NCBI GenBank assembly: GCA_021162935.1 | Contig: JAGGXR010000030.1 | Coordinates: forward strand, 1-64,000 | Direction of reading: 5' to 3' | Source: Deltaproteobacteria bacterium | Lineage (GTDB): Bacteria > Myxococcota_A > Polyangia > HGW-17 > SLPX01 | DNA: 64,000 nt | Shown here: positions 1 to 64,000 of the stretch, one piece after another | Layout of the letters: each line of letters opens with the position of its first letter | How positions within the stretch are numbered: position 1 is the stretch's first letter | Notes under the pieces: model-generated | The model's input: the letters and a program-made list of their open reading frames with translations, nothing else | What the model was told of the DNA's origin: nothing | The model's database searches: none | Position numbers and translations under genes: made by a program

Positions 1-2
1 CC

Positions 3-980
3 CACATCACCATTGCGGCCAATCCAGGAGATGTCGTAATTATCGATGACGAGGGAAACACGCCGGAATGGGAGGGTGCCTTTCAGGCGGAGGGGAAGGC
101 CTTTTTCGATATCTACGATATCGAGATACGGCACGGGGGGTTTTATGGCTTTTTCATTTTCTCGGAGGCTCACCATTTCACAATCGAAGGCTGCAGGACA
201 GACGATACGAATAGCTCGGGTATCTACGTGTACGGAGCCTATGGAGACTACTGCCACGATTTTGTCATTCGCAACAACCATATCGTCTATCCGAACCAGG
301 GAACCAATGCTGTGTACGGTTCCCGCTTGTTTGCGTCACAGGAGGCGATTTCGCTCCATACGGCTCATGACTTCGTTGTCGAGGGAAATGAGGTCCAGCA
401 GGGCAACAAAGAGGGAATCGACGCCAAGGGACAATCCTACAACGGGATTATCAGGAACAACTACATCCATGATTTTCCGGACAAGACCCAGGACCGGCTG
501 GATCGGGGTGATGATCTGTACCCCGGTATTCCCGGAATCTACATGGATGGATCGAGCAACATGGAAGTGTATGGTAACTTCATCCGCAGGACGATCTATG
601 GGATTGCCGTGTCCAGCGAGGCTGCCGTAGACATCGAAAACATTTCGATCCACGATAATGATATGGCTCAAGGGCCCCACCGAGGTCCGGATCAGTCTCC
701 TGACATGTCGCATGGCATTTTGATGTCCTGGATCGATGCGTATGGATATGCAAACAAGTCGGGCATTACGGTAGAAGACAACGATGTGGAAGCGACCATC
801 ATGTTCTTTTGTGGAGAACATCCCGAATACGTGCATTCCCTGCATATCACGAACAACAGGCTTTTCGGCGGCAACAGCGCTCTTGTCGATTTTCGGTATG
901 GTGAACCGACCGACGACTATGTCGAAAACGGGAATGCCGAGGCATCGGGTTCTCTGCCCGCCAATCCCAATTGGCCGTGA
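3..980 (+). CDS. Right-handed parallel beta-helix protein (5'-partial)
   Basis: The reading frame is open from the left window edge, so the start lies outside; about 325 C-terminal residues are visible. The chain is built of short repeats in which Asn, Gly and aliphatic residues alternate (for example IRNNHIV, VEGNEV, IRNNYIHD, ISIHDNDM, ITNNRLFGG), the pattern of coils of a right-handed parallel beta-helix as in pectate lyase and PbH1-repeat proteins. Such proteins usually bind or cleave polysaccharides outside the cell. Signal peptide and catalytic residues cannot be judged because the N-terminus is missing. The protein ends shortly after the last coil with no membrane anchor. Its stop is two bases from the convergent stop of the next beta-helix gene. 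Function beyond the fold is not claimed. Confidence 0.8.
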   Translation, partial: HITIAANPGDVVIIDDEGNTPEWEGAFQAEGKAFFDIYDIEIRHGGFYGFFIFSEAHHFTIEGCRTDDTNSSGIYVYGAYGDYCHDFVIRNNHIVYPNQGTNAVYGSRLFASQEAISLHTAHDFVVEGNEVQQGNKEGIDAKGQSYNGIIRNNYIHDFPDKTQDRLDRGDDLYPGIPGIYMDGSSNMEVYGNFIRRTIYGIAVSSEAAVDIENISIHDNDMAQGPHRGPDQSPDMSHGILMSWIDAYGYANKSGITVEDNDVEATIMFFCGEHPEYVHSLHITNNRLFGGNSALVDFRYGEPTDDYVENGNAEASGSLPANPNWP

Positions 981-982
981 TT

Positions 983-2908
983 TCAGCGACTCTTCCTGCT
1001 TTTCGCTTCTGTGAGTATCACGCCGAGCACGAGCAACAGGAGCATCACCACCCAATCCGGCCCCCCACTGCTGGCTCGACAGTTGCAGCCCGACGTCTCA
1101 CTTTCACCTTCCTGGGAGCCGGAGTCGTTTTCCGCCCCTGCGTCCGTTTCAGGCCCTGATTGCGCGTCACTCGTGCCTCCGTCGGTCCTGTCCTGACAGA
1201 TTCCATTGCTGCATGTCTGCCCGTTGTCACAAGACGTCTCACAGTCGCCACAATGCTTTGAGTTGGACAGAAGGTCGATTTCGCATCCGTCGTCGGGATC
1301 GCCATTGCAGTCGGCCCGGCCTTCTGGGCATTCCAGGGCCGGGCCTGGGTAGGCGTTCGGACCCACGTCTTGCGGCGTAAGGACCGGGTTTTTCACGTGC
1401 GGCCCCCGAACTTCGCAGGCTCCCACGGACTTGGGATCCGGGCGGGTCTGGTGCTGGACGTCTTCGGTGACATCCGGGTAGTCGCCCACTGCGGCCCCCA
1501 GCACCGGGCTGTCCAACTCGGGGACCGACAGGCCGTTTGCCAGCTCACTGAGTCCTCCATCCGCGATCTGCGTCATTTCGTCGGCCCTGTCGCCTCCGTC
1601 CCCAGTGAACATGTTACCTTCCCAGAGGTTGTCGGTAGGGCCGTAGGGTGTCTGGATACGGACCGCCTCTTCGGTGGTGAGCAGCAGATTGTTGGCAAAC
1701 ACCGAATCGATGGGTTGGAGGCTGGATCGTTCGTCGTCGTAGTAGTCCATGAACCGAATTCCGTAACGGCAGTTGATCACGGTGTTGAAGGCCACGAGCA
1801 CTCCCGTGGGCTGAAGATGGTAGCCGTTCGTGTCCCCGTTGAACAGTTGGATCCCGACCTTCGTGTCGTCCGTTCCCGTGCCGTCGATATAGTTGTTGAA
1901 GACCTTGTTGCCTGCTCCGGCAAAAATGATGGCGATGGTGTTGGGGCCGCCTTCGTTGCCCAGGAACGTGTTGCCGTAGATCCAACTCCGTTCCGTGTAA
2001 CGGCCGCTGACGTGGGCACCGTAGTTGATGTACGTGTTGTAGCGGACGATCATCCCGTTGACTTTCATGGAGGGGTTTTCCCCGTCACCGTAGACACTGT
2101 CGAACAGGTTGTACTCGTAGACGATTTCGGTATCGACGCCTTTCCAGAGAAAGTCGTAGGTGCTCGAGTTTTCGTCGTCGTTGTAGAAAAAAGCCACGTC
2201 GTAGCCGTTGCTCTCCCTGCCTCTGGGAATGTTGTGGACATAGTTGTGGTGGATGTGATGGGCGTAGGGGACTCCGTCGTTGTATTCCTGCGAGTGGAAC
2301 GACGCGATCATGGCTCCGCCGGAAAGTTCCAGATTGTTCAGCTTGTTGGCGAATTCGTTGTAGGCGACTTCGAGCCTGAAGGCTCGGATATACATCCGTA
2401 GCCATTGAGAGGCTGGTGCATCGTCCCATTTGCAACGCAGCACCTTGCAGTCGCTGTCCATGATCACGAGTTGCCAACTGTGTTCTTCGTAGTCGGCGTA
2501 GTGATCCCATGTCACGCCGTCGATGACGAACCGGTCCCCGTAGAGCATGACCTTGAAATCGAAGAACACCGCTCCCGGGTTGTGGGCCTTGATTTTGAGT
2601 CTGCCTCCCGTCTCATTGGAGAAGTCCACCGACTGGGTGCCCCCCTCTCCGTATCGACCATCGGCCAGCCAGATGATGGTGTCGGGCTGGGCGTTTTCCA
2701 CTGCGGTCCGCAGCTCGTCGAGGGTCGAGACCTCCACCGAATGAGAGTACTGGTCATCCGGATCGGGATCCGTGAAAGTCTGGGCCAGACCAGGTTTTGC
2801 GGAAAAGAACAGTGCTGCGACCACAAAAAATGCCAGCGCTCTGGGAGACAGCCCCATTGCGGCAGACTGGTGCCGAAAGAATCGTCTGTGATTTCGTCGT
2901 GTCCTCAT
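983..2908 (-). CDS. Secreted PL6-like parallel beta-helix protein with MYXO-CTERM-like tail
   Basis: About 641 residues. The start is placed at an ATG giving a basic N-terminus (MRTRRNHRR), a hydrophobic core and a cleavage site near GLAQ; the open frame upstream of it has no protein character. The body (residues about 30-500) shows beta-helix coils and resembles chondroitinase-B / alginate-lyase family 6 proteins (VSTLDELRTAVENAQPDT, then IIWLADGRY). It is followed by a Cys-rich EGF-like spacer (CNGDPDDGCEID, HCGDCETSC, CSNGICQ), a Thr/Asp/Glu/Ser-rich linker, then a GCNC motif, a hydrophobic stretch (WVVMLLLLVLGVIL) and a basic end (KSRKSR). That tripartite tail is the MYXO-CTERM sorting-signal pattern, so surface anchoring is inferred. 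Enzymatic activity is possible; catalytic Lys/Arg residues were not located with certainty. Confidence 0.8.
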   Translation of the reverse strand: MRTRRNHRRFFRHQSAAMGLSPRALAFFVVAALFFSAKPGLAQTFTDPDPDDQYSHSVEVSTLDELRTAVENAQPDTIIWLADGRYGEGGTQSVDFSNETGGRLKIKAHNPGAVFFDFKVMLYGDRFVIDGVTWDHYADYEEHSWQLVIMDSDCKVLRCKWDDAPASQWLRMYIRAFRLEVAYNEFANKLNNLELSGGAMIASFHSQEYNDGVPYAHHIHHNYVHNIPRGRESNGYDVAFFYNDDENSSTYDFLWKGVDTEIVYEYNLFDSVYGDGENPSMKVNGMIVRYNTYINYGAHVSGRYTERSWIYGNTFLGNEGGPNTIAIIFAGAGNKVFNNYIDGTGTDDTKVGIQLFNGDTNGYHLQPTGVLVAFNTVINCRYGIRFMDYYDDERSSLQPIDSVFANNLLLTTEEAVRIQTPYGPTDNLWEGNMFTGDGGDRADEMTQIADGGLSELANGLSVPELDSPVLGAAVGDYPDVTEDVQHQTRPDPKSVGACEVRGPHVKNPVLTPQDVGPNAYPGPALECPEGRADCNGDPDDGCEIDLLSNSKHCGDCETSCDNGQTCSNGICQDRTDGGTSDAQSGPETDAGAENDSGSQEGESETSGCNCRASSGGPDWVVMLLLLVLGVILTEAKSRKSR

Positions 2909-3229
2909 TATCTTGGTCCTTGTCTTGTCAGGTGGTCTGAGGGCAGAAAGTGACGAGCAGGCTTTCGGACCAATGTCCTGCCCCCGGTCAGGCATATGGT
3001 TTACGAAAACAGACTCCTCTACTCTTGGATAGTGTTTTCCCACCAAATTCAAAAAATACCAGTTGGCGTCCAAAACATCGAGCTGTTTCATGCAAGAGCT
3101 ATGGATGCGGAGCATACCAAAAAACGGCATGCTTGACGGCCTCAGACATAAACAATACGCTAACAGAGATTGTTGGGCCATATGTGACAGATCTGAAACG
3201 GTCGCATCGTTTGCACAAGGAGGGACGAC
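2909..3229. other. Divergent intergenic region, no gene seen
   Basis: This stretch separates the divergent beta-helix gene and the lipoprotein gene. It is visibly more A+T-rich than its neighbours and carries no frame with protein character. A TTGACG at 3133-3138 could be a -35 element for the lipoprotein gene, but no good -10 lies 16-18 bases downstream. The only clear signal is the Shine-Dalgarno AAGGAGGG at 3217-3224 just ahead of the lipoprotein start. Confidence 0.4.
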
Positions 3230-3646
3230 ATGGCGAACAGGGTGCACTGGATCAAACGACTCATGGCGGCAGGTCTCTCCGCAGGGACATCGCTCGTGAT
3301 CGCGGCCTGCTACGGCGTGTCCCAGGGAATGAACATAACGCGACTCGTCCGCGGTCGTGTCACCCACAACCAACAGGCCGTGCGGGGTCTGGAGGTCTGC
3401 GCCAAAGCCCCCTCGGAGGGTTCGGCCTGCGCCACGACCGACGACAACGGCGACTACTCCATCGATACCTATGAAACGATGGCGACGGACGCGAATGACC
3501 AAGGGTTCGACCTGGTAGTCACGGACACCGATGGTCCAGCAAACGGCGGCGAATTCCAGAAGGCCACTACTCATGTGGCGCCAGGTTCGGTGCCCGCCGA
3601 TGTGGACGTGGACGTTCGCCTCGTCTCCGACGCAACGAACCAGTAG
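3230..3646 (+). CDS. Small lipoprotein paired with radical SAM/SPASM enzyme
   Basis: 138 residues. ATG follows a strong Shine-Dalgarno (AAGGAGGG, spacing about five). The N-terminus has two basic residues, a hydrophobic stretch and a lipobox ending IAAC-Y-G with Cys27 as the lipidation site, so it should be membrane-anchored through lipid. The remainder resembles a single beta-sandwich of the carboxypeptidase-regulatory type (VRGRVTHNQQAVRGLEV, then DDNGDYSIDTYE). The CYG start of the mature protein and the immediately following radical SAM gene (13 bases downstream) match what I recall of the lipoprotein partner in the TIGR04133/TIGR04134 rSAM-lipoprotein pair, best known from Bacteroidetes. 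That it is a substrate of the enzyme is inference from pairing only. Confidence 0.75.
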   Translation: MANRVHWIKRLMAAGLSAGTSLVIAACYGVSQGMNITRLVRGRVTHNQQAVRGLEVCAKAPSEGSACATTDDNGDYSIDTYETMATDANDQGFDLVVTDTDGPANGGEFQKATTHVAPGSVPADVDVDVRLVSDATNQ

Positions 3647-3658
3647 TCGACCGCTTCC

Positions 3659-4822
3659 ATGTTTGCCTCTCTGCAGTCCTTTATTCAGGACACGAAATGG
3701 GGTCTGTACCAGAATTTGGAATCCGACCTCCACGACCTGCTCTACCTATTTTGGGAAGCCACCAGACAATGCAACCTGAATTGCCGCCACTGCGGTTCCG
3801 ACTGCAGCAAGGACAGCCATCCAGGCCTGCCCGCCCAGGTAGTCACCCAGACCCTCGAACGGATTGCCTCGGTCTATTCGGCGCAAGACATCGTTCTGGT
3901 GGTCACCGGCGGTGAACCGCTCGTCCGACCGGACCTCTTCGACGTCCTGAAAATAGCGGCCAGGCTCGGCTTTCGTCTCGGCATGGTCACCAATGGTATC
4001 TCGGTCAGCAAACCCATGGCGAAACGACTCGCCGAGGCCCATGTGGACAATATCGTGGTCTCTCTCGACGGTCCAAAGGAAACACACGATTGGCTCCGAA
4101 ACCGAGACGGTGCTTTCGAACGAGCCTGCCGTGGCATCGAAAACCTGCTCGAAGCCGGAGTACCCTTCGTCGAGGCCATCACCTGTGCCACACCGAAAAG
4201 CCTCGAACAACTCGACGAGACCTACCGCATCGTGAAAGACTTGGGGGCCCATGCCTGGCGCATCTTCAACATCTTCCCGGCGGGCCGAGCCAAAAACGAC
4301 CCGGAACTCCTGTTGACCGACGCGCAACTCGCCAGGCTCATCGAAAACGTGGCCAGGCTGCGCGCCATCGGACAGGCCGAAGGATTTCCCGTCAACCTGA
4401 GCGAAGAAGGGTTCTTGGGATGGGACTGGGAGAGCCGTGTGCGAGACTCACCCTACTTCTGCCGCGCCGGTATCAACATCGCCGGACTCATGGCGGACGG
4501 AGCCATCGCTGCCTGCCCGAATCTGCCCACCTGGATGAACCAGGGCAACGTGCTCCACGATGACTTCATAGACGTCTGGGAACAGGGCTATCGACTCTTC
4601 CGCAATCGCTCCTGGACGAAACAGGGCGCCTGTGCCACCTGTTCGAAGTGGAACGTGTGCCGAGGCAATTCGCTCCATCTGTGGCGGACGCCCGACGGCG
4701 GCCCTTCGTGGTGCCACTATCAGATTCTGCACCCAGACACCGATCTGCAGCGTTCGTTTCACCTTCCGCGGCCCGATTGGCTTCCCTTCCTCCATCTCCA
4801 ACGAACCAAACAAAAACGATAG
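3659..4822 (+). CDS. Radical SAM/SPASM protein (TIGR04133-like)
   Basis: 387 residues, full length for a radical SAM/SPASM protein. The SAM-cluster motif CNLNCRHC (CX3CX2C) lies at about residues 39-46, followed by VVTGGEPLVRPDLFD (the GGEP motif) near 80 and SLDGPKETHDWLR near 140. The C-terminal third carries a SPASM-type set of cysteines (CRAGINIAG, AACPNLP, CATCSKWNVCRGNS, WCHY), expected to hold one or two auxiliary Fe-S clusters. Relatives modify peptides or install thioether or other crosslinks using a 5'-deoxyadenosyl radical. The gene follows a small lipoprotein by 13 bases and forms an operon with it. The substrate is unknown; the lipoprotein or a downstream protein are candidates. 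A frameshifted gene follows about 50 bases later. Confidence 0.85.
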   Translation: MFASLQSFIQDTKWGLYQNLESDLHDLLYLFWEATRQCNLNCRHCGSDCSKDSHPGLPAQVVTQTLERIASVYSAQDIVLVVTGGEPLVRPDLFDVLKIAARLGFRLGMVTNGISVSKPMAKRLAEAHVDNIVVSLDGPKETHDWLRNRDGAFERACRGIENLLEAGVPFVEAITCATPKSLEQLDETYRIVKDLGAHAWRIFNIFPAGRAKNDPELLLTDAQLARLIENVARLRAIGQAEGFPVNLSEEGFLGWDWESRVRDSPYFCRAGINIAGLMADGAIAACPNLPTWMNQGNVLHDDFIDVWEQGYRLFRNRSWTKQGACATCSKWNVCRGNSLHLWRTPDGGPSWCHYQILHPDTDLQRSFHLPRPDWLPFLHLQRTKQKR

Positions 4823-4874
4823 CACTCCTCAGGACCCTCAAAAACCAAACCTGGACGCCTCGGGTTCTGTTTGA

Positions 4875-5689
4875 GAATCGTCCTTATACGGTGCGAATAG
4901 GACGCTAAAGGATGTCGATCAAGATGCCAATACAATCACTGACGGACAACTGCAACACGACGCACAGGTGCGCCCCGACGGCGGCACATGTCCCTCGACC
5001 CTGGCCGGACGGCTCACGGTCACCGACGTGGATGTCTCGCCGGCCTCGGTGAACAGCAGAGCCGGCGGATACTTTTCGCGAAATACGCCGCCTATCTTGG
5101 CCAGCCTGTCCAACGGAACCGCGAAGGTTGCCTGGGTGGACGGATCGTCGACCCTCCACGTCACGAGTTCGGCTATGACGGTGCGACATTTCGCCCCGTG
5201 TGTCTATCGGATTGTTATCCACAAAAGGCGATCTTGTACCATCACGATTCCGCCGCCATCCATGCCGAGCCATCAGGAAACTGCTCGGGGAGCAGCGATG
5301 CGGAACTCGGCGGCCTGACCACGATCCAGGGTGGATTTTGGCTCACCTTCGTCTCGAACAACTCGCGGCAAAGTCACGACGTGGCCCTGGTCAAAGTTTT
5401 GGGCACAAACGTGGGCGCCATCCATTGGCTCACGGACACGGCGGGCATCGAAGAAACGAACGCACACTTGGTCCCATACGGCTCCAACTTCCTCGCGTTT
5501 TGGAAATCATCGAGCACGGTCAAGCTGGTGTTGCTGGATCCGAACGGCGCCATCCTCATGGGGCCCGAAGACCTCGCGGTGGACTTCACCCAGCAGACGG
5601 ACATGACGGACTTCTCCAATGGAGACGCCGGTTGGGCCTGGGGCAGCGGCAGCCACCTCAAAATCGCCCGGATCCGCCTCTGTCAGTAG
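4875..5689 (+). pseudogene. Frameshifted gene, probable secreted protein remnant
   Basis: Two frames together give one protein-like sequence. From 4875 one frame reads DVDQDANTITDGQLQHDAQV, then STLAGRLTVTDVDVSP and SNGTAKVAWVDGSSTLHVT. Around 5163-5172 the sense jumps to another frame that continues EFGYDGATF, FWLTFVSNNSR, SNFLAFWKSSSTVKLVLLD and ends at 5689. The first frame is closed on its 5' side by a TGA at 4872, so the N-terminus is also missing or out of frame. Content is like the WD/beta-propeller type secreted proteins of Myxococcota, but no family is assigned. It may be a decayed third gene of the radical SAM operon, a programmed frameshift (no slippery heptamer seen), or a sequencing error. 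The join position is approximate. Confidence 0.55.
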
Positions 5690-5838
5690 CCAAACGAAGA
5701 TCGGAATTCAGTCTCCACCAGGGCCCCACATCCAACTTGCTATTCAGAACCGACTGCGGTTGTTCCGTACCGAGTGCCATCGAGGCTCACAGGGCCGAGG
5801 CGGTCGCTTCAGGCGTGATCGCTCACCCCACCTGCGAC

Positions 5839-6771
5839 CTACAGGCCCCGCCAGGATTCCGGACGCAGAAACCGAGGGTCACGCTTACGAAGAATTCGAT
5901 CCACGGCATCGAGCAACGACAGCTTGTCCGTGGGTAGATGGCCCGAAAGCGCCAGGTAGTTCGATGCGTGGTTCGACCGAAACACACAATCGGTCATATC
6001 CATGTTGGCCAACAACTCGCGCAACTCTGCGACGATATCCCAAGGCGACATCTCGTGCCACTTTTCGTTGACGCCAACTCGATCAGGAGGTTCGACCCCG
6101 AGCCACTGCCATTCGGCCTCGTCCGGTTCAGTGATGGTCAGGGCGGCGGCGTACTCGGGCTGCATCCGACTCAACAGCCATCCCGTGTTTGCAGCGTGGC
6201 GCCGGCTCGAATCCCGCCCGGCCAGGCCCAGCAGGACCGTGGCCGACAAAACCAGACCCGCGGCATGCGCCTTGGCGGCCCCCTGTGCGATCTCCTCGGC
6301 AGTCGCCCCCTTGTGGATCTCGTCGAGCACAAGGTCGTCACCCGACTCCACGCCGTAGTAAAGCATGGTCAGACCGGCCCGACGAATCCGGGCGAGGTCG
6401 TCGTCGGTCTTGTGGAGCACATTCTGCGGGGTCGCGTAGCAGGTCACCCGCTCGAGATGCTCGAACCGGTCGAAGCAACGCTCCAAAATGGCCAGCATCC
6501 TGTCCGTGGGCAGCACCAAGGCGTCGCCGTCCGCCAGAAAAATGCGTCGCACCGACGGGCCGATGGCCTCCGCCGCCCGATCGAGGTCTGCAAACACCTC
6601 GGCTTCGGGCCGAACCCGAAATTGCTTCGTCTTGTACATGTGGCAGAAAGTGCAGCGATTGTGCGAGCAACCCAAAGAGGCCTGGATGAGCAGGGAAGAC
6701 GCCTCCGAAGGCGGTCGCCACAAGGGAATATCATATTCGATCCAGTCTCCGACCATGATCACATGACCCAA
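5839..6771 (-). CDS. Radical SAM protein with CX4CX2C cluster motif
   Basis: About 310 residues. The N-terminal part has the radical SAM cluster site GCSHNRCTFCHMY at about residues 34-46. The spacing of the first two cysteines is four residues rather than the usual three; the same form is known in a COG1032-like subgroup. Downstream come FLADGDALVLP (a GGEP-equivalent strand), YYGVESGDDLVL near 140 and ATVLLGLAGRD near 180, all typical of the partial TIM barrel of COG1032-type enzymes. There is no SPASM or B12-binding domain. Two in-frame ATG codons (6771 and 6756) could start it; neither has a strong Shine-Dalgarno. It is a single minus-strand gene, facing away from the lipoprotein gene at 6932. 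Reaction unknown. Confidence 0.8.
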   Translation of the reverse strand: MGHVIMVGDWIEYDIPLWRPPSEASSLLIQASLGCSHNRCTFCHMYKTKQFRVRPEAEVFADLDRAAEAIGPSVRRIFLADGDALVLPTDRMLAILERCFDRFEHLERVTCYATPQNVLHKTDDDLARIRRAGLTMLYYGVESGDDLVLDEIHKGATAEEIAQGAAKAHAAGLVLSATVLLGLAGRDSSRRHAANTGWLLSRMQPEYAAALTITEPDEAEWQWLGVEPPDRVGVNEKWHEMSPWDIVAELRELLANMDMTDCVFRSNHASNYLALSGHLPTDKLSLLDAVDRILRKRDPRFLRPESWRGL

Positions 6772-6931
6772 CCAACAGATGACCGACCAGCACCTTGCTA
6801 ACCGGAATCGTGTTCATATCAATCCTCTAGAAAGACACGATCCTTCGAGATATACTGTGGTGTGTGGTTTGTTGCAACTGGGTGACAGACCCATAAGGAT
6901 CGCCATGAGGCATCATCAAGGAGGATTCAAG

Positions 6932-8014
6932 TTGTCCAAGCGGAATCTTTTCGATCGCAGTCTCATCGCCTTCGTCGCCATGCTGACCCTGTCCCTGGGC
7001 TGCAGCGACGATGATTCCCACAATGCCGTGGATGCGGCCGTTTCGTCCGATGCGAACCATCAGGGCGACGGCCAGGTGGCAGACGGCGCCTCCCACGACG
7101 GCCAGGTGGCCCAGGACAGCGGCCAAAACGATGGCGGGCAGGGCCAGAGCCCGACCTTGGGAGGCTGCAACCTGTTTCCGGCCGACAACATGTGGAACAC
7201 GGCGATCGACCAACTGCCTGTGCATGCCAGGAGCAACGACTACATCACCAGCATCGGTGGAGACACGCACCTGCATCCCGACTTCGGCACCGTCTGGGAC
7301 GGCGCGCCCAACGGCATTCCCTATACGGTCGTACCCGACGACCAAGCCATGGTAGACGTAACCTTTCAATGGGCGGACGAAAGCGACCCGGGCCCTTACC
7401 CCATTCCTCCGGACGCCCTCATCGAGGGGGGGCCTCAGGGTGATGGTGACCGACACGTCCTCGTGGTGCGCCAGGGATCGTGCATCCTGTATGAACTGTA
7501 CGACGCCCATCTCCAACCCGACAACTCTTGGACCGCCGGGTCTGGGGCCATCTGGCACCTGGACCAAAACGAGGTCCGACCGGACGACTGGACGAGCGCC
7601 GACGCGGCGGGCCTGGCCATCCTGCCCGGACTGATCCGATACGAAGAGGTCTACGTCCAGGGCGTCATCAACCACGCCATCCGGGTCACCGTTTCTCAGC
7701 TCCAAAAAGCCTACATGCACCCGGCAACGCATTCGGATGGACGATGCGGATCGGATCCGACCTGTCCCCCCATGGGACTCCGCCTGAGGCTCAAGGCCAA
7801 TTTCGACCTGTCGTCGTTCGATGCCCACATGCAGGTCATCCTACGAGCCATGAAGAAATACGGCATCGTGGTGGCCGACACGGGAAGCGACATGTACATC
7901 AGCGGCGCGCCCGACTCGCGATGGGACGACGACCTCCTCGGGTCGTCGTTCAGCCAGATGCATGCCTCCGACTTCGAAGCCGTGGACACGGGCGAAGCCA
8001 TCCATCAGTACTGA
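6932..8014 (+). CDS. Secreted lipoprotein of a conserved uncharacterised family
   Basis: 360 residues. A TTG start is chosen because AAGGAGG lies six bases upstream and gives a clean lipoprotein signal: MSKRNLFDRS, a hydrophobic core, then LTLSLG-C24 followed by SDDD. An Asp/Gln/Gly-rich linker (about residues 25-75) precedes the globular part. That part has motifs I recognise as recurring in secreted bacterial proteins of unknown function: NMWNTAIDQLP, DPGPYPIPPDA, DRHVLVV, CILYELYDA, WTSADAAGLAILPGL, PMGLRLRLKA and YGIVVADTGSDMYI. Several acidic and aromatic patches suggest a catalytic or sugar-binding fold, but no catalytic motif is claimed. It stands alone between divergent and convergent neighbours. 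Confidence 0.75.
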   Translation: MSKRNLFDRSLIAFVAMLTLSLGCSDDDSHNAVDAAVSSDANHQGDGQVADGASHDGQVAQDSGQNDGGQGQSPTLGGCNLFPADNMWNTAIDQLPVHARSNDYITSIGGDTHLHPDFGTVWDGAPNGIPYTVVPDDQAMVDVTFQWADESDPGPYPIPPDALIEGGPQGDGDRHVLVVRQGSCILYELYDAHLQPDNSWTAGSGAIWHLDQNEVRPDDWTSADAAGLAILPGLIRYEEVYVQGVINHAIRVTVSQLQKAYMHPATHSDGRCGSDPTCPPMGLRLRLKANFDLSSFDAHMQVILRAMKKYGIVVADTGSDMYISGAPDSRWDDDLLGSSFSQMHASDFEAVDTGEAIHQY

Positions 8015-8084
8015 TCCGCGTGGTCCTCCGACCCGACGCGCGCGCCTCCTTGCCATCGATCTGTCTTCTACCCGAGTGATCGGT

Positions 8085-10475
8085 CTATCGGTGCGCCTTG
8101 TGCTTCTTGCCCGACGCTTTGAAGGCGCGCCCGCGGACCATGGTTTTGATGTCCCAGGGAGAGGGGCCGCCGCCCAGGTACTTGTGGAACCAGTCCAGGT
8201 GGGCTGCGTAGTACAACGGCATGGAGCGCACATAACTCGGCCAATGGCCGTCGTTGGGGAAGACGATGATCCGGGCCGGGACGTTGCGACGCCGCAACGT
8301 GGTGAACATCTCGATGCTTTGGGTGTAGGGACTTCGGAAGTCCTTTTCGCCCGTAATGATAAGCATGGGAGTTGCAAACTTCGACGCATAGGTGGAAGGC
8401 GACCATTTCTTGTATGCGCCAGGATTGGTCCAGGGCGTGCCTCCGACGTCCCATTCAGGGAACCACAATTCCTCGGTGCCTCCGTAGAAGGCAGCCAGAT
8501 CATAAAGGCCCATCATGGAAGCAAGCGCCTTGAACCTGGTGGTGTGGCCTTCGAGCCAACCCACGGCATAGCCGCCGTAGGACCAACCCATGGCCCCCAT
8601 CCGCTTCGGGTCCACGTAGGACTGCTTGGAAAGCCAGTCGGTCACCGCCATGACATCTCGATACACCTTGCCACCCCAATCTTTCGAGATGGCCGCCGTA
8701 TAGGCCTGGCCGTACCCAATGGAACCGTGCGGATTGAAGAATGCCACCACGTAGCCGGCCCCGGGATAGACCTGCCAGTCGCCCCGAAGAGAATCCGACC
8801 ACTGATATTGAGGCCCTCCGTGGATGTTGATAATGAGCGGATACCGCTTACCTGGGACGAATCCGTGGGGCTTGACCACGAACAGGTGCACCTTGCGGCC
8901 GCCTGCCCCGGAAACATAGGTTTCTTCGGCTGGCCGGATGTCATACTGGTCAACGAGGTTCTTGTTGAAGAAAGTCACCCGCTTCGGATTCGATCCGTCC
9001 GCATCCGCCAGGAATAACTCGACGGGCATGTGCACCCTGGTGAACGTGAAGGCGATGCGCCCTTTGGACGACACGTCGAAGGCCCGCACCGACGGCAGCT
9101 TGAGTCTTGTGATCACCCCTGTCTCGATATCCAGTCGAAACAGGGGAAACCTCGCCATGACCGCCCCTTCGAAGATGATGGCCTTGCCTCCTTCGACCCA
9201 TCGGTAGTCCACGATCCAATTGTCGAATTTAGGGGTCATGATCTTGATACTTCCCGCCTTGCGGTCGTAGAGGGCCAGACGGGACAGATCGGATTCGTAC
9301 CCAGGCTTCTCCTGCCGCAGGAACGCGATGTATCGCCCGTCTGGCGAATAGCGGGGATACCCGTCAAAGGCCTTGTTCGCCTTGGTCAGGTTCACCTGAC
9401 GCCCACCACGGAGCGGCACCACGATCAGATCCTTGTCAGTCCCCCAGGCCCGGGCTCCAGGGCTCTGGCGATTGCTCTCGAAACAGATCTCCTTGCCGTC
9501 CGGGGAAATGTCGAACCAATCGCCTGAAAGCGAAAAGGCAGGCGAATCGAAGTCACCTGGAGTCACATCCCAAATGTCGGGAGGAGCAATCTTGGGCCCC
9601 TTGGCCGCGTCCCAGTCGTCGCCCGGCACGTTCTGTGCGAAAATATGCGTCCGCTTACCGTCACGATAGAAGGTCCAATGACGAAACAGCAACTCGTCAC
9701 CCAAATGGGCCTTGAGAGGACTGTCCTTCATATCCTTGATGAGGGCCTCGTTCTTCGCATCGTCGGCACCGTACTCAGGAAAAATCCGCGAGGTAAAGGC
9801 CAGGTGCTTCCCGTCGGGACTCACCTTCGGGGCGGACGGTCCCGTCGAGATCGTGGTCAGTTGCTGCGGCTCGCCGCCATCGATGGGCATACGCCACAGC
9901 GCCGACTTGTCGTTTCTCGTAGACAGAAACAGGAACGACTTGCCGTCCGGCCACCAACGAGGACTCGTGTCCGTGTCCGCACAGCGGGTCATCCGCCTCA
10001 GGCCGGACCCGTCAGCCCGAATCAAGTAGATCTCCCGGTTCGTCTTGCCCTTCTTGAGGTCGTACGACGACAAAGTAAACAGGAGCCTGCTCCCATCAGG
10101 GGACCACACGGGCGAGCCCACGTAGCGCATCTTATAGAGGGCTTCGATATCGAAAGGCTTCTTGGCACGATCTTTGGGGTCGGTGGGCGAATGGGACGCC
10201 GAAAGCGCAAATCCACCCTTGTTGGCCGTATCCTTGGCCGGGTCGTATTGAAATGACGACTTGGTCACCGACCCTTTGGGCGCCGCCGTGGTGGGCACCT
10301 TGGCTTTTGCTGTCTGCGCCGACTTGCCGGCCCTTGCCTTGTCGGTAGGTCCGCTGCTCTGCGTGGTCTGGACCTGGCAGGCGCCCGCCACCATCACCAG
10401 TCCGAACAGACCGGTGATCCCAATGCCCCGAGCGACCACGCGCACTCGTAATTCGGACAGGATTCGTTTCATCAT
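8085..10475 (-). CDS. S9-family serine peptidase, lipoprotein (acylaminoacyl-peptidase/DPP-like)
   Basis: About 796 residues. The start is an ATG preceded by AGGAGGTG; it yields a lipoprotein signal with Cys33 in LVMVAGAC, so the enzyme is envelope-anchored. Residues about 100-520 form a WD-like beta-propeller (repeated SPDG units: WSPDGSRLLF, VSPDGKHLAF, ISPDGKEICF, YSPDGRYIAF). The C-terminal alpha/beta hydrolase domain carries the triad: nucleophile Ser in GWSYGGYA (about 630), Asp in TGEKDFRSPY (about 710) and His in NDGHWPS (about 743). The oxyanion-hole strand is IINIHGGPQ. This is the standard prolyl-oligopeptidase architecture that cleaves short peptides. It is convergent with the lipoprotein gene and monocistronic. 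Confidence 0.9.
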   Translation of the reverse strand: MMKRILSELRVRVVARGIGITGLFGLVMVAGACQVQTTQSSGPTDKARAGKSAQTAKAKVPTTAAPKGSVTKSSFQYDPAKDTANKGGFALSASHSPTDPKDRAKKPFDIEALYKMRYVGSPVWSPDGSRLLFTLSSYDLKKGKTNREIYLIRADGSGLRRMTRCADTDTSPRWWPDGKSFLFLSTRNDKSALWRMPIDGGEPQQLTTISTGPSAPKVSPDGKHLAFTSRIFPEYGADDAKNEALIKDMKDSPLKAHLGDELLFRHWTFYRDGKRTHIFAQNVPGDDWDAAKGPKIAPPDIWDVTPGDFDSPAFSLSGDWFDISPDGKEICFESNRQSPGARAWGTDKDLIVVPLRGGRQVNLTKANKAFDGYPRYSPDGRYIAFLRQEKPGYESDLSRLALYDRKAGSIKIMTPKFDNWIVDYRWVEGGKAIIFEGAVMARFPLFRLDIETGVITRLKLPSVRAFDVSSKGRIAFTFTRVHMPVELFLADADGSNPKRVTFFNKNLVDQYDIRPAEETYVSGAGGRKVHLFVVKPHGFVPGKRYPLIINIHGGPQYQWSDSLRGDWQVYPGAGYVVAFFNPHGSIGYGQAYTAAISKDWGGKVYRDVMAVTDWLSKQSYVDPKRMGAMGWSYGGYAVGWLEGHTTRFKALASMMGLYDLAAFYGGTEELWFPEWDVGGTPWTNPGAYKKWSPSTYASKFATPMLIITGEKDFRSPYTQSIEMFTTLRRRNVPARIIVFPNDGHWPSYVRSMPLYYAAHLDWFHKYLGGGPSPWDIKTMVRGRAFKASGKKHKAHR

Positions 10476-10766
10476 GTCGTCACCTCCTCGTGCCAGCCAC
10501 AGTGTATCCACAAGCCCTGCCTGGTAAAGGCGAATCGTCCATCCTGTTGTCGGGTCCGGCGGCATCGACAAGGAGAAACGGATGCGCTAAGCTCATTTCT
10601 CAATGAGGGAATCATCGCGGACCAGGACGCATCGGCGACCACGAGGACACGGCCGGCCCAAAATCAGAACTTGTGGGTTGGCCAGGCGTCAGTACCATGT
10701 ATGAAACAGGCCATTTCGTCTGATGCCACACGGCACGGCCACTGAAGTGTCGAACGGAACGTGACC

Positions 10767-12680
10767 ATGGGCCAACAGGACCGACTCAAACGCATCATCC
10801 GCCGAACCGCTTTTCGGCTGAAGCTCCAGCGGGTGGCCGAACGCACGGCCACCACGGGTCTGCTTGCGGTGGTGACCCTGATGCTTGGGCTCTACTACCT
10901 CAAGACCGGGGTCCTCGGCTGGTCGGACATGTGGGTGTTTGGTCTCATTGCATCGTCATGGATCGCCACCGGCGTGGTCTGGGGGTTGACGATCCACGAC
11001 GCAGCCGACGCCCTGGCCGCCAGAGTCGATGCAGCCTGCGGGCTACACAATGCACTCAGCTCGGCTCTCCTGTTCTCCGCAGAGCTCCCACATGCGCCGG
11101 ACGACCAGAAACCGTTCATGGAGGCAGAAATCCGCCGCGCGGCAAACATCATGGACCAAGCATCCGCACGCAAGGCCGTTCCTTTTCAATGGCCCAGGGA
11201 TACGGTTCCCCTGACCGTCCTGCTGGCTGTCCTCGTCGGCTTTGCAGCCATGCGCATTCCCCAGTCCCAGGCGAGAGCTGTTCAGCCGAGGATCAAGCGC
11301 ATCGTCCAACCCAGAATCCACATCGACGAAGCCCTGATCCGTGAATACCAAGAAGAACTCCAGGACCTCAAGGAACAGGCCCACAAACTCAAGGACGAAC
11401 AACTGGAGAAGTTCCTGCGCAAGCAACAGAAGCTCCTCGATGATCTCCGACGCGGCAAACTCAGCAAAAGGGACTTTCTCAAGCGATACAACCAGCTCAT
11501 GAAGCAGTTCGGCAAGCGCCAGGAACAACTCGGTCGCAATATCGAAAAAATGAATGAACTCCTCTCCAAAGCAGGAAAATCATTCGAAAAGACGAAACTC
11601 ACCCGAAAGCTGGCCCAGGCTCTCGAAGAAAAGAACATGGAGCAGGCTGCCAAAGAAATGCAGAAGCTGCTGCACAAGCTCCAGACAGGCAAAATGACGA
11701 ACGCCCAGAAGCGACAACTCCGCAAGGCCCTGCGCAAAGCCGCCGAGGTGCTTCAGAAACACAAGCTGGCACGTCAGCTGGATCAGGCACTCCGTCGGCA
11801 AGAACAGCGCATCAAAGAACAGATGCAACGGATGGACAAACAGATCAGCCGGGCCAAGCAACAGGCGCGCAAGGCGACCAATCCTGAGCAACGCAAGCAG
11901 ATGGAGCGGCGCCTGAACGAACTCAAAAACCGACGTCGCAGGATGCAGCAGCATCAACAGCGCCTGGCAGCACAACGCCGGGCCCTCCAGACACTCCAAC
12001 GTCAGATGAAGCAGACTGCCGGCCAAAAGACGGATCCGAAACTCATGGCCGAATTGCAAAAACTGATGCGGCAGATGCAACGATATCAGCATCAGGTGGC
12101 TCGCAGCAACGCCCGATCACAGGCAAAGATGAGCCTCAAAGACCTTCGGGAACTCCTCAAGCGCCTGCGAGCCCAAAAACCAGGACGCAAGGGCCGCATC
12201 AACGATTTCTTCAACCGAGCCCGTGGAAGACGGGGCGGTAGAGGGGGCCGGTCTGGTCGGCCAGGCGGAGGCCGACAAGGTGGCAGACGCCCTGGAGGGC
12301 TCGGCCCCATTCAGCTCCAGCCTGGAGGAACGCGCCCCGGAGGGCTTCAGCGAGGCCAAGGTCGCAACGGCAGTCAGGGACCGGGACGTCCTGGGGGACA
12401 CAAGGCAGGCTCCCGACCAGGGGGTGACGTCAACGGTCGCCCGACATCCTTGGATGGAGAACGTCACGAACATTATGTGCCCGGACGCCAACAAAAAGGG
12501 CCATCCGCCGACCAGGTCGTGCGAGGGGCAGCAGACAAAGGCTTCACCAGTGTCAACTACAGAAAGCTTTACGTCCGCTACAGAAAACTGCAAAAACAGA
12601 TTCTTCAGGAAGAAAATATTCCTCCAGGATATCGCTATTACGTGAGACGGTACTTCAAACTGATTCGCCCGCGCAAGTAG
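10767..12680 (+). CDS. Membrane protein with long Gln/Lys/Arg coiled coil (DUF4175-like)
   Basis: About 637 residues. The ATG at 10767 is preferred to an in-frame GTG at 10761. Two N-terminal membrane spans (TTGLLAVVTLMLGLYYL and VFGLIASSWIATGVVWGL) and a third near 150-170 (VPLTVLLAVLVGFAAM) are followed by a very long charged coiled coil, about residues 190-480, rich in Gln, Lys, Arg and Glu. Then comes a Gly/Arg/Pro-rich low-complexity segment (about 490-580) and a short ordered end. The topology recalls DUF4175-type proteins that accompany MoxR and VWA genes in several phyla. It is the first gene of a same-strand run with moxR, DUF58 and two VWA genes, so a role in a membrane-associated Bat-like assembly is inferred. 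No catalytic motif is visible. Confidence 0.75.
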   Translation: MGQQDRLKRIIRRTAFRLKLQRVAERTATTGLLAVVTLMLGLYYLKTGVLGWSDMWVFGLIASSWIATGVVWGLTIHDAADALAARVDAACGLHNALSSALLFSAELPHAPDDQKPFMEAEIRRAANIMDQASARKAVPFQWPRDTVPLTVLLAVLVGFAAMRIPQSQARAVQPRIKRIVQPRIHIDEALIREYQEELQDLKEQAHKLKDEQLEKFLRKQQKLLDDLRRGKLSKRDFLKRYNQLMKQFGKRQEQLGRNIEKMNELLSKAGKSFEKTKLTRKLAQALEEKNMEQAAKEMQKLLHKLQTGKMTNAQKRQLRKALRKAAEVLQKHKLARQLDQALRRQEQRIKEQMQRMDKQISRAKQQARKATNPEQRKQMERRLNELKNRRRRMQQHQQRLAAQRRALQTLQRQMKQTAGQKTDPKLMAELQKLMRQMQRYQHQVARSNARSQAKMSLKDLRELLKRLRAQKPGRKGRINDFFNRARGRRGGRGGRSGRPGGGRQGGRRPGGLGPIQLQPGGTRPGGLQRGQGRNGSQGPGRPGGHKAGSRPGGDVNGRPTSLDGERHEHYVPGRQQKGPSADQVVRGAADKGFTSVNYRKLYVRYRKLQKQILQEENIPPGYRYYVRRYFKLIRPRK

Positions 12681-12747
12681 GGAGCCCCGCGGTGGAGGCG
12701 AAAAACGACGCGAAGCAGTCGGTGCTTTGGCGTCACAGGGAGGCAAC

Positions 12748-13761
12748 ATGGACAACGCCGAACAGGGCGACAACGCGATCAAAGAGGTCGAGGCGCAGGT
12801 CAAGGCATTCGGTGACGACATCCTACGTCTGACGAACGAGGTCGGAAAGGTCATCGTCGGCATGGAGACCGTCGTCGAAGGGGCCATCGCCTGTCTGCTG
12901 GCAGACGGTCACGCACTTCTCGAAGGGGTACCTGGCCTGGGTAAGACCATGCTCGTACGCACGCTCGCCGAAGCCCTCAGCTTGGAGTTTTCACGGGTCC
13001 AATTCACACCCGACCTCATGCCGGCCGACATCCTGGGAACGAATGTGATTCAGGAAGACGAAACCGGAGCGAGACGGTTCGAGTTCCAAAAGGGCCCGGT
13101 CTTCTGTCACATCCTCCTGGCGGACGAAATCAACCGGGCGACGCCCAAGACCCAGTCCGCCCTGCTTGAGGCGATGCAGGAAAAGAGCGTCACCATCGCC
13201 AACCATACCTATGTCCTCGAACGGCCGTTCCTCGTACTCGCCACCCAGAATCCACTGGAAATGGAAGGGACGTACCCGTTGCCCGAGGCGCAACTCGACC
13301 GATTCCTCTACAAGCTGAACGTCCAGTTCCCCACCAGGGATCAGCTCCATACCATCATGGACCGGACGACCCAATCCGAAGTCCCCTCGGTTTCGCCGGT
13401 CCTGGATCGGACAAGAATCATGGAACTGCGCCAACTCGTACGCCAGGTCCCAGTCTCAAAGCACGTCCAAGATTATCTCCTCCGCATCCTGGAAGCAACG
13501 CATCCCGAACACGGCCCGGCAGCGACCAGGAAATACGTCCGCTACGGAGCCAGCCCCAGAGGGGCCCAGGGCATGATGCTCGGAGCCAAGATCCGTGCCC
13601 TGCTCGACGGTCGTTACGCCGTATCCTGCGACGATGTCCGCCAGGTGGCGGCCCCATCGCTGCGGCATCGGATCATTTTGAACTTCGAAGGTGAGGCCGA
13701 AGGCGTCGCCACGGACGACATCATCACAGAAATTCTTTCTGAGATCTCAGAGCAAGCCTAG
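12748..13761 (+). CDS. MoxR-family AAA+ ATPase
   Basis: 337 residues, normal for MoxR. The ATG at 12748 follows GGGAGG closely and is preferred to an in-frame TTG at 12727. Walker A is EGVPGLGKTML near residue 60, Walker B LLADEINRATPKTQSALLEAMQ near 125, sensor-1 ATQNP near 167, and the arginine-rich lid VRYGASPRGAQGM near 270. MoxR ATPases act as chaperones that load metal or activate VWA-domain partners. It lies 67 bases after the coiled-coil membrane protein and 8 bases before a DUF58 protein, the classical MoxR-DUF58-VWA order. The client is likely one of the two VWA proteins encoded next, which is inference from gene order. Confidence 0.93.
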   Translation: MDNAEQGDNAIKEVEAQVKAFGDDILRLTNEVGKVIVGMETVVEGAIACLLADGHALLEGVPGLGKTMLVRTLAEALSLEFSRVQFTPDLMPADILGTNVIQEDETGARRFEFQKGPVFCHILLADEINRATPKTQSALLEAMQEKSVTIANHTYVLERPFLVLATQNPLEMEGTYPLPEAQLDRFLYKLNVQFPTRDQLHTIMDRTTQSEVPSVSPVLDRTRIMELRQLVRQVPVSKHVQDYLLRILEATHPEHGPAATRKYVRYGASPRGAQGMMLGAKIRALLDGRYAVSCDDVRQVAAPSLRHRIILNFEGEAEGVATDDIITEILSEISEQA

Positions 13762-13769
13762 GAGTCGAC

Positions 13770-14717
13770 GTGGCCAAACGCTCGGAAACACGTGCCGGGT
13801 TGACGGTGGCGCAGTGGACCGAAAAAGTCTACGGGGCCAAAGCAGACCTGTTCGATCGTGCCTTTCTGACCGAAGTCGAAAAGCTCTACATCATCTCGAA
13901 AAAAGTGTTCTCCGGAAAGCTCAAGGCGGAACGACGGACCAAAAAGCTCGGCTCTGGCGTCGAATTCGCCGAACATCGTGACTACACACCAGGAGATGAC
14001 TTCCGTTACATTGATTGGAACATCTACGGCCGACTCAACCGACTCCTGCTGCGTCTCTTTGAAGAAGAAGAGGACCTCCACATCTACATCCTCGTGGACC
14101 TCAGTGAATCGATGACCATGGGCGACCCGCCCAAGTTTTTCTATGCCTTGAAAATCGCAGCGGCCTTGGCCCACATCGGATTGTCCAACCTGGACCGAGT
14201 GGCGGTGATTCCTTTTGCCGACGGTATCGTGGATCGCCTACCTCCCAATCGAGGCAAGGGCAGAATCTTCAAGATCTTCGAGTTTTTGCGCCAGCAACGA
14301 CCAGGAAACAAGACGGACCTGACCAAGACCCTCAAATCGTTCGTGGCACAAAACAAACGCAGAGGTCTGGCCGTGCTCCTCTCGGACTTCTACGATCCGG
14401 CCGGGTATCAAGAAGCCATCAACGTCCTTGCATACAATCACTACGAAACCTTCGTGATTCAGGTTTACGATCGCAAGGAGGTAGAGCCGAACCTCATGGG
14501 CGACCTGGAGCTCGTGGACGTGGAAACGGGCGACATCCGCCATGTCACGGTGAGCCCGGGCCTGCTCCGTCGCTATGCCCAGGAACACGCCGCCTTCCGG
14601 AGAAAATTGGCCGACTTCTGCACCGCATCAGCCATGCCTTTCTTTCAGGTGCACACCCAGGTGCCCTTCGCAGACCTGGTGCTCGACATCTTTCGAAGGG
14701 GAGGTTTCGTGAAGTGA
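13770..14717 (+). CDS. DUF58 domain protein (VWA-like)
   Basis: 315 residues with a GTG start nine bases after the moxR stop. The N-terminal half has the DUF58 signature: a short helix region, then GVEFAEHRDYTPGDDFRYID and WNIYGRLNRLLLRLFEEEED. It is followed by a VWA-type fold with an intact MIDAS motif (LVDLSESM near residue 112) and LAVLLSDFYDPAG near 205. Unlike many DUF58 proteins it lacks N-terminal membrane spans, so it is probably cytoplasmic. It overlaps the next gene by four bases (GTGATGG), suggesting translational coupling. In Bat and similar operons DUF58 proteins couple the MoxR ATPase with membrane-bound VWA proteins; the exact biochemical role is not established for the family. 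Confidence 0.92.
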   Translation: MAKRSETRAGLTVAQWTEKVYGAKADLFDRAFLTEVEKLYIISKKVFSGKLKAERRTKKLGSGVEFAEHRDYTPGDDFRYIDWNIYGRLNRLLLRLFEEEEDLHIYILVDLSESMTMGDPPKFFYALKIAAALAHIGLSNLDRVAVIPFADGIVDRLPPNRGKGRIFKIFEFLRQQRPGNKTDLTKTLKSFVAQNKRRGLAVLLSDFYDPAGYQEAINVLAYNHYETFVIQVYDRKEVEPNLMGDLELVDVETGDIRHVTVSPGLLRRYAQEHAAFRRKLADFCTASAMPFFQVHTQVPFADLVLDIFRRGGFVK

Positions 14718-17086
14718 TGGATGGGCTCACCTTCACAGGCCCCCTGGCCCCCATGGTGCTCGTCAAGGTCGGTGCAGCCGCGGCCGGAGCCCTGGCCCTC
14801 CTCTACGTCATCAAGCTCCGTCTCAGGACCGTCGAGGTTCCTTTTGCCACACTGTGGGCCATGGTGCTCAAGGAAACCAAGAGTTCCTCTTGGTGGCGAC
14901 GTTTCAAACGCCTCCTGTCCTTCTTGGTCCAAATCCTGGCGGTGTTCCTGCTCCTAGCGGCAGCTTCGAATCCGACGCCCAAGTCTGACCTGCAGGGTGG
15001 TCGCCACATTCTCGTACTCGTCGATGCTTCCGCGTCCATGACCGCCCAGGACGGCCAACTCGAAAACCACGGCAAAGGCCCGTTCACGAGGCTCGAAGAA
15101 GCCAAAGTCCGACTGAAGCGACTGCTGGCCAACAAGCAACGTCGCGACAAGATCATGATCGTCCAGATGGACAGTCAGGTGACCGCCCTGTCCTCATGGA
15201 CCGAGGACGGTGAACTCATCGACAGGACCATCGACCGGGTCCACGCGACCCACGCCCCAGCCGACCTGGCCCGCGCCTTGCGGTTTGCGCGAGACGTCCT
15301 CTCGTCCGTGTCGGAGCCGACCCTGCTCCTGGTGGGAGACGGTGGATACGATCCCGCGATTCTGTCCCGAATCTACTGGGGGGGGATTCCACCGACCACC
15401 CTGGATGGAGGTCCGGCACGCCCGAGGACGGAACCAAGGACCGGCCGGCCGTCGGCCCATACGACAGAAGCGGCACGGGCCTCAAGTCCGCTATCCACGA
15501 AGCCGCCCCGCCCGGCCCGCAGCCGCCCGTCGGGTCGCCGCCGAAGAGGCAGACACGACGAACCGCCAGCCCGACCTGTCAAGGCGCCCAGACCGCCGGC
15601 GCTGGGCGGTGGGGCCGCGCTGAGCCCCATCGGCCTCGGCAAACTGCCTGTGTCGGTCCTGCTCGTGGGGCGCTCCCGGAACAACATCGGAATCACGGCA
15701 TTCAACGCACGCCGCTATCTCGACGACCGACTCAACTACGAAGTCTTTTCGAAAATCACCAACTACCGAACCAGGCCCGTGACCATCCAGGTCCAACTCT
15801 ACAGCGGTGGCCAAATTCCGGACACGGCCACCTTGCACATGGAAGCCGGAGCAACGAAAACCTTCATCCGACGCGCTATTCCCGCCGTGGCCACGAACCT
15901 GATCATGAAGCTCACCACAGCGTCCGGTTCGAGTCGGCTGGACGACTTTCCCCTGGACGACGTGGGCTACGCCCTGGTGCCCGAACGACCGGCGGCCAAG
16001 ACGCTGCTCGTTTCGTCGGGCAACCTGTACCTCGAAGGCGCACTCCTCCTGGATGCCAGAAATGAGTACGATCGCATTCCGCACGACCAGTACAAACCGG
16101 AACTCGTCAAGAAGTACAACGTGGTGATCTTCGACGGATACCACGGCGAAGAACTTCCCGCCCCCGGAAACTACATCCTGTTCAATCCGGACAAGGACCA
16201 GAGCCCAATTCCCATCGTCAGGCAGGTGGCCAATCCGCCCATCATGTGGCCGTCGGAACCAAAACACCGACGACATGCCATCATGAAATTCGTGACCCTC
16301 AAAAATGTAAACACGGTCAAAGCATCCGTGTTCAAATTGGGCCCCAACGATCGGCCCCTGATGATGACGGACGAACGCGGCCCCGTATTCGCAGCAGTCC
16401 GACGAACCAAGAACAGACGCATCGTAGAGGTCGGTTTCTCCCTCAAGGAAACGGACTGGGTGATCCGAATTTCCTTTCCCGTATTCGTACTGGAAACCAT
16501 CAACTGGTTCCTTGGGGATGACCCACGCTTGATCCCCACGTACCGAACGGGAAGGCTCTGGCGAATCCCCGTGGACATTGCAGGAGACAAAGTGGTGGCC
16601 TTCGACCCAATGAAGCGCCGATTCATGATTCCGGTCTCCGGCGGGTTTGCCAAAATTCTGGGCAAGTACGTGGGGTACTATACGATCCTCGCCGACAAAC
16701 ACCGGATCAAAGTGGCCGCCAATCTGGCGAACCCCATCGAAAGCAAAATCGAAGTTCCAAAAACGTTGCTCTTCGGCGACAAAGACCGGGGCCGCGTTCT
16801 GGGCCCCCTCCACATGACGAGGACCAGGGCCACGAAGAGCCAGCACGGCCCCAACCCAGCCCTTGGCTGGTTCCTGCTCGTGCTGGGTGTGGCGCTGTTG
16901 ATCACAGCCCTGGTGGTTGGTCCGACCGGACCCCTGTGGGCATTTCTGGCCATGCTCTGTTTGGCGGGCGGATCCGCGCTGCTCGTCTACAGTCAAGGCA
17001 TGCACCTGTGGACCAGCCTACTGGCCGCTCTACTCGTCCTGTTGGTGGCTGAGTGGATCACGTACAATCGGCGGATAACCGTGTAG
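14714..17086 (+). CDS. BatA-like membrane protein with VWA domain
   Basis: 790 residues. The N-terminus matches the BatA aerotolerance-regulator N-terminal domain: FTGPLAPMVL, a membrane span (AAAAGALALLYVIKLRL), then VEVPFATLWAMVL and a second span (LLSFLVQILAVFLLLAAAS). A VWA domain follows with MIDAS LVDASASMTAQ near residue 95 and LLVGDGGYDP near 210. A Pro/Arg-rich low-complexity segment (about 230-305) separates it from a beta-rich middle region and a region with LLVSSGNLYLEGALL. Two or three C-terminal spans (LGWFLLVLGVALLITALVV and following) end the protein, placing most of the chain outside the cytoplasm. It overlaps the DUF58 gene by four bases and is six bases from the next VWA gene, so one operon. 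Confidence 0.85.
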   Translation: MMDGLTFTGPLAPMVLVKVGAAAAGALALLYVIKLRLRTVEVPFATLWAMVLKETKSSSWWRRFKRLLSFLVQILAVFLLLAAASNPTPKSDLQGGRHILVLVDASASMTAQDGQLENHGKGPFTRLEEAKVRLKRLLANKQRRDKIMIVQMDSQVTALSSWTEDGELIDRTIDRVHATHAPADLARALRFARDVLSSVSEPTLLLVGDGGYDPAILSRIYWGGIPPTTLDGGPARPRTEPRTGRPSAHTTEAARASSPLSTKPPRPARSRPSGRRRRGRHDEPPARPVKAPRPPALGGGAALSPIGLGKLPVSVLLVGRSRNNIGITAFNARRYLDDRLNYEVFSKITNYRTRPVTIQVQLYSGGQIPDTATLHMEAGATKTFIRRAIPAVATNLIMKLTTASGSSRLDDFPLDDVGYALVPERPAAKTLLVSSGNLYLEGALLLDARNEYDRIPHDQYKPELVKKYNVVIFDGYHGEELPAPGNYILFNPDKDQSPIPIVRQVANPPIMWPSEPKHRRHAIMKFVTLKNVNTVKASVFKLGPNDRPLMMTDERGPVFAAVRRTKNRRIVEVGFSLKETDWVIRISFPVFVLETINWFLGDDPRLIPTYRTGRLWRIPVDIAGDKVVAFDPMKRRFMIPVSGGFAKILGKYVGYYTILADKHRIKVAANLANPIESKIEVPKTLLFGDKDRGRVLGPLHMTRTRATKSQHGPNPALGWFLLVLGVALLITALVVGPTGPLWAFLAMLCLAGGSALLVYSQGMHLWTSLLAALLVLLVAEWITYNRRITV

Positions 17087-17092
17087 GACGCG

Positions 17093-19942
17093 ATGCAACG
17101 AAAGCTCGCTTCAAAGCTCTGGATCCTGTTCTGTTTGGCCCTCCTGGCCGGGCTGGCCGGACTCTATTACTACTTCATCTGGTACCTGGGCCGACGAACC
17201 ATCACGACCCACGTTGCAGGATACTCCATCACCTTCGAAGACCTCCGTATGCTCGGAGTCATCCTGGTCGTGCCTGTCCTGTGGATGGTTCAGGCGATCA
17301 GCCTCACAGATCTTTCCCGCTTCCAGCAGGTCCTGTCCATCGGGCTGCGCAGCCTCCTCGTCGTGGTGCTGGCGCTCGCCATGAGCCGACCGATCCAAAA
17401 AAAGAAGCACCAGAAAGTCTGCAGTGTCTTTCTGCTCGACGTGTCGGCGAGCGTATCCGATAGACAACTTGCCGAAGCAAAGCGGATTATCAAAAAGGCA
17501 GCAGCCCACAAGGGAACAAATCTGATCCGCGTCATTGCGTTCGCCGGACGGCCGAAACAGATCGATCCGAATCATCTCGATGATCTCAAGCGCTTCAAAG
17601 GCCCAGACGGCGAGCGCACCAATCTGCGCGCCGCACTGCAACTCGCCTATGCCCTCTATCCTGCCGACACCATCAAACGCATGCTCATCCTGTCCGATGG
17701 CCTGCAGACCACGGGCAATGCTTTGGCCGAAGCCTATCGTGCCTCGGACGCTGGTATCAAGATCCACCACTGGAGCTTCGAGGCGCCTGCGTATGACGAG
17801 GTGCTCGTCGAGGACGTCAAACTCCCGGACAAGGTGGAGATCGGCAAGAAGTTCAACGTAACCGTGGAGGTCTATTCGAACCACCCCACGAAGGCAAAGT
17901 TCCTCCTCAAACATGGCACTTCGCCCGACGACATGTACTGGAACGAACTGCAGTCCGTCCAGACCGTGGACCTCAAGCCGGGCCGGAACATCGTCAAGTT
18001 TCCGACCATCATCCATGAAGCAGGGCTCGTGGCCTACGTCGTCGAAATGCGGCTTCCCGGAGCCGCCAAGGACCACGACACCGTCGCAGAGAACAATCAC
18101 GGGGCCGCCATCATGACCATCAAGGACAAGCCTCGGGTCCTGGTGGTCGACGGTGGGCGACGCGGACACCTCGACAAGTTCCTCTACGCGCTGCGCCAGG
18201 AGGACTACCGCGTGGAACTCCGCGGTAGACATGGCTTCCCGACGTCCCCTTGGGGTCTGAAGAAGTTCCACTGCGTCATCCAGTCAGACGTGTCCGTTTC
18301 CGCCATGGGCCTGTCCCAGATGCGCGCCATCGACCGCTATGTCCATCAATTCGGCGGTTGCTACATCATGGCAGGGGGAGAGAACTCTTTTGGTTCTGGC
18401 GGCTTCCAGGCCACGAGGATCGAACGCATCCTTCCGGTTCGGATGGACACGGAACGACAGCGGCGCACCCCGTACGTCGCCCTCGTCTTGGCCATCGACC
18501 GGTCCGGTTCGATGTCCAGCGGGCGCAAAATCGAACTGGCCAAGGACGCGGCCAAGGCGTCCGCCGAGGTCCTGTCCGGTAACGATCTCATGGGGGTCGT
18601 GGCCTTCGACAGTCAGGCCCACCCGGTGGTGCCCCTGCAAAGAGCTGCTAATCGCCTCCGTATCCTAACCGCCATCTCGTCCATCGTGGCCTCGGGCGGC
18701 ACGAGGATCTACCCGGCCCTTCGGACCGCCTACGAATGGCTCGTCCCAGCCAGAGCCAAAGTCAAACACGTCATTCTCATGACCGACGGGCTTTCCCCCC
18801 TCGACGGCACGTACTCCCTGCTCGAAGACATGCGCCAGCATCATATCACCGTCTCGACGGTGGGAGTCGGTAGCGACGTGGACCGCAATCTTCTGTCGGA
18901 ACTCGCCAAGAGGGGCGGCGGACGCTTTTACTTCACGAACGACCCGAACAACATCCCCAAAATCTTCGTCAAAGAAACCCGGGAAGTTGCTCGTCCCAGC
19001 ATTCAGGAAGGTGCCTACGTGGCCCAAACGGTCAAGTCCGCCGACTACCTCAGGGGCACGGGGATCACCCAGGTGCGTTACTTCCGAGGCTACAACCCCA
19101 CCAAGGCCAAACCGGGAGCCGAACTCGTCTTGGTGCTCAACCCATCTGGAGACCCTCTGCTGGCCAAGTGGCACTGGGGCTTGGGCCAGACCGTGGCGTT
19201 CACGAGCGACATCAAGGGCGGTTGGACCGCAGACTGGATGGAACAGAGCTTCGGAGGGTTCCGAAAATTCTGGTCACAACTTCTCCGCTCGGTCATGCGA
19301 TCACATTCTTTCCAACAATTTCCTATGACCATCCAGGTTCGGAACAGTCGGGTGCACCTCTCCGTCGATGCAGTGGACCGGAACGACAAGTACCTGGACG
19401 ACCTGTCATGCAAACTGGACGTCTACGATTGGGAGCGCCCCGGCGCCAAGCGCCGCGTGGCCCTGAGCCAAACCGCAGCCGGTCGCTACGAGGCCTCGTT
19501 CACCATGCCGCGATACGGCGCCTACGTGATCCAGGGCCGATGCCGCCGGCCGTACAAGACGTCCAACGGAAAAATCCACTACCAGACCGTGGCGGAAACC
19601 TTCGGATCCGTCACCCTGAGCTATCCACGCGAATACCTGGACATGCAGCCGGCTCATCGGGTCTGTATCAAGACGCCCAAGGTCTGTCATGGCCTGCTGC
19701 TCCTCGATCGTCTGTCGGCCATCACCGCAGGACAGGGGCTCGACCCAGAGTATCGATTGCGGCATCCCAATGCCAAACGGCTTCCCCTGCTCAAGGCTCT
19801 GTTCGACCCGGAAGGTCGATTCGTGGAAACCACCGTCGCCCTGTGGCCCTATTTCCTGCTGGCCCTGCTGCTCCTCCTCCTGTTCGACGTCTTGTTGCGC
19901 CGAGTCCGTATTTTCGGTTATCGCCGCATGAGGGCCGCCTGA
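17093..19942 (+). CDS. Giant membrane protein with two VWA domains and a GATase1-like domain
   Basis: 949 residues. Three N-terminal spans ([47 protein letters not shown]) precede a first VWA domain with [14 protein letters not shown] near 122, a beta-sandwich, and a class-I amidotransferase-like domain ([20 protein letters not shown] near 345, [15 protein letters not shown] near 425) that lacks an obvious nucleophilic Cys. A second VWA domain follows ([12 protein letters not shown] near 470; [11 protein letters not shown] near 565; [16 protein letters not shown]). The C-terminus has one strong span ([19 protein letters not shown]) and a basic tail. This layout is known for membrane proteins in MoxR/DUF58 operons of several phyla. 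It probably forms a periplasmic scaffold with the BatA-like protein; this is inferred. Confidence 0.87.
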
Positions 19943-19976
19943 CGGAACCGGTCGAAGGGGCAAATGGGAGGGACAC

Positions 19977-21569
19977 ATGCAACCGGACCACGCAAACCAT
20001 ACCCACCGAAGCAGAGGCGAAAACATCCTGGCCATCGACAGTGGCACCCAGAGCGTACGGGCCCTGGTCTTCGATCCGCAGGGCCACCTCGTGGCGCAAT
20101 CCAAGGTGGAACAGGAGCCCTATCGATCGCCAAAACCAGGGTGGGCCGAGCAGGATCCAGATTACTACTACTCCCAGCTCTGTCGGGCCTGCCAATCGCT
20201 CTGGGACCAGATCGACAAGGAAAGCATCGCCGCCGTCTCTGTGACGACCCAACGCAACACGGTCATCTGCTTGGACGAACAGGATCAGCCCCTGCGACCC
20301 GCCATCGTATGGTTGGACCAGCGACGAACGAACCACAGGTTCCCGGTGGGTCCCCTGTGGAGGACGGCCTTCGCCCTCGCCCGCGTGTCCGATACGATCG
20401 CCTACTTTCAGGCCGAATCCGAGGCCAACTGGATCGCAACCAACCAGCCGGACATCTGGAGAAAAACGAAGAAATTCGTCTTCCTGTCTGGCTTCCTCCT
20501 CCATCGTCTCACTGGGCAATACGTGGACTCGGTAGGCAGTCAGGTGGGCTACGTCCCATTCGACTACAAGCGACTCCAATGGGCCAAGCGATCCGATTGG
20601 AAATGGCGGGTCGTTCCCGTCACCAAGGACATGCTTCCCGAACTGGTGCAACCGGGAACGGTGGCAGGCAGCATCTCCAAAGCAGCCACCAAGCAAACCG
20701 GTATCCCAGAAGGGCTTCCCGTGGTGGCAGCCGCAGCGGACAAGGCATGCGAAGTCTTGGGATCCGGATGTCTGGATGCCCACCAGGCCTGCCTCAGCTA
20801 CGGAACCACGGCCACCATCAACACGACCCACCGCAACTACCTCGAGGTCATTCCCTTCATTCCGCCCTATCCGTCGGCCCTACCGGGGGCCTACAGTCTG
20901 GAGGTCCAGATCTACCGCGGCTACTGGCTCGTATCCTGGTTCAAGAAGCAGTTCGGCCAACGAGAACAGAAAATTGCCGACGAAAAGGGAATCGCCCCCG
21001 AAAAGCTCTTCGACGAAATGATCCGAGACGTACCGCCCGGCTCGATGGGCCTGATCCTCCAACCATTCTGGACGCCGGGGGTCCGTGTGCCCGGCCCAGA
21101 AGCCAAAGGCGCCATCATCGGCTTTGGAGACGTACACACCAGGGCACACATTTATCGCGCCATTCTAGAAGGCTTGGCGTACGGCCTACGGGAAGGTCTC
21201 CAGAGGTCCGAACGACGCACCAAGACGCCGATTCTGTCCCTGCGCGTGGCGGGAGGTGGCTCCCAGAGCGACCAGGCCATGCAGATCACCGCTGACATCT
21301 TCGGCATCCCGGCGGGCCGCCCCCACGTCTATGAAGCCTCCGGTCTGGGTGCCGCCATCGACGCCGCCGTGGGAGCGGAGCTTCACAGCGACTTCGCCTC
21401 GGCAGTCTCCTCTATGACGCGAACCAAAGACGTATTCGAGCCACGCCCGGACGTGCATCGGGTCTACGACGATCTCTATCGACGCGTGTACCTCAAGCTG
21501 TACCGCCGGCTCAAACCTCTCTACGAAGAAATCCAGGCCATCACCGGCTACCCGGCCCCCCTGCCATAA
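19977..21569 (+). CDS. FGGY-family carbohydrate kinase
   Basis: 530 residues, usual family length, starting at an ATG behind GGGAGGG. The N-terminal FGGY domain shows the phosphate-binding start LAIDSGTQSVRALVFD near residue 20, WAEQDPDYYY, VSVTTQRNTVICLD and the catalytic-region motif PAIVWLDQRR near 105. The C-terminal domain has LSYGTTATIN, EGLAYGLREGL near 405 and the FGGY signature region VAGGGSQSDQAMQITADIFG near 425. Members phosphorylate xylulose, ribulose, glycerol, gluconate or related polyols with ATP. The substrate cannot be read from the sequence. It lies 34 bases after the VWA operon on the same strand and may be co-transcribed, but no functional link is apparent. Confidence 0.88.
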   Translation: MQPDHANHTHRSRGENILAIDSGTQSVRALVFDPQGHLVAQSKVEQEPYRSPKPGWAEQDPDYYYSQLCRACQSLWDQIDKESIAAVSVTTQRNTVICLDEQDQPLRPAIVWLDQRRTNHRFPVGPLWRTAFALARVSDTIAYFQAESEANWIATNQPDIWRKTKKFVFLSGFLLHRLTGQYVDSVGSQVGYVPFDYKRLQWAKRSDWKWRVVPVTKDMLPELVQPGTVAGSISKAATKQTGIPEGLPVVAAAADKACEVLGSGCLDAHQACLSYGTTATINTTHRNYLEVIPFIPPYPSALPGAYSLEVQIYRGYWLVSWFKKQFGQREQKIADEKGIAPEKLFDEMIRDVPPGSMGLILQPFWTPGVRVPGPEAKGAIIGFGDVHTRAHIYRAILEGLAYGLREGLQRSERRTKTPILSLRVAGGGSQSDQAMQITADIFGIPAGRPHVYEASGLGAAIDAAVGAELHSDFASAVSSMTRTKDVFEPRPDVHRVYDDLYRRVYLKLYRRLKPLYEEIQAITGYPAPLP

Positions 21570-21683
21570 ACACGTGCGAAGGAAACCGGCCATCCTCCCG
21601 AGGTGGATCCATGCCTGTAGAGCATCCCATCCAGGCGCACCCTTTGTTTCCACCAGGGAAAGACCGGCAACCAAACGAGGAAA

Positions 21684-22073
21684 CTATGCTTCGGCGGCGC
21701 CCTTCTTTGCCTTCTGGGCCTCCACCTCGGCCCGAACCTCGTCCATGTCCAGCTTGCGGACTTGGCTGATCAGGTCTTCGAATGCATCCTCGGGCAGGGC
21801 ACCGGGCTGGAGGAAGAGCAGGATCTGATCCCGGAAAATACCGAGGGTCGGGATGGAACGGATTCCAAAAGAAGCCGCGACGTCCGGAGCCGCTTCCGTG
21901 TCACACTTGGCAAAAGTCATGTCCGGATACTTCTCGGACGCCTTCTCAAAGGTCGGGCCAAAGAACCGGCAGGGCGCGCACCATTCTGCCCAGAAATCGA
22001 TCAGGAGATAGTCACTCCCGTTGATCAGCTTCTCCAGATGCTCGACGTTTTCAATGTACTCCAAAGCCATCAT
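21684..22073 (-). CDS. Thioredoxin
   Basis: 129 residues. A thioredoxin fold with the active site FWAEWCAPCRFF near residues 28-39 (CAPC rather than the commoner CGPC), the cis-proline strand GIRSIPTLGIF near 70-80 and a longer than usual, Lys/Ala-rich C-terminal helix after residue 110. It would act as a cytoplasmic dithiol reductant. GGAG precedes two adjacent ATG codons (22073 and 22070); either could start it. It is a lone minus-strand gene convergent with the FGGY kinase, and a 10-bp inverted repeat lies about 65 bases upstream of its start. CAPC variants are known but may shift the redox potential. Confidence 0.9.
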   Translation of the reverse strand: MMALEYIENVEHLEKLINGSDYLLIDFWAEWCAPCRFFGPTFEKASEKYPDMTFAKCDTEAAPDVAASFGIRSIPTLGIFRDQILLFLQPGALPEDAFEDLISQVRKLDMDEVRAEVEAQKAKKGAAEA

Positions 22074-22136
22074 TTTTCTCCTTGGTCAACGCGACCGCAA
22101 TCAATACTTCCGCTCAGGAATCGTTCGCCCTGAACG

Positions 22137-22159
22137 CAAGACACAGTCACTGTGTCTTG
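22137..22159. repeat. Perfect 10-bp inverted repeat with 3-base spacer
   Basis: CAAGACACAG, three bases (TCA), then CTGTGTCTTG. The two arms are exact complements. It sits about 65 bases upstream of the thioredoxin start and about 100 bases upstream of the strong promoter that reads toward cpaB. It has no flanking T-run, so it looks more like a regulator binding site than a terminator. The binding protein is unknown. Confidence 0.5.
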
Positions 22160-22257
22160 GAGCTTAGAGTCGTCGACGAAAAGAAAGGTTGCAAGAAAAT
22201 AGGAAAAAAATGCAAAAAAGACGAGGCCAAACATCGACTAGAAACAGGCCGTCTCGT

Positions 22258-22288
22258 TTGACAGGGACCAGGGGCCCGTCTATATAAT
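22258..22288 (+). promoter_or_regulatory. Strong sigma70-type promoter ahead of cpaB
   Basis: A perfect -35 TTGACA (22258-22263) is followed by TATATAAT. This can be read as a TATATA -10 at 17 bases spacing or as a perfect TATAAT at 19 bases (22283-22288). Transcription would begin near 22295 and leave an untranslated leader of about 225 bases before the cpaB ATG. Confidence 0.6.
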
Positions 22289-22519
22289 GGTACGTTGTAA
22301 AAAAGGGACACGGCCTGCCTGCCGCGTAACCGATTGGGATGCATGGAACCCGAGCGGATCCAAATGCAATGTGGCCATGTCTGACATCAAGTCCCAGAAC
22401 CCAGAGAAAACCATGCGGCTCAACATCGCATGGCGAAGGATCCTGGATGCAGCTGAATTGGTCCTGGCCCATGATGAACGCGTTCCACCACGGGCCACAC
22501 AGACACCTTGGAGACAGGT

Positions 22520-23347
22520 ATGCTCAAAGGGAAATTGCCGGTCATCATTGCATTGCTCATGGGCGGAACGGCCGTATTCGGCGGCTACACGGTCATCCGG
22601 ATGCAGGTCAAGGAAAAAACCGCCGGCTGGCAACTCGAACCGGTCCTTGCGGCGGCACAGGATATTCAAAGTGGAACGCGATTGAACCAGCAGCTCATCA
22701 CCGTCAAGATGGTTCCCAGGCGGTTCATCTTCGAATCCATGATCAAGCCGAATGAAAAGGAAGCCATCTTGAGCCAGGAAGTGGTTGGGAACATCAAGAA
22801 GGGTGAGCCCATTCACTGGTATCAGCTCCGCGGTAATTTGGAGAGCGACACGCTGTCCAAGGCGGTCCCCAAAAAGGCGCGGGCCATCACGATCTCCGTG
22901 ACGGAACGGTCGGCGGTTGGGCAGATGATCCGCCCGGCTGACCACGTGGATGTCCTGGGGACCTTCAGAGATCCGAATACGAATCGCATGATCGCCGTGA
23001 CCCTGCTCCAGAACGAGATCATACTGGCCACGGGGCACATGAGGGCGAACAGCATTGCATCCGGGACCAGTGGTCGAGCGGACTCCTACTCGACCATTAC
23101 GTTGCAAGTACTGCCCGAAGAAGCGGAGATCCTCGTTCTCGCCCAAGACCTCGGCAATCTCTACCTCACCTTGAGAAACGCCGAGGACTCCGACCTCTAC
23201 GAGGAACGAGCCCGTACGACCATCGACACGTTGATCACGGGCGAACGGATACGCAAGGCTCACTTCCGCCGGATGCACACGTTCCAAAGGGTGAACAAGA
23301 TCATCCGGGGCATCAAGAAGGGGAGGTACCCCTATGACAAGAAGTAA
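22520..23347 (+). CDS. cpaB: Flp/Tad pilus assembly protein CpaB (RcpC)
   Basis: About 275 residues, normal for CpaB. The ATG at 22520 (MLKGKLPVIIALLMGG) follows GGAGACAGG; an in-frame TTG at 22508 is less likely. A single N-terminal membrane span is followed by an SAF domain (PVLAAAQDIQSGTRLNQQLITVKMVP near 40-65, VVGNIKKGEPIHWYQLR near 85) and the CpaB/RcpC domain (RAITISVTERSAVGQMIRPADHVDVLGTF, STITLQVLPEEAEILVLAQDLGNLYLTLR). CpaB is a periplasmic inner-membrane component that works with the secretin in Flp pilus export. It is followed by tadB and tadC, but secretin, TadA ATPase, TadZ and pilin genes are absent from the window. Confidence 0.88.
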   Translation: MLKGKLPVIIALLMGGTAVFGGYTVIRMQVKEKTAGWQLEPVLAAAQDIQSGTRLNQQLITVKMVPRRFIFESMIKPNEKEAILSQEVVGNIKKGEPIHWYQLRGNLESDTLSKAVPKKARAITISVTERSAVGQMIRPADHVDVLGTFRDPNTNRMIAVTLLQNEIILATGHMRANSIASGTSGRADSYSTITLQVLPEEAEILVLAQDLGNLYLTLRNAEDSDLYEERARTTIDTLITGERIRKAHFRRMHTFQRVNKIIRGIKKGRYPYDKK

Positions 23348-23401
23348 CGGCTCCATCACCGAGGCGGACCGACCCGCTGCTCAAGAAAAGGAACCAACGA
23401 C

Positions 23402-24244
23402 GTGATCGGTCTCGTCCTCCTGTTGGGATTCGGCGCCACCTTCGTGCTGATCCTGGTGATCTTCTCAGTGGTCAAACGAGCACTGGAAGAATACGAAGGG
23501 CGATATACCACCAAGGGCACCCAGTCTCTGGAAAACATGTTCTTCTTCGTCACGACCCGACAACTCCTCGTCCTGACGGTTTCGGTCTCAGCGGTGTTCT
23601 TCATCATCGGGCTCGTAGCCCTCAACGTGGTGGTCGGTCTGATTCTGGGAGCCTTTGGTTTTGCCTTTCCTTTGCTCGGCATCCGATATCTGAAAAAACG
23701 GAGGATCGCAAAATTCGAGCGACAGCTCGTCGACGCGCTCAGCCAAATGTCGGCTGCCTTCAAAGCAGGTCTCACCTTGCCCCAGGCCGCCGACAACATC
23801 GCCAGGGAAATGCAACCCCCCTTGGGGCAAGAATTCGGCCTTCTCGTGAAGGAAATCAAGTTGGGGATCCCCATGGAAGAAGCCCTGTCCAACATGGCCG
23901 CGCGAGTCAACTCCGAGGATCTGGACCTCGCGGTCACGTCCACGAACATTGCACGGCAACTCGGCGGCAATATGGCCGAAATGTACGACATCATCTCAGC
24001 GACCATTCGGGAACGATTCCGGCTCGAGGGCCGCATCAAGGCCCTGACAGCACAGGGTAAGATGCAGGGCTGGGTGGTGGCCTCCATGCCGCTCGTCGTG
24101 GGTGCCGCCTTCTATTATTTCCGACCAGACCTCATGAAGCCCATGCTCCACAGCAACTTCGGTATCGCGCTCGTCGGTACGGTCTTCATCATGGAGGTCC
24201 TCGGGATGCTCATGATCCGCAAGATCGTCAACATCGACGTGTAG
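23402..24244 (+). CDS. tadB: Tad pilus inner-membrane platform protein TadB
   Basis: 280 residues with a GTG start about eight bases after AAAAGGAA. It is a type II secretion system F-domain protein: two N-terminal spans (LVLLLGFGATFVLILVIFSVV and the pair near residues 55-95), a cytoplasmic F domain (KFERQLVDALSQMSAAFKAG, LGQEFGLLVKEIKLGIPMEEAL, NIARQLGGNMAEMYDIISATI) and C-terminal spans (VVASMPLVVGAAFYY; GIALVGTVFIMEVLGMLMI). TadB with TadC forms the membrane platform that is driven by the TadA ATPase to assemble Flp pili or a Tad-type secretion fibre. tadC follows ten bases downstream. Confidence 0.9.
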   Translation: MIGLVLLLGFGATFVLILVIFSVVKRALEEYEGRYTTKGTQSLENMFFFVTTRQLLVLTVSVSAVFFIIGLVALNVVVGLILGAFGFAFPLLGIRYLKKRRIAKFERQLVDALSQMSAAFKAGLTLPQAADNIAREMQPPLGQEFGLLVKEIKLGIPMEEALSNMAARVNSEDLDLAVTSTNIARQLGGNMAEMYDIISATIRERFRLEGRIKALTAQGKMQGWVVASMPLVVGAAFYYFRPDLMKPMLHSNFGIALVGTVFIMEVLGMLMIRKIVNIDV

Positions 24245-24254
24245 AGGAGAAGCT

Positions 24255-25124
24255 GTGACCGCTCAAATTCTTTTCTACATCGTTCTGCTCCTCGCTGGTC
24301 TTGGAACCTTCGTGCTGTTCGTTGCAGCGTTTCCCAGCGGTTTTTTGGCAAACGTCCGGACATCCGGTGAATCGGCTGGATTCGTCAAGGCGGCCGGAGG
24401 CCTCCTGATGGGCCGCATGGCCGTGCTCAATCATCCGCTTGTGTCCAAAGGCTTCCGACATCGAATGACTCGGAAATTCCTCGCCATGGGCAATCCCAAA
24501 TGGAGTGCCGAAGACTTTGTGTCGGTCCAGGAAATCCTGACGATCGTCTTCCTGATCTTCGGTTTGCTGCTCCTCAATCTCATCCACAAGTCCCTTCTCT
24601 ATGCGGGACTGTTTGGCATCGGTGGTTTCCTGCTCCCGTACATGTGGCTCAGAGACCAGATCAAGAAACGACACAACAAAATTCTTCGATCGCTCCCCTA
24701 CTCGCTCGACCTACTCACCCTTTCGGTCGAGGCTGGTTTGGACTTCCAGGCTGCAATCTCCAAAGTAGTGGATAAGGGCCAGGAAGGCCCTCTCAAAGAA
24801 GAGTTTTCCATCATGCTCGGTGAGATCAAGTTGGGAAAAACCAGAGAACAGGCCCTGCGAAACCTAGCCGATCGCGTGCAACTTCCTCAGTTGACTTCCT
24901 TCGTGTCCAACCTGATTCAGGCCGACCGCATGGGCACGAGTCTTGGCAAGGTTCTTCGGATCCAATCCACCCAGATGCGCATCGAGCGAACGCATCGAGC
25001 TGAAAAACTGGCGAACGAAGCACCTGTAAAAATGCTCTTTCCCTTGGTTCTTTGCATTTTTCCGACGGTGTTCTTCATTCTCTTCGGCCCCATCATCTAC
25101 CGAATGTTCTTTTCAGGCGGCTAA
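24255..25124 (+). CDS. tadC: Tad pilus inner-membrane platform protein TadC
   Basis: 289 residues, GTG start with GAGGAGA seven bases upstream. It has an N-terminal span (ILFYIVLLLAGLGTFVLFVAAF), two middle spans (ILTIVFLIFGLLLLNLI; LLYAGLFGIGGFLLPYMWL), an F domain with LPYSLDLLTLSVEAGLDFQAAI, EFSIMLGEIKLGKTREQALRNL and SFVSNLIQADRMGTSLGKVL, and C-terminal span MLFPLVLCIFPTVFFILFGP. This is the typical TadC layout and order (tadB-tadC). Function as the second platform subunit follows from the family. An FHA gene begins 17 bases later. Confidence 0.9.
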   Translation: MTAQILFYIVLLLAGLGTFVLFVAAFPSGFLANVRTSGESAGFVKAAGGLLMGRMAVLNHPLVSKGFRHRMTRKFLAMGNPKWSAEDFVSVQEILTIVFLIFGLLLLNLIHKSLLYAGLFGIGGFLLPYMWLRDQIKKRHNKILRSLPYSLDLLTLSVEAGLDFQAAISKVVDKGQEGPLKEEFSIMLGEIKLGKTREQALRNLADRVQLPQLTSFVSNLIQADRMGTSLGKVLRIQSTQMRIERTHRAEKLANEAPVKMLFPLVLCIFPTVFFILFGPIIYRMFFSGG

Positions 25125-25141
25125 CGAATCAGGAGGGCCCA

Positions 25142-26635
25142 TTGCGACAAGCCAGAGGCGCAGCTCATTTTTCGAGGCGATCCCGACAGAAGGACCGACC
25201 AACCGGTTTCCTACTCACCATCGTGGACGGCCGACAGGAAGGAAAGGAATTCCACTTCACTGAAAGCGCCACTGTGGGAAGAACCGACGACAATGACGTG
25301 GTGATCATCGACCCCGGCATTTCTCGGAACCATGCAAAGATATCGGGACGCAGGGGGGTCTTCATCGTCGAGGATATGGGATCCGCCAACGGCACACGCC
25401 TCAACGGTGATGTCATCGACGGCCCCGAAGTTCTCAGGGACGGGGACTACATCACCGTGGGCACGGTAAACGTCATGTTCTCGAACTTGGAATTGGAACA
25501 GGCGGGCGAGCCCACCGAACAGATGCGCCTCAGCGAAAAACAGGCGTGGAAACTGGACCACACGCAGCACATCGAACTCTCCCTTCCTTCCATCAAGGAA
25601 ATCCTGTCCGGACCGAGGATCGTGGTCATCGCCAGCGTCGGCATCCTGTGGTTGGGCCTCCCGTTCCTGACCGGTAGAGTCGTAGAACTGGTCATCATCG
25701 TGCTCTTTGCCGCTGCCACGATCGGCGTTCTCTTCTGGCGCTTCAAACCCGCGCTGGCCTATCTCATCGAACACCCCGGCACCCTAGCCGGGGTCCTGGC
25801 AGGAATGACCCTGGTCGGAGTCGGATCCGGCCTCTTCGTGCCACGAAAAAAGCATCGCCGTACCGACCAGGAATGGTCCTCATACGCCATCAAGTATGCG
25901 GAATACGAACAGAACGGATACAACGCCTGGGCCATGGGCTACAGCAAGAAACACCAGTACGTGGGGGATCAGAACTATCGGGACAAAATCGTCTTCTCCT
26001 ATTACAAATCACCTCAACGCCAGAGGGTGACCCTCGAATATGCAGCTTGCGGGGTGAGCGACAAGGAAGTCGCCATCCTCCTCAACGGCGTTCGTCTCGG
26101 ATACGTTCCCGAATCCCTTGGCTGTCGGTACAGTCTCAAGCTGCGTATTCCGCCCAAGAAGCTCAAGAGCGGAGACAACCAGGTGACCTTCGACAACCTA
26201 AAGAATGGACCGAAGGGCACCGAAACCTGGATGATCTCCTATGTGAAATTTCGCGAAGAAGCCATTCCCCCGGCTGATCCCCGGGCGGCTCAACAACATT
26301 TCTCCCTCGCCATGCGCTATTACGGCGAACGTGAGGTGGACCCCAAGAATCGGCAGCAGGCCATCATCCACCTTCGACTCGCCCGAGACTACGTCGAAGA
26401 TCTCAAGACCAAGCCGGCCCTCTACGACGAGTCGGAACGTATGATCAAGCTCATCGAGCGCCAACTCGAAGGCAAGTACCGATCGGGCATGTTCGAGGCG
26501 CAGCGCCTCGTCAAGTATGGCAAGTACGATCAGGCGGCGAAGGTCCTGCGCAAAATCCTGGTCTATTTCGCCGCCGACAAAAAGGACCCCCGCTACATTC
26601 GGATCCAACAGGCCATACAATCCGTCACACAGTGA
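25142..26635 (+). CDS. FHA-domain membrane protein with C-terminal helical repeats
   Basis: About 497 residues. The TTG at 25142 is chosen because AGGAGG lies five bases upstream and the frame before it overlaps tadC without protein character. An FHA domain (about residues 20-115) shows VGRTDDNDVVIIDPGISRNH and GSANGTRLNGDVI, the residues that bind phosphothreonine. Two close spans follow (IVVIASVGILWLGLPFL; LVIIVLFAAATIGVLFW) and perhaps a third (LAGVLAGMTLVGVGSGLFV). The rest has a beta-rich domain (about 270-400) and TPR-like helices to the end (QQHFSLAMRYYGE, AIIHLRLARDYVED, RLVKYGKYDQAAKVLRKIL). Its place after tadBC suggests it regulates or docks to the pilus machine, perhaps through a Ser/Thr kinase; inferred. 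Confidence 0.8.
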   Translation: MRQARGAAHFSRRSRQKDRPTGFLLTIVDGRQEGKEFHFTESATVGRTDDNDVVIIDPGISRNHAKISGRRGVFIVEDMGSANGTRLNGDVIDGPEVLRDGDYITVGTVNVMFSNLELEQAGEPTEQMRLSEKQAWKLDHTQHIELSLPSIKEILSGPRIVVIASVGILWLGLPFLTGRVVELVIIVLFAAATIGVLFWRFKPALAYLIEHPGTLAGVLAGMTLVGVGSGLFVPRKKHRRTDQEWSSYAIKYAEYEQNGYNAWAMGYSKKHQYVGDQNYRDKIVFSYYKSPQRQRVTLEYAACGVSDKEVAILLNGVRLGYVPESLGCRYSLKLRIPPKKLKSGDNQVTFDNLKNGPKGTETWMISYVKFREEAIPPADPRAAQQHFSLAMRYYGEREVDPKNRQQAIIHLRLARDYVEDLKTKPALYDESERMIKLIERQLEGKYRSGMFEAQRLVKYGKYDQAAKVLRKILVYFAADKKDPRYIRIQQAIQSVTQ

Positions 26636-26727
26636 AAAACCTCCTCCTGGAACCGATGGACACAGAAGCGTGGCTTCATGCCTTTCGGCTCTGCCGGGTC
26701 GCTTCGCCATCGACTCCAGCGTGACCA

Positions 26728-26750
26728 GGCCGCTCCTCCGGCCGCCTTTT
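26728..26750 (+). terminator. Possible rho-independent terminator
   Basis: GGCCG and CGGCC can pair across a six-base loop and are followed by GCCTTTT. It lies about 90 bases after the FHA gene. The stem is only five pairs and the T-run is short, so this is weak. Confidence 0.3.
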
Positions 26751-26899
26751 GCAGGGCCTCCCGGTCCTCCTGCTGCTGCCAACGCAAAGTTTCGGACTGC
26801 CCCTTCGGGATTGGTACCGATCCTCCAGACGACAATTTGTCGCCGAGCGCTCCTGGCTTCTCGAAACTGAAATGAATGGGGGAAAAGAGGTAGGGGGTC

Positions 26900-26930
26900 G
26901 GGGGGCTCAAGCAGCCCCCCTTCTCCTTGG
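26900..26930 (-). terminator. Terminator-like hairpin after the metalloprotease gene
   Basis: An eight-base perfect stem (GGGGGGCT ... AGCCCCCC, loop CAAGC) lies about 20 bases beyond the stop codon of the minus-strand metalloprotease. On the minus strand it is followed by a C/T-rich stretch (CGACCCCCTACCTCTTTT). It can also serve the plus strand, where TTCTCCTT follows. The rest of the 26636-26940 gap holds no gene. Confidence 0.55.
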
Positions 26931-26940
26931 GAACGAACTG

Positions 26941-29900
26941 CTACTCCATACCGTGCGCGCCGTAGCTCGGATGATTGTACATGTACGAAATGGACCTGCC
27001 CATTTCCAGGTTCATCACGTAGTCCTCCAGGTGCCTCTTCGCCCTGAAGAACATGTTGTACCCCACATCGCCAACCTGGCAGGCTTGTCCGCCGCAGGCG
27101 GTCAGAGCCGCCTGGTACTGATCGGCGAGCAACTGCGCCCGGTCCAGCATATTGGCTCCGATGGAGACATCCACCGACACACCAGCCACGGTTCTGTTCG
27201 GATAACGGACAGCCTTGTAGATCTTGTGGGAAATCGGATCCGAGAACGTGACCATCTCACAGCCATCATTGGCCAGGTCCTGGCATTGGCTAAAGTCAAA
27301 GCTTTCTTCGGAACCAGCGACGAACACGCGCCACTTGTCGAGAAACTCCTGGCTGTAATTCATCGGGAACATGGCCATGCCGAAGACGTCTGTGTAGAGC
27401 TGGGTCGTGAAGGTATGACCCGGATCCAGGTACTTGTTCGTGAACGTCAGGGTGATGTTCGGATCGTCTTCACGCAGCGTGGCCTGGAGTGCCTCGCATG
27501 GCTGCAGGCTCATGTCGGAAAACTGCACATGCTCGACATACTTGTTGCCATCCTGGTCCTGGCAGATTCTCGGCGCGCTGAGTTTCAGGTTGTTGTTCTG
27601 AATGGACGTAATGAGCGCCATGATCTGCGTGGGATACACCCGTGCGAAGTTGATGGTATACAGCCTGAAATCGGCCTGAGTGTCGCGGCCCATGAAGTTG
27701 TTCGACGCGATGGCCATTTCCTGCAGGGCAATCGGTCGATCGTAGAACTGTCCGTACCGGAGCTTCTTCAGGTACCACTGGTAGCCCAGGTCGAAGTCCC
27801 AGGTGTCGTCCCAGTACTTTCCATCGATCATCTGGACGTTCATGTCGCACTGCTGCTCGAGCTGGCCGAGCGTGGCTGCGTCGTAGTTCATCGGATCGAG
27901 GGGATTCTTCATGTAATGCGTGCCGTCCGGGTCTGTGTAGTTCGCAGACTCGGCATCGCATCCGTAAAAGCCAGGCGCCGGCACGTTCATGACACGGGTG
28001 AAGGTGTCGAAAACACGGGCCACGGCGATGGTGTAGAAGGCCCAGTCAGTGGTGAAGAAGTTGTCGATCACGTCCGGGGTGCTTTCCCACCACTCGTCCT
28101 GCATCAAGGACCGATACAGGACGTAGTACTGCATGTGGTTCTGCATGACGTCGAAATACCGGCTCACGATCCGGCCAGTGTACTTGTTTTCGTCCCAACC
28201 GAAGGTATAGCGGTCGCGGCCGAAGTTGTTCATGATGTAGTAGTTCTCATAAGCCTGAATGTAGTTGTCCGTGATCTCCAGCAGGTCCGCCCCCTCATCG
28301 AAGTAGTTGCAACCAAGCGAGGTGTTCCTGAATTCATCGGAACAGAACTTGTAGGGAACCAAAATGCGACCCGTCTTGTCAGATTCCAGGTCCGGCTGCG
28401 TGATCAGGACATCATTGTTGGAGATCGAGAACGTGACCGTCCAGCGCTTGGGCCGCCACAGTCGATTCGCCTCTTTGGTGTCCACGACGCCATGGGGAGT
28501 CATGGTTGGATTGTCGGGATCGTAGTACATCCTCGTGGGCAGAATCGCCTTGGGGCCCGTAGAAGTGAATTCGATCGGAGTCGGCCAAGAGAAGGACGAG
28601 AAGGTCTGGATGGTCCCAAGGGTCGACTTGTTCTCAGGCAGGTCACCAGCAACATGATCGAACGACTGCGTATACCCAGCATAGGCGTAGTTGATGGCGG
28701 CCACGTCGTACCGACCCAGACCCCGGAAGTCCGAGTTGAACTTGCCGCCGTAGTCCATGATGGAGGTCCATTGATACTCGGTGATCCGGTTGTCGTCTTC
28801 CCATGCGGAGCGAGGCTGCTGCCACCGCTCTTTGATCTGGGTATCGCCACGCTGCTGGGCACCCTGCTCACGCAGATCCCAGTACTTGTCCATGTAGTTC
28901 ATGGCGTCATAGGAACCGGAGAAGTTGTGGCGCAGGCCCATGTTATGGCCCATCTCGTGAACCGTGACAGGATCAAAGATTCGCCATTTGAGGAACTTCT
29001 TGATTTTGTCGCCGCACTGGCTATCCGAGGCCCATCGCTCCGACAGGCTCATCCCATTGCCGGCGCAGCCGTCGGGATTCTGCGTGAAGTCCGGATTACA
29101 GCCGCAGTACTTCGCGACCGTTTCCTTGGCCAAGCCGATAGAAGAAGGCTCCTCGAAGGGCACCATCTCGGCGTACATGACCGTATTCGCGAAGTGGGCG
29201 AACTTCATCTTCTCGATTGCGCGGATGTAGTTCAGATTCAACCAGGTCAACGGAGAAACCTTACTGCGGAGCGTGCTGCCATAGGCCAAATCCGCTCCGG
29301 AGATCGCTGCTGCCTGCGCCGGGTCGAAGCCTGCGCCTACCAAAGTGGGAAGTCGGTTCATGATAATGTTGTTCGTCATCATCATGTCCTCGACCCAGGT
29401 GTCCCGAATCGAATTCAGCCGAGCGATGTCCGGCCGGGTGCCATTGCCGAGCACGCCGCTGTCGGCCACGGCTCGCGCCTGCTGGCCCATCCAGCGCCGC
29501 AGGGCTGCTGGGCTGCTCGCGTCAGGCTTGGCGTGGCTGTCAATGGCCGCTGCCCAACTCGTATCCATGTTCGCATAGAGCCGCTTCACGTCATTGGGCG
29601 TATACCTGGTCCGCTCCCACGAATACCGGTGGCCGCCGGGCAGCACCTTGGAACTCTTGTCCTCTCGGAATCCCTGCTGGTGCTGCATGTGACGAACGAC
29701 GGCCTGCTGGTAGTAGCCCTTGAGATAGGGAGACCAGGGGAAATTGTCGTCGGTCAGCATGCGCATGATGTCGCGTACCCAGACTGCGTAGGTCTCGAGC
29801 GGAGCGCCGTAGATGTTCGCGACCGCCGAGAAGGCCTCGCCCGTGAGCGGGTCGGCGAAAGGAGGGCCATAACCCAGTGGGCTCGCCTGCTGGGGAGCAT

Positions 29901-31635
29901 TCCAATAGGGGATCTGGCTGTAGCGGATGTCGCCGGCTTCCACATGGCGTCCCACCGGGCCGCAGATCTCCGGATCGCCTTCCTGAACCGGGTTGTTCGG
30001 GCAGAACACCACCATCTGGAAGTTGTTGCCTGGATCCATCTCGGGCCTGGCCGAACAGGAATCTTGGCCGAGCTTGAGGCCCGCGGCTTCGCAGCCAGAA
30101 GCACGCCAGACCACGGCGTTGAACGTATCCGACCACTGCTGCACGACGCGAACGCCCGTTTCCTTGCCTTCTTCAGGATAACTATCATTCACGTAATACA
30201 CAATCGGGCGCAGGCCACGCTCAAAGAACCGAAGGGGATACTTCGATGTGCCTACTGGAGTCGCGTAATAGACCTTCCGACCGTCATACTTGTAGAAGCA
30301 AGGCAGCGGGCGATCCGGGTCACACGTCCACTTCATGGTGAATTTTGCATTCGGGTCGCAGGGGCAGACCACTTCATCGCCGACCGTGGCGACCTCTGAC
30401 GGCAGTTGGTCGGATTTATAGGTGAGCTTGTAAATGGTCTTACCCGAATCGGTGCAGGTGCAGCCGTTGTTCGAGCAACTGTAGGCACCGCCCGAGCAGT
30501 AGCCCTGGGCATAGAGCTGGGCGTTGTCCGAGTCCGCCTTGTCCGCGTCCGCGTACCGGTAGGCCACCTCGGCCAGGATGTAAACCTTGTGGTTGTTGAC
30601 CGTACAGCGACAGGGAGTTCCGTCGCCCGCGCAGGTAAACTTCGCGCTCCCATCGGCCGTGTCGGGGCATTGGGCGTCAGCGTAAATCTGAGCTTCCTCG
30701 TCAGTGGTCGCCTTGGCAAAGCTCTCTTTCCAAAGGTTGCGACGATCGGCGTACCACTTGATGCCACCGACGGAAATGCCGTAGTCCTGGCTGTAGTACT
30801 TCCGCTCCGACAGGAAGTACCCGTACTTGTCCGCGTCCTTCTGGGTGTACTCCAGGGGCTCGTACTCTCGGTCCGGGTCGATCTTCCAAAACGCATTTCG
30901 GACCGTCACCTCGGTGGAGCTACAGGAACTCAAAGACCCGTAGAAGAAGCAATCTGGAATTTGGGTCAGACCCATGAACTCCCAACCTTCGAGATCCCGC
31001 ATGTCCGGAGTGATCAAAAGCTTGTTGACAATACTAATGTAATTGGCTGCACCGTTGTCGTCACGCTCGATCTTGGGAGCATAGGGGCTGGACGGGTCAT
31101 TGATGAAGAAATTGATGGGATCGGTGGTCACGGCGCGCTGCCACATCAAGCTACCCCAGTTGGAGACCAGATTCTCCGACCAGTCCACGCGAATGAACTC
31201 CCTTTGGTACCAAGGGCGCTCGGTGGACTCACGAATGGTGTTCGTCTCCTCGCCCGTGGTGGCGTTGTAGTCCCGGATGATGTCAAATTGTTTTTGGATT
31301 TTCCAGGCACCCAGAACATCACCCTTGTAGCTCGGATCCGCTGTGCGGCTGTCCGTGTTGGCGATGCGGTCATAAGCCAATCTGGCGTACAGGACGTTTT
31401 CCTGGATGTCCCACTTGATGATTGGGACGTCCATGCCGGTTTCACCAACGAACGTCACCGAGCTACCGAGGTTGATATCGATGACAGTGGGCACGTAGTA
31501 CCACTTGCCCTCGAGGTCAGCCTTGGCAAGGATGTTCGGCTGCACGTAACTGCGCGGCGGACGATCCTTGGCGCAACCCGCCACGAGGAAAGCCGCCAGG
31601 ATGGCTACTGAGGAAACTCTTGCTAGACGCGACAT
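26941..31635 (-). CDS. Giant zinc-dependent metalloprotease lipoprotein (metzincin)
   Basis: 1564 residues. The ATG follows GGAGGAG and gives a lipoprotein signal with Cys21 (LAAFLVAGC), so it is anchored in the envelope or outer membrane. The catalytic zinc site is HEMGHNMGLRH near residue 890, an HEXXHXXGXXH metzincin motif, with NFSGSYDAMNY after it. A Cys-rich insert of three to four small units lies at about residues 310-440 (CPDTADGSAKFTCAGDGTPC, CSGGAYSCSNNGCTC, CPCDPNAKFTMKWTC), resembling disulfide-stapled repeats. The gene precedes a beta-barrel protein in the opposite gene order (barrel upstream) and both are on the minus strand. Similar large metalloproteases are common in Myxococcota; a role in predation or surface protein processing is inferred. 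The antisense frames are shadows. Confidence 0.88.
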   Translation of the reverse strand: MSRLARVSSVAILAAFLVAGCAKDRPPRSYVQPNILAKADLEGKWYYVPTVIDINLGSSVTFVGETGMDVPIIKWDIQENVLYARLAYDRIANTDSRTADPSYKGDVLGAWKIQKQFDIIRDYNATTGEETNTIRESTERPWYQREFIRVDWSENLVSNWGSLMWQRAVTTDPINFFINDPSSPYAPKIERDDNGAANYISIVNKLLITPDMRDLEGWEFMGLTQIPDCFFYGSLSSCSSTEVTVRNAFWKIDPDREYEPLEYTQKDADKYGYFLSERKYYSQDYGISVGGIKWYADRRNLWKESFAKATTDEEAQIYADAQCPDTADGSAKFTCAGDGTPCRCTVNNHKVYILAEVAYRYADADKADSDNAQLYAQGYCSGGAYSCSNNGCTCTDSGKTIYKLTYKSDQLPSEVATVGDEVVCPCDPNAKFTMKWTCDPDRPLPCFYKYDGRKVYYATPVGTSKYPLRFFERGLRPIVYYVNDSYPEEGKETGVRVVQQWSDTFNAVVWRASGCEAAGLKLGQDSCSARPEMDPGNNFQMVVFCPNNPVQEGDPEICGPVGRHVEAGDIRYSQIPYWNAPQQASPLGYGPPFADPLTGEAFSAVANIYGAPLETYAVWVRDIMRMLTDDNFPWSPYLKGYYQQAVVRHMQHQQGFREDKSSKVLPGGHRYSWERTRYTPNDVKRLYANMDTSWAAAIDSHAKPDASSPAALRRWMGQQARAVADSGVLGNGTRPDIARLNSIRDTWVEDMMMTNNIIMNRLPTLVGAGFDPAQAAAISGADLAYGSTLRSKVSPLTWLNLNYIRAIEKMKFAHFANTVMYAEMVPFEEPSSIGLAKETVAKYCGCNPDFTQNPDGCAGNGMSLSERWASDSQCGDKIKKFLKWRIFDPVTVHEMGHNMGLRHNFSGSYDAMNYMDKYWDLREQGAQQRGDTQIKERWQQPRSAWEDDNRITEYQWTSIMDYGGKFNSDFRGLGRYDVAAINYAYAGYTQSFDHVAGDLPENKSTLGTIQTFSSFSWPTPIEFTSTGPKAILPTRMYYDPDNPTMTPHGVVDTKEANRLWRPKRWTVTFSISNNDVLITQPDLESDKTGRILVPYKFCSDEFRNTSLGCNYFDEGADLLEITDNYIQAYENYYIMNNFGRDRYTFGWDENKYTGRIVSRYFDVMQNHMQYYVLYRSLMQDEWWESTPDVIDNFFTTDWAFYTIAVARVFDTFTRVMNVPAPGFYGCDAESANYTDPDGTHYMKNPLDPMNYDAATLGQLEQQCDMNVQMIDGKYWDDTWDFDLGYQWYLKKLRYGQFYDRPIALQEMAIASNNFMGRDTQADFRLYTINFARVYPTQIMALITSIQNNNLKLSAPRICQDQDGNKYVEHVQFSDMSLQPCEALQATLREDDPNITLTFTNKYLDPGHTFTTQLYTDVFGMAMFPMNYSQEFLDKWRVFVAGSEESFDFSQCQDLANDGCEMVTFSDPISHKIYKAVRYPNRTVAGVSVDVSIGANMLDRAQLLADQYQAALTACGGQACQVGDVGYNMFFRAKRHLEDYVMNLEMGRSISYMYNHPSYGAHGME

Positions 31636-31699
31636 TGTTTCTTCTCCTCCATACTCGTTAAGGACCTACAATTCATCCAGTTCTGGTTGTGTCTTGTGT

Positions 31700-32986
31700 T
31701 TATTCCAATTGCTCTTCGAGCGCCGTTTTTCGCTTCTGCGTCATCCCCATGTACACCTTGTGCAGAAACTTGTCGGTGTAGAACGTCAGGTAGACCGCAA
31801 ACATGCTGTACCGATTGTAGTTCGTGACCAAGAAGGCCTGCTGGTAGCTGCGGCTGTCCGGCTTGCGCTCGGGCGCCTGAGTGATGAATCCCGCCGTTGC
31901 CTTGAGATAGGGCAAAATCTTATAGGAAAGCAAAATGCTGAACGACTGGTAGTCGCGAAGCTGGTACGACTCGGCCTTGCCGTAGCCCCGAACGTCATAC
32001 GTGTTCTGACAGATATTCGTGGTCGTGCCATTGCCCAGGTCCAGCGTGCAGTATGCATTGGATTGGTAGGGCGCCACCCACTGGTACTGATAACCCAGGT
32101 ACAGGCCGAATCCCTTTGGGAACACGACATATCCCCAAATGTCGTGACTCAGAGCGTCGTGCGGGTTGAATGACGTAGACACGTAATCGTAGTCATCCGA
32201 GCCAGTCGCTCCGGCGTTGTCCCCCTGCCAACTGCTGTAGTTGTCCTTGACCGAAGGAGTGTCGTACTTCCAAAAATAATGGACCCAAGAGAAATTGTAC
32301 CCGACGCCGATCATGAAGTGACGTGGCAGTTGGAAGAATCTGGTCAAACCAAGAGACGTCATCAGATAGGTGCGCAGCCCTTTATTTCGACTCTGGATCG
32401 AGGTGGGGATCGTCATGGTGAACCCGCCGTCGATCATAATTTTTGCCTTCGGAATCGTATACCAGCTGTCGTTCGTCAGATTCAGGGTAATGTCCGAGTA
32501 GTTGGCCCGACGATCCGCACCAGACACCTGATACTTGGTTTGGGCTGAACCACTGTTGGACAGGTATCCATCCTGGTCCTGGATAGGCAGATACTGAGTT
32601 TGACTGCCTGCGTAGTTCGGATTCGAAAAGCTCGTGCCTCGGTATGTAGCACTGGTGCCGACGAGTTCGTTCGACACGGCAAACCGGGCCGACGCCCTCA
32701 ATCCACTGAGAAACTTGTTCTTCTTGAAAAAGACGCCACCCAAACGCCAGTCCAACTTGAACTTATAGTAAAAAATCCACTCCGCCCCTTCCATCTGGGA
32801 GTTGATGGAATTGACGCTCTGCCAAGTAAAACTCAAGTTCAAGCCATACAAGTTCAATTTCTTGGGCTTTGACTTCGCCTTCTTCGCCACCTGAGCCTCT
32901 GTCTTGTTCTTGGACTCGTCCGCTCGGGCGGACGTGGCAAGACCAAGGAAAAGCACCAGGGCCAAAAGTCCGGCAACACGTCTCAC
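31700..32986 (-). CDS. Outer-membrane beta-barrel protein, secreted
   Basis: About 428 residues. The GTG at 32986 sits seven bases after GGAGG; an ATG two codons upstream is too close to it. A signal peptide (VRRVAGLLALVLFLGLATSARA) leads to a Lys-rich segment and a barrel rich in alternating hydrophobic and aromatic residues (FYYKFKLDWRLGGVFF, YGLNLSFTWQSV, IWGYVVFPKGFGLYLGYQYQW, FSILLSYKILPYLKATAGF, SMFAVYLTFYT). The terminal residues are charged rather than a classic Phe/Trp end. It lies upstream of the giant metalloprotease, 64 bases apart, so the two are probably one operon. The barrel could export, anchor or be processed by the protease; no family name is assigned. Confidence 0.75.
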   Translation of the reverse strand: MRRVAGLLALVLFLGLATSARADESKNKTEAQVAKKAKSKPKKLNLYGLNLSFTWQSVNSINSQMEGAEWIFYYKFKLDWRLGGVFFKKNKFLSGLRASARFAVSNELVGTSATYRGTSFSNPNYAGSQTQYLPIQDQDGYLSNSGSAQTKYQVSGADRRANYSDITLNLTNDSWYTIPKAKIMIDGGFTMTIPTSIQSRNKGLRTYLMTSLGLTRFFQLPRHFMIGVGYNFSWVHYFWKYDTPSVKDNYSSWQGDNAGATGSDDYDYVSTSFNPHDALSHDIWGYVVFPKGFGLYLGYQYQWVAPYQSNAYCTLDLGNGTTTNICQNTYDVRGYGKAESYQLRDYQSFSILLSYKILPYLKATAGFITQAPERKPDSRSYQQAFLVTNYNRYSMFAVYLTFYTDKFLHKVYMGMTQKRKTALEEQLE

Positions 32987-33286
32987 GGTCATTCCTCCGG
33001 TTCGGGTTACATTCGAGACACTGCATTGCTGCAGCCATGCTTCAAGTTTTGGGCCAAGATTTAGGCCATTGATGCATCCAGGTCAAGGAATTTCTCCGGC
33101 GCAAGAAAGTTTTGTGTTTTCAAGACCAAGGTTCTCTCAGCAACCAAAAAACGTACCCGTCGGCACCGTTCGGAAAGGATCGGTTGCCTGTCAGAAAATG
33201 AACCACTGCGCCACAACCGTCTGGTTTGTGCTTTTTTCGTCCGTTATCCGCCGCAACCACCAGACAACGAGACGCAGGAACCTGGT

Positions 33287-33305
33287 CATGAGATGCGATC
33301 TCATG
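33287..33305. repeat. Perfect 8-bp inverted repeat with 3-base spacer
   Basis: CATGAGAT, GCG, ATCTCATG. The arms are exact. It is in the middle of the 700-base gap upstream of the Fic gene. No T-run follows on either strand, so an operator-like role is possible. Confidence 0.4.
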
Positions 33306-33631
33306 GAAACACCGTGACCACCACAGACAATCATTTTGGCCAATGCCAACCAAAAAAACATCGTGTTTTACACTCTTGCCCGGCTGGCGTCTCTCCATTT
33401 TTAGGAAGAAAGAATTCTGGGGGGCAATGGACGAGATGTCGTTTGACGTGCGAAAATCGGTGGTCGCAGCCCGAAAAAAGGGGGGGGGAATCTTGAAAAC
33501 GGGGATCAACAAAATTTTTCGGCCGCAACTCGGCCACCATCTCTTGATCCTCCGTGCCATCGTGCTACCCGCCCCGTTCCCCCCCGGTGCCCTGCTCACT
33601 GTGGATCGAAGCCAGCGCCCAATTTCGCCCC

Positions 33632-33659
33632 TTGACAAACCTATTTCCCTCACTAAATT
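33632..33659 (+). promoter_or_regulatory. Sigma70-type promoter for the Fic-fold gene
   Basis: A perfect -35 TTGACA (33632-33637), a 16-base spacer, and TAAATT (33654-33659, four of six matches). Transcription would begin near 33666, leaving a leader of about 30 bases before the ATG at 33697. Confidence 0.5.
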
Positions 33660-33696
33660 GGACTTCAATTCGAAATGGGACAGATAGCCAACACCA

Positions 33697-34479
33697 ATGA
33701 ACTTCGCGCAGCACCACACAACGCTCGACGCTGGCATGGAGGCCCTCCAGGCGGAGATGTCACATGCCGACGAAACCCTCGTCCGAGACATCCAGGAAAA
33801 ATTCCTGATCTCCTGGCTCTATCACGATAATGCCCTCGACGGCGTGGTGCTGACCTACCATGAACTGAAGGCTGCCATCGACGAACGGATCATCAGCGAC
33901 AGCAGCCTCATTCCCATGTATGACAGCATCCGCGCGCAAAAAAAGGCCATCGACATCGTCAAACAACAGGCGTCCAAGCGACGTGCTGGTATCACGATGG
34001 AATTCATCAAAAAGCTCCACAGAACCCTGACGGTGGACGACGACCCGCTCTATCAGCAATACCGCAAGGAAAACCCCTTGCATCGGCTCTACTTCCACGA
34101 AATCGTGCCCCCGGAAAAAATCTCGTACCGACTCCGGAAACTCGTGGACTGGACCAAATCCGACGACTTCAAGAAAAGCCACCCGCTCAACAAGGCGGCC
34201 CAGCTCCATCTCAACTTCATCACGATCTACCCCTGGCTGAAAAACTCGGGCAAGGTGGCGCGACTCCTGATGAACTTCATTCTCATGCGCCACGGATACG
34301 TGCCGGCGGTCATCCACGCCGTGCATCGACAGCGGTACTATGAAGTCCTACGTTCCGCTTCGTACCAGGACCTGGCCAATCTCATTGCCGAGTCGCTCAA
34401 CAACGCCATCGAGTCCACTCTGAAATACGCATCGGAGTCTTCTCTGGATCAGCCTTCCTCAGACATGCCGGCCCGCTGA
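33697..34479 (+). CDS. Fic-fold protein with degenerate active-site motif
   Basis: 260 residues. The Fic core is recognisable: FIKKLHRTL near 105, HPLNKAAQLHLNFITIYPW near 162-180, SGKVARLLMNFILMRHGY near 183-200 and RQRYYEVLRSASY near 212. Aligned with the canonical HPFxDGNGRxxR motif, this protein reads YPWLKNSGKVAR: the catalytic His is Tyr, the metal-binding Asp is Lys, the Gly-Asn pair is Asn-Ser and the first Arg is Lys, while the central Gly and last Arg remain. The N-terminal helix where class II Fic proteins carry the inhibitory (S/T)xxxE(G/N) motif reads YHDNALDGV. AMPylation is therefore unlikely; a binding role or another chemistry is possible. Its 3' end overlaps the convergent ogt gene by 31 bases. 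Confidence 0.8.
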   Translation: MNFAQHHTTLDAGMEALQAEMSHADETLVRDIQEKFLISWLYHDNALDGVVLTYHELKAAIDERIISDSSLIPMYDSIRAQKKAIDIVKQQASKRRAGITMEFIKKLHRTLTVDDDPLYQQYRKENPLHRLYFHEIVPPEKISYRLRKLVDWTKSDDFKKSHPLNKAAQLHLNFITIYPWLKNSGKVARLLMNFILMRHGYVPAVIHAVHRQRYYEVLRSASYQDLANLIAESLNNAIESTLKYASESSLDQPSSDMPAR

Positions 34480-34985
34480 GTCCAAGTCAGACCCGCCAAA
34501 ATCGTCTGCGACAAGGAAAGATCTGCCCCCTGTTCCAACGCCAGCAAGGCGCGTTTCCATTCGAGTCCCGGCGTGAAACCGCCGAGCCCGGCAGCGGCGA
34601 CCACGCGATGACATGGGAAAATGATGGGGCAGGGGTTGGCACCCAAGGCACGCCCCACGGATCGACCAGCCCCAGGCCGGCCGATCCTGGACGCAAGCTG
34701 TCCATACGTCACCGTGGTCCCATATGGAATCGAGCGCAATGACTCGATGACCGTTCTGGCGAAGGCCGACACGGTCAGTCGACAGGAAACGTCGACACCA
34801 AGCGATTGCCCATGCAGATAGGACGCGAAAGCTCGAAGTGCCGCGTCCGTCTGCATCCGACCTTTCGCCATTCCGACAGGAGGATCATCCCAACCAAGCC
34901 CCACCCGAACAAGGCGTCCCCCATCGTCGAAAAAAAGCAGAATCGGCCCTATGGTCCAATCGATCCTGCGCCAGAACAGCGTCAT
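34449..34985 (-). CDS. ogt: Methylated-DNA--[protein]-cysteine S-methyltransferase
   Basis: 178 residues. The start is the ATG that overlaps the stop of the upstream FHA gene in ATGA; the longer open frame is spurious. The C-terminal DNA-binding/transfer domain has FARTVIESLRSIPYGTTVTYGQLA near 85-105, RSVGRALGANP near 115 and the acceptor-cysteine motif PCHRVV near 124, followed by LGGFTPGLEWKRALLALE. This protein removes methyl groups from O6-methylguanine by suicidal transfer to the Cys. Length and domain order fit Ogt/AGT. It is the last gene of the minus-strand operon starting at 40563 and overlaps the convergent Fic gene at its 3' end. Confidence 0.9.
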   Translation of the reverse strand: MTLFWRRIDWTIGPILLFFDDGGRLVRVGLGWDDPPVGMAKGRMQTDAALRAFASYLHGQSLGVDVSCRLTVSAFARTVIESLRSIPYGTTVTYGQLASRIGRPGAGRSVGRALGANPCPIIFPCHRVVAAAGLGGFTPGLEWKRALLALEQGADLSLSQTILAGLTWTQRAGMSEEG

Positions 34986-36703
34986 ATCCGAAACCGATCC
35001 CCGCCTTGAAAAGAGGCCACGGAGTAGATGGCCCCCCACGAGGCAACCCGCGTATCGTCCACATGGACCTGGGTCACGTCGAAGCCCTGACCAGGCAACC
35101 CTTCCTTCGTGGCCTGACTCACAAACAACCCAGCCCCACCGAAATCGCCTGCGAGCGCCGCAGCTCGATCCATCGTCTCGCCCAGACAAATCTGCTCCGC
35201 CCAACCGGGAATTCCGAGCACTCCCCACCAAATCCGACCAGTGTCCAAGCCGACCCCAAGCTGCACCACATGTTGCCACTTCGGAGCGATCACGCGAGAT
35301 GCACGGCGCATCAGATCGAGGCCGGCTGTAGCCGCCCAAGCAGCGTCCGTACGACTCGATCCAGGCAGGCCGAACAACGCCACCACGGTCCCGTTGCGAA
35401 CGGACACCACGTGCCCGCCGTTCGTGGTGACGGCATCATAAATCGTGCCGTACAGGTCGGCGAACAGACTCACGACCTTGTCCATGGAGACCTGATCGAA
35501 ACGCACGACCCCCCTTGCCACCATGACTGTGCATTCCTTCTCTTCGAGACTGAACAGCGGCCGCTGGCCCTCCACCCGATCGCGAAGTTCTGGATCCACG
35601 ATCCGGTCCAGAGTTACCTCCCTGCGCTTCTCCGCATCCAATTGCTTCCTGAGCCGCTTTTGGCGGACTGCCGCCGCCCCCATCGAGGCGGCAACTTCGG
35701 CCACCTTCAACTCCTGATCGGCAAAAGTCGCACCAGCGGCACGGCTGATATACAGGACACCCACGACGTCCTCGCCCAACATCATGGGAAGAGCCACCAA
35801 GGCCCCGACCTTTTTGATATGCACCGAGTCGGTGGCGCGAAAGTCCGGATCAGACGCCAAATTCTCGGAAATCACAGGCGCTTTTTCCCGGGCCGCCTTC
35901 ACGACCACGGTTCGGCTCAGGGGAATGTCGTCTCCTCGGGTTCCTTGATACCGCACGACAATCGGCTCAAAAGCTCGATCGCTCGTCATTTCCAGGACGA
36001 CGGCCAGGTCATACGGAATCACAGTCGCCAGGTCGTCGAGGGATCGTTCAAGATCCCGGATCACCGCACGCCCGGATCCCAACCTTCGGGCCATATCCCC
36101 CAGAACCGACAGCGCCCTGCCGCTCCAGTCCTCGCCCCCTGCCCGTTGCCCACCCGACCGAAGCACCCGGGCCAAGGCATCCTGAGCCCAGCCGTCTACG
36201 AAATGGACATGATTCACAAGCGCGCGACTCGTCTCAAGCGAAGAAGCATAACCGGGGTCGGTGACATCCTCTTCTTCGAAAACCTGGGTCGGCTGCCCCA
36301 TCACCACCTTCGAGGCAGCCTTGTTCCCCACGACGGCGAGTTCAACCGTTTCCATGGGCGGAAAATCCCCTGACTCCGGCTTCTCCACCCCGACGGACCG
36401 AGCCGAAACCGCCTCACGCGGAAGCAAGACGATCCGAAACACGCCGATATCGACGGACTCGCCGACCTCCACCTTGCAGGATCGGACAAGCTCACCGCTC
36501 ACCCTGGTCCCGTAGGTCGAATCCAGGTCTTCAGCGGTCAATATTCCATCTTGAAAGATGAGTCGGGCGTGGTGTCTGGACACACCACGTCCCGACAGCA
36601 CCAAATCGTTGTCCCGGCCGCGGCCGATCCGGAGGGTCCCCGGCGTCAACGGGTGCCACCGAACGTTCTTGTCCTGATCCAGTATCAGAAGCGAAAACCC
36701 CAT
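34982..36703 (-). CDS. FHA-GAF protein with inactive-looking class III cyclase domain
   Basis: 573 residues. An N-terminal FHA domain (about 1-100) has LRIGRGRDNDLVLSGRGVSRHH and DSTYGTRVSGE. A GAF domain follows (about 200-350; LATVIPYDLAVVLEM, VGALVALPMMLGEDVVGVLYIS), then a class III adenylate/guanylate cyclase fold (about 395-555; FADLYGTIYDAVTTNGGHVV, VVALFGLPG, VGLDTGRIWWGVLG, CLGETMDRAAALA). Both metal-binding Asp positions are changed: the first is in MVARGVVRF and the second in VRNGTVVALFG, where the usual motif is GDG. The Asn/Arg pair of the catalytic helix is also absent. It probably senses phosphothreonine and a small ligand without making cyclic nucleotide. It follows murB by nine bases and overlaps ogt by four. 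Confidence 0.85.
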   Translation of the reverse strand: MGFSLLILDQDKNVRWHPLTPGTLRIGRGRDNDLVLSGRGVSRHHARLIFQDGILTAEDLDSTYGTRVSGELVRSCKVEVGESVDIGVFRIVLLPREAVSARSVGVEKPESGDFPPMETVELAVVGNKAASKVVMGQPTQVFEEEDVTDPGYASSLETSRALVNHVHFVDGWAQDALARVLRSGGQRAGGEDWSGRALSVLGDMARRLGSGRAVIRDLERSLDDLATVIPYDLAVVLEMTSDRAFEPIVVRYQGTRGDDIPLSRTVVVKAAREKAPVISENLASDPDFRATDSVHIKKVGALVALPMMLGEDVVGVLYISRAAGATFADQELKVAEVAASMGAAAVRQKRLRKQLDAEKRREVTLDRIVDPELRDRVEGQRPLFSLEEKECTVMVARGVVRFDQVSMDKVVSLFADLYGTIYDAVTTNGGHVVSVRNGTVVALFGLPGSSRTDAAWAATAGLDLMRRASRVIAPKWQHVVQLGVGLDTGRIWWGVLGIPGWAEQICLGETMDRAAALAGDFGGAGLFVSQATKEGLPGQGFDVTQVHVDDTRVASWGAIYSVASFQGGDRFRI

Positions 36704-36712
36704 AACAACCTC

Positions 36713-37693
36713 TCAATCGTCCCGGTGCGGCCATTGCCCCAAAAATCGCACTTCGTAGTCCAAAACGACTCCCGCTTTCTCGGCCACGACGCGACGCACC
36801 GTCTCCATCACGGCTCGAATGTCTCCGGCGCAAGCCTGGCCATCATGAACCACGAAATTCCCGTGCCGTTCGCTCACCCAAGCGCCACCGATGCGCAATC
36901 CTTTGAGTCCACAAGCATCCACCAACCGGCCCGCCGACTCACCGCTGGGGTTCTTGAACACACATCCACAAGATGGATACTCGTCTTCTCCGTTCTGAGA
37001 GCGATGGCGCCCATTCGCCTCCATCTGAGCCTGGATGCGATCCGGAGGAGCCTCCTCCAAAACCCACTCCACCTCCGCCACGATCAAACCGCGCTCCATG
37101 AAGGGAGACCGTTTGTAGGCGAACAAATCCGGGGACAGGTCCATCGAATGGGTCTGTCCCCGCTCATCCACCACGATGGCCCTCACTGCTCGATCCCGAA
37201 ACTCCTGTCCAAAAGCGCGTGCATTCATGAACGCCGCTCCCCCGACGGACCCGGGAAGTTTGTGAAAAAACTCGATCCCGGCCAGACCATGCTCAAGCGC
37301 CGCCTGAACAACATCCGTGCAGGAGGCTCCAGCCTGCGCACGAAGCCGACGGTCGTGGATCACGATCCGATCCATGTTCGAGGTCACCACCACGGGACCA
37401 TTGATGCCGGCATCCGACACGAGCACATTACTACCCATACCAAGGATGTCGAACGGAACATCCTGTTCCGCGAAGAAACGAACCACCGACGAAAGTTGCT
37501 CGGTGGTCGCGGGAAAAACGGCCAGTCGTGCCGGCCCTCCGACTCGGTACGTACAAAGATTCGCCATGGAAACATCGGTCCGAACCAGATCCGATCCCAA
37601 ACGACGACGCAGCCCTTCAAGCAAACCGATGCCTCTGGCCGTCTTAGAAAAAACGGCTCCAGACAACACCCCAAGCATCTCACGTGAGGTCAT
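36713..37693 (-). CDS. murB: UDP-N-acetylenolpyruvoylglucosamine reductase
   Basis: 326 residues. FAD-binding type 4 domain with TYRVGGPARL near 48, ILGMGSNVLVSDAGI near 83 and KLPGSVGGAAFMNARAFGQE near 145. The catalytic region reads YPSCGCVFKNP near 240: the position of the proton-donor Ser in SCGS-type MurB is Cys here, as known in some type II enzymes. SAGRLVDACGLKGLRIGGAWVS and HGNFVVHD follow. The enzyme reduces UDP-GlcNAc-enolpyruvate to UDP-MurNAc with NADPH in peptidoglycan synthesis. It overlaps panC by four bases, and a FHA gene follows nine bases later. Confidence 0.93.
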   Translation of the reverse strand: MTSREMLGVLSGAVFSKTARGIGLLEGLRRRLGSDLVRTDVSMANLCTYRVGGPARLAVFPATTEQLSSVVRFFAEQDVPFDILGMGSNVLVSDAGINGPVVVTSNMDRIVIHDRRLRAQAGASCTDVVQAALEHGLAGIEFFHKLPGSVGGAAFMNARAFGQEFRDRAVRAIVVDERGQTHSMDLSPDLFAYKRSPFMERGLIVAEVEWVLEEAPPDRIQAQMEANGRHRSQNGEDEYPSCGCVFKNPSGESAGRLVDACGLKGLRIGGAWVSERHGNFVVHDGQACAGDIRAVMETVRRVVAEKAGVVLDYEVRFLGQWPHRDD

Positions 37694-38583
37694 ACGTCAA
37701 CCTTTGCAACCAACGGTCCATCCACGCCAAGCAGCACATTGTCGATCAATCTCGTCGTGCCCACGAACACGGCCAGGGCCATCACGGCCCGATCGCCGAC
37801 GGTGGTCAGGGCCGCCAGTGTTTCAGCATCCCTGACCTCCACGTAATCCACCTTGGCATCCGGTTCCACGTCGATGACCGACCGAGCAGTTGCCACCAGT
37901 CGATCTGCCGACCGCTCCCCTTTTTCGAACAGCGACTGAGCCTGTCTCATTCCACGCACCAAGCACGTGGCCTGTCGCCTCTCGTCGCCGCTAAGATAGC
38001 TGTTCCTGCTGCTCATGGCAAGGCCGTCGGTCTCGCGCACGATAGGCCCCGCCTCGATCTGGATGCCCATATCCAGATCACGGACCATCCGCTCGATCAC
38101 CTTGAGTTGCTGGTAGTCCTTGCGACCAAAGACGGCCACATCCGGTCGAACGACGTTGAAGAGCTTGGCCACCACCGTCGCTACCCCGCGAAAATGTCCC
38201 GGCCTGCTCGCTCCGCACAGGGGCAGACTCAGGTCCGTCACACTCACGTACGTCTGGAATCCTTCCGGGTACATCGCCTCCACATCGGGGACGTAGGCAA
38301 TTTCGACTCCGCAGGAGGCGGCCCTTTCCAGATCTCCGGATAGGTCTCTTGGATACTGGTCCAGATCCTCGTTGGGGCCGAACTGGGTCGGATTGACGAA
38401 TATCGAAACGACCGTCACATCCGCCATGGCGTGGGCCCGACGCATGAGACTCATATGACCCTCGTGAAGGAAACCCATGGTCGGCACGAACCCGATCGTC
38501 TTCGAATGGCGTTTCAAATCCGAACTCAACGACCGCATTTCGGCCGAACTCTCGACAACCCGTATCCCGTCCATCTGGCCCAT
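37690..38583 (-). CDS. panC: Pantothenate synthetase
   Basis: About 297 residues from the ATG at 38583; the open frame to 38676 lacks family similarity. Motifs: FVPTMGFLHEGHMSLMRRA (HIGH-like nucleotide site) near 30-45, VVSIFVNPTQFGPNEDLDQYPR near 58-78, LCGASRPGHFRGVATVV near 125, FGRKDYQQL near 155 and RETDGLAMSSRNSYLS near 185. It condenses pantoate and beta-alanine with ATP to pantothenate in CoA synthesis. The stop overlaps the murB start by four bases and a TPR gene ends 43 bases upstream, so it is the middle gene of a six-gene operon. Confidence 0.93.
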   Translation of the reverse strand: MGQMDGIRVVESSAEMRSLSSDLKRHSKTIGFVPTMGFLHEGHMSLMRRAHAMADVTVVSIFVNPTQFGPNEDLDQYPRDLSGDLERAASCGVEIAYVPDVEAMYPEGFQTYVSVTDLSLPLCGASRPGHFRGVATVVAKLFNVVRPDVAVFGRKDYQQLKVIERMVRDLDMGIQIEAGPIVRETDGLAMSSRNSYLSGDERRQATCLVRGMRQAQSLFEKGERSADRLVATARSVIDVEPDAKVDYVEVRDAETLAALTTVGDRAVMALAVFVGTTRLIDNVLLGVDGPLVAKVDV

Positions 38584-38626
38584 CACCCCGTGTTCCTCTG
38601 CTTCGCGAACGCCGCGTCCCTTCGCG

Positions 38627-39541
38627 TCATCTTCGACGATGGACCCGGCGATGCAGCCCGGCTCTGTTGGCCACATGCCCTCGCCGTCCCACCAATTCCT
38701 TGATGTGCTCCGCGGCGCGAAGCCGCCAGGGACTCGTCGACACTTTCTTCAAAAAAAGGCGGAAATGGCGCAACGCTTCGACACGACGACCAGCCGCCTC
38801 ATGCGCCAAAGCCAAATAATACTCCACTTCCCCGTTAGGCACGAAAAACACATCCGGCCCAATCAGAGAGCCCAGTTTCGGATCGCGACGCAAGGCACCT
38901 CGGGCGACCCGACGTGCAATATCGGCCTGACCATCACGATCCAAAGCAACCGCCAACCCCCACAGGGCACCCGCATTCCCGGGGCGGACACGAAGCGACT
39001 TCCGGTACCAAACGATCGCCTCCGCAAGGCGACCGATGCCCATCAGGGTCTCGGCCATGTTCGTCTGAACCCCAACCAATTGCCTCGGGTCGCTCAGTGC
39101 CTTGAGGCTACGACGGTACTCTGCCACGGCATGGATCAGGTCCAGTCTCTTCGTGTAGCAAATCGCCAGCCGAAAGGCGAGGTCCGCATTGGCATGCCCG
39201 TTGGGTTGCAGTCTGCGACAGGTAAGCAGCGCTCGCGTCGCCGGCTCATATCGCCGCATGACGTACAAGACGACCCCATAGAGACACCACAAAGACATGT
39301 CTCGACGATGATCCATCACCGCACTCTTCGTTCTGGCCGCCACGACAGCCAGGGCTTTTCGATCCCAGACTTGGCCGTGCCTCGCTTTTTCAAAAAGAGC
39401 CAGCAACTGTCTGAAATCCTGACGGTTGCTCGTTTCCGAGGCTCGACGTCCTGACAGATCCTGCCAGATCACGCCCGCATTTCCGGGTCCAGATAGCAAC
39501 AGGCACCAACCTGCTGCAACGATCCCGACCAAAACTCTCAT
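38627..39541 (-). CDS. Secreted TPR protein
   Basis: About 304 residues. The start is the ATG overlapping the stop of the upstream TPR gene (ATGA); it gives a signal peptide, MRVLVGIVAAGWCLLLSG. Tetratricopeptide-like helices follow (about 75-290): LWCLYGVVLYVMRRYEPATRALL, AFRLAICYTKRLDLIHAVAEYRRSL, NMAETLMGIGRLAEAIVWYRKSL, GALWGLAVALDRDGQADIARRV and YYLALAHEAAGRRVEALRHFRLFL. TPR proteins scaffold protein-protein contacts in the periplasm. No enzyme motif is seen. It is the second gene of the operon leading into panC and murB. Confidence 0.8.
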   Translation of the reverse strand: MRVLVGIVAAGWCLLLSGPGNAGVIWQDLSGRRASETSNRQDFRQLLALFEKARHGQVWDRKALAVVAARTKSAVMDHRRDMSLWCLYGVVLYVMRRYEPATRALLTCRRLQPNGHANADLAFRLAICYTKRLDLIHAVAEYRRSLKALSDPRQLVGVQTNMAETLMGIGRLAEAIVWYRKSLRVRPGNAGALWGLAVALDRDGQADIARRVARGALRRDPKLGSLIGPDVFFVPNGEVEYYLALAHEAAGRRVEALRHFRLFLKKVSTSPWRLRAAEHIKELVGRRGHVANRAGLHRRVHRRR

Positions 39542-40563
39542 CGTCCCTTCACCGTCGAATCCCGCTTGAGCCCCTTTACAAACTGTGCCCCAAGCCACTG
39601 GCACCTTTGTCTTCCCTTTGAATGAACCGAACGTTCGGGTTTCCATCGACGGATCCGCTCGATCACCATGGCATATGGATTCGACTTGAATCGTCGCATG
39701 TATTGGTGCCACATGGCTTCCGCCTGTCGGGCACAACCGGCTCGCTGGAGGAAGACGGCCAGATAGAATCGCCTCCCCAGAACACCCAAAAACACGAGGC
39801 CAGGCCGAAACAGAAATGCCCCCGCCGAGTCATGAACCATGGCACCCTTCATACTCGAAAAGCCGGCGCCAATCCGACCATCCAACAAAAGCGCGGCGGA
39901 CAACGTATACCAAGCAGCGAGATACCTTCTCCGCCGCTTGACTGCCGCGTTGGCAAAATCGACCGCCATGTTCGGCATTCCTGCAGCCAACAACACCTCC
40001 GCCGCATCATTCAATGACACCGCCGCTGTCCGGGCGTCACCCCCGGCCCGCTGGAGACGGTCCATGATCCGCCGCAGCACCTGAATGGCCTGATATGGCC
40101 GGCCGGCCCGGGTCAGCACGACGGCCCGAAGCAGCACGCCCATGCCATCGTTCTTGGAGACCGAACCTTCCGTATCACGAAACAATTGGGCCGCCCGCCA
40201 CCATTGGTGATGCGAAAGGTAGAGGTGCAACAGCGCCCTGCGTGGCATCGCATATCCGGGCTCCAAACGAATCGCCTGCTTCAACAACCCAAGGGCTCTG
40301 TCATACCCACCAGGCCGCACCGACTCGCTCATGGCACGAGCCACGAGTTGCCGACATCTCGCGGCGTGGGGATGCGCAATGCCCAACCAAGACAGTCCGG
40401 ACCAAGGGGTCTTCGACCAACACCGCCTCGCCTCGCCCTGTGCCGCACAGAATCCTCTCTCAAGAAATGAAGGCATTCCTGTCGCCAATCGGCCGGTCGT
40501 ATTCGGCCGGGCTCCAGCCTGCCCATAGGAAAGCAACACAGCAAAAAACAAAAGCGACTTCAT
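39538..40563 (-). CDS. Secreted TPR protein, first gene of pan-murB operon
   Basis: About 341 residues. The start ATG gives a signal peptide MKSLLFFAVLLSYGQAGA; the upstream in-frame part is not protein-like. TPR-like repeats include DRALGLLKQAIRLEPGYAMPRRALLHLYLS, LLRAVVLTRAGRPYQAIQVLRR and MAVDFANAAVKRRRRYLAAWYTLSAALLLDG. Ten or so cysteines and many Arg residues make it basic. It overlaps the next TPR gene by four bases. The divergent L,D-transpeptidase begins 111 bases away, so both promoters lie in this short gap. Role unknown. Confidence 0.75.
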   Translation of the reverse strand: MKSLLFFAVLLSYGQAGARPNTTGRLATGMPSFLERGFCAAQGEARRCWSKTPWSGLSWLGIAHPHAARCRQLVARAMSESVRPGGYDRALGLLKQAIRLEPGYAMPRRALLHLYLSHHQWWRAAQLFRDTEGSVSKNDGMGVLLRAVVLTRAGRPYQAIQVLRRIMDRLQRAGGDARTAAVSLNDAAEVLLAAGMPNMAVDFANAAVKRRRRYLAAWYTLSAALLLDGRIGAGFSSMKGAMVHDSAGAFLFRPGLVFLGVLGRRFYLAVFLQRAGCARQAEAMWHQYMRRFKSNPYAMVIERIRRWKPERSVHSKGRQRCQWLGAQFVKGLKRDSTVKGR

Positions 40564-40674
40564 GGGCGAACTTGTACCACGAACCCCGCACTTGCACCAG
40601 ACCGCCGCATGCCTCGACACGCGACAACTCTTCGAATTGGCCATCAAATGAGAGCTGTGCTAAAAATATTCGTC

Positions 40675-42054
40675 ATGAAGAAGCTCGTCCTTTTCACCGT
40701 GACAGCGATCCTCATCGTGGGTGGCACGGCATCGGCCCAACAACCGGTCGCAAGCCATCCAGCCCACCTTCGTCGAAGGCCTGCAGGCCGTAAACGATGG
40801 CGCCGAAGACGCCGTGTTCCTTCGGGCAGGCGGCGGCGGTTCCGAAAGAATCCTGGAGGTGCACGCATCAGCCCCCTCCATCTTTCGGTCAAGGTGACAC
40901 GACGCACAAGGCTCTGGCGGGTTCCAGGCAAGACCAGCGTCGGTGAGGTCCTGGCCGGCACCTACCTTCCCCTCCTGGATCGCGTGATGCGTCCCAGGGC
41001 GCACAAATGCCTCGGCAAAACCTTTTACGTCGTTGGGCCACGTCTCTTCGTCTGCGCCACAGCCGGCCGCCCGTCGTACCAATTCCCCCATGGAATCCCC
41101 CAGCCGGTCTTACCCTCGGGTCGGATCCTTCCCGTTCGCGTCTTTTCGGCCAATCGAGACGGTGTTTCGGTCTATCGATCCACAAAGGACGTGCTGGCGG
41201 GCAAGCTGGACCGCGTGGTAGAACGCGGTTTTTCCTTTGCAGCCAGATACACCTCAGTCAAGATCGGCAAACAGCGGTACCTGGTCACCACCAGACACGA
41301 ATACGTTCCCAAGCGTGAAGTTTGGGAACGAAAGCCCTCCCAGTTTCAAGGTATCCACATGGACGGAAAGCCCCAAAACACGCCGGGCTGCGTGACGGCA
41401 CGCAAGTTCGCATGGGTCTGGGACCGCCCCGGTAGAGGGAAGAAACGCGTGGGCCGCAAGGCTCGATACGACTGGGTGACCATCTACGAACGCAAACGGG
41501 TCGGCAAACGCCGCTTCGTACGAATCGGTGAAAACCAGTGGCTCGATGCCAGACTGGTGCGACGTTTCATCTTCACGACACCGCCGCGCCGCCTCTCCAG
41601 CCCGGATGGCAAGTGGATCGAGGTCCTGACCGGAAGGTGGCAGACCCTGGTGGCCTACGAAGGGACGAAGCCCGTCTTCGCCACCCTCGTCTCCACGGGC
41701 CGCCATGAGCACCAGTCCCCAGAAGGCCTCTTTCGGATCTGGATCAAGATTGGCGTCGATCGAATGAACAACCACCCGGGAGAAGCCGAGATGTATCTGG
41801 TCGAGGCGGTCCCTTGGATCATGTACTTCTATCAGGGGTTCGCCCTCCACGGCGCCTACTGGCATGATGGATTCGGCTCACCGCGCAGCCACGGCTGCAT
41901 CAATCTCTCGCCCAAGGACGCCAAGACCATCTTCGACTGGACGACCCCCGCCCTTCCCCCAGGATGGCATTCGAGATGGACGGATAAATATGCTCCCGGC
42001 ACGCTCGTACGCATCAGACGCACCCCCCGCCAGAAGGTCTTCTACAAGAGATAG
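40675..42054 (+). CDS. L,D-transpeptidase (YkuD domain)
   Basis: About 459 residues from the ATG that opens a signal peptide (MKKLVLFTVTAILIVGGTASA); longer starts add no similarity. After an Arg-rich linker (about 30-70) the middle region resembles SH3-like modules (VRVFSANRDGVSVYRS, WDRPGRGKKRVGRK). The C-terminal YkuD domain has LVSTGRHEHQSPEGLFRIW near 340, FALHGAYWHDGFGSPRSHGCINLSP near 385-412, with Cys at about 408 as the nucleophile. It is expected to crosslink peptidoglycan 3-3 or attach proteins to it in the periplasm. It is divergent from the TPR-panC operon and convergent with lipA. Confidence 0.9.
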   Translation: MKKLVLFTVTAILIVGGTASAQQPVASHPAHLRRRPAGRKRWRRRRRVPSGRRRRFRKNPGGARISPLHLSVKVTRRTRLWRVPGKTSVGEVLAGTYLPLLDRVMRPRAHKCLGKTFYVVGPRLFVCATAGRPSYQFPHGIPQPVLPSGRILPVRVFSANRDGVSVYRSTKDVLAGKLDRVVERGFSFAARYTSVKIGKQRYLVTTRHEYVPKREVWERKPSQFQGIHMDGKPQNTPGCVTARKFAWVWDRPGRGKKRVGRKARYDWVTIYERKRVGKRRFVRIGENQWLDARLVRRFIFTTPPRRLSSPDGKWIEVLTGRWQTLVAYEGTKPVFATLVSTGRHEHQSPEGLFRIWIKIGVDRMNNHPGEAEMYLVEAVPWIMYFYQGFALHGAYWHDGFGSPRSHGCINLSPKDAKTIFDWTTPALPPGWHSRWTDKYAPGTLVRIRRTPRQKVFYKR

Positions 42055-42089
42055 CGTTCAGGACGCCCGCCGAATCGCTTGTGGCTGAA

Positions 42090-43064
42090 TCACGATGCAG
42101 CGGATGAAGGCTCATCCTCTGCGCCCCGGCGAGCCCGACAGGCTGAAAGTCCGCGGTCTGCATGGTAGGAACTGCGCACCAAAGGCGCCGACTCGACATG
42201 GTCGAACCCCATGCGCATGGCCAGACCGTGAAACTGCTCGAACTGCTCCGGTGTCACGTATCGATCCACGGGAACCTGTTTGCGAGATGGTTGGAGATAC
42301 TGGCCGATCGTGACGATCTGGGCCCCGACCCTACGGAGGTCCCCGAGCGCATCGAGGATCTCCTCGTCCGTTTCACCAAGCCCCACCATGATGCCGGATT
42401 TGGTGATCATGCCGGCCCGATGAGCGGCGTCGAGCACCTTGAGTGTCCGGTCATAATCCGCCTGGGGACGAATGGAGGGAGACAGTCGCCGTACCGTCTC
42501 GATGTTGTGACCAAATACGTCCGGTCGAGCTGCAAAAACCGTCTCGAGTGCGTCGGGACAGGCCTTGAAATCGGGAACGAGGACCTCGATGGACGTATCG
42601 GGACAGACCTGACGGATCTCCTCGATCACGGCAGCCCAATGGCCGGCACCACCATCGGGCAGGTCGTCTCTCGTCACCGAGGTCAGCACTGCATGGCGGA
42701 TGTTCAACGTGGCCAGCGCCTCGGCCACAGCTTTTGGTTCTCCTGGATCGACCGATTCCATACGGCCATGCCCCACATGGCAGAAGCGACAGTTCCTCGT
42801 GCAATTCGCCCCGAGAATCATCACCGTCACGGCGCCCCGCCCCCAACATTCCCCCAAATTCGGGCAGGCGGCCTCGGTGCAAACCGTATGCAGTCCGAGC
42901 CGACGCAGCAGACGCCGCACCTCTGCATACCGACCGGGACCGGGCAGGTGAGTCTTGATCCAATCGGGCTTGGGCCCTCGTTTCCTCTGCACCGAACTGC
43001 GGGCCGATGGCTCGCCGTCGGCTGATATCTTTCCAATGTGCTCGTGGCCATCCATGGCGTTCAC
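42090..43064 (-). CDS. lipA: Lipoyl synthase
   Basis: 324 residues. It has the first auxiliary cluster CTEAACPNLGEC near 62-73, the radical SAM motif CTRNCRFC near 88-95, the conserved DDLPDGGAGH near 130, NIETVRRLSPSIRP near 190 and a C-terminal RSSY motif (LVRSSYHADRG) near 298. The enzyme inserts two sulfurs into octanoyl-lipoyl domains, consuming its auxiliary cluster. It overlaps the VTT gene by four bases at its 5' end. Lipoate synthesis should go with a LipB or LplA gene not in this window. Confidence 0.95.
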   Translation of the reverse strand: MNAMDGHEHIGKISADGEPSARSSVQRKRGPKPDWIKTHLPGPGRYAEVRRLLRRLGLHTVCTEAACPNLGECWGRGAVTVMILGANCTRNCRFCHVGHGRMESVDPGEPKAVAEALATLNIRHAVLTSVTRDDLPDGGAGHWAAVIEEIRQVCPDTSIEVLVPDFKACPDALETVFAARPDVFGHNIETVRRLSPSIRPQADYDRTLKVLDAAHRAGMITKSGIMVGLGETDEEILDALGDLRRVGAQIVTIGQYLQPSRKQVPVDRYVTPEQFEQFHGLAMRMGFDHVESAPLVRSSYHADRGLSACRARRGAEDEPSSAAS

Positions 43065-43777
43065 ATCTCCAATCCAGTCATCGCACGCTCGCCAGCCGAA
43101 ACTGCCACCATCTTCTTACCAAGCCAATAGGTGCCCACCAGGAACACCACGAGGCTGACCAGGGCGAGCCAAAATACCGGAGAACCGGGTCTGGTGATCG
43201 CCGACCCAAAAAATGGATACAGCATGGCACCGGGAAGCACACCGATGAAGGTTCCAACGAGATATCGGCCATATGGGACCCCCCACAGGCCACAACCATA
43301 ACTAAACGTGGTGTAATGCGCCACTGGGCATACCCGGAGCAGCGCCACCGCCCAGACTCCATGACGGCGTCCCAGCATGTCCAAACCAGACGACAGCCTG
43401 GGCGACCGATCGATCAATGTCTGGACCCAAGGCCTGGCCAGACGCGAAGCTACTACGTAAAAAACAGAACCGGCAATCAGGTCGGCCGCAACGGACAACA
43501 GACCAGCCCACAAAGGAACAAAGAGCAACCCACCTGCCGTGATCAGCGCCATTCTGGGAACGAACAGGATCTCACCCAGGACCAGGGCGGCCACGTAGCC
43601 CACGTAGGCCATCGCCCCGAGGCGGCTGATCCAAAGATGCAGATGGTCTGGGCTGAGGACCTGCCGAATCGGCGTGACCAACGACAGCAACAGGCAAACC
43701 ACCAGAAGGCCGATAAATAGAACCACCTTCCATCGACCCGACGCCCTGTCGGAAACTGAAGCAGAGGATCGGCTCAC
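43061..43777 (-). CDS. DedA/TVP38-type VTT-domain membrane protein
   Basis: About 238 residues. The start is a GTG overlapping the Nudix stop in GTGA, with GGAAGG upstream; a longer start to 43870 would overlap the Nudix gene by nearly 100 bases. The protein is almost wholly hydrophobic with five or six spans. The VTT core motif region is FVPRMALITAGGLLFVPLWAGLL near 85 and GVWAVALLRVCPVAHYTTFSYGCGLWG near 155. VTT proteins of this type act as lipid scramblases or carriers in the inner membrane. It is the middle gene of a Nudix-VTT-lipA operon. Confidence 0.85.
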   Translation of the reverse strand: MSRSSASVSDRASGRWKVVLFIGLLVVCLLLSLVTPIRQVLSPDHLHLWISRLGAMAYVGYVAALVLGEILFVPRMALITAGGLLFVPLWAGLLSVAADLIAGSVFYVVASRLARPWVQTLIDRSPRLSSGLDMLGRRHGVWAVALLRVCPVAHYTTFSYGCGLWGVPYGRYLVGTFIGVLPGAMLYPFFGSAITRPGSPVFWLALVSLVVFLVGTYWLGKKMVAVSAGERAMTGLEM

Positions 43778-44196
43778 CTGGTCCGGCCTTCCATTCCGAG
43801 CAATTGGTCCATGGTCGCTCGATCTGCAGGAGGGAAAGGATACCGAGCCAACTCCGTCGAGGGGACCCAACGAAATTCCGCCACGTGACGGGCCTCGGGC
43901 TCCCCCTTTCGAATGAAGGCTTCATAGAGACGGATCCGCACGGAATAATCCTCGTAATCGTGCTCGGTCTCCCCAACCACATCGCCCACTTCCGCCTCGA
44001 TCCCGAGCCGCTCGCCTAACTCTCGGACCAATGCCTGTCGGTCCTGCTCGCCCTGTTCGACCATCCCGCCTGGAAATTCCCAAAAACCGGGCAGCACAGC
44101 ATGATTCGCCCGCTTGGTGATCAGATATCCTGCGTCCGATTGAATCAACGCCGCCACCACATGGACCACTGACCTGTTCATTGCGTGTTCTTCCAT
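43774..44196 (-). CDS. Nudix hydrolase (MutT-like)
   Basis: 140 residues, ATG behind AGGTGA. The fold starts VVHVVAALIQSDAGYLITKR, then WEFPGGMVEQGEQDRQALVREL and GERLGIEAEVGDVVGE. The Nudix box GX5EX7REUXEEXGU is kept up to one place: the second Glu of the EE pair is Arg (RELGERLGI). In E. coli MutT that residue is a metal ligand, so activity could be altered. Family members hydrolyse oxidised or non-canonical nucleoside diphosphate derivatives. The 3' end overlaps the VTT gene by four bases. Confidence 0.85.
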   Translation of the reverse strand: MEEHAMNRSVVHVVAALIQSDAGYLITKRANHAVLPGFWEFPGGMVEQGEQDRQALVRELGERLGIEAEVGDVVGETEHDYEDYSVRIRLYEAFIRKGEPEARHVAEFRWVPSTELARYPFPPADRATMDQLLGMEGRTR

Positions 44197-44629
44197 ATCC
44201 GCTCACCTCGTGTCGTCCAACAGCGCGCCCCGGACCCCAAACCGACGACGAATAGACGCAAGCACATGAGACAAACCTAGACGAGGCGACACGAAGGTCA
44301 AGATGCAAAACAGCAACACGTGCCAATATCGTCCCGCCCCGTCTCCCATCCCCTGTCTGACGGCACACGAACGAGACCACCTCAATCGTCGGGTCGATTT
44401 CCTGAAAAAACCAGCAAGTGTTCGGAGGATGGTGGGTTCGAGGCTCTGACAGGGCCAGGAATTTTTCGTCCAATGCAGACGATCTTCACCCAATGGGTGA
44501 AAAACGAGGGTGTTGAGATCCCGCCGAATTCTTGCTATGAAATCTTGAGATACTTACGAAAAGTGTTCGTGTCCATATCGACTCACCCGGCGTTTTGATA
44601 TAAAATACGTTTGTTGCACATTCGACTCA
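44197..44629. other. Intergenic region between divergent operons
   Basis: A minus-strand frame at 44203-44493 ends seven bases before the Nudix start and contains one hydrophobic stretch (YWHVLLFCILTFVSPRLGLS). It could be a small membrane protein but has no supporting motif. A -10-like TATAAA at 44599-44604 lies 25 bases upstream of the first CheW start, with no convincing -35. Nothing else was recognised. Confidence 0.35.
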
Positions 44630-45289
44630 ATGTCTCGCATGAATGGAGGAACGAATCTTCCGTCGGAATGCACCATGAACGATCATCCAAAAATCAATGG
44701 ATTTCCAGAAATCGAGGACGATGCGAGTCGCAAGACGAACTGGCGGATGCTGCTCGGACCCAATGGAGTCCTATCCCTGGCGACCGAAGAGACCTACCTC
44801 GACGCCTATGCTCGCCGTGGCCCGATCGTCGAGTCGGAGCAGCTCCTCGCGTTCCGTCTGGGACGAGAAATTTATAGTTTGGATCTCGTCACCATTTCGG
44901 AAATTCGTCGTTCCCAGGACCTGACCATTATCCCGAAAACAAAGGATTTTCTACTGGGTGTCACCGCCGTCCGAGGTGGAATCGTTCCCATCATCGACCT
45001 CCGCACCCGCCTTGGGCTCGATCGGATGGAAATCACACCCAAGACCCGCATCCTGGTCACGTCGGACCAGACGATCGAAAGGGGTCGCATCGGAATACTC
45101 GTGGACGAAGTCCTCGGCGTAGTGAAGATCCGTTCCGACGCCATCGATCCGCCCCCAGCCACCATAAACGCAAACCAGGCAAAATTCGTGCATGGCCTCG
45201 GTCGCTATGAGAGCCACGTCATGGTGTTGCTCGACACCAAGGCCGTGGTGGACTACGACGCAGTTGCAGGCCGGGAGACATCCTCATGA
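44630..45289 (+). CDS. cheW: CheW-domain protein with N-terminal extension
   Basis: 219 residues; an alternative in-frame start is at 44675. The CheW domain occupies about residues 65-205: LLAFRLGREIYSLDLVTISEIRR, FLLGVTAVRGGIVPIIDLRTRLGL and ILVDEVLGVVKI. The first 60 residues are extra relative to CheW and may be a linker or partner site. CheW couples chemoreceptors to the CheA kinase. It heads a run of six same-strand genes; the next gene starts in its stop codon (ATGA). No receptor or CheA is encoded here. Confidence 0.85.
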   Translation: MSRMNGGTNLPSECTMNDHPKINGFPEIEDDASRKTNWRMLLGPNGVLSLATEETYLDAYARRGPIVESEQLLAFRLGREIYSLDLVTISEIRRSQDLTIIPKTKDFLLGVTAVRGGIVPIIDLRTRLGLDRMEITPKTRILVTSDQTIERGRIGILVDEVLGVVKIRSDAIDPPPATINANQAKFVHGLGRYESHVMVLLDTKAVVDYDAVAGRETSS

Positions 45290-45771
45290 ACGTCAACGAA
45301 CAGACCCGACAATTCGTGGGCTTCCGGGTGGGGCCCCACCGAATGGCCATGGATATTTCCCAAATCAAAGAAATTGTTCCGCCGCTGCCCGTCACCGAAG
45401 TTCCCAAGACTCCTGCGTTCATCGAAGGAGTCATCGAACTCCGGGGGGCAATCATCCCTGTCGTGGACCTCAGAGCCAAGTTCAATGTCCCACACGAAGA
45501 CCACGGACACACGAAATCGATCATCGCCGCCATTGAGGGCCACATCTTCGCCTTCGTGGTCGACGAGGTGACGGACGTAATCCGACTTCCCGTGGATCAA
45601 ATCAGTCAGGCCCCTACCCTGTCGAACCAGGGCCAAATCCTGCGGGGTGTCTTTCACTACAACGGAGGTCTCGTTCTCGTTTTGGACCCCACGGGCATCT
45701 TTTCGAACGAGGAACGAATCGACCTGGAAGCAATCGAAGCGAATCCACCAACTGCAGAAAATCCGGGATAG
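45286..45771 (+). CDS. cheW: CheW-domain protein
   Basis: 161 residues, close to E. coli CheW length. It reads FVGFRVGPHRMAMDISQIKEIV, FIEGVIELRGAIIPVVDLRAKF near 60, FVVDEVTDVIRLPVDQI near 105 and YNGGLVLVLDPTGIFS near 130. It overlaps the preceding cheW by four bases. Having two CheW proteins in tandem suggests two docking partners or a mixed array. The receiver-like gene follows 15 bases later. Confidence 0.92.
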   Translation: MNVNEQTRQFVGFRVGPHRMAMDISQIKEIVPPLPVTEVPKTPAFIEGVIELRGAIIPVVDLRAKFNVPHEDHGHTKSIIAAIEGHIFAFVVDEVTDVIRLPVDQISQAPTLSNQGQILRGVFHYNGGLVLVLDPTGIFSNEERIDLEAIEANPPTAENPG

Positions 45772-45785
45772 ACGTTCATGAATAA

Positions 45786-46556
45786 ATGATGAACACCGAT
45801 GCACCACCAGCGGACGCAGAAGATCCCATGAATCAGGATGACCAAAGACAACCCACCGTCGTTGTGGCCTACGAGCCTGGGCCCATTCGGGACGAAATCC
45901 AATCGGCCCTCGTTCGGTTGCATCCCACCATCCACCTAGCTGCAGATGGCAATGAAGCATGGTCCCTGATCCTCAGTCTGCGCCCGGATCTCCTCGTGGT
46001 GGATGCGGCCATCGACGGGCTGGCCTCATTCGAATTGGGAGATCGCGTGGCCGGCCGGCGTCTCCCCACCCGGATTATCTTGATCGCCAGCATTTATGAC
46101 AAGACGGCATACAAACGTCGACCGACGAGCCTCTATGGAGCTGATGATTACGTGGAGCAGCACCACATCCCGGACATGCTCGGACCGAAGGCTGCCACCC
46201 TGCTCGACATGCACATGACGACCTATCGCCCTGGCGATGGGGTTGCTGCCACCCTCAGGGAGGCCGCCCAAGCACGTTTCGAGGACGGTCTCTCACGGCG
46301 AGAGCACCTGGATCGGATGGCCTGGATGGTGGCCTGTGACCTCGTCATATACAACGATGCGCTCCTCCGACTGGATCCGGACCGTTTCAGCCCTCAGGAA
46401 CGCGCCGATGTGGAAGCAGCGACAAGTACGATCGAAGCGCTCGCTCCCGATGCGATCGGCCAAGGCGAAACCCTCATCCTGAATGCCCTACAGCGCATGA
46501 TGACATCACAGAAGGCCTCGCCTGCCGATGCGGAGACCAAATCCAATGGCGAGTGA
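45786..46556 (+). CDS. Receiver-like protein of the chemosensory operon
   Basis: 256 residues. Residues about 20-145 look like a receiver domain: TVVVAYEPGPIRDEIQSALVRL (the acidic pair after beta-1 is not typical), DLLVVDAAIDGLASFELGD with a phospho-acceptor-like Asp, and LIASIYDKTAYKRR. The usual conserved Lys after beta-5 is not seen. The C-terminal part (about 150-256) is alpha-helical and of no known family. It may act as a phosphate sink or a protein-binding output of CheA. It overlaps the HEAT-repeat gene by 11 bases. Assignment to the receiver fold is moderate. Confidence 0.65.
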   Translation: MMNTDAPPADAEDPMNQDDQRQPTVVVAYEPGPIRDEIQSALVRLHPTIHLAADGNEAWSLILSLRPDLLVVDAAIDGLASFELGDRVAGRRLPTRIILIASIYDKTAYKRRPTSLYGADDYVEQHHIPDMLGPKAATLLDMHMTTYRPGDGVAATLREAAQARFEDGLSRREHLDRMAWMVACDLVIYNDALLRLDPDRFSPQERADVEAATSTIEALAPDAIGQGETLILNALQRMMTSQKASPADAETKSNGE

Positions 46557-48609
46557 TACCGTCCGAGATGACGAGCGTCTCATTGAGCTCATCTATCTCA
46601 CCACCAAGGATGTGCCGTACGGAGACGGAGCCGCCCACAGCCTCCTCATCGAGGCGCTTGGCCATGAAAACCTGCGGATTCGAAAGGCAGCGGTCCACCA
46701 GATCGTCGCCCTGGCGACGGACGACCTTCGTTCGGCTCTCCTCCATCGTCTCGTCGAGACGCCCGATCCACAGACACGAAGCGCGGCAACGGAAGCCGTC
46801 GTGGCAATCGGTCGTCCCATGCTCGAAGCCATTATCGAAACCTGTGCAGGAAAGGGCTCTGATCGAAAAATCCTGATAGACATTCTCGGGGCCATCGGGG
46901 ACCCACGGGCAATTCCGTGTCTGGCGGATTCCTGCGACGACCCAGACCCTAATATCGAAATGGCCTCTGCCGAAGCACTCGGCCGCATCGCCGATGCTCG
47001 GGCCATCCCACCCCTTGTACAGCTCACAACGAAATCAAACTTCATGGTGGCCGCCGCCGCGGCTGAAGCCCTGTGGTGCATCGCCAGCCCCATCCCCTTC
47101 GACGTGGTGGAAAAACTCATGACCAATCGGAGACTCCGCCGTAGCGCCGTGAAGCTCTCCGGTCTGACCGCGAGTCCCAAGGCCGTGCCGATCATCATCG
47201 ATGCTCTGTCGGAAAAAGTCAGGAGCATCCGGACTGCCGCTCTGGCGGCCGCCGTTCGGCTCTCCACTCACAGTGCGCCATCGGTGGGCCGACTTTTGGT
47301 GGATGCCCTGCATGCGGCCATGGAGGCGATCCGTCCCGGTATCGAAGCCGGGCTCGAAAGCCAGGATCCGGACGAGCGTGCAGCCGCCGCAAAAGTGGCC
47401 ACATGGACGGTCGACCCGGACCTTCTCCCTGCATTGCTCACGGCAGCCACCAACGCAGAAACGGAAGAAGCCGCCATCAAGGCGGTGTTGGCCATGGATC
47501 TGGCGTTCGCAGAACGCCTCGGTCCTTTGCTCGCATCCGCCGACCGCGACCTCCGAGGACTCTTGTACGAAATCATCGCCCGCATCCCTCCGCCTCGCTG
47601 GATGGAACATCGGTCCGCTGAGCTCCACGATGGATCGCTTGCCCAAAGCATCGAAGCAGGGATCATCGAGGATCTGGATCCTGCGGATCCGGAACTCGCA
47701 ACTGTTGCAGCCCGGGCACTGGGAACATTCGGAGAGCGACAGGCTGTCGCCGCCTTGACCCGAACGGCATCAGGCCCACTCAATGAACCAGGGATCGCTC
47801 CAGCTCTGGGTCAGGCCCTGGGGACACTGTACAGCCGATTCCCCAGCGAAGTACTCGATGCACTGACGGCCATCAAAGACGAACGGATGCCCGAACTGCT
47901 TCCGGCCATGGCCCGCACCATGCAACGGCCGGAACTCGTCGAGGTCACGGCACGATTGGCGGCCCACAGCGACACCAAACTCCGACTGGCGGCCATGGAT
48001 ACCCTCCGAGAACTGCCTCCGAGTCCCTTGGGGACCCAATTGTTACTCGAGGCTCTCGATGACGACGATCCAAGAGTTCGTGCCGCCGCCGCCCATGCGG
48101 CGATTGCCGGCCAGGGACACGATCTGGAAGCATTGCTCTTGGAAAAATTGGCCGATCGAGAGGAAGTCGTCCGGGCGGCGGCGGCGTCTACTCTGGGTCA
48201 CATGGGGATCGTCGAAGCCATCGGCCCCATGGAGAAACTCATCGTCAGGGAACCTTCGGCCTTAGTCACTATCAGCGTACTGGCTGCCTTCGAATCCATG
48301 GCCGTTGCCCCCGACCCAGCAGTCCTGCTGGCCACTTGTGATCGTCCCGAGCCAGATGTGTTGCAGGCGGCGCTGTCCACCGCGTGCCTGGCCATATCGG
48401 ATCAGCGTCTTGCCCAGGCGGCACGCAGACTGGCAAACCACCCACAATGGCACGTTCGACTCGCCGCCGTCGCAGCCCTCGAGCACCATGCAGAGCCACG
48501 AATCCTCCCAGTGGACCTCGCACGCATTCAATCCAAGGAAACGGACGACCTGGTTCTGTCTCGGGTCCACATCATCCAAGAACGTCTCCGCCAGGAGGGA
48601 CGGCTGTGA
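46546..48609 (+). CDS. HEAT-repeat protein of the chemosensory operon
   Basis: About 687 residues starting at the ATG (MASDTVRDD) near GGAGA; a start six codons upstream is less likely. The whole chain is built of HEAT repeats of about 30-35 residues, for example RIRKAAVHQIVALATDDLRS, DPNIEMASAEALGRIADARA, VRSIRTAALAAAVRLS, DPRVRAAAAHAAIAGQG and EEVVRAAAASTLGHMG. HEAT arrays bind partner proteins. HEAT proteins occur in some Myxococcus chemosensory clusters. It overlaps both the receiver-like gene and cheR (GTGA), so it is a fixed part of this operon. Confidence 0.88.
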   Translation: MASDTVRDDERLIELIYLTTKDVPYGDGAAHSLLIEALGHENLRIRKAAVHQIVALATDDLRSALLHRLVETPDPQTRSAATEAVVAIGRPMLEAIIETCAGKGSDRKILIDILGAIGDPRAIPCLADSCDDPDPNIEMASAEALGRIADARAIPPLVQLTTKSNFMVAAAAAEALWCIASPIPFDVVEKLMTNRRLRRSAVKLSGLTASPKAVPIIIDALSEKVRSIRTAALAAAVRLSTHSAPSVGRLLVDALHAAMEAIRPGIEAGLESQDPDERAAAAKVATWTVDPDLLPALLTAATNAETEEAAIKAVLAMDLAFAERLGPLLASADRDLRGLLYEIIARIPPPRWMEHRSAELHDGSLAQSIEAGIIEDLDPADPELATVAARALGTFGERQAVAALTRTASGPLNEPGIAPALGQALGTLYSRFPSEVLDALTAIKDERMPELLPAMARTMQRPELVEVTARLAAHSDTKLRLAAMDTLRELPPSPLGTQLLLEALDDDDPRVRAAAAHAAIAGQGHDLEALLLEKLADREEVVRAAAASTLGHMGIVEAIGPMEKLIVREPSALVTISVLAAFESMAVAPDPAVLLATCDRPEPDVLQAALSTACLAISDQRLAQAARRLANHPQWHVRLAAVAALEHHAEPRILPVDLARIQSKETDDLVLSRVHIIQERLRQEGRL

Positions 48610-49616
48610 CTCTGTCAGGCGGACGGCACAACCCGATCTTGAGCACGAGAGACTTTCGGCTCCTTCGATCCGTTCTACTGGAATACTGCGGAATCGAGCC
48701 TCCCGATTCCTACCGAGAACGTATGGCGAGACTCCTCACCCCAAGGCTGAAGGCCCTCGGCCTGGAAGGATTCTCGGCCTACTATCTCTATCTTCGCCAT
48801 GCCCCCCAGGCCGAAAATGAACGTCTCGCTTTTGCCGAAGCCATGGTCAATCATGAGACATACTTCTTCCGCGAGCAGTACCAACTTGACGCACTCGCCC
48901 AAGACGTGCTTCCGGATCTGGCGAAACGCAATCGCCGATCCCGACGGTTGTCGGTGTGGAGTGCCGGTTGCTCCACAGGGGAAGAAGCCTATAGTCTCGC
49001 CGTCATCATCAAAGAATCCGGCCTGTTCGATGACTGGGACCTACAGATCCTGGGAACCGACATCAGTAGCAAAGCCCTCGCCAAGGCTCGCCGCGCACTC
49101 TATGGCTCCTTGTCTTTCCGGCAGGCGGGCCCCATGCCGGAACGTGTGCGACGCACCTACTTCAAACCGGTCGGCGGACAACTTCAGGTGGTCGACAGCA
49201 TTCGCACCATGGTGCGATTCTTCCGTCTCAACCTCCTAGACCGATCCGCCATCTCCGTTCTGCCCACCATGGATGTCATTTTGTGCCGCAACGTGCTCAT
49301 TTACTTCCCAGAGGAAACAAAAAAACAGGTCGTTCAGACCTTCTACGAAAAACTCCGACCGGCAGGGTACCTCCTTTTGGGCCATTCTGAAAATCTACTC
49401 AGTACGACATCGAACTTCGAATGTGTCCACGTCACGGGCGACCTCGTCTACCGCAGACCAGACATCCATCTGCAGCCTCCGGTCCAGGCTTCCGACCAGA
49501 CCCGACGCAACAGAAATCGAAAGCAATCGGACGCCCATCGCTCATCGACCAACAGCGATTACAGTGACGCCAAGCGAAAACCGAATCAAAATGAGGCGGG
49601 CCCCAGGAACCACTGA
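48606..49616 (+). CDS. cheR: Chemoreceptor methyltransferase CheR
   Basis: About 336 residues. The GTG start overlaps the HEAT stop in GTGA; the longer open frame is not CheR-like. Motifs: NHETYFFREQYQLDALAQ near 80-100, VWSAGCSTGEEAYSLAV (SAM-binding site) near 116, ILGTDISSKALAKARRALY near 150, ILCRNVLIYFPEETKKQVV near 222 and YLLLGHSENLLS near 255. It methylates receptor Glu residues. An N-terminal CheR domain and a Lys/Arg-rich C-terminal tail are present. Receptors must be encoded elsewhere. Confidence 0.93.
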   Translation: MTLSGGRHNPILSTRDFRLLRSVLLEYCGIEPPDSYRERMARLLTPRLKALGLEGFSAYYLYLRHAPQAENERLAFAEAMVNHETYFFREQYQLDALAQDVLPDLAKRNRRSRRLSVWSAGCSTGEEAYSLAVIIKESGLFDDWDLQILGTDISSKALAKARRALYGSLSFRQAGPMPERVRRTYFKPVGGQLQVVDSIRTMVRFFRLNLLDRSAISVLPTMDVILCRNVLIYFPEETKKQVVQTFYEKLRPAGYLLLGHSENLLSTTSNFECVHVTGDLVYRRPDIHLQPPVQASDQTRRNRNRKQSDAHRSSTNSDYSDAKRKPNQNEAGPRNH

Positions 49617-49630
49617 GGAAACGGACTGCT

Positions 49631-50944
49631 ATGACGACTGGCCACTTCCAGGATGGATTCGAAACCGATGGATCGCAGCCGATCCGTGTCCTGATCGTGG
49701 ACGACACGGCGTTCAGCCGTCGCACCATCAAGGGCATCTTGGACCTGCAGCCGAACATCCAGGTCATCGGCTCAGCGGTGGACGGCCAGGAAGCACTCAT
49801 GCTCGTCGAGCGCCTCGAACCGGACGTCATCACCTTAGACCTGGAGATGCCCAAACTCAGCGGCTTCGCGTTTCTGCGCATCCTGATGCGCCGGAATCCG
49901 AAACCCGTGGTCGTTGTTTCGTCGTACTCGGGACGAAACGACGTCCTGCGTGCTCTGGAACTCGGGGCCCTCGATTTCGTAGCCAAGCCTTCCCATCTGG
50001 CCACCCCTGAACTGGAAAAGATTGGGCCGACCCTGACCAACAAGGTCATCGAAGCCTCGCAGGCACGCCTCGACAACTACCTCAAAGACGCCAAGCCAGA
50101 GGACGTGACAGGATTCCACAGTATTCCAGCCATCCTCGTCAAAAACGACGACCTCTCCCGCGATCAGCCAGGCAAAGGGAAAAACACCCAAGTCTCGACC
50201 GGGGGCGACAGCCGGAATCGATCCGAAACACGCTCGGGCAACCGCGTTCCCCCGCAGGAAGCGTCGCAACTGACAGAACATGGGGCAGTGCGTTTCTTCG
50301 ACAAATTCATGGGCCGAAATGTCGATCCGAATACCACCCGACCGGTGCGATTCGCCGATCTGAAAGGCATCGTCGTGATCGCAGCCTCGACCGGTGGACC
50401 AAGAGCGTTGCGCCACGTCCTCAAAGCAGGTCTCCCATTGGATTGGGCCGTGGCCATCGTGCAACACATGCCGGCCGGTTTCACGAAGGACTTTGCCAAG
50501 CGCCTCGCCAGGAAGTTGCAGTTGGACGTGATCGAGGCAGAACAAGGCATGGTGCTGGTCCCCGGACGCATCCTCATCGCCCCCGGGGGATCCAACATGC
50601 TCATCAATCGACGGAAAGACGGTCTTCCCGTGGTGAGCATTGCGCCACCAGGGGACCAGAACCGCTACGTGCCCTCGGCGGACGTTCTTTTCGAGACATC
50701 CGCCTCCGTTTTCGGTTCCAAGACCATCGCCGTCATTCTGACCGGCATGGGCAACGACGGTGTCGCCGGTGCCGAGGCCGTCAAGAACGCACGCGGCACA
50801 GTGGTAGCCGAGGACGAATCGACCGCCGTGGTCTTCGGAATGCCCGGTAAGGCATTTGAAGCCGGTGTCGTCGATCACCTCGCTCCCCTCGACCGAATCT
50901 CACCCACCATCAAGGCTCTGGCATCCACCATCGACGATTCGTAA
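49631..50944 (+). CDS. cheB: Chemotaxis response regulator / methylesterase CheB
   Basis: 437 residues, long for CheB because of a linker of about 110 residues. The receiver has LIVDDTAFSRR near 21, the phospho-acceptor Asp70 in DVITLDLEMPK, and VVSSYSGRNDVLRALELGALDFVAKP near 100-125. The C-terminal methylesterase has Ser near 253 in IAASTGGPRAL, His in VQHMPAGFTK near 279 and Asp in GMGNDGVAG near 376, the expected catalytic triad. CheB demethylates or deamidates receptor Glu/Gln residues and is activated by CheA. It starts 14 bases after cheR. Confidence 0.95.
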   Translation: MTTGHFQDGFETDGSQPIRVLIVDDTAFSRRTIKGILDLQPNIQVIGSAVDGQEALMLVERLEPDVITLDLEMPKLSGFAFLRILMRRNPKPVVVVSSYSGRNDVLRALELGALDFVAKPSHLATPELEKIGPTLTNKVIEASQARLDNYLKDAKPEDVTGFHSIPAILVKNDDLSRDQPGKGKNTQVSTGGDSRNRSETRSGNRVPPQEASQLTEHGAVRFFDKFMGRNVDPNTTRPVRFADLKGIVVIAASTGGPRALRHVLKAGLPLDWAVAIVQHMPAGFTKDFAKRLARKLQLDVIEAEQGMVLVPGRILIAPGGSNMLINRRKDGLPVVSIAPPGDQNRYVPSADVLFETSASVFGSKTIAVILTGMGNDGVAGAEAVKNARGTVVAEDESTAVVFGMPGKAFEAGVVDHLAPLDRISPTIKALASTIDDS

Positions 50945-50989
50945 CAGATGACAGGCCGCCCCCAGCGGCTTGTGCTGAACATCGTCCTC

Positions 50990-52576
50990 TTACTGAACCG
51001 CCCCCGGCACATAAAACACACCAAGCAGGTCCTCGGTCATGGAAATGGGCCCACTGTTGCGATGTGACGTGGCCCGGAATTGATAGTACATGCCGGCCGA
51101 AAGAGCCGGCCCCCCGTAGGTCACCTGAACCGTTTCGTGTCCGTTCACCTTTGGCACGTCGTCCTTGCTCCAGACGAGATTCCCGAATGCGTCATACACC
51201 ACGATGCTGTAGTAGTCCTCGCTCGAATCGTCCCCCCACACGAAAGTCAAGGTCTTGTTCGCGTCCACGGCCTCGGGACCGTCCGCCCCAGGGCTGACCA
51301 CGGGCAACGCTTCGGTCACTTTGAACCCGGTCGACAGAGTCACGTCCCTGCCGCCGCCGCCCTCGGGCACGTCAACATGGACGATCTGCGTCCCAGCAAT
51401 GGCCGGATCCGGGTCGCGCACCAGGCCATCATTTTCGAACGCAGCCAGGACCACGTATCGACCGTCGGGCACACCCTCGATCGTGAAGCTTCCTGTCACA
51501 TTTGGGTCGGTCCCCGAATCGGGAGCTCTCAGGCCGGGCGGAACGATGCCGCGGACAAACGTGTCCATAAACGTGGACTCGGGAACAAGCACCACACTCG
51601 TCATGGAATTGCCCGGCGCATTGACGATGCTGACCTGTCCTGAAATGGATCCGGTCTCCTGGTCCGACGAAGACAACTGGACGCCTTGAACGTCTTGCTG
51701 TTCGGCCACATCCACGGACGTTGCGTCGAATTGCAAAAAGGCCTTGTATCCCTTGACGGCATAGCTTCCCGCCGGCACATTGAACACGGTAAACGCTCCG
51801 TCGTTTCCAGCGAAAGCAAAAGGAGCCGGAATCTGGTCGCCCCCTTCGAGCACAATCAAGGTCCCTGTCGGGCTCGGCTGGTCCGAGGATGTCTCCACCG
51901 TCCCTGAAACACTACCCAACGTCGTTCCTCCGTCGGGCAGCGCAATCAGCGCAACGTCCGTGGCGACCGACTGGAAGGTAAACGCATCATCCCCTTCGGC
52001 GGACGACCTCACATCGATCGGAATGGCGGGCCGAATGCCATATGGATAGGGCAAGTAGGTTTGCGCCGATACCCGAAGCGTGAAAACCGACTCTTGAGGC
52101 ATCCCTGATGCATCCCTGGTGACTGGAACGATCAGTTCATAGTTCCCATCGGAATCAGTCACAGCGACCCCGGTCACCACGAGGCTGGCCTCGTCCGCGG
52201 CCGCCACATGCGCACCGGCAATGCCCTCGTTCGTTGCAGCATCAAACACCTTGCCATGCAGGATCACCGGCTTGAAACATGCCGCCCCACCACCGACTAT
52301 CCGATCGCAGATCTGACTCGAATCGCATGCATCCACAGCGTCCGTGTCACACACACCCTCACAGCGACCACCTTGCTCCGCATCCCGAACGACACAGACC
52401 TGCCCATCACCGCACGCGTTCGCATCCCCCACCGTACAACTTCTTGTCGACGAATGGTCATCGTCACCGCAGGACGCGCCAACCATGCCCCCCAAGACCA
52501 TGGCCCCGAGCAAGCCAATCTGCATGGCGCCACGTCTCATCCGCCAGATACCGAAACCCAAGATAGCCCGTTTCAT
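50990..52576 (-). CDS. Secreted lipoprotein with carboxypeptidase-regulatory-like repeats
   Basis: About 528 residues. The ATG at 52576 lies six bases after GGAGG and gives a lipoprotein signal with Cys36 in MVGASC-GDDD. A Cys-rich spacer (about 45-95; CTVGDANACGDGQVC, CEGVCDTDAVDACDSSQIC) is followed by beta-sandwich modules of the carboxypeptidase regulatory type (VILHGKVFDAATNEGIAGAH, VTDSDGNYELIVPV, SGTVETSSDQPSPTG, SGQVSIVNAPG, GSFTIEGVPDGRYVVLA) and a C-terminal fibronectin-like module (LTFVWGDDSSEDYYSIVVYDA). It is expected to sit on the outer surface or in the periplasm. It is divergent from the ABC operon. Confidence 0.8.
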   Translation of the reverse strand: MKRAILGFGIWRMRRGAMQIGLLGAMVLGGMVGASCGDDDHSSTRSCTVGDANACGDGQVCVVRDAEQGGRCEGVCDTDAVDACDSSQICDRIVGGGAACFKPVILHGKVFDAATNEGIAGAHVAAADEASLVVTGVAVTDSDGNYELIVPVTRDASGMPQESVFTLRVSAQTYLPYPYGIRPAIPIDVRSSAEGDDAFTFQSVATDVALIALPDGGTTLGSVSGTVETSSDQPSPTGTLIVLEGGDQIPAPFAFAGNDGAFTVFNVPAGSYAVKGYKAFLQFDATSVDVAEQQDVQGVQLSSSDQETGSISGQVSIVNAPGNSMTSVVLVPESTFMDTFVRGIVPPGLRAPDSGTDPNVTGSFTIEGVPDGRYVVLAAFENDGLVRDPDPAIAGTQIVHVDVPEGGGGRDVTLSTGFKVTEALPVVSPGADGPEAVDANKTLTFVWGDDSSEDYYSIVVYDAFGNLVWSKDDVPKVNGHETVQVTYGGPALSAGMYYQFRATSHRNSGPISMTEDLLGVFYVPGAVQ

Positions 52577-52946
52577 ACATCGCCTCCGTCTCATCCACCG
52601 ACAGCCATGTTCATTGCAGCCCATCCGACTTCTTGGTCTGCCAAGGGTCGATGGACATCCAATACCCATCGTTCTTAATACGAACGAGCCCAATCGACGA
52701 TACAGCCCAGGATTGCACGCATGCCGACCCTTCCTGGAAACTCACCTCCCCGACCTTGACCGTCCCGATACGCCAGTGTATATAGACGGACATCGCTCCA
52801 GGGCACCCGACCTGATTGAAGAGACGTTCTCCGGGTCGTCCGGCACCCCAAGCCGGCCACAGCTATTGGATGATGATCGGGCTCAAGCATCGGACGACGA
52901 GGACGAAGACTCCAACGATGTCATCGGACGACCAACAGAGCACTCA
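52577..52946. other. Divergent intergenic region
   Basis: About 370 bases between the lipoprotein start and the ABC ATPase start. It contains the promoter at 52756-52784 for the ABC operon and no recognised gene; frames within it have no protein character. Confidence 0.4.
52756..52784 (+). promoter_or_regulatory. Sigma70-type promoter for the ABC-esterase operon
   Basis: TTGACC (52756-52761), a 17-base spacer and TATATA (52779-52784). It is well matched to the sigma70 consensus and would start transcription near 52791, leaving a leader of about 155 bases. Confidence 0.55.
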
Positions 52947-53792
52947 ATGAACAAGGACTGCATCTCCCTTCAGGGAATCAACAAATTCTACGGCAGCGGA
53001 CAGGCCCGCCAGCAGGTCCTGTTCGATGTCTCCCTGGACATACCTTGTGGTGAACTGCTCTCCATCGTGGGGACGAGTGGGTCGGGAAAATCCACCCTCC
53101 TCAATATCATCGGAGGGCTGGACCGGAACTACGAAGGCACGGTTCTCATCCAAAACGCAAACTATGCCAACATGGACGATGCCCAGTTGGCCCGGCTTCG
53201 GAACGAAAACATCGGGTTCATCTTCCAGGCCTTCAACCTCCTCGACCATCTGACATGCTGGGAAAACGTGTGTCTTCCCGCCTTGTTCGACCGACGGCAT
53301 CAATCCGCCCTGCGCGAACACGCCACCGAAGTCCTGGATCGCGTCGGCCTGTCGGGAAAAACTGATGCCAGGCCGTCCAACTTGTCCGGTGGCCAAAAGC
53401 AACGCATCGCCATTGCCCGGGCGTTGTTCAACCACCCGACGATCATGCTCTGCGACGAACCCACCGGCAACCTGGATTCGGATACGGGGCGCCAAATCAT
53501 CCAGCTCTTTCGCGACCTCAACGAACATGACGGTATCACGCTCATTCTCGTAACACACGAAAACCGCCTGTCCCAGGTCGCGCATCGAATCGTGCAGATC
53601 GAAGATGGCAGGATCGCCTCGGAGCAAATCAACACCCATCCGATCCGACTGGAATCGAGTGGCCACATTGATGGCACGGATGAGGTGGACCAAGAGCATG
53701 CCGATCCGGAAAAAAACGCTCCAAATGCGGCGGCTCCCATAACCGGGGACCGTTCCGGACACCAAGAGGCCGAACCAGGGAGCAAGACGTGA
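52947..53792 (+). CDS. ABC transporter ATP-binding protein (MacB/LolD type)
   Basis: About 281 residues. The ATG (MNKDCISLQGINKFYG) is chosen because the upstream open frame is not protein-like. Walker A is VGTSGSGKSTLLNIIGG near 42, the Q-loop FIFQAFNLLDHLTCWENV near 92, the signature LSGGQKQRIAIARALF near 148 and Walker B IMLCDEPTGNLDSDTG near 172, with LILVTHE (H-loop) near 202. It belongs to the family that pairs with FtsX-type permeases. A C-terminal tail of about 50 acidic residues follows the domain. It overlaps the permease gene by four bases (GTGA). Confidence 0.92.
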   Translation: MNKDCISLQGINKFYGSGQARQQVLFDVSLDIPCGELLSIVGTSGSGKSTLLNIIGGLDRNYEGTVLIQNANYANMDDAQLARLRNENIGFIFQAFNLLDHLTCWENVCLPALFDRRHQSALREHATEVLDRVGLSGKTDARPSNLSGGQKQRIAIARALFNHPTIMLCDEPTGNLDSDTGRQIIQLFRDLNEHDGITLILVTHENRLSQVAHRIVQIEDGRIASEQINTHPIRLESSGHIDGTDEVDQEHADPEKNAPNAAAPITGDRSGHQEAEPGSKT

Positions 53793-55513
53793 AAACGGAT
53801 AAGCTCGCCAGAATCGTTTCTCAAAACATGCGCCGGAACATGGGGCACATGGCTCTGTCTGCAATCGGAATCATCGCGGGGATCGCCGCCTTTTCTTTTT
53901 TTCTGGCGCTGGGTCTCGGGGTCAGGCACTGGGTGCATAGCGACAATTTTCTGCCCCTCACAAAACTTGAAGTCATTCCGCCGAAAAAATCGCTCGAAAA
54001 AGACCCGTCCAAACTCAAGACCCCAATCAATGACGCCCTCGTCACTCAAATTCGCAATCGCAAGGAAGTGCGGGACGCCTACCCTAAAATGCGCTTCGCA
54101 TTCCCTGGCATGGGTCATGGCGGCAAAGGCCTGTTCGGTCACGACATCCACATCGAATTCATCGGTGACGGAATCGACCCCCACCTCGTCAAGGACCACA
54201 AGGGTTTCTCCTGCGGAGGCAAACAGAAAGATTGTGCCTTCAAGGATTGGTGGGCCATCGAGCAGCCGAAACATCAATGTCGGGACAATCATGATTGTCC
54301 TTCCGCCAAACCCTGCCTGGCCACCACGCACTCCTGTGCGCAATGTTCCTGCGATGCCGACTGCGGCAAGGCCAACACCTGTGACCCCATCACCAAAATC
54401 TGCATCCCGGCCCTGAAATGCTGGCCCAACGACCCGTACATCCGGAATCAGGCAGGAAAAATCGTCAAAGACGAGTTTGGCCGACCGGCTCACAAAAAGG
54501 GGCACAAGGATGCGGACTGCTGGCGAATCTCGAGTCGCTTTCGGTGCGACACCACCAGGAATCGATGCACGAATGCCTGCGTCTACGACGACCAATGCGG
54601 CCCAGGTTACTACTGCGACAAAGGCCTGACCCACACCTGCTATCGGGCCATCCCGGCACTCGTGTCCCAGTACCTCATCGAATTGTACAATGGATCGGTT
54701 GCTCCTGGACGTGGCTGGTCCCAGATCGACGACAAGACGGTCTCCCAGTTCTTGGGGCTCACCTTCACGGCCGAATTGGGCGAGTCGGTCATCGGGGGGG
54801 CGGCAATCAATGTCAAATCCCTGCAACGCAGGATTCAACTCATCGGTATCAGTGATCGGGCCATTCCGCTGGGCGTAACCGTTCCTATCGGGTACGTCAA
54901 ACGCTGGAACAAGTACTTCTCGCGCAAGGACGCGCATGGTGTCTCGCTCGAACCGTTCAAATTCAAACACTACACGAGTGTCGTGGTCTGGCTCAAGGAC
55001 AAATCCAAGGTCAGTTCCTTCACTCGTTTCATCAAGAAACTCGGATTCGAACTCTCCGACAACAAAGCGGAAACCGTGGGCCTCCTCATCACTATCGTCA
55101 CCATTCTCCTGTCCATCGTGTCGGCCTTCATCGTGCTCATCTCGGCCATCAACATTTCCCACACGTATTACATGCTCATCAGCGAACGTCGTTGGGAGAT
55201 CGGCGTGATGCGGGCCGTCGGGGCCAGTCGATGGGACATTCGCAACATCATCTTAGGGGAGGCAGCCGTCTTGGGCTTAGCAAGCGGCATCGCCGGCCTT
55301 GCGACCGGAATCGGGCTCGCTCGCCTCGTGGATGTCATCAATCAAAAATGGGTGCCCTACTTCCCATTCAAGCCCCATACCTATTTCCATTTCTCCTGGT
55401 GGCTCATCTTGTTCTCCCTGGCCTTTGCCACCCTGTTCTGCGTGGCTGGAGCCTTCCTGCCCGCGAACAGAGCCGCCCGCATGGAACCAGCCGACGCCCT
55501 GACCGTGCACTGA
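53789..55513 (+). CDS. MacB/FtsX-type ABC permease with Cys-rich periplasmic insert
   Basis: 574 residues; four membrane spans as in MacB. The first span (MALSAIGIIAGIAAFSFFLALGLG) is at about 27-50; the last three (LLITIVTILLSIVSAFIVLI, ILGEAAVLGLASGIAGLATG, FSWWLILFSLAFATLFCVAGAFL) follow residue 430, with the conserved ERRWEIGVMRAVGAS coupling segment. The periplasmic domain between them contains an insert at about 141-284 with 19 cysteines in small spaced groups (CDADCGKANTCD, CTNACVYDDQCGPGYYC), like Dickkopf/EGF-type disulfide modules. Such modules are not part of ordinary MacB or LolCE permeases. The insert is in frame and flanked by normal sequence. It probably engages an extracytoplasmic partner; inferred. 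Confidence 0.87.
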   Translation: MKTDKLARIVSQNMRRNMGHMALSAIGIIAGIAAFSFFLALGLGVRHWVHSDNFLPLTKLEVIPPKKSLEKDPSKLKTPINDALVTQIRNRKEVRDAYPKMRFAFPGMGHGGKGLFGHDIHIEFIGDGIDPHLVKDHKGFSCGGKQKDCAFKDWWAIEQPKHQCRDNHDCPSAKPCLATTHSCAQCSCDADCGKANTCDPITKICIPALKCWPNDPYIRNQAGKIVKDEFGRPAHKKGHKDADCWRISSRFRCDTTRNRCTNACVYDDQCGPGYYCDKGLTHTCYRAIPALVSQYLIELYNGSVAPGRGWSQIDDKTVSQFLGLTFTAELGESVIGGAAINVKSLQRRIQLIGISDRAIPLGVTVPIGYVKRWNKYFSRKDAHGVSLEPFKFKHYTSVVVWLKDKSKVSSFTRFIKKLGFELSDNKAETVGLLITIVTILLSIVSAFIVLISAINISHTYYMLISERRWEIGVMRAVGASRWDIRNIILGEAAVLGLASGIAGLATGIGLARLVDVINQKWVPYFPFKPHTYFHFSWWLILFSLAFATLFCVAGAFLPANRAARMEPADALTVH

Positions 55514-55533
55514 TCCGCAAAGGCATCCAGGTC

Positions 55534-58344
55534 ATGCGGATCCATCCATCAAATACGAAATGTGCCGCGATTTTTATGGTTGTCTGCACCATGATGGGCG
55601 ACCAGGTGGCTCGGGCCGACACGCCGATCGTGCCCGGCCCGGACGGTGCCCTGTCGCAGTGGCTCCTACTCGGCCCCCTGTCCCTTCCGACCTCCGGCGA
55701 ACCTCGATTCGATCCCAGCGAACTGACCCCGGCAGTCGCCCCCCACCTCAGAGGCCACGCCCTTCCGTGGCGCCTCCTGCAAAAAATGACCCGACGCGTT
55801 GATCTCACGAGGAAGGCTTGGCATTTGCCCAGAGCAGAGGCCTATCTGGGGCTGTTCCTGGTCTCGACACAGGACACGAAAATCCACGTACTCCTATCCA
55901 GCACCGGAAGCAGGGAGGTTTGGCTCGACGGCCGCCGGATCTCGACCGGACGGTCCATCCACCTGCGACCGGACCAGAACTTGGTGGACCTGTCTTTGGC
56001 CCCGGGCCGCCATCGGCTCGTCGTCCGACTCGTGCGGGCGGCACGCAGCCGTCGATGGGAAGCGCTCATTCGATTCCTCGATGACCGATATGGACCGCTT
56101 GGCCAATCCGTGACCATCGAGGCCCCTACTCCTGCAGGTCCGTCTGGGCTCGTCCTGCGTCTGGACCGACGGATCACACCACGAGGTCTCGTCCACCGAC
56201 TCGTGGCCCATGCCCCCGGAGGCGCCATCGGCATCCACAAACTCCAGGTGCACATCAAGCCTATGCTGGGTCCGACGAAAAACCTCGTCTTCCACATCCC
56301 GTCGCAACGCCTCGTGCAGGGCTGGAACCTCCCCCTCGACAAAGGCCAGCCAGCCGGCGGACTCGCATGGATTCGGGTCGGCTCCCGGCGCTGGAGCCTG
56401 GCGGCCCATCGGAAGCTCTGCATGGACCTACTGCTCGCACGCCGACTCGTCACACTAGCGCCGAGCACCCTGCCACGACCGGCGATCGACTCGGTTCTGT
56501 TCCAAATACAAGACATCACCAAACATGTGCAATCCGGCCGCATCACCACTTCCATCCGCCGCCGCCTGCATTGGACGCTCAAATGGGCCAAGGTATTGGC
56601 AGGAGGCCACAATCCGTTTCGGCATCTGCACGGCCGCATCGTTGAGGCGATCCGCTCGCCTGCCGACGGCAGTCTCCAACCGTACTCCCTCTGGGTTCCC
56701 CGCGGCTATGACCCACGGCGTCGGTACCGACTCTACGTCATGCTCCATGGTATGAACGGCAGTCACCGCCAGGGCCTCAGTCAGATGCTGGGGGTCTGGA
56801 TGCCGGAAAAGGACCCCACGCCGTGGAGCCGATTCCTCGAACATCCGCGGCCGCCGCGCATCACTCCAAACGCGTTCATCCTCGCCCCCCAGGCCTTTGG
56901 CAATTCGTTCTACCGCCATGCTGGGGAACAGGCCGTCCTGCAGGCAATCCGACAGATTCTTCGCACCTACCCCATCGATCCGAGACGCGTCATCTTGGTG
57001 GGCCATTCCATGGGTGGCACAGGCGTCCTGGAACTCGCGGTCCGACATCCCGACCTATTCGCCGGCACTGTTTCCATGGCAGGCTATCCCAGTCGCTGGA
57101 TCTATCCATCCATCCGAAAAGGGCCGCTGCGATCCTGGGAACTGTTGGCCGCCAGGACATGGTCCCCTCGGCTCTGGGCGGAAAACGCCCGACACATACC
57201 GCTCGTGGCCGTCCATGGAACCAGAGACCACGCCGAACGGGCCACCCGCCTCGTGGCAGCCTATCGACGACTCCACATCCCCGCCAGCATCCACCTCTAC
57301 GACATGGGCCATGACGTCTGGCGACGCTACCTGGACAAAGGAGACATCTACCGAGAAACAGCCGGATGGCGACGACCGGGACGGCAAACGCACATCGTCT
57401 TCCGCACCACGAGGCTGCGTTGGAACCACTCCGGATGGGTCACTATCGAGCGACGATCCCACTTCGATCGCTGGTCCAGGGTCGACGCCAAACAGACAGG
57501 GCCGCACCTCGTGGTCCATACGAACAATGTGACGCGGCTCCGCCTCACCCCTTCTTTTCGACCAAGCACCCGCCGCGTCCACATCGACGTGGATGGACAA
57601 CCACTGACCTTCCCAAACCCCAACGGACCCATCCTGCTCAATCAAGCAAACGGCCGCTGGAAGCGATCAGACAACAGAAAGGCCCCAAGTAATCTGGCCA
57701 AAATTCCAGGCCTCGAAGGCCCCATCGACGACTTCTACTATGGCCCCGTTACCGTGGTCTACGGAACGAAGGACGCCACCATGACCCCGCTCCTGCAGTC
57801 CATTGCCGCGGACATGGCCCATTTCCGATCCAGTGACGTGCGGTATCCGGTGGTTGCCGACCGTGGGTTGACGCCGGATCGGATGGCGTCGTCGAACCTC
57901 CTACTCATCGGAGGAGCTGCGTTCAACAGGGTCACCGGGCGACTCAACCGCTTCCTTCCTATCCAGATCACGGCCTCCGCGATCCGTGTAGGCTCCTGCG
58001 TCTACCGAGGGTCGCGTCTCGGCACGCTGTTCGTCTTTCCCAATCCTCTGGTCCCTGGACGGTACATCATGATTCTGGAGGGAACGAGCCCCCGAGCCCT
58101 ACTCGCCCATGGTCTCCTACCTCGATACCTGCCCGATTACGTGGTGTTCGACGACCGGATTCGTACGGATGAACGTCCCCGAATCCTTGGACCGCATCGA
58201 TCGGTCGTGGCCGCCGGATTCTTCGATGAACGATGGCGGCCACCAAGAACCTGTCACATGAGCAGCCCGACGGGCGCCCCCAGGCCCACACCATCGATCC
58301 CGTCCGTGCCATGGCACCTCGAAACCGAACGAAGGGCTCACTGA
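55534..58344 (+). CDS. Large secreted esterase/alpha-beta hydrolase with extra domains
   Basis: About 936 residues. The ATG gives a signal peptide (MRIHPSNTKCAAIFMVVCTM). Residues about 30-350 are beta-rich and contain a PA14- or carbohydrate-binding-like module (LHLFLVST-type strands around 105; STGSREVWLDGRRI). The hydrolase domain (about 380-620) has YRLYVMLHGMNGS near 400, AFGNSFY, VILVGHSMGGTGVLEL with Ser near 492, PLVAVHGTRDHAERA near 555 and the catalytic-type His in YDMGHDVWRRYL near 592. The final 310 residues (from about 625) are another beta-rich region. It resembles feruloyl-esterase/PHB-depolymerase-like enzymes by its Ser motif. It starts 20 bases after the permease stop, so one operon. 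Confidence 0.8.
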   Translation: MRIHPSNTKCAAIFMVVCTMMGDQVARADTPIVPGPDGALSQWLLLGPLSLPTSGEPRFDPSELTPAVAPHLRGHALPWRLLQKMTRRVDLTRKAWHLPRAEAYLGLFLVSTQDTKIHVLLSSTGSREVWLDGRRISTGRSIHLRPDQNLVDLSLAPGRHRLVVRLVRAARSRRWEALIRFLDDRYGPLGQSVTIEAPTPAGPSGLVLRLDRRITPRGLVHRLVAHAPGGAIGIHKLQVHIKPMLGPTKNLVFHIPSQRLVQGWNLPLDKGQPAGGLAWIRVGSRRWSLAAHRKLCMDLLLARRLVTLAPSTLPRPAIDSVLFQIQDITKHVQSGRITTSIRRRLHWTLKWAKVLAGGHNPFRHLHGRIVEAIRSPADGSLQPYSLWVPRGYDPRRRYRLYVMLHGMNGSHRQGLSQMLGVWMPEKDPTPWSRFLEHPRPPRITPNAFILAPQAFGNSFYRHAGEQAVLQAIRQILRTYPIDPRRVILVGHSMGGTGVLELAVRHPDLFAGTVSMAGYPSRWIYPSIRKGPLRSWELLAARTWSPRLWAENARHIPLVAVHGTRDHAERATRLVAAYRRLHIPASIHLYDMGHDVWRRYLDKGDIYRETAGWRRPGRQTHIVFRTTRLRWNHSGWVTIERRSHFDRWSRVDAKQTGPHLVVHTNNVTRLRLTPSFRPSTRRVHIDVDGQPLTFPNPNGPILLNQANGRWKRSDNRKAPSNLAKIPGLEGPIDDFYYGPVTVVYGTKDATMTPLLQSIAADMAHFRSSDVRYPVVADRGLTPDRMASSNLLLIGGAAFNRVTGRLNRFLPIQITASAIRVGSCVYRGSRLGTLFVFPNPLVPGRYIMILEGTSPRALLAHGLLPRYLPDYVVFDDRIRTDERPRILGPHRSVVAAGFFDERWRPPRTCHMSSPTGAPRPTPSIPSVPWHLETERRAH

Positions 58345-60851
58345 GCCGAACGACCAAACCCTCGTTGCGTCCAGAACTTTTGCGCCTCAGCCACAGAATC
58401 CGAACTCAGCACCAACTCCTGCTGCCAATAGGACGGGAGGAGTTCGAGGTAGCGGGTCTCGCCGAATCGCTTCCCCAGCAAAACGATCACACCAAGGTCC
58501 GTTTCGCTCCGAATCACCCGGCCCGCCGCCTGAACCACTCCGGTCAGACCTGGATACAGATAGGCATGCTCGAACCCGCGCCCTCCCCGGCGATCGTGGT
58601 ACTCCAGCATGAGCCGCCTTTCAAAGGTCACCATGGGCAATCCCGGCCCCACCACCACCGCACTGACCGCCATCTCGCCAGGAAAATCGACGCCCTCGGC
58701 CAGGGTTCCTCCCAGAACCGTGCAGACGACGAGGCTGTCGGTCGCCGTATCCTCCGCTCGACGGCGAAGTACCTCCAACGCCTCACCTGTTGCCTGGGGC
58801 CCCGTGACCACTAACACCGATGCATTCCCGCCCTGCTTCCGCAGGGCCAGCTCCACCAGCGGAATCGCACCGGACATATACGAATAGCTCGGAAAAAAGA
58901 CGAGATGATTGCCAGGCCGTGCCAAGGCGATACCCGCAATCTTTGTGCAAACGTCCATCACGGAAGATGCCCGGTCTTCGTACCTGGTGGACAGGGACAG
59001 ATCCGCCACCAGAAGGCGATTGGCTGCGGGAAACGGCGAAGGGTACTGACTCGACGCATGATTGTGGGCCGTGAGCCCCAGACCATCGAGATAGAATTCC
59101 AGGGGCTCCAAGGTGGCACTCATGGCCACCGCCGAATGAAAAGACTTGAACTTCTCGCCGAGATACCTGGCCGGATCGAGGCACTGAACCTGGAGCACCT
59201 CACGCCCAGGCGTTTCGTCACGCCGCAGGAGCACGACGCGATCTTCCTTCAGATCGTCGCAAGCCTCTGCAAAGGCAAAGAACCGGAAACAGAAATCGAT
59301 CGCCGGGTCCACGACGCGACGCGAGCCTTCCTTTCGATAGGGCACGAACGGCATGGGGCGGCGCCCGCCGCTCTTGATGTAGGCAAGATAGTCGAGCAAC
59401 CACAACTCGACCCGCTCCTGGAGGCGACCGATGGGACCGACGGCGAGATCGACCACTGATATGGATTCGCTGGCTCTGGGCCCCATCACCTGCTGCTGCA
59501 CCACATCTTCGAAGAATGCATCGAGATCCAAAAGCCATTCCAGCAGCTCACGGTAGATGGGAGACGGGCCGGACATGCATCCATGCTCCAACTCATGAAG
59601 CTCCACGCGTTCGAGGGCCGGAGACAAAAATTCGATGGCACGTCGGTAGAGGTTATGGGCCTCGTCCACCACGAGACTCCAACGCCGTGCCTTTCGACTG
59701 GCAAAATCCGTGCTGCCCAATCGGGAAAGGGCCACGCTGGGGTGGAACGCGTAGTTGAAATCGCAAACCACGGCTTCCGCTCCATACGCGAGAGAAAGAC
59801 CGAGTTCGAAGGGACATAGGCCATGGCTGTCCGCTTCCCGGCGGATCTGCTCCGCCCAGACCACACCACCGCGAAGGAGCCGCCCGGGCAACTCCGCCTC
59901 GGCCATCCTGACCTGCCAATCGCGGATCCGATCGCAGTGCTTCGGGATGCACAGGATTTCTTTTTGGGGACAGGAGCGCTCCTTGGATTCGAGCTGCACC
60001 ACAGTGACGCCGCACCCTGGCTCCACCAGGGTCTCGGCTGTCTGGAGGGCCAGTTCCTGCTGACTCACCTTGGCCGTGGTGAACAGGAGCCGCCGATCGG
60101 ACTCGATACAGGCTTTGAGCATGGGCTGGAGCACGGCGGCGGTCTTGCCGATGCCCGTCGGCGCCGACAGAGCCAGATTCAGTCCGAAGGATGCCGCCCC
60201 TTGGACGTCCTCGACGGCTCGACGTTGAAACGGACGGTACGTATCGAAAGGAAAGGTGATTCGCTCGGCCCAGGCACGACGCCGTCGACGCTGCTTCGAT
60301 TGAGCCACCCGTTCGGCAATCAGAGAGGAAATCCGGTCCTGGACGAACTGAGAACAGATCTCGTCATCGTAGCCAACGTCGATTCGAGTCAGGTGTTGGT
60401 CAAACACGTCCATGAGCACGAGGGTGCCCGCCACGGATGCGCCCGGGCCAAGCTCCTGCGACAAAAAGTGGCAATAGAGCCGACACTGCCACGCATAGGC
60501 ATCCAGGGCCGAGGAGCCAAACAGGTCCGTCTGGGACACCGATTTTACGGGATCCGACGTGTCCGTCCAGCTCTTGAGTTCTTCGACCACCCAGCGATCC
60601 TGATCCTGGTAGAGCCCGTCCATGCGGCCGGAAACCCCCACGGCGTATCCGTCCACTTCGGAACTCCAACGCACCGTCCGTTCCGCCTCGTATCCAGAGA
60701 CCTCGGACTCCCTCTTCAGGCGATAGATCCGATGCATGTGTTGACCCAAACGAAGTCTTGCATCAGCCACCATCCCCCCTTCAGATACGGATGACACACC
60801 TGCGAGTTCTCGAACGGAAAAAAGGAAACAGTCCTTTCCTTCCGCAGGCAT
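58338..60851 (-). CDS. PD-(D/E)XK nuclease-XPD/DinG-like helicase fusion
   Basis: About 837 residues from the ATG at 60851; GTG codons at 60869 or 60875 behind GGGGAG are alternatives. The N-terminal domain (about 1-200) has GRMDGLYQDQDRWVVEELKSW, which fits the D...ExK core of Cas4/RecB-type nucleases. The helicase domain starts FDTYRPFQRRAVEDVQ near 225, then Walker A APTGIGKTAA near 250, Fe-S cysteines (RSCPQKEILCIPKHC and GLCPFEL, about 305-365), DEAH at VVDEAHNLYRR near 400, and the C-terminal half (MSATLEPLEFYLDG; AEGVDFPGEM; GRVIRSETDLG). It should unwind DNA 5'-3' with the nuclease trimming. The 3' end overlaps the esterase gene by seven bases. Confidence 0.88.
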   Translation of the reverse strand: MPAEGKDCFLFSVRELAGVSSVSEGGMVADARLRLGQHMHRIYRLKRESEVSGYEAERTVRWSSEVDGYAVGVSGRMDGLYQDQDRWVVEELKSWTDTSDPVKSVSQTDLFGSSALDAYAWQCRLYCHFLSQELGPGASVAGTLVLMDVFDQHLTRIDVGYDDEICSQFVQDRISSLIAERVAQSKQRRRRRAWAERITFPFDTYRPFQRRAVEDVQGAASFGLNLALSAPTGIGKTAAVLQPMLKACIESDRRLLFTTAKVSQQELALQTAETLVEPGCGVTVVQLESKERSCPQKEILCIPKHCDRIRDWQVRMAEAELPGRLLRGGVVWAEQIRREADSHGLCPFELGLSLAYGAEAVVCDFNYAFHPSVALSRLGSTDFASRKARRWSLVVDEAHNLYRRAIEFLSPALERVELHELEHGCMSGPSPIYRELLEWLLDLDAFFEDVVQQQVMGPRASESISVVDLAVGPIGRLQERVELWLLDYLAYIKSGGRRPMPFVPYRKEGSRRVVDPAIDFCFRFFAFAEACDDLKEDRVVLLRRDETPGREVLQVQCLDPARYLGEKFKSFHSAVAMSATLEPLEFYLDGLGLTAHNHASSQYPSPFPAANRLLVADLSLSTRYEDRASSVMDVCTKIAGIALARPGNHLVFFPSYSYMSGAIPLVELALRKQGGNASVLVVTGPQATGEALEVLRRRAEDTATDSLVVCTVLGGTLAEGVDFPGEMAVSAVVVGPGLPMVTFERRLMLEYHDRRGGRGFEHAYLYPGLTGVVQAAGRVIRSETDLGVIVLLGKRFGETRYLELLPSYWQQELVLSSDSVAEAQKFWTQRGFGRSAQ

Positions 60852-60955
60852 GGCCCGACTAGACACGGTCACACCGCTCCCCAAGACGCATGGGAAGCAA
60901 CCGATCGGTAACAATTGAATGCAGCATCGAAAATCGTGATTCGAAATTGCTGCCG

Positions 60956-63577
60956 CTATTTGCGGTAGATGATGGTCTTGGACGCACCGGGACCAACCGT
61001 CACGTGATAGACCTTTTTGAGATGGAACTCAGGATTGACGAGTTTGACCGTGTGGCGTCCGGCACTCACCTTCACACGCTGCGGAGTCGCCCCGATCTTA
61101 CGGCCATCGATATACACATTCGCCCATGGTCTGGACCCCACCCGAATAAATCCTTTGGCACCCGACGCGGTCTCGCTCGGCCTCGGCCTTGGTCTCGGCC
61201 TTGGTCTCGGCCTCGGTCTGGGCCTGGGAGGTTCCACGTGACGGACATGGCGCGGTTCGACGATCCTGGGCTGCTCCACGTGACGGACCGGCCTCGGGTG
61301 CCTGGCAACGGCCACCTCCGAGGAGGATGCTCGTTCGAGTTCCGCCTCGACGACCAATTCGGGCTGGCCCTGGAACTGCAGATCCTTGGTGAATTTTTCA
61401 TATCCCTTCGCCCGAACTTCCAGACTGTAGCGACCGGTTTGGTCTGGATTCAACTTGTAGCTCAGGGGCAGCGAGTGATGCTCGAACAGCGCCGCACCGT
61501 TTTTGTACAGCGTCGCATGCGCATTCTTGGCCGCACTCTTGACAATGAGCAGAACCACCTTTGGCTGGAGCTCTGCCTTGACTTCAGCCACGACTCCGCC
61601 TTCCAGCGTCACCACCTTTTCCGACCCCATGGGCCAATCCTGATAATTCGGCATCTTGACCTTGACCCGATAGAGCCCGGGAGCAAGGTCGGTAACCTGC
61701 AAAGGCGTCTTGCTGTTCTTGAGTTCTTTTCCATTCAGGCTCACCACCGCACCGGGTGGCTTGGAGGTCACCTTAATGGTGCCCTTGCCCGTCCCCACCA
61801 CCGAACCCGGCAGGGGCGGCGCCACGTCCAGAATGAGCCTCTGCCCGGGTCGCACCTTGAATCTCCGCTCCACCGGCTGACGGCCCGGAGCATCAGCCAT
61901 CAAGACGTGCTGGCCGGGGGCGAGTGCCAGCACCGTGGGTTCACCAAGTTTGACGGCAACGGGATCTCCATCGACGTACACGGTCAATCCTGTTACTGCG
62001 GCTGGATTGAGGACCACTATCCCCTTGGGCTTCGCCCGCAGGAAAAAGAACCAAACGGCCGTGACGCCGGCACCGAGCAGGATCAGCCCAATCAGGGACA
62101 GCCCAATCCACATGCCCATCGGACGCCGGGACGCCACGGGCCCCGAAGGAACTGGGGTCCCCACTGGAGACACGACATCCTGCCCATATCCCGCCACAGC
62201 CGAAGAAAAAGTGTCGACATCGGAAACCGTGTCAGGAATCTCGTCGAATCGTTCCGGTTCCGGTTCGAACGCCGCAATGGGGTCGGCATGCTGCGGTTCG
62301 GGCAATGGGGCCTCCACCGCCCCAATCCCCATCAAAGTCCGCTTGAGCTGCCCCTTGGCTGGACGGTCGAACTCCACCGGCGATGCCGCCGGGGTCGCTG
62401 CCGGCGTGGGATGGAATCCCAACTCGTCGTCAAGGGTCGGCTGCTTGTCGTAGAGTTGGGTTTCGACTTCTTCATCGTCCCAATCCAGGCTCCCATCAGG
62501 AGCCGATGCATCGAATGGATCGTCGAAGCCCGCGTCTTCTTGCCGAGGTTCGTTCCGCCCATCGTAGCCTGCGGGAACGGGCGGGGGGGGCGCCTGCTGG
62601 GCGGGAGGAGGAATATGCTGAAACTCTTTGAGCTTTCTCGTCTCTTCTTCGAGTTCTCGTGCAAAAACCCGCTTCATCCAGGCAGTCAGGTCCTTACCCG
62701 AATAGAACTCACCCGCGCTGTACATGAACGCCTGCAGTTCGTCATGCAGGTCAATGGCAGTTTGATACCGATCTTCCACGTCCCGAGCCAAAGCCTTGAG
62801 GGCAATCCGCTCCAGTTCTTCGGGAATCCGCCGGTTATAAGTGCTCGGTGGCAAAATCTCTACGTTGCGGACTTTTTCCAAGGTGGAAAAATCGCTCTCA
62901 CCGACGAACAAGCGCTCGCCCGTCAGCAACTCATAGAGCACGATGCCCACGGAGAAGACGTCGGAACGCCGATCCAACGGCATCCCACGCACCTGTTCGG
63001 GAGACATGTAGCCGAACTTGCCCTTCAGGATGCCGGCCTGGGTCTTCGACGCTCTGCCCGCAGCCTTGGCGATACCGAAATCGATGATTTTGATCTCGCC
63101 TTCATATGAAATCAAGATGTTCTGCGGACTGATGTCGCGGTGCACCAGGCCAAGTTCCCGCCCCGATGGATCGCGCTTATTGTGCGCATAATCGAGGCCC
63201 TCACAGATCTTCATGACGATGAAGCACGCCTGGGCAATGGGCATGTTCTCGCCGATTTCACGGCTGCGGTCGAAGATCGCCCTCAGATCCTTCCCATGGA
63301 TGAACTCCATGGCAATGTAGTAACTTCCACCTTCGTTACCGAGATCGAATATTTGGGCGATATTGGCATGGTTGAGTTGGACGGCGATCTTGGCCTCGTC
63401 GATGAACATTTTGATAAACTCTTGGTCCTCAGCAATGTTCGGAAGAATCCGCTTCACGGCAATCAGCCGCTGGAATCCTTCGACGCCATAGGTCTTCGCC
63501 TTGAACACCTCGGCCATGCCGCCGACGTTCACACGCTCCAACAAATAGTATTTTCCAAACGGTATCGGTCTTTTCAC
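60956..63577 (-). CDS. Ser/Thr protein kinase with PEGA domains
   Basis: About 873 residues. The GTG start lies seven bases after GGAAGG; the longer frame upstream is not used. The kinase domain (about 1-275) has VNVGGMAEVFKAK (Gly loop), AVKRIL (Lys), LVHRDISPQNILIS near 145, KIIDFGIAK near 164 and GYMSPEQVRG. It is followed by a charged linker rich in Asp/Glu and Pro, a membrane span (IGLSLIGLILLGAGVTAVWFFFL near 495) and periplasmic PEGA units (GTIKVTSKPPGAVVSLNGKE near 615; FIRVGSRPWANVYIDGRKIG near 825). A short segment of eight Pro-Arg pairs lies near 785-800. Target unknown. Confidence 0.9.
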   Translation of the reverse strand: MKRPIPFGKYYLLERVNVGGMAEVFKAKTYGVEGFQRLIAVKRILPNIAEDQEFIKMFIDEAKIAVQLNHANIAQIFDLGNEGGSYYIAMEFIHGKDLRAIFDRSREIGENMPIAQACFIVMKICEGLDYAHNKRDPSGRELGLVHRDISPQNILISYEGEIKIIDFGIAKAAGRASKTQAGILKGKFGYMSPEQVRGMPLDRRSDVFSVGIVLYELLTGERLFVGESDFSTLEKVRNVEILPPSTYNRRIPEELERIALKALARDVEDRYQTAIDLHDELQAFMYSAGEFYSGKDLTAWMKRVFARELEEETRKLKEFQHIPPPAQQAPPPPVPAGYDGRNEPRQEDAGFDDPFDASAPDGSLDWDDEEVETQLYDKQPTLDDELGFHPTPAATPAASPVEFDRPAKGQLKRTLMGIGAVEAPLPEPQHADPIAAFEPEPERFDEIPDTVSDVDTFSSAVAGYGQDVVSPVGTPVPSGPVASRRPMGMWIGLSLIGLILLGAGVTAVWFFFLRAKPKGIVVLNPAAVTGLTVYVDGDPVAVKLGEPTVLALAPGQHVLMADAPGRQPVERRFKVRPGQRLILDVAPPLPGSVVGTGKGTIKVTSKPPGAVVSLNGKELKNSKTPLQVTDLAPGLYRVKVKMPNYQDWPMGSEKVVTLEGGVVAEVKAELQPKVVLLIVKSAAKNAHATLYKNGAALFEHHSLPLSYKLNPDQTGRYSLEVRAKGYEKFTKDLQFQGQPELVVEAELERASSSEVAVARHPRPVRHVEQPRIVEPRHVRHVEPPRPRPRPRPRPRPRPRPSETASGAKGFIRVGSRPWANVYIDGRKIGATPQRVKVSAGRHTVKLVNPEFHLKKVYHVTVGPGASKTIIYRK
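61181..61228. repeat. Pro-Arg codon repeat inside the kinase gene
   Basis: Eight consecutive Pro-Arg codon pairs on the minus strand, using mixed CCC/CCG/CCA and AGG/AGA codons. The DNA is therefore a degenerate six-base repeat rather than a perfect one, which suggests the peptide is maintained. It lies between two extracytoplasmic PEGA regions of the kinase. Confidence 0.75.
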
Positions 63578-64000
63578 AATGGGACCTTCCTTCGCCCAGG
63601 ACCGTCGGGATCGCACGGCTCGTCCACAGAAAAAAACCAGGCCGCAACTTTGCTCATACAACACATCTCAAATCCAATTCAAGACCGGATTTCCTACCAT
63701 CGCCTCCCTGGATAGACATCGCAACCATAGCGATCAGGGGTCACCATTCATGAAAAAATCCACAGGAATGGTGCCCGGCGAAGTCTGTGTCGCTACGGGC
63801 ATTTTCAGAGCGTAAACCAACTGTGGTCCTTACTCGATTTTTGCGCATAATACACGAAACCTCGCTTGATGGCAAAAAGGAATGAGCCCGTGCCCAAACG
63901 CGAGGAAACTCGAATCAGGGAGTGTCTTTGCGCATCCACAATACTTGGACCTCGTGAAGACGAAAACCCTTGGTCCGCCCCATGCCATGTCGACGCTGCT
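63578..64000. other. Upstream region of the kinase, to window edge
   Basis: About 420 bases with no supported gene. A CATAAT sequence at 63846-63851 resembles a -10 element reading to the right but lacks a -35. A plus-strand frame from 63869 (MAKRNEPVPKREETRIRE) stays open to the edge and could be the start of the next gene, but it is too short to judge. Confidence 0.3.

Follow-up and report, generated by a model that had tools for sequence, protein, structure and literature searches.

Two adjacent genes in the window (the whole 64,000-nucleotide stretch of DNA that was analyzed) most likely encode a real and conserved enzyme–substrate pair that is divergent from the TIGR04133/TIGR04134 families, and sequence comparison points to a splicease-type system that would act on exported lipoproteins without a PlpY partner. 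The features of the pair are as follows:

3218..3223 (+): AGGAGG, Shine-Dalgarno-like sequence of the lipoprotein gene, from direct reading of the sequence
3230..3646 (+): open reading frame of a 138-aa TIGR04134-like lipoprotein, the proposed substrate, from profile match and homologs
3230..3310 (+): signal peptide and lipobox, KRLMAAGLSAGTSLVIAAC, from alignment
3308..3316 (+): Cys27-Tyr28-Gly29 (TGC TAC GGC), proposed X-Tyr-Gly splice site, from two alignments
3344..3580 (+): carboxypeptidase-regulatory-like domain, residues 39–117, with a DxDG...NG motif, from profile matches
3659..4822 (+): 387-aa TIGR04133-like radical SAM/SPASM enzyme, proposed PlpY-less splicease-type maturase, from profiles, tree, and alignment
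3770..3793 (+): CNLNCRHC, [4Fe-4S]/SAM motif, followed by GS (HCGS), from alignment
4460..4714 (+): SPASM region with C268, C286 (ACPNLP), C325/C328/C334, and C352, from Pfam PF13186 and alignment

A Lipoprotein and a Radical SAM/SPASM Enzyme Are Encoded Side by Side

The initial annotation placed a 138-residue lipoprotein directly before a SPASM enzyme with CNLNCRHC and C-terminal cysteines, and both genes were recovered as described. The enzyme passes the Pfam cut-offs for Radical_SAM (PF04055, 84.2 bits versus 29.5) and SPASM (PF13186, 22.9 bits versus 21.5). Its cluster motif is C38-x3-C42-x2-C45, and the canonical SPASM pattern CX2CX5CX3C is present without its last cysteine (CRGNS), as is also the case in true TIGR04133 proteins. 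The lipoprotein starts with a signal peptide whose lipobox is IAAC; Tyr28-Gly29 follows Cys27 directly, and the Pfam match of the protein to CarboxypepD_reg (20.9 bits) is sub-threshold. AlphaFold models of the two proteins were poor (mean pLDDT 51 and 49) and were left unused. The close spacing of the two genes also held up, although the distance from stop codon to ATG is 12 bases and not 13.

The two-gene unit is isolated, with a divergent gene upstream and a broken open reading frame downstream, and a promoter and terminator scan returned nothing beyond chance. The broken frame (4905-5690, +) shifts between reading frames, as would a decayed gene or an assembly error, and no Pfam family matches its longest piece. 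Another radical SAM gene (5839-6771, −) carries CSHNRCTFC and is nearest to the HpnJ and B12-binding radical SAM families while scoring far below every family cut-off; we found no evidence linking it to the enzyme–lipoprotein pair. At 983-2908 (−) lies a gene for a chondroitinase-B-like polysaccharide lyase (PF14592, 42.9 bits), in which a Cys-rich Gly/Ser segment precedes a hydrophobic C-terminal tail, possibly a surface-sorting signal.

The Pair Is Divergent from TIGR04133 and TIGR04134

Among NCBIfam families, the enzyme matches TIGR04133 best (332.1 bits, E = 3.4e-99; cut-off 425 not reached), the next-best families scoring about 151 bits (AhbD 150.9, TIGR04103 151.5), and the lipoprotein matches TIGR04134 best, over residues 39–117 only (27.3 bits, E = 3.1e-6; cut-off 39.8 not reached). 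Because both proteins fall under the curated cut-offs, they are divergent relatives of these families and not members; the annotation was right about the nearest family for each protein, and membership is not supported. By comparison, enzymes from Treponema (L057, 451 bits), Parabacteroides (L058, 608 bits), and one member of the Myxococcota (L024, 555 bits) exceed the TIGR04133 cut-off. The genomic context of TIGR04134, an adjoining TIGR04133-type radical SAM gene and a lipoprotein signal, is present in the window, with 12-base spacing and the lipobox IAAC.

As in the TIGR04133/TIGR04134 pairs of Bacteroidetes and Treponema, the window genes are adjacent, and in the secreted lipoprotein an XYG motif precedes a carboxypeptidase-regulatory-like domain. 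However, in two Bacteroidetes proteins the YG lies about 10 residues past the lipid-attachment cysteine (CEYG), whereas in the window it follows that cysteine immediately, and the window enzyme differs from TIGR04133 enzymes in lying outside their core clade in the best tree. Both families are hypothetical equivalogs in their annotation, which assigns them no chemistry, and a literature search on TIGR04133, TIGR04134, and "radical SAM-associated putative lipoprotein" found no paper. The chemistry was earlier described as undefined; what can now be added is a specific hypothesis, tyramine excision at X-Tyr-Gly.

Related Enzymes Occur in Many Myxococcota Families

Finding this pair outside Bacteroidetes had been read as suggesting transfer. 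Relatives of the enzyme, counted at E ≤ 1e-40, are present in 34/284 Myxococcota genomes from many families, and the window enzyme forms a group with two sequences from Myxococcota MAGs (L039, L040; support 100/100). The Bacteroidetes/Treponema core is a clade of its own (100/99), within which two Myxococcota sequences (L024, L120) also fall, and the best tree places the window enzyme outside it. Recent acquisition of an ordinary TIGR04133/TIGR04134 system from Bacteroidetes would be consistent with the best family matches of the two proteins, with the presence of L024 and L120 inside the core, and with a topology joining the window enzyme to the core that is not formally rejected (AU P = 0.091). 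Nonetheless, such an acquisition is very improbable: both window proteins miss cut-offs of which the enzyme cut-off is exceeded by L024, L057, and L058, and the relatives in 34/284 Myxococcota genomes and the grouping with Myxococcota MAGs speak against it as well. Nothing points to a recent transfer into the window genome, and this part of the earlier reading is not supported.

Four sequences (L109, L110, L111, and L122) branch off as a side lineage of the enzyme, and their surroundings contain no YG protein; L110, the aligned member, lacks CGS after the cluster motif. This lineage perhaps has a different substrate or reaction.

Secreted X-Tyr-Gly Proteins Adjoin Most Related Enzymes

Among 38 loci whose enzyme scores >200 bits against the window enzyme, 30 have an adjacent same-strand secreted open reading frame with at least one X-Tyr-Gly motif and 8 have no adjacent YG protein. 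At 20/38 loci YG or YG(x)P is more frequent than in composition-preserving shuffles (P ≤ 0.01 each). Fold and signal type vary among the partners, which are of unrelated types:

small lipoproteins in which CYG stands at the lipobox (window, L012, L018, L024, Treponema)
lipoproteins of Bacteroidetes that carry CEYG(S/T)P
acidic proteins that repeat LYGP or MYGP (L014, L015, L017, L021, L031)
a protein with MYGIW repeats (L019)
Tat-signal-like (SRRSFL) proteins with KYGGPP repeats (L032, L035, L036)
cysteine-rich YYGP proteins (L022, L025, L033)

Across 120 XYG instances from 28 loci, only Tyr-Gly and a nearby proline are held in common. The residue before Tyr-Gly varies (K, L, E, Y, M, V, A, or C), and in most partners a proline follows within three residues. 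True TIGR04133/TIGR04134 pairs carry the motif as well, as CYGMP in Treponema, CEYGSP in Parabacteroides, and CEYGTP in Phocaeicola. The repeat-type partners tested match no Pfam or NCBIfam family above cut-off. Five Myxococcota loci (L014, L017, L019, L031, and L035) encode secreted proteins with 6–9 XYG repeats each (nine YG in L017 and seven in L035), which are candidate unnamed substrate families.

The single YG of the window lipoprotein is not significant against composition-preserving shuffles (P = 0.23), and the case in the window therefore rests on conservation in homologs: Cys27, Tyr28, and Gly29 are invariant in two alignments of lipoprotein homologs that share 16–40% identity. Together with the XYG partners at 30/38 loci, this invariance strongly supports the initial proposal that the lipoprotein is the substrate of the enzyme, and Tyr-Gly would be the reacting site. 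The conserved pairing anticipated by the annotation was likewise found in the neighborhood survey, although in the two closest relatives the lipoproteins are unlinked. The annotation had named beforehand the joint lack of a family match and of conserved pairing as the outcome that would count against it, and both a nearest-family match and conserved pairing were found.

Unlinked Lipoproteins in Genomes of Related Enzymes

The two closest enzymes (L039 and L040; 54–56% identity) have no lipoprotein alongside. The genome of L040 (G284; enzyme 56% identical) holds three unlinked homologs that share the signal and CYG of the window lipoprotein (KKIAIGCITAGSTLLIAACYGV, KKIAAGILTTGFSITLSACYGV, and KKLAIGALSAGTTIMIAACYGP) and a fourth paralog (L070) with a different signal and no YG, and the genome of L039 (G208) has a lipoprotein fragment at a contig end (KKIAAGTLSLGTTVLMAACYGP). 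In alignment, a signal pattern of K-x9-G together with ACYG is common to the window lipoprotein and four unlinked homologs from two related genomes. Most genomes without an adjacent YG protein still hold unlinked YG lipoproteins; for example, the enzyme of G155 stands alone at its locus and two CYG lipoproteins are encoded elsewhere in that genome, and G200 has unlinked EYG and DYGAP lipoproteins. Two related small lipoproteins from genomes where no enzyme was found (L078 and L085) have no YG. A DNA pattern for AACYG matches 193/269 genomes, which is background level, and so does not discriminate; in the window genome the only other [AST]ACYG match sits inside a large repeat protein.

The G208 fragment and one G284 copy are each preceded by what we take to be a phosphopentomutase-like gene. 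Such a gene precedes L065 and L066, unlinked CYG lipoproteins of two genomes, which suggests that these two are orthologous.

An alternative is that the enzyme acts on a lipid, a cofactor, or another peptide, the lipoprotein being an exported partner, binding protein, or immunity factor and its YG a sorting or structural feature. The separation of the lipoprotein from the enzyme gene in the two closest relatives is compatible with this alternative, and YG at positions +2/+3 past the lipidated cysteine could be a sorting signal. We consider it improbable, since YG is repeated many times per protein in repeat-type partners that share no common domain, is distant from the lipobox in Bacteroidetes, and is also found in proteins whose signal is of the Tat type (SRRSFL). 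Furthermore, across the 284 genomes strong matches (E < 1e-15) to the family of small YG lipoproteins are confined to enzyme-bearing genomes, a co-occurrence that is not an independent test because adjacent pairs supplied part of the profile.

The Enzyme Groups with PlpX-Type Spliceases

In the tested member of the PlpX type, tyramine is excised from X-Tyr-Gly (PMC11002830). PlpX would belong to TIGR04103, judging from its description in that work and from a Nostoc TIGR04103 locus at which we found a nif11 precursor with the C-terminus IALYGLPPELF. The window enzyme itself scores 151.5 bits against TIGR04103 and does not reach the cut-off of 725. In the tree, the window clade is joined with the clade that holds TIGR04103 at 94/92, apart from MftC, NirJ, and TIGR04053, a branch whose support is good and below maximal, with long-branched outgroups. 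Three segments are common to the two clades, namely HCGS following the last cysteine of the cluster motif (CxxxCxxCGS), G-[FY]-x-G, and CP[SN]LP, and both systems have X-Tyr-Gly(-x-Pro) in the partner protein. By contrast, MftC (mycofactocin), NirJ (heme), and TIGR04053 have a radical SAM/SPASM or SPASM-like architecture like that of the window enzyme, but lie outside the grouping, lack CGS past the third cysteine, and have no YG partner.

Besides TIGR04103, the sister clade takes in TIGR03913 and Myxococcota enzymes that neighbor YGAPP or CYGLPPC lipoproteins. The TIGR03913 "GDL motif peptide" SPASM maturases of Azospirillum fall in this clade with the Nostoc TIGR04103 enzyme; their partners, unlike that of the window, are short DUF1843 peptides, and the single locus examined shows no excess of XYG(x)P. 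The Myxococcota enzymes L112, L113, and L114, of the TIGR04103/TIGR03913 clade, adjoin zinc-ribbon lipoproteins that end in YGAPP or carry CYGLPPC, which indicates that the PlpX clade, too, has lipoproteins among its substrates.

The window system also differs in its partners. Its substrate would be a signal-peptide lipoprotein, whereas PlpX-type precursors carry a nif11 or proteusin leader, and PlpX-type spliceases have a PlpY partner, whereas no PlpY-like gene lies between or beside the window pair. A search of genome G000 with a Nostoc protein presumed to be PlpY-like gave nothing convincing, in a comparison that could miss a small protein.

A Proposed Splicing Reaction at Cys27-Tyr28-Gly29

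The conserved X-Tyr-Gly partners and the grouping with the PlpX clade lead us to infer splicease-type chemistry, and the enzyme is somewhat more probably than otherwise a PlpY-less splicease-type enzyme that acts on C27-Y28-G29 before export. Radical SAM enzymes are cytoplasmic, so the reaction should precede export: the enzyme would act on the prolipoprotein, excising the tyramine part of Tyr28 (C8H9NO, −135.07 Da) and joining the Tyr28 carbonyl to the Cys27 carbonyl, which would yield an alpha-keto-beta-amino (ketoamide) residue. The signal peptide, which is conserved, may serve as the recognition element. The modified lipoprotein, a small beta-sandwich surface protein, would then be exported, lipidated, and cleaved, so that its membrane anchor would bear a reactive ketoamide. 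In Bacteroidetes the YG does not adjoin the lipobox, so modification of the lipid-anchor cysteine can apply to some members at most. Possible uses of the ketoamide are as a covalent trap, in protease inhibition, or in surface attachment; protease inhibition by beta-residue products has been reported for spliceotides (PMC10373908). The products of PlpXY react with tetrazines (PMC10533398).

SPASM enzymes catalyze many reactions, and the motif evidence fixes the site only. The Tyr-Gly substrate could thus be right and the chemistry another, such as a tyrosine cross-link (cyclophane or ether), alpha/beta oxidation of tyrosine, or epimerization; after TIGR04133, moreover, several SPASM families score about equally. 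A three-residue cyclophane from tyrosine, as in triceptides, requires a beta-carbon on the third residue, and in 27/120 motifs (KYGGP) that residue is glycine, which has none. The clade grouping and the X-Tyr-Gly-(x)-Pro signature also fit spliceases specifically, and a different reaction at Tyr-Gly therefore seems unlikely to us, roughly a one-in-several prospect.

Implications

PMC10533398 cites 939 predicted splicease systems, and the window system may lie within them, so that its assignment is perhaps not new. We tentatively suggest, as a possibility that falls short of an even chance, that the whole TIGR04133-like family is a large class of PlpY-less protein spliceases that targets exported surface proteins and not small natural-product peptides. 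With tyramine excision as the proposed reaction, an unexplained annotation is reduced to one question, whether the lipoprotein is 135.07 Da lighter than encoded. If the proposal is true, further enzymes of possible use for PlpY-free placement of ketoamides in proteins would become available. The gene pair of Bacteroidetes, Treponema, and many Myxococcota would gain a testable reaction and site, and backbone splicing would be used on exported lipoproteins and on long repeat proteins with up to nine sites.
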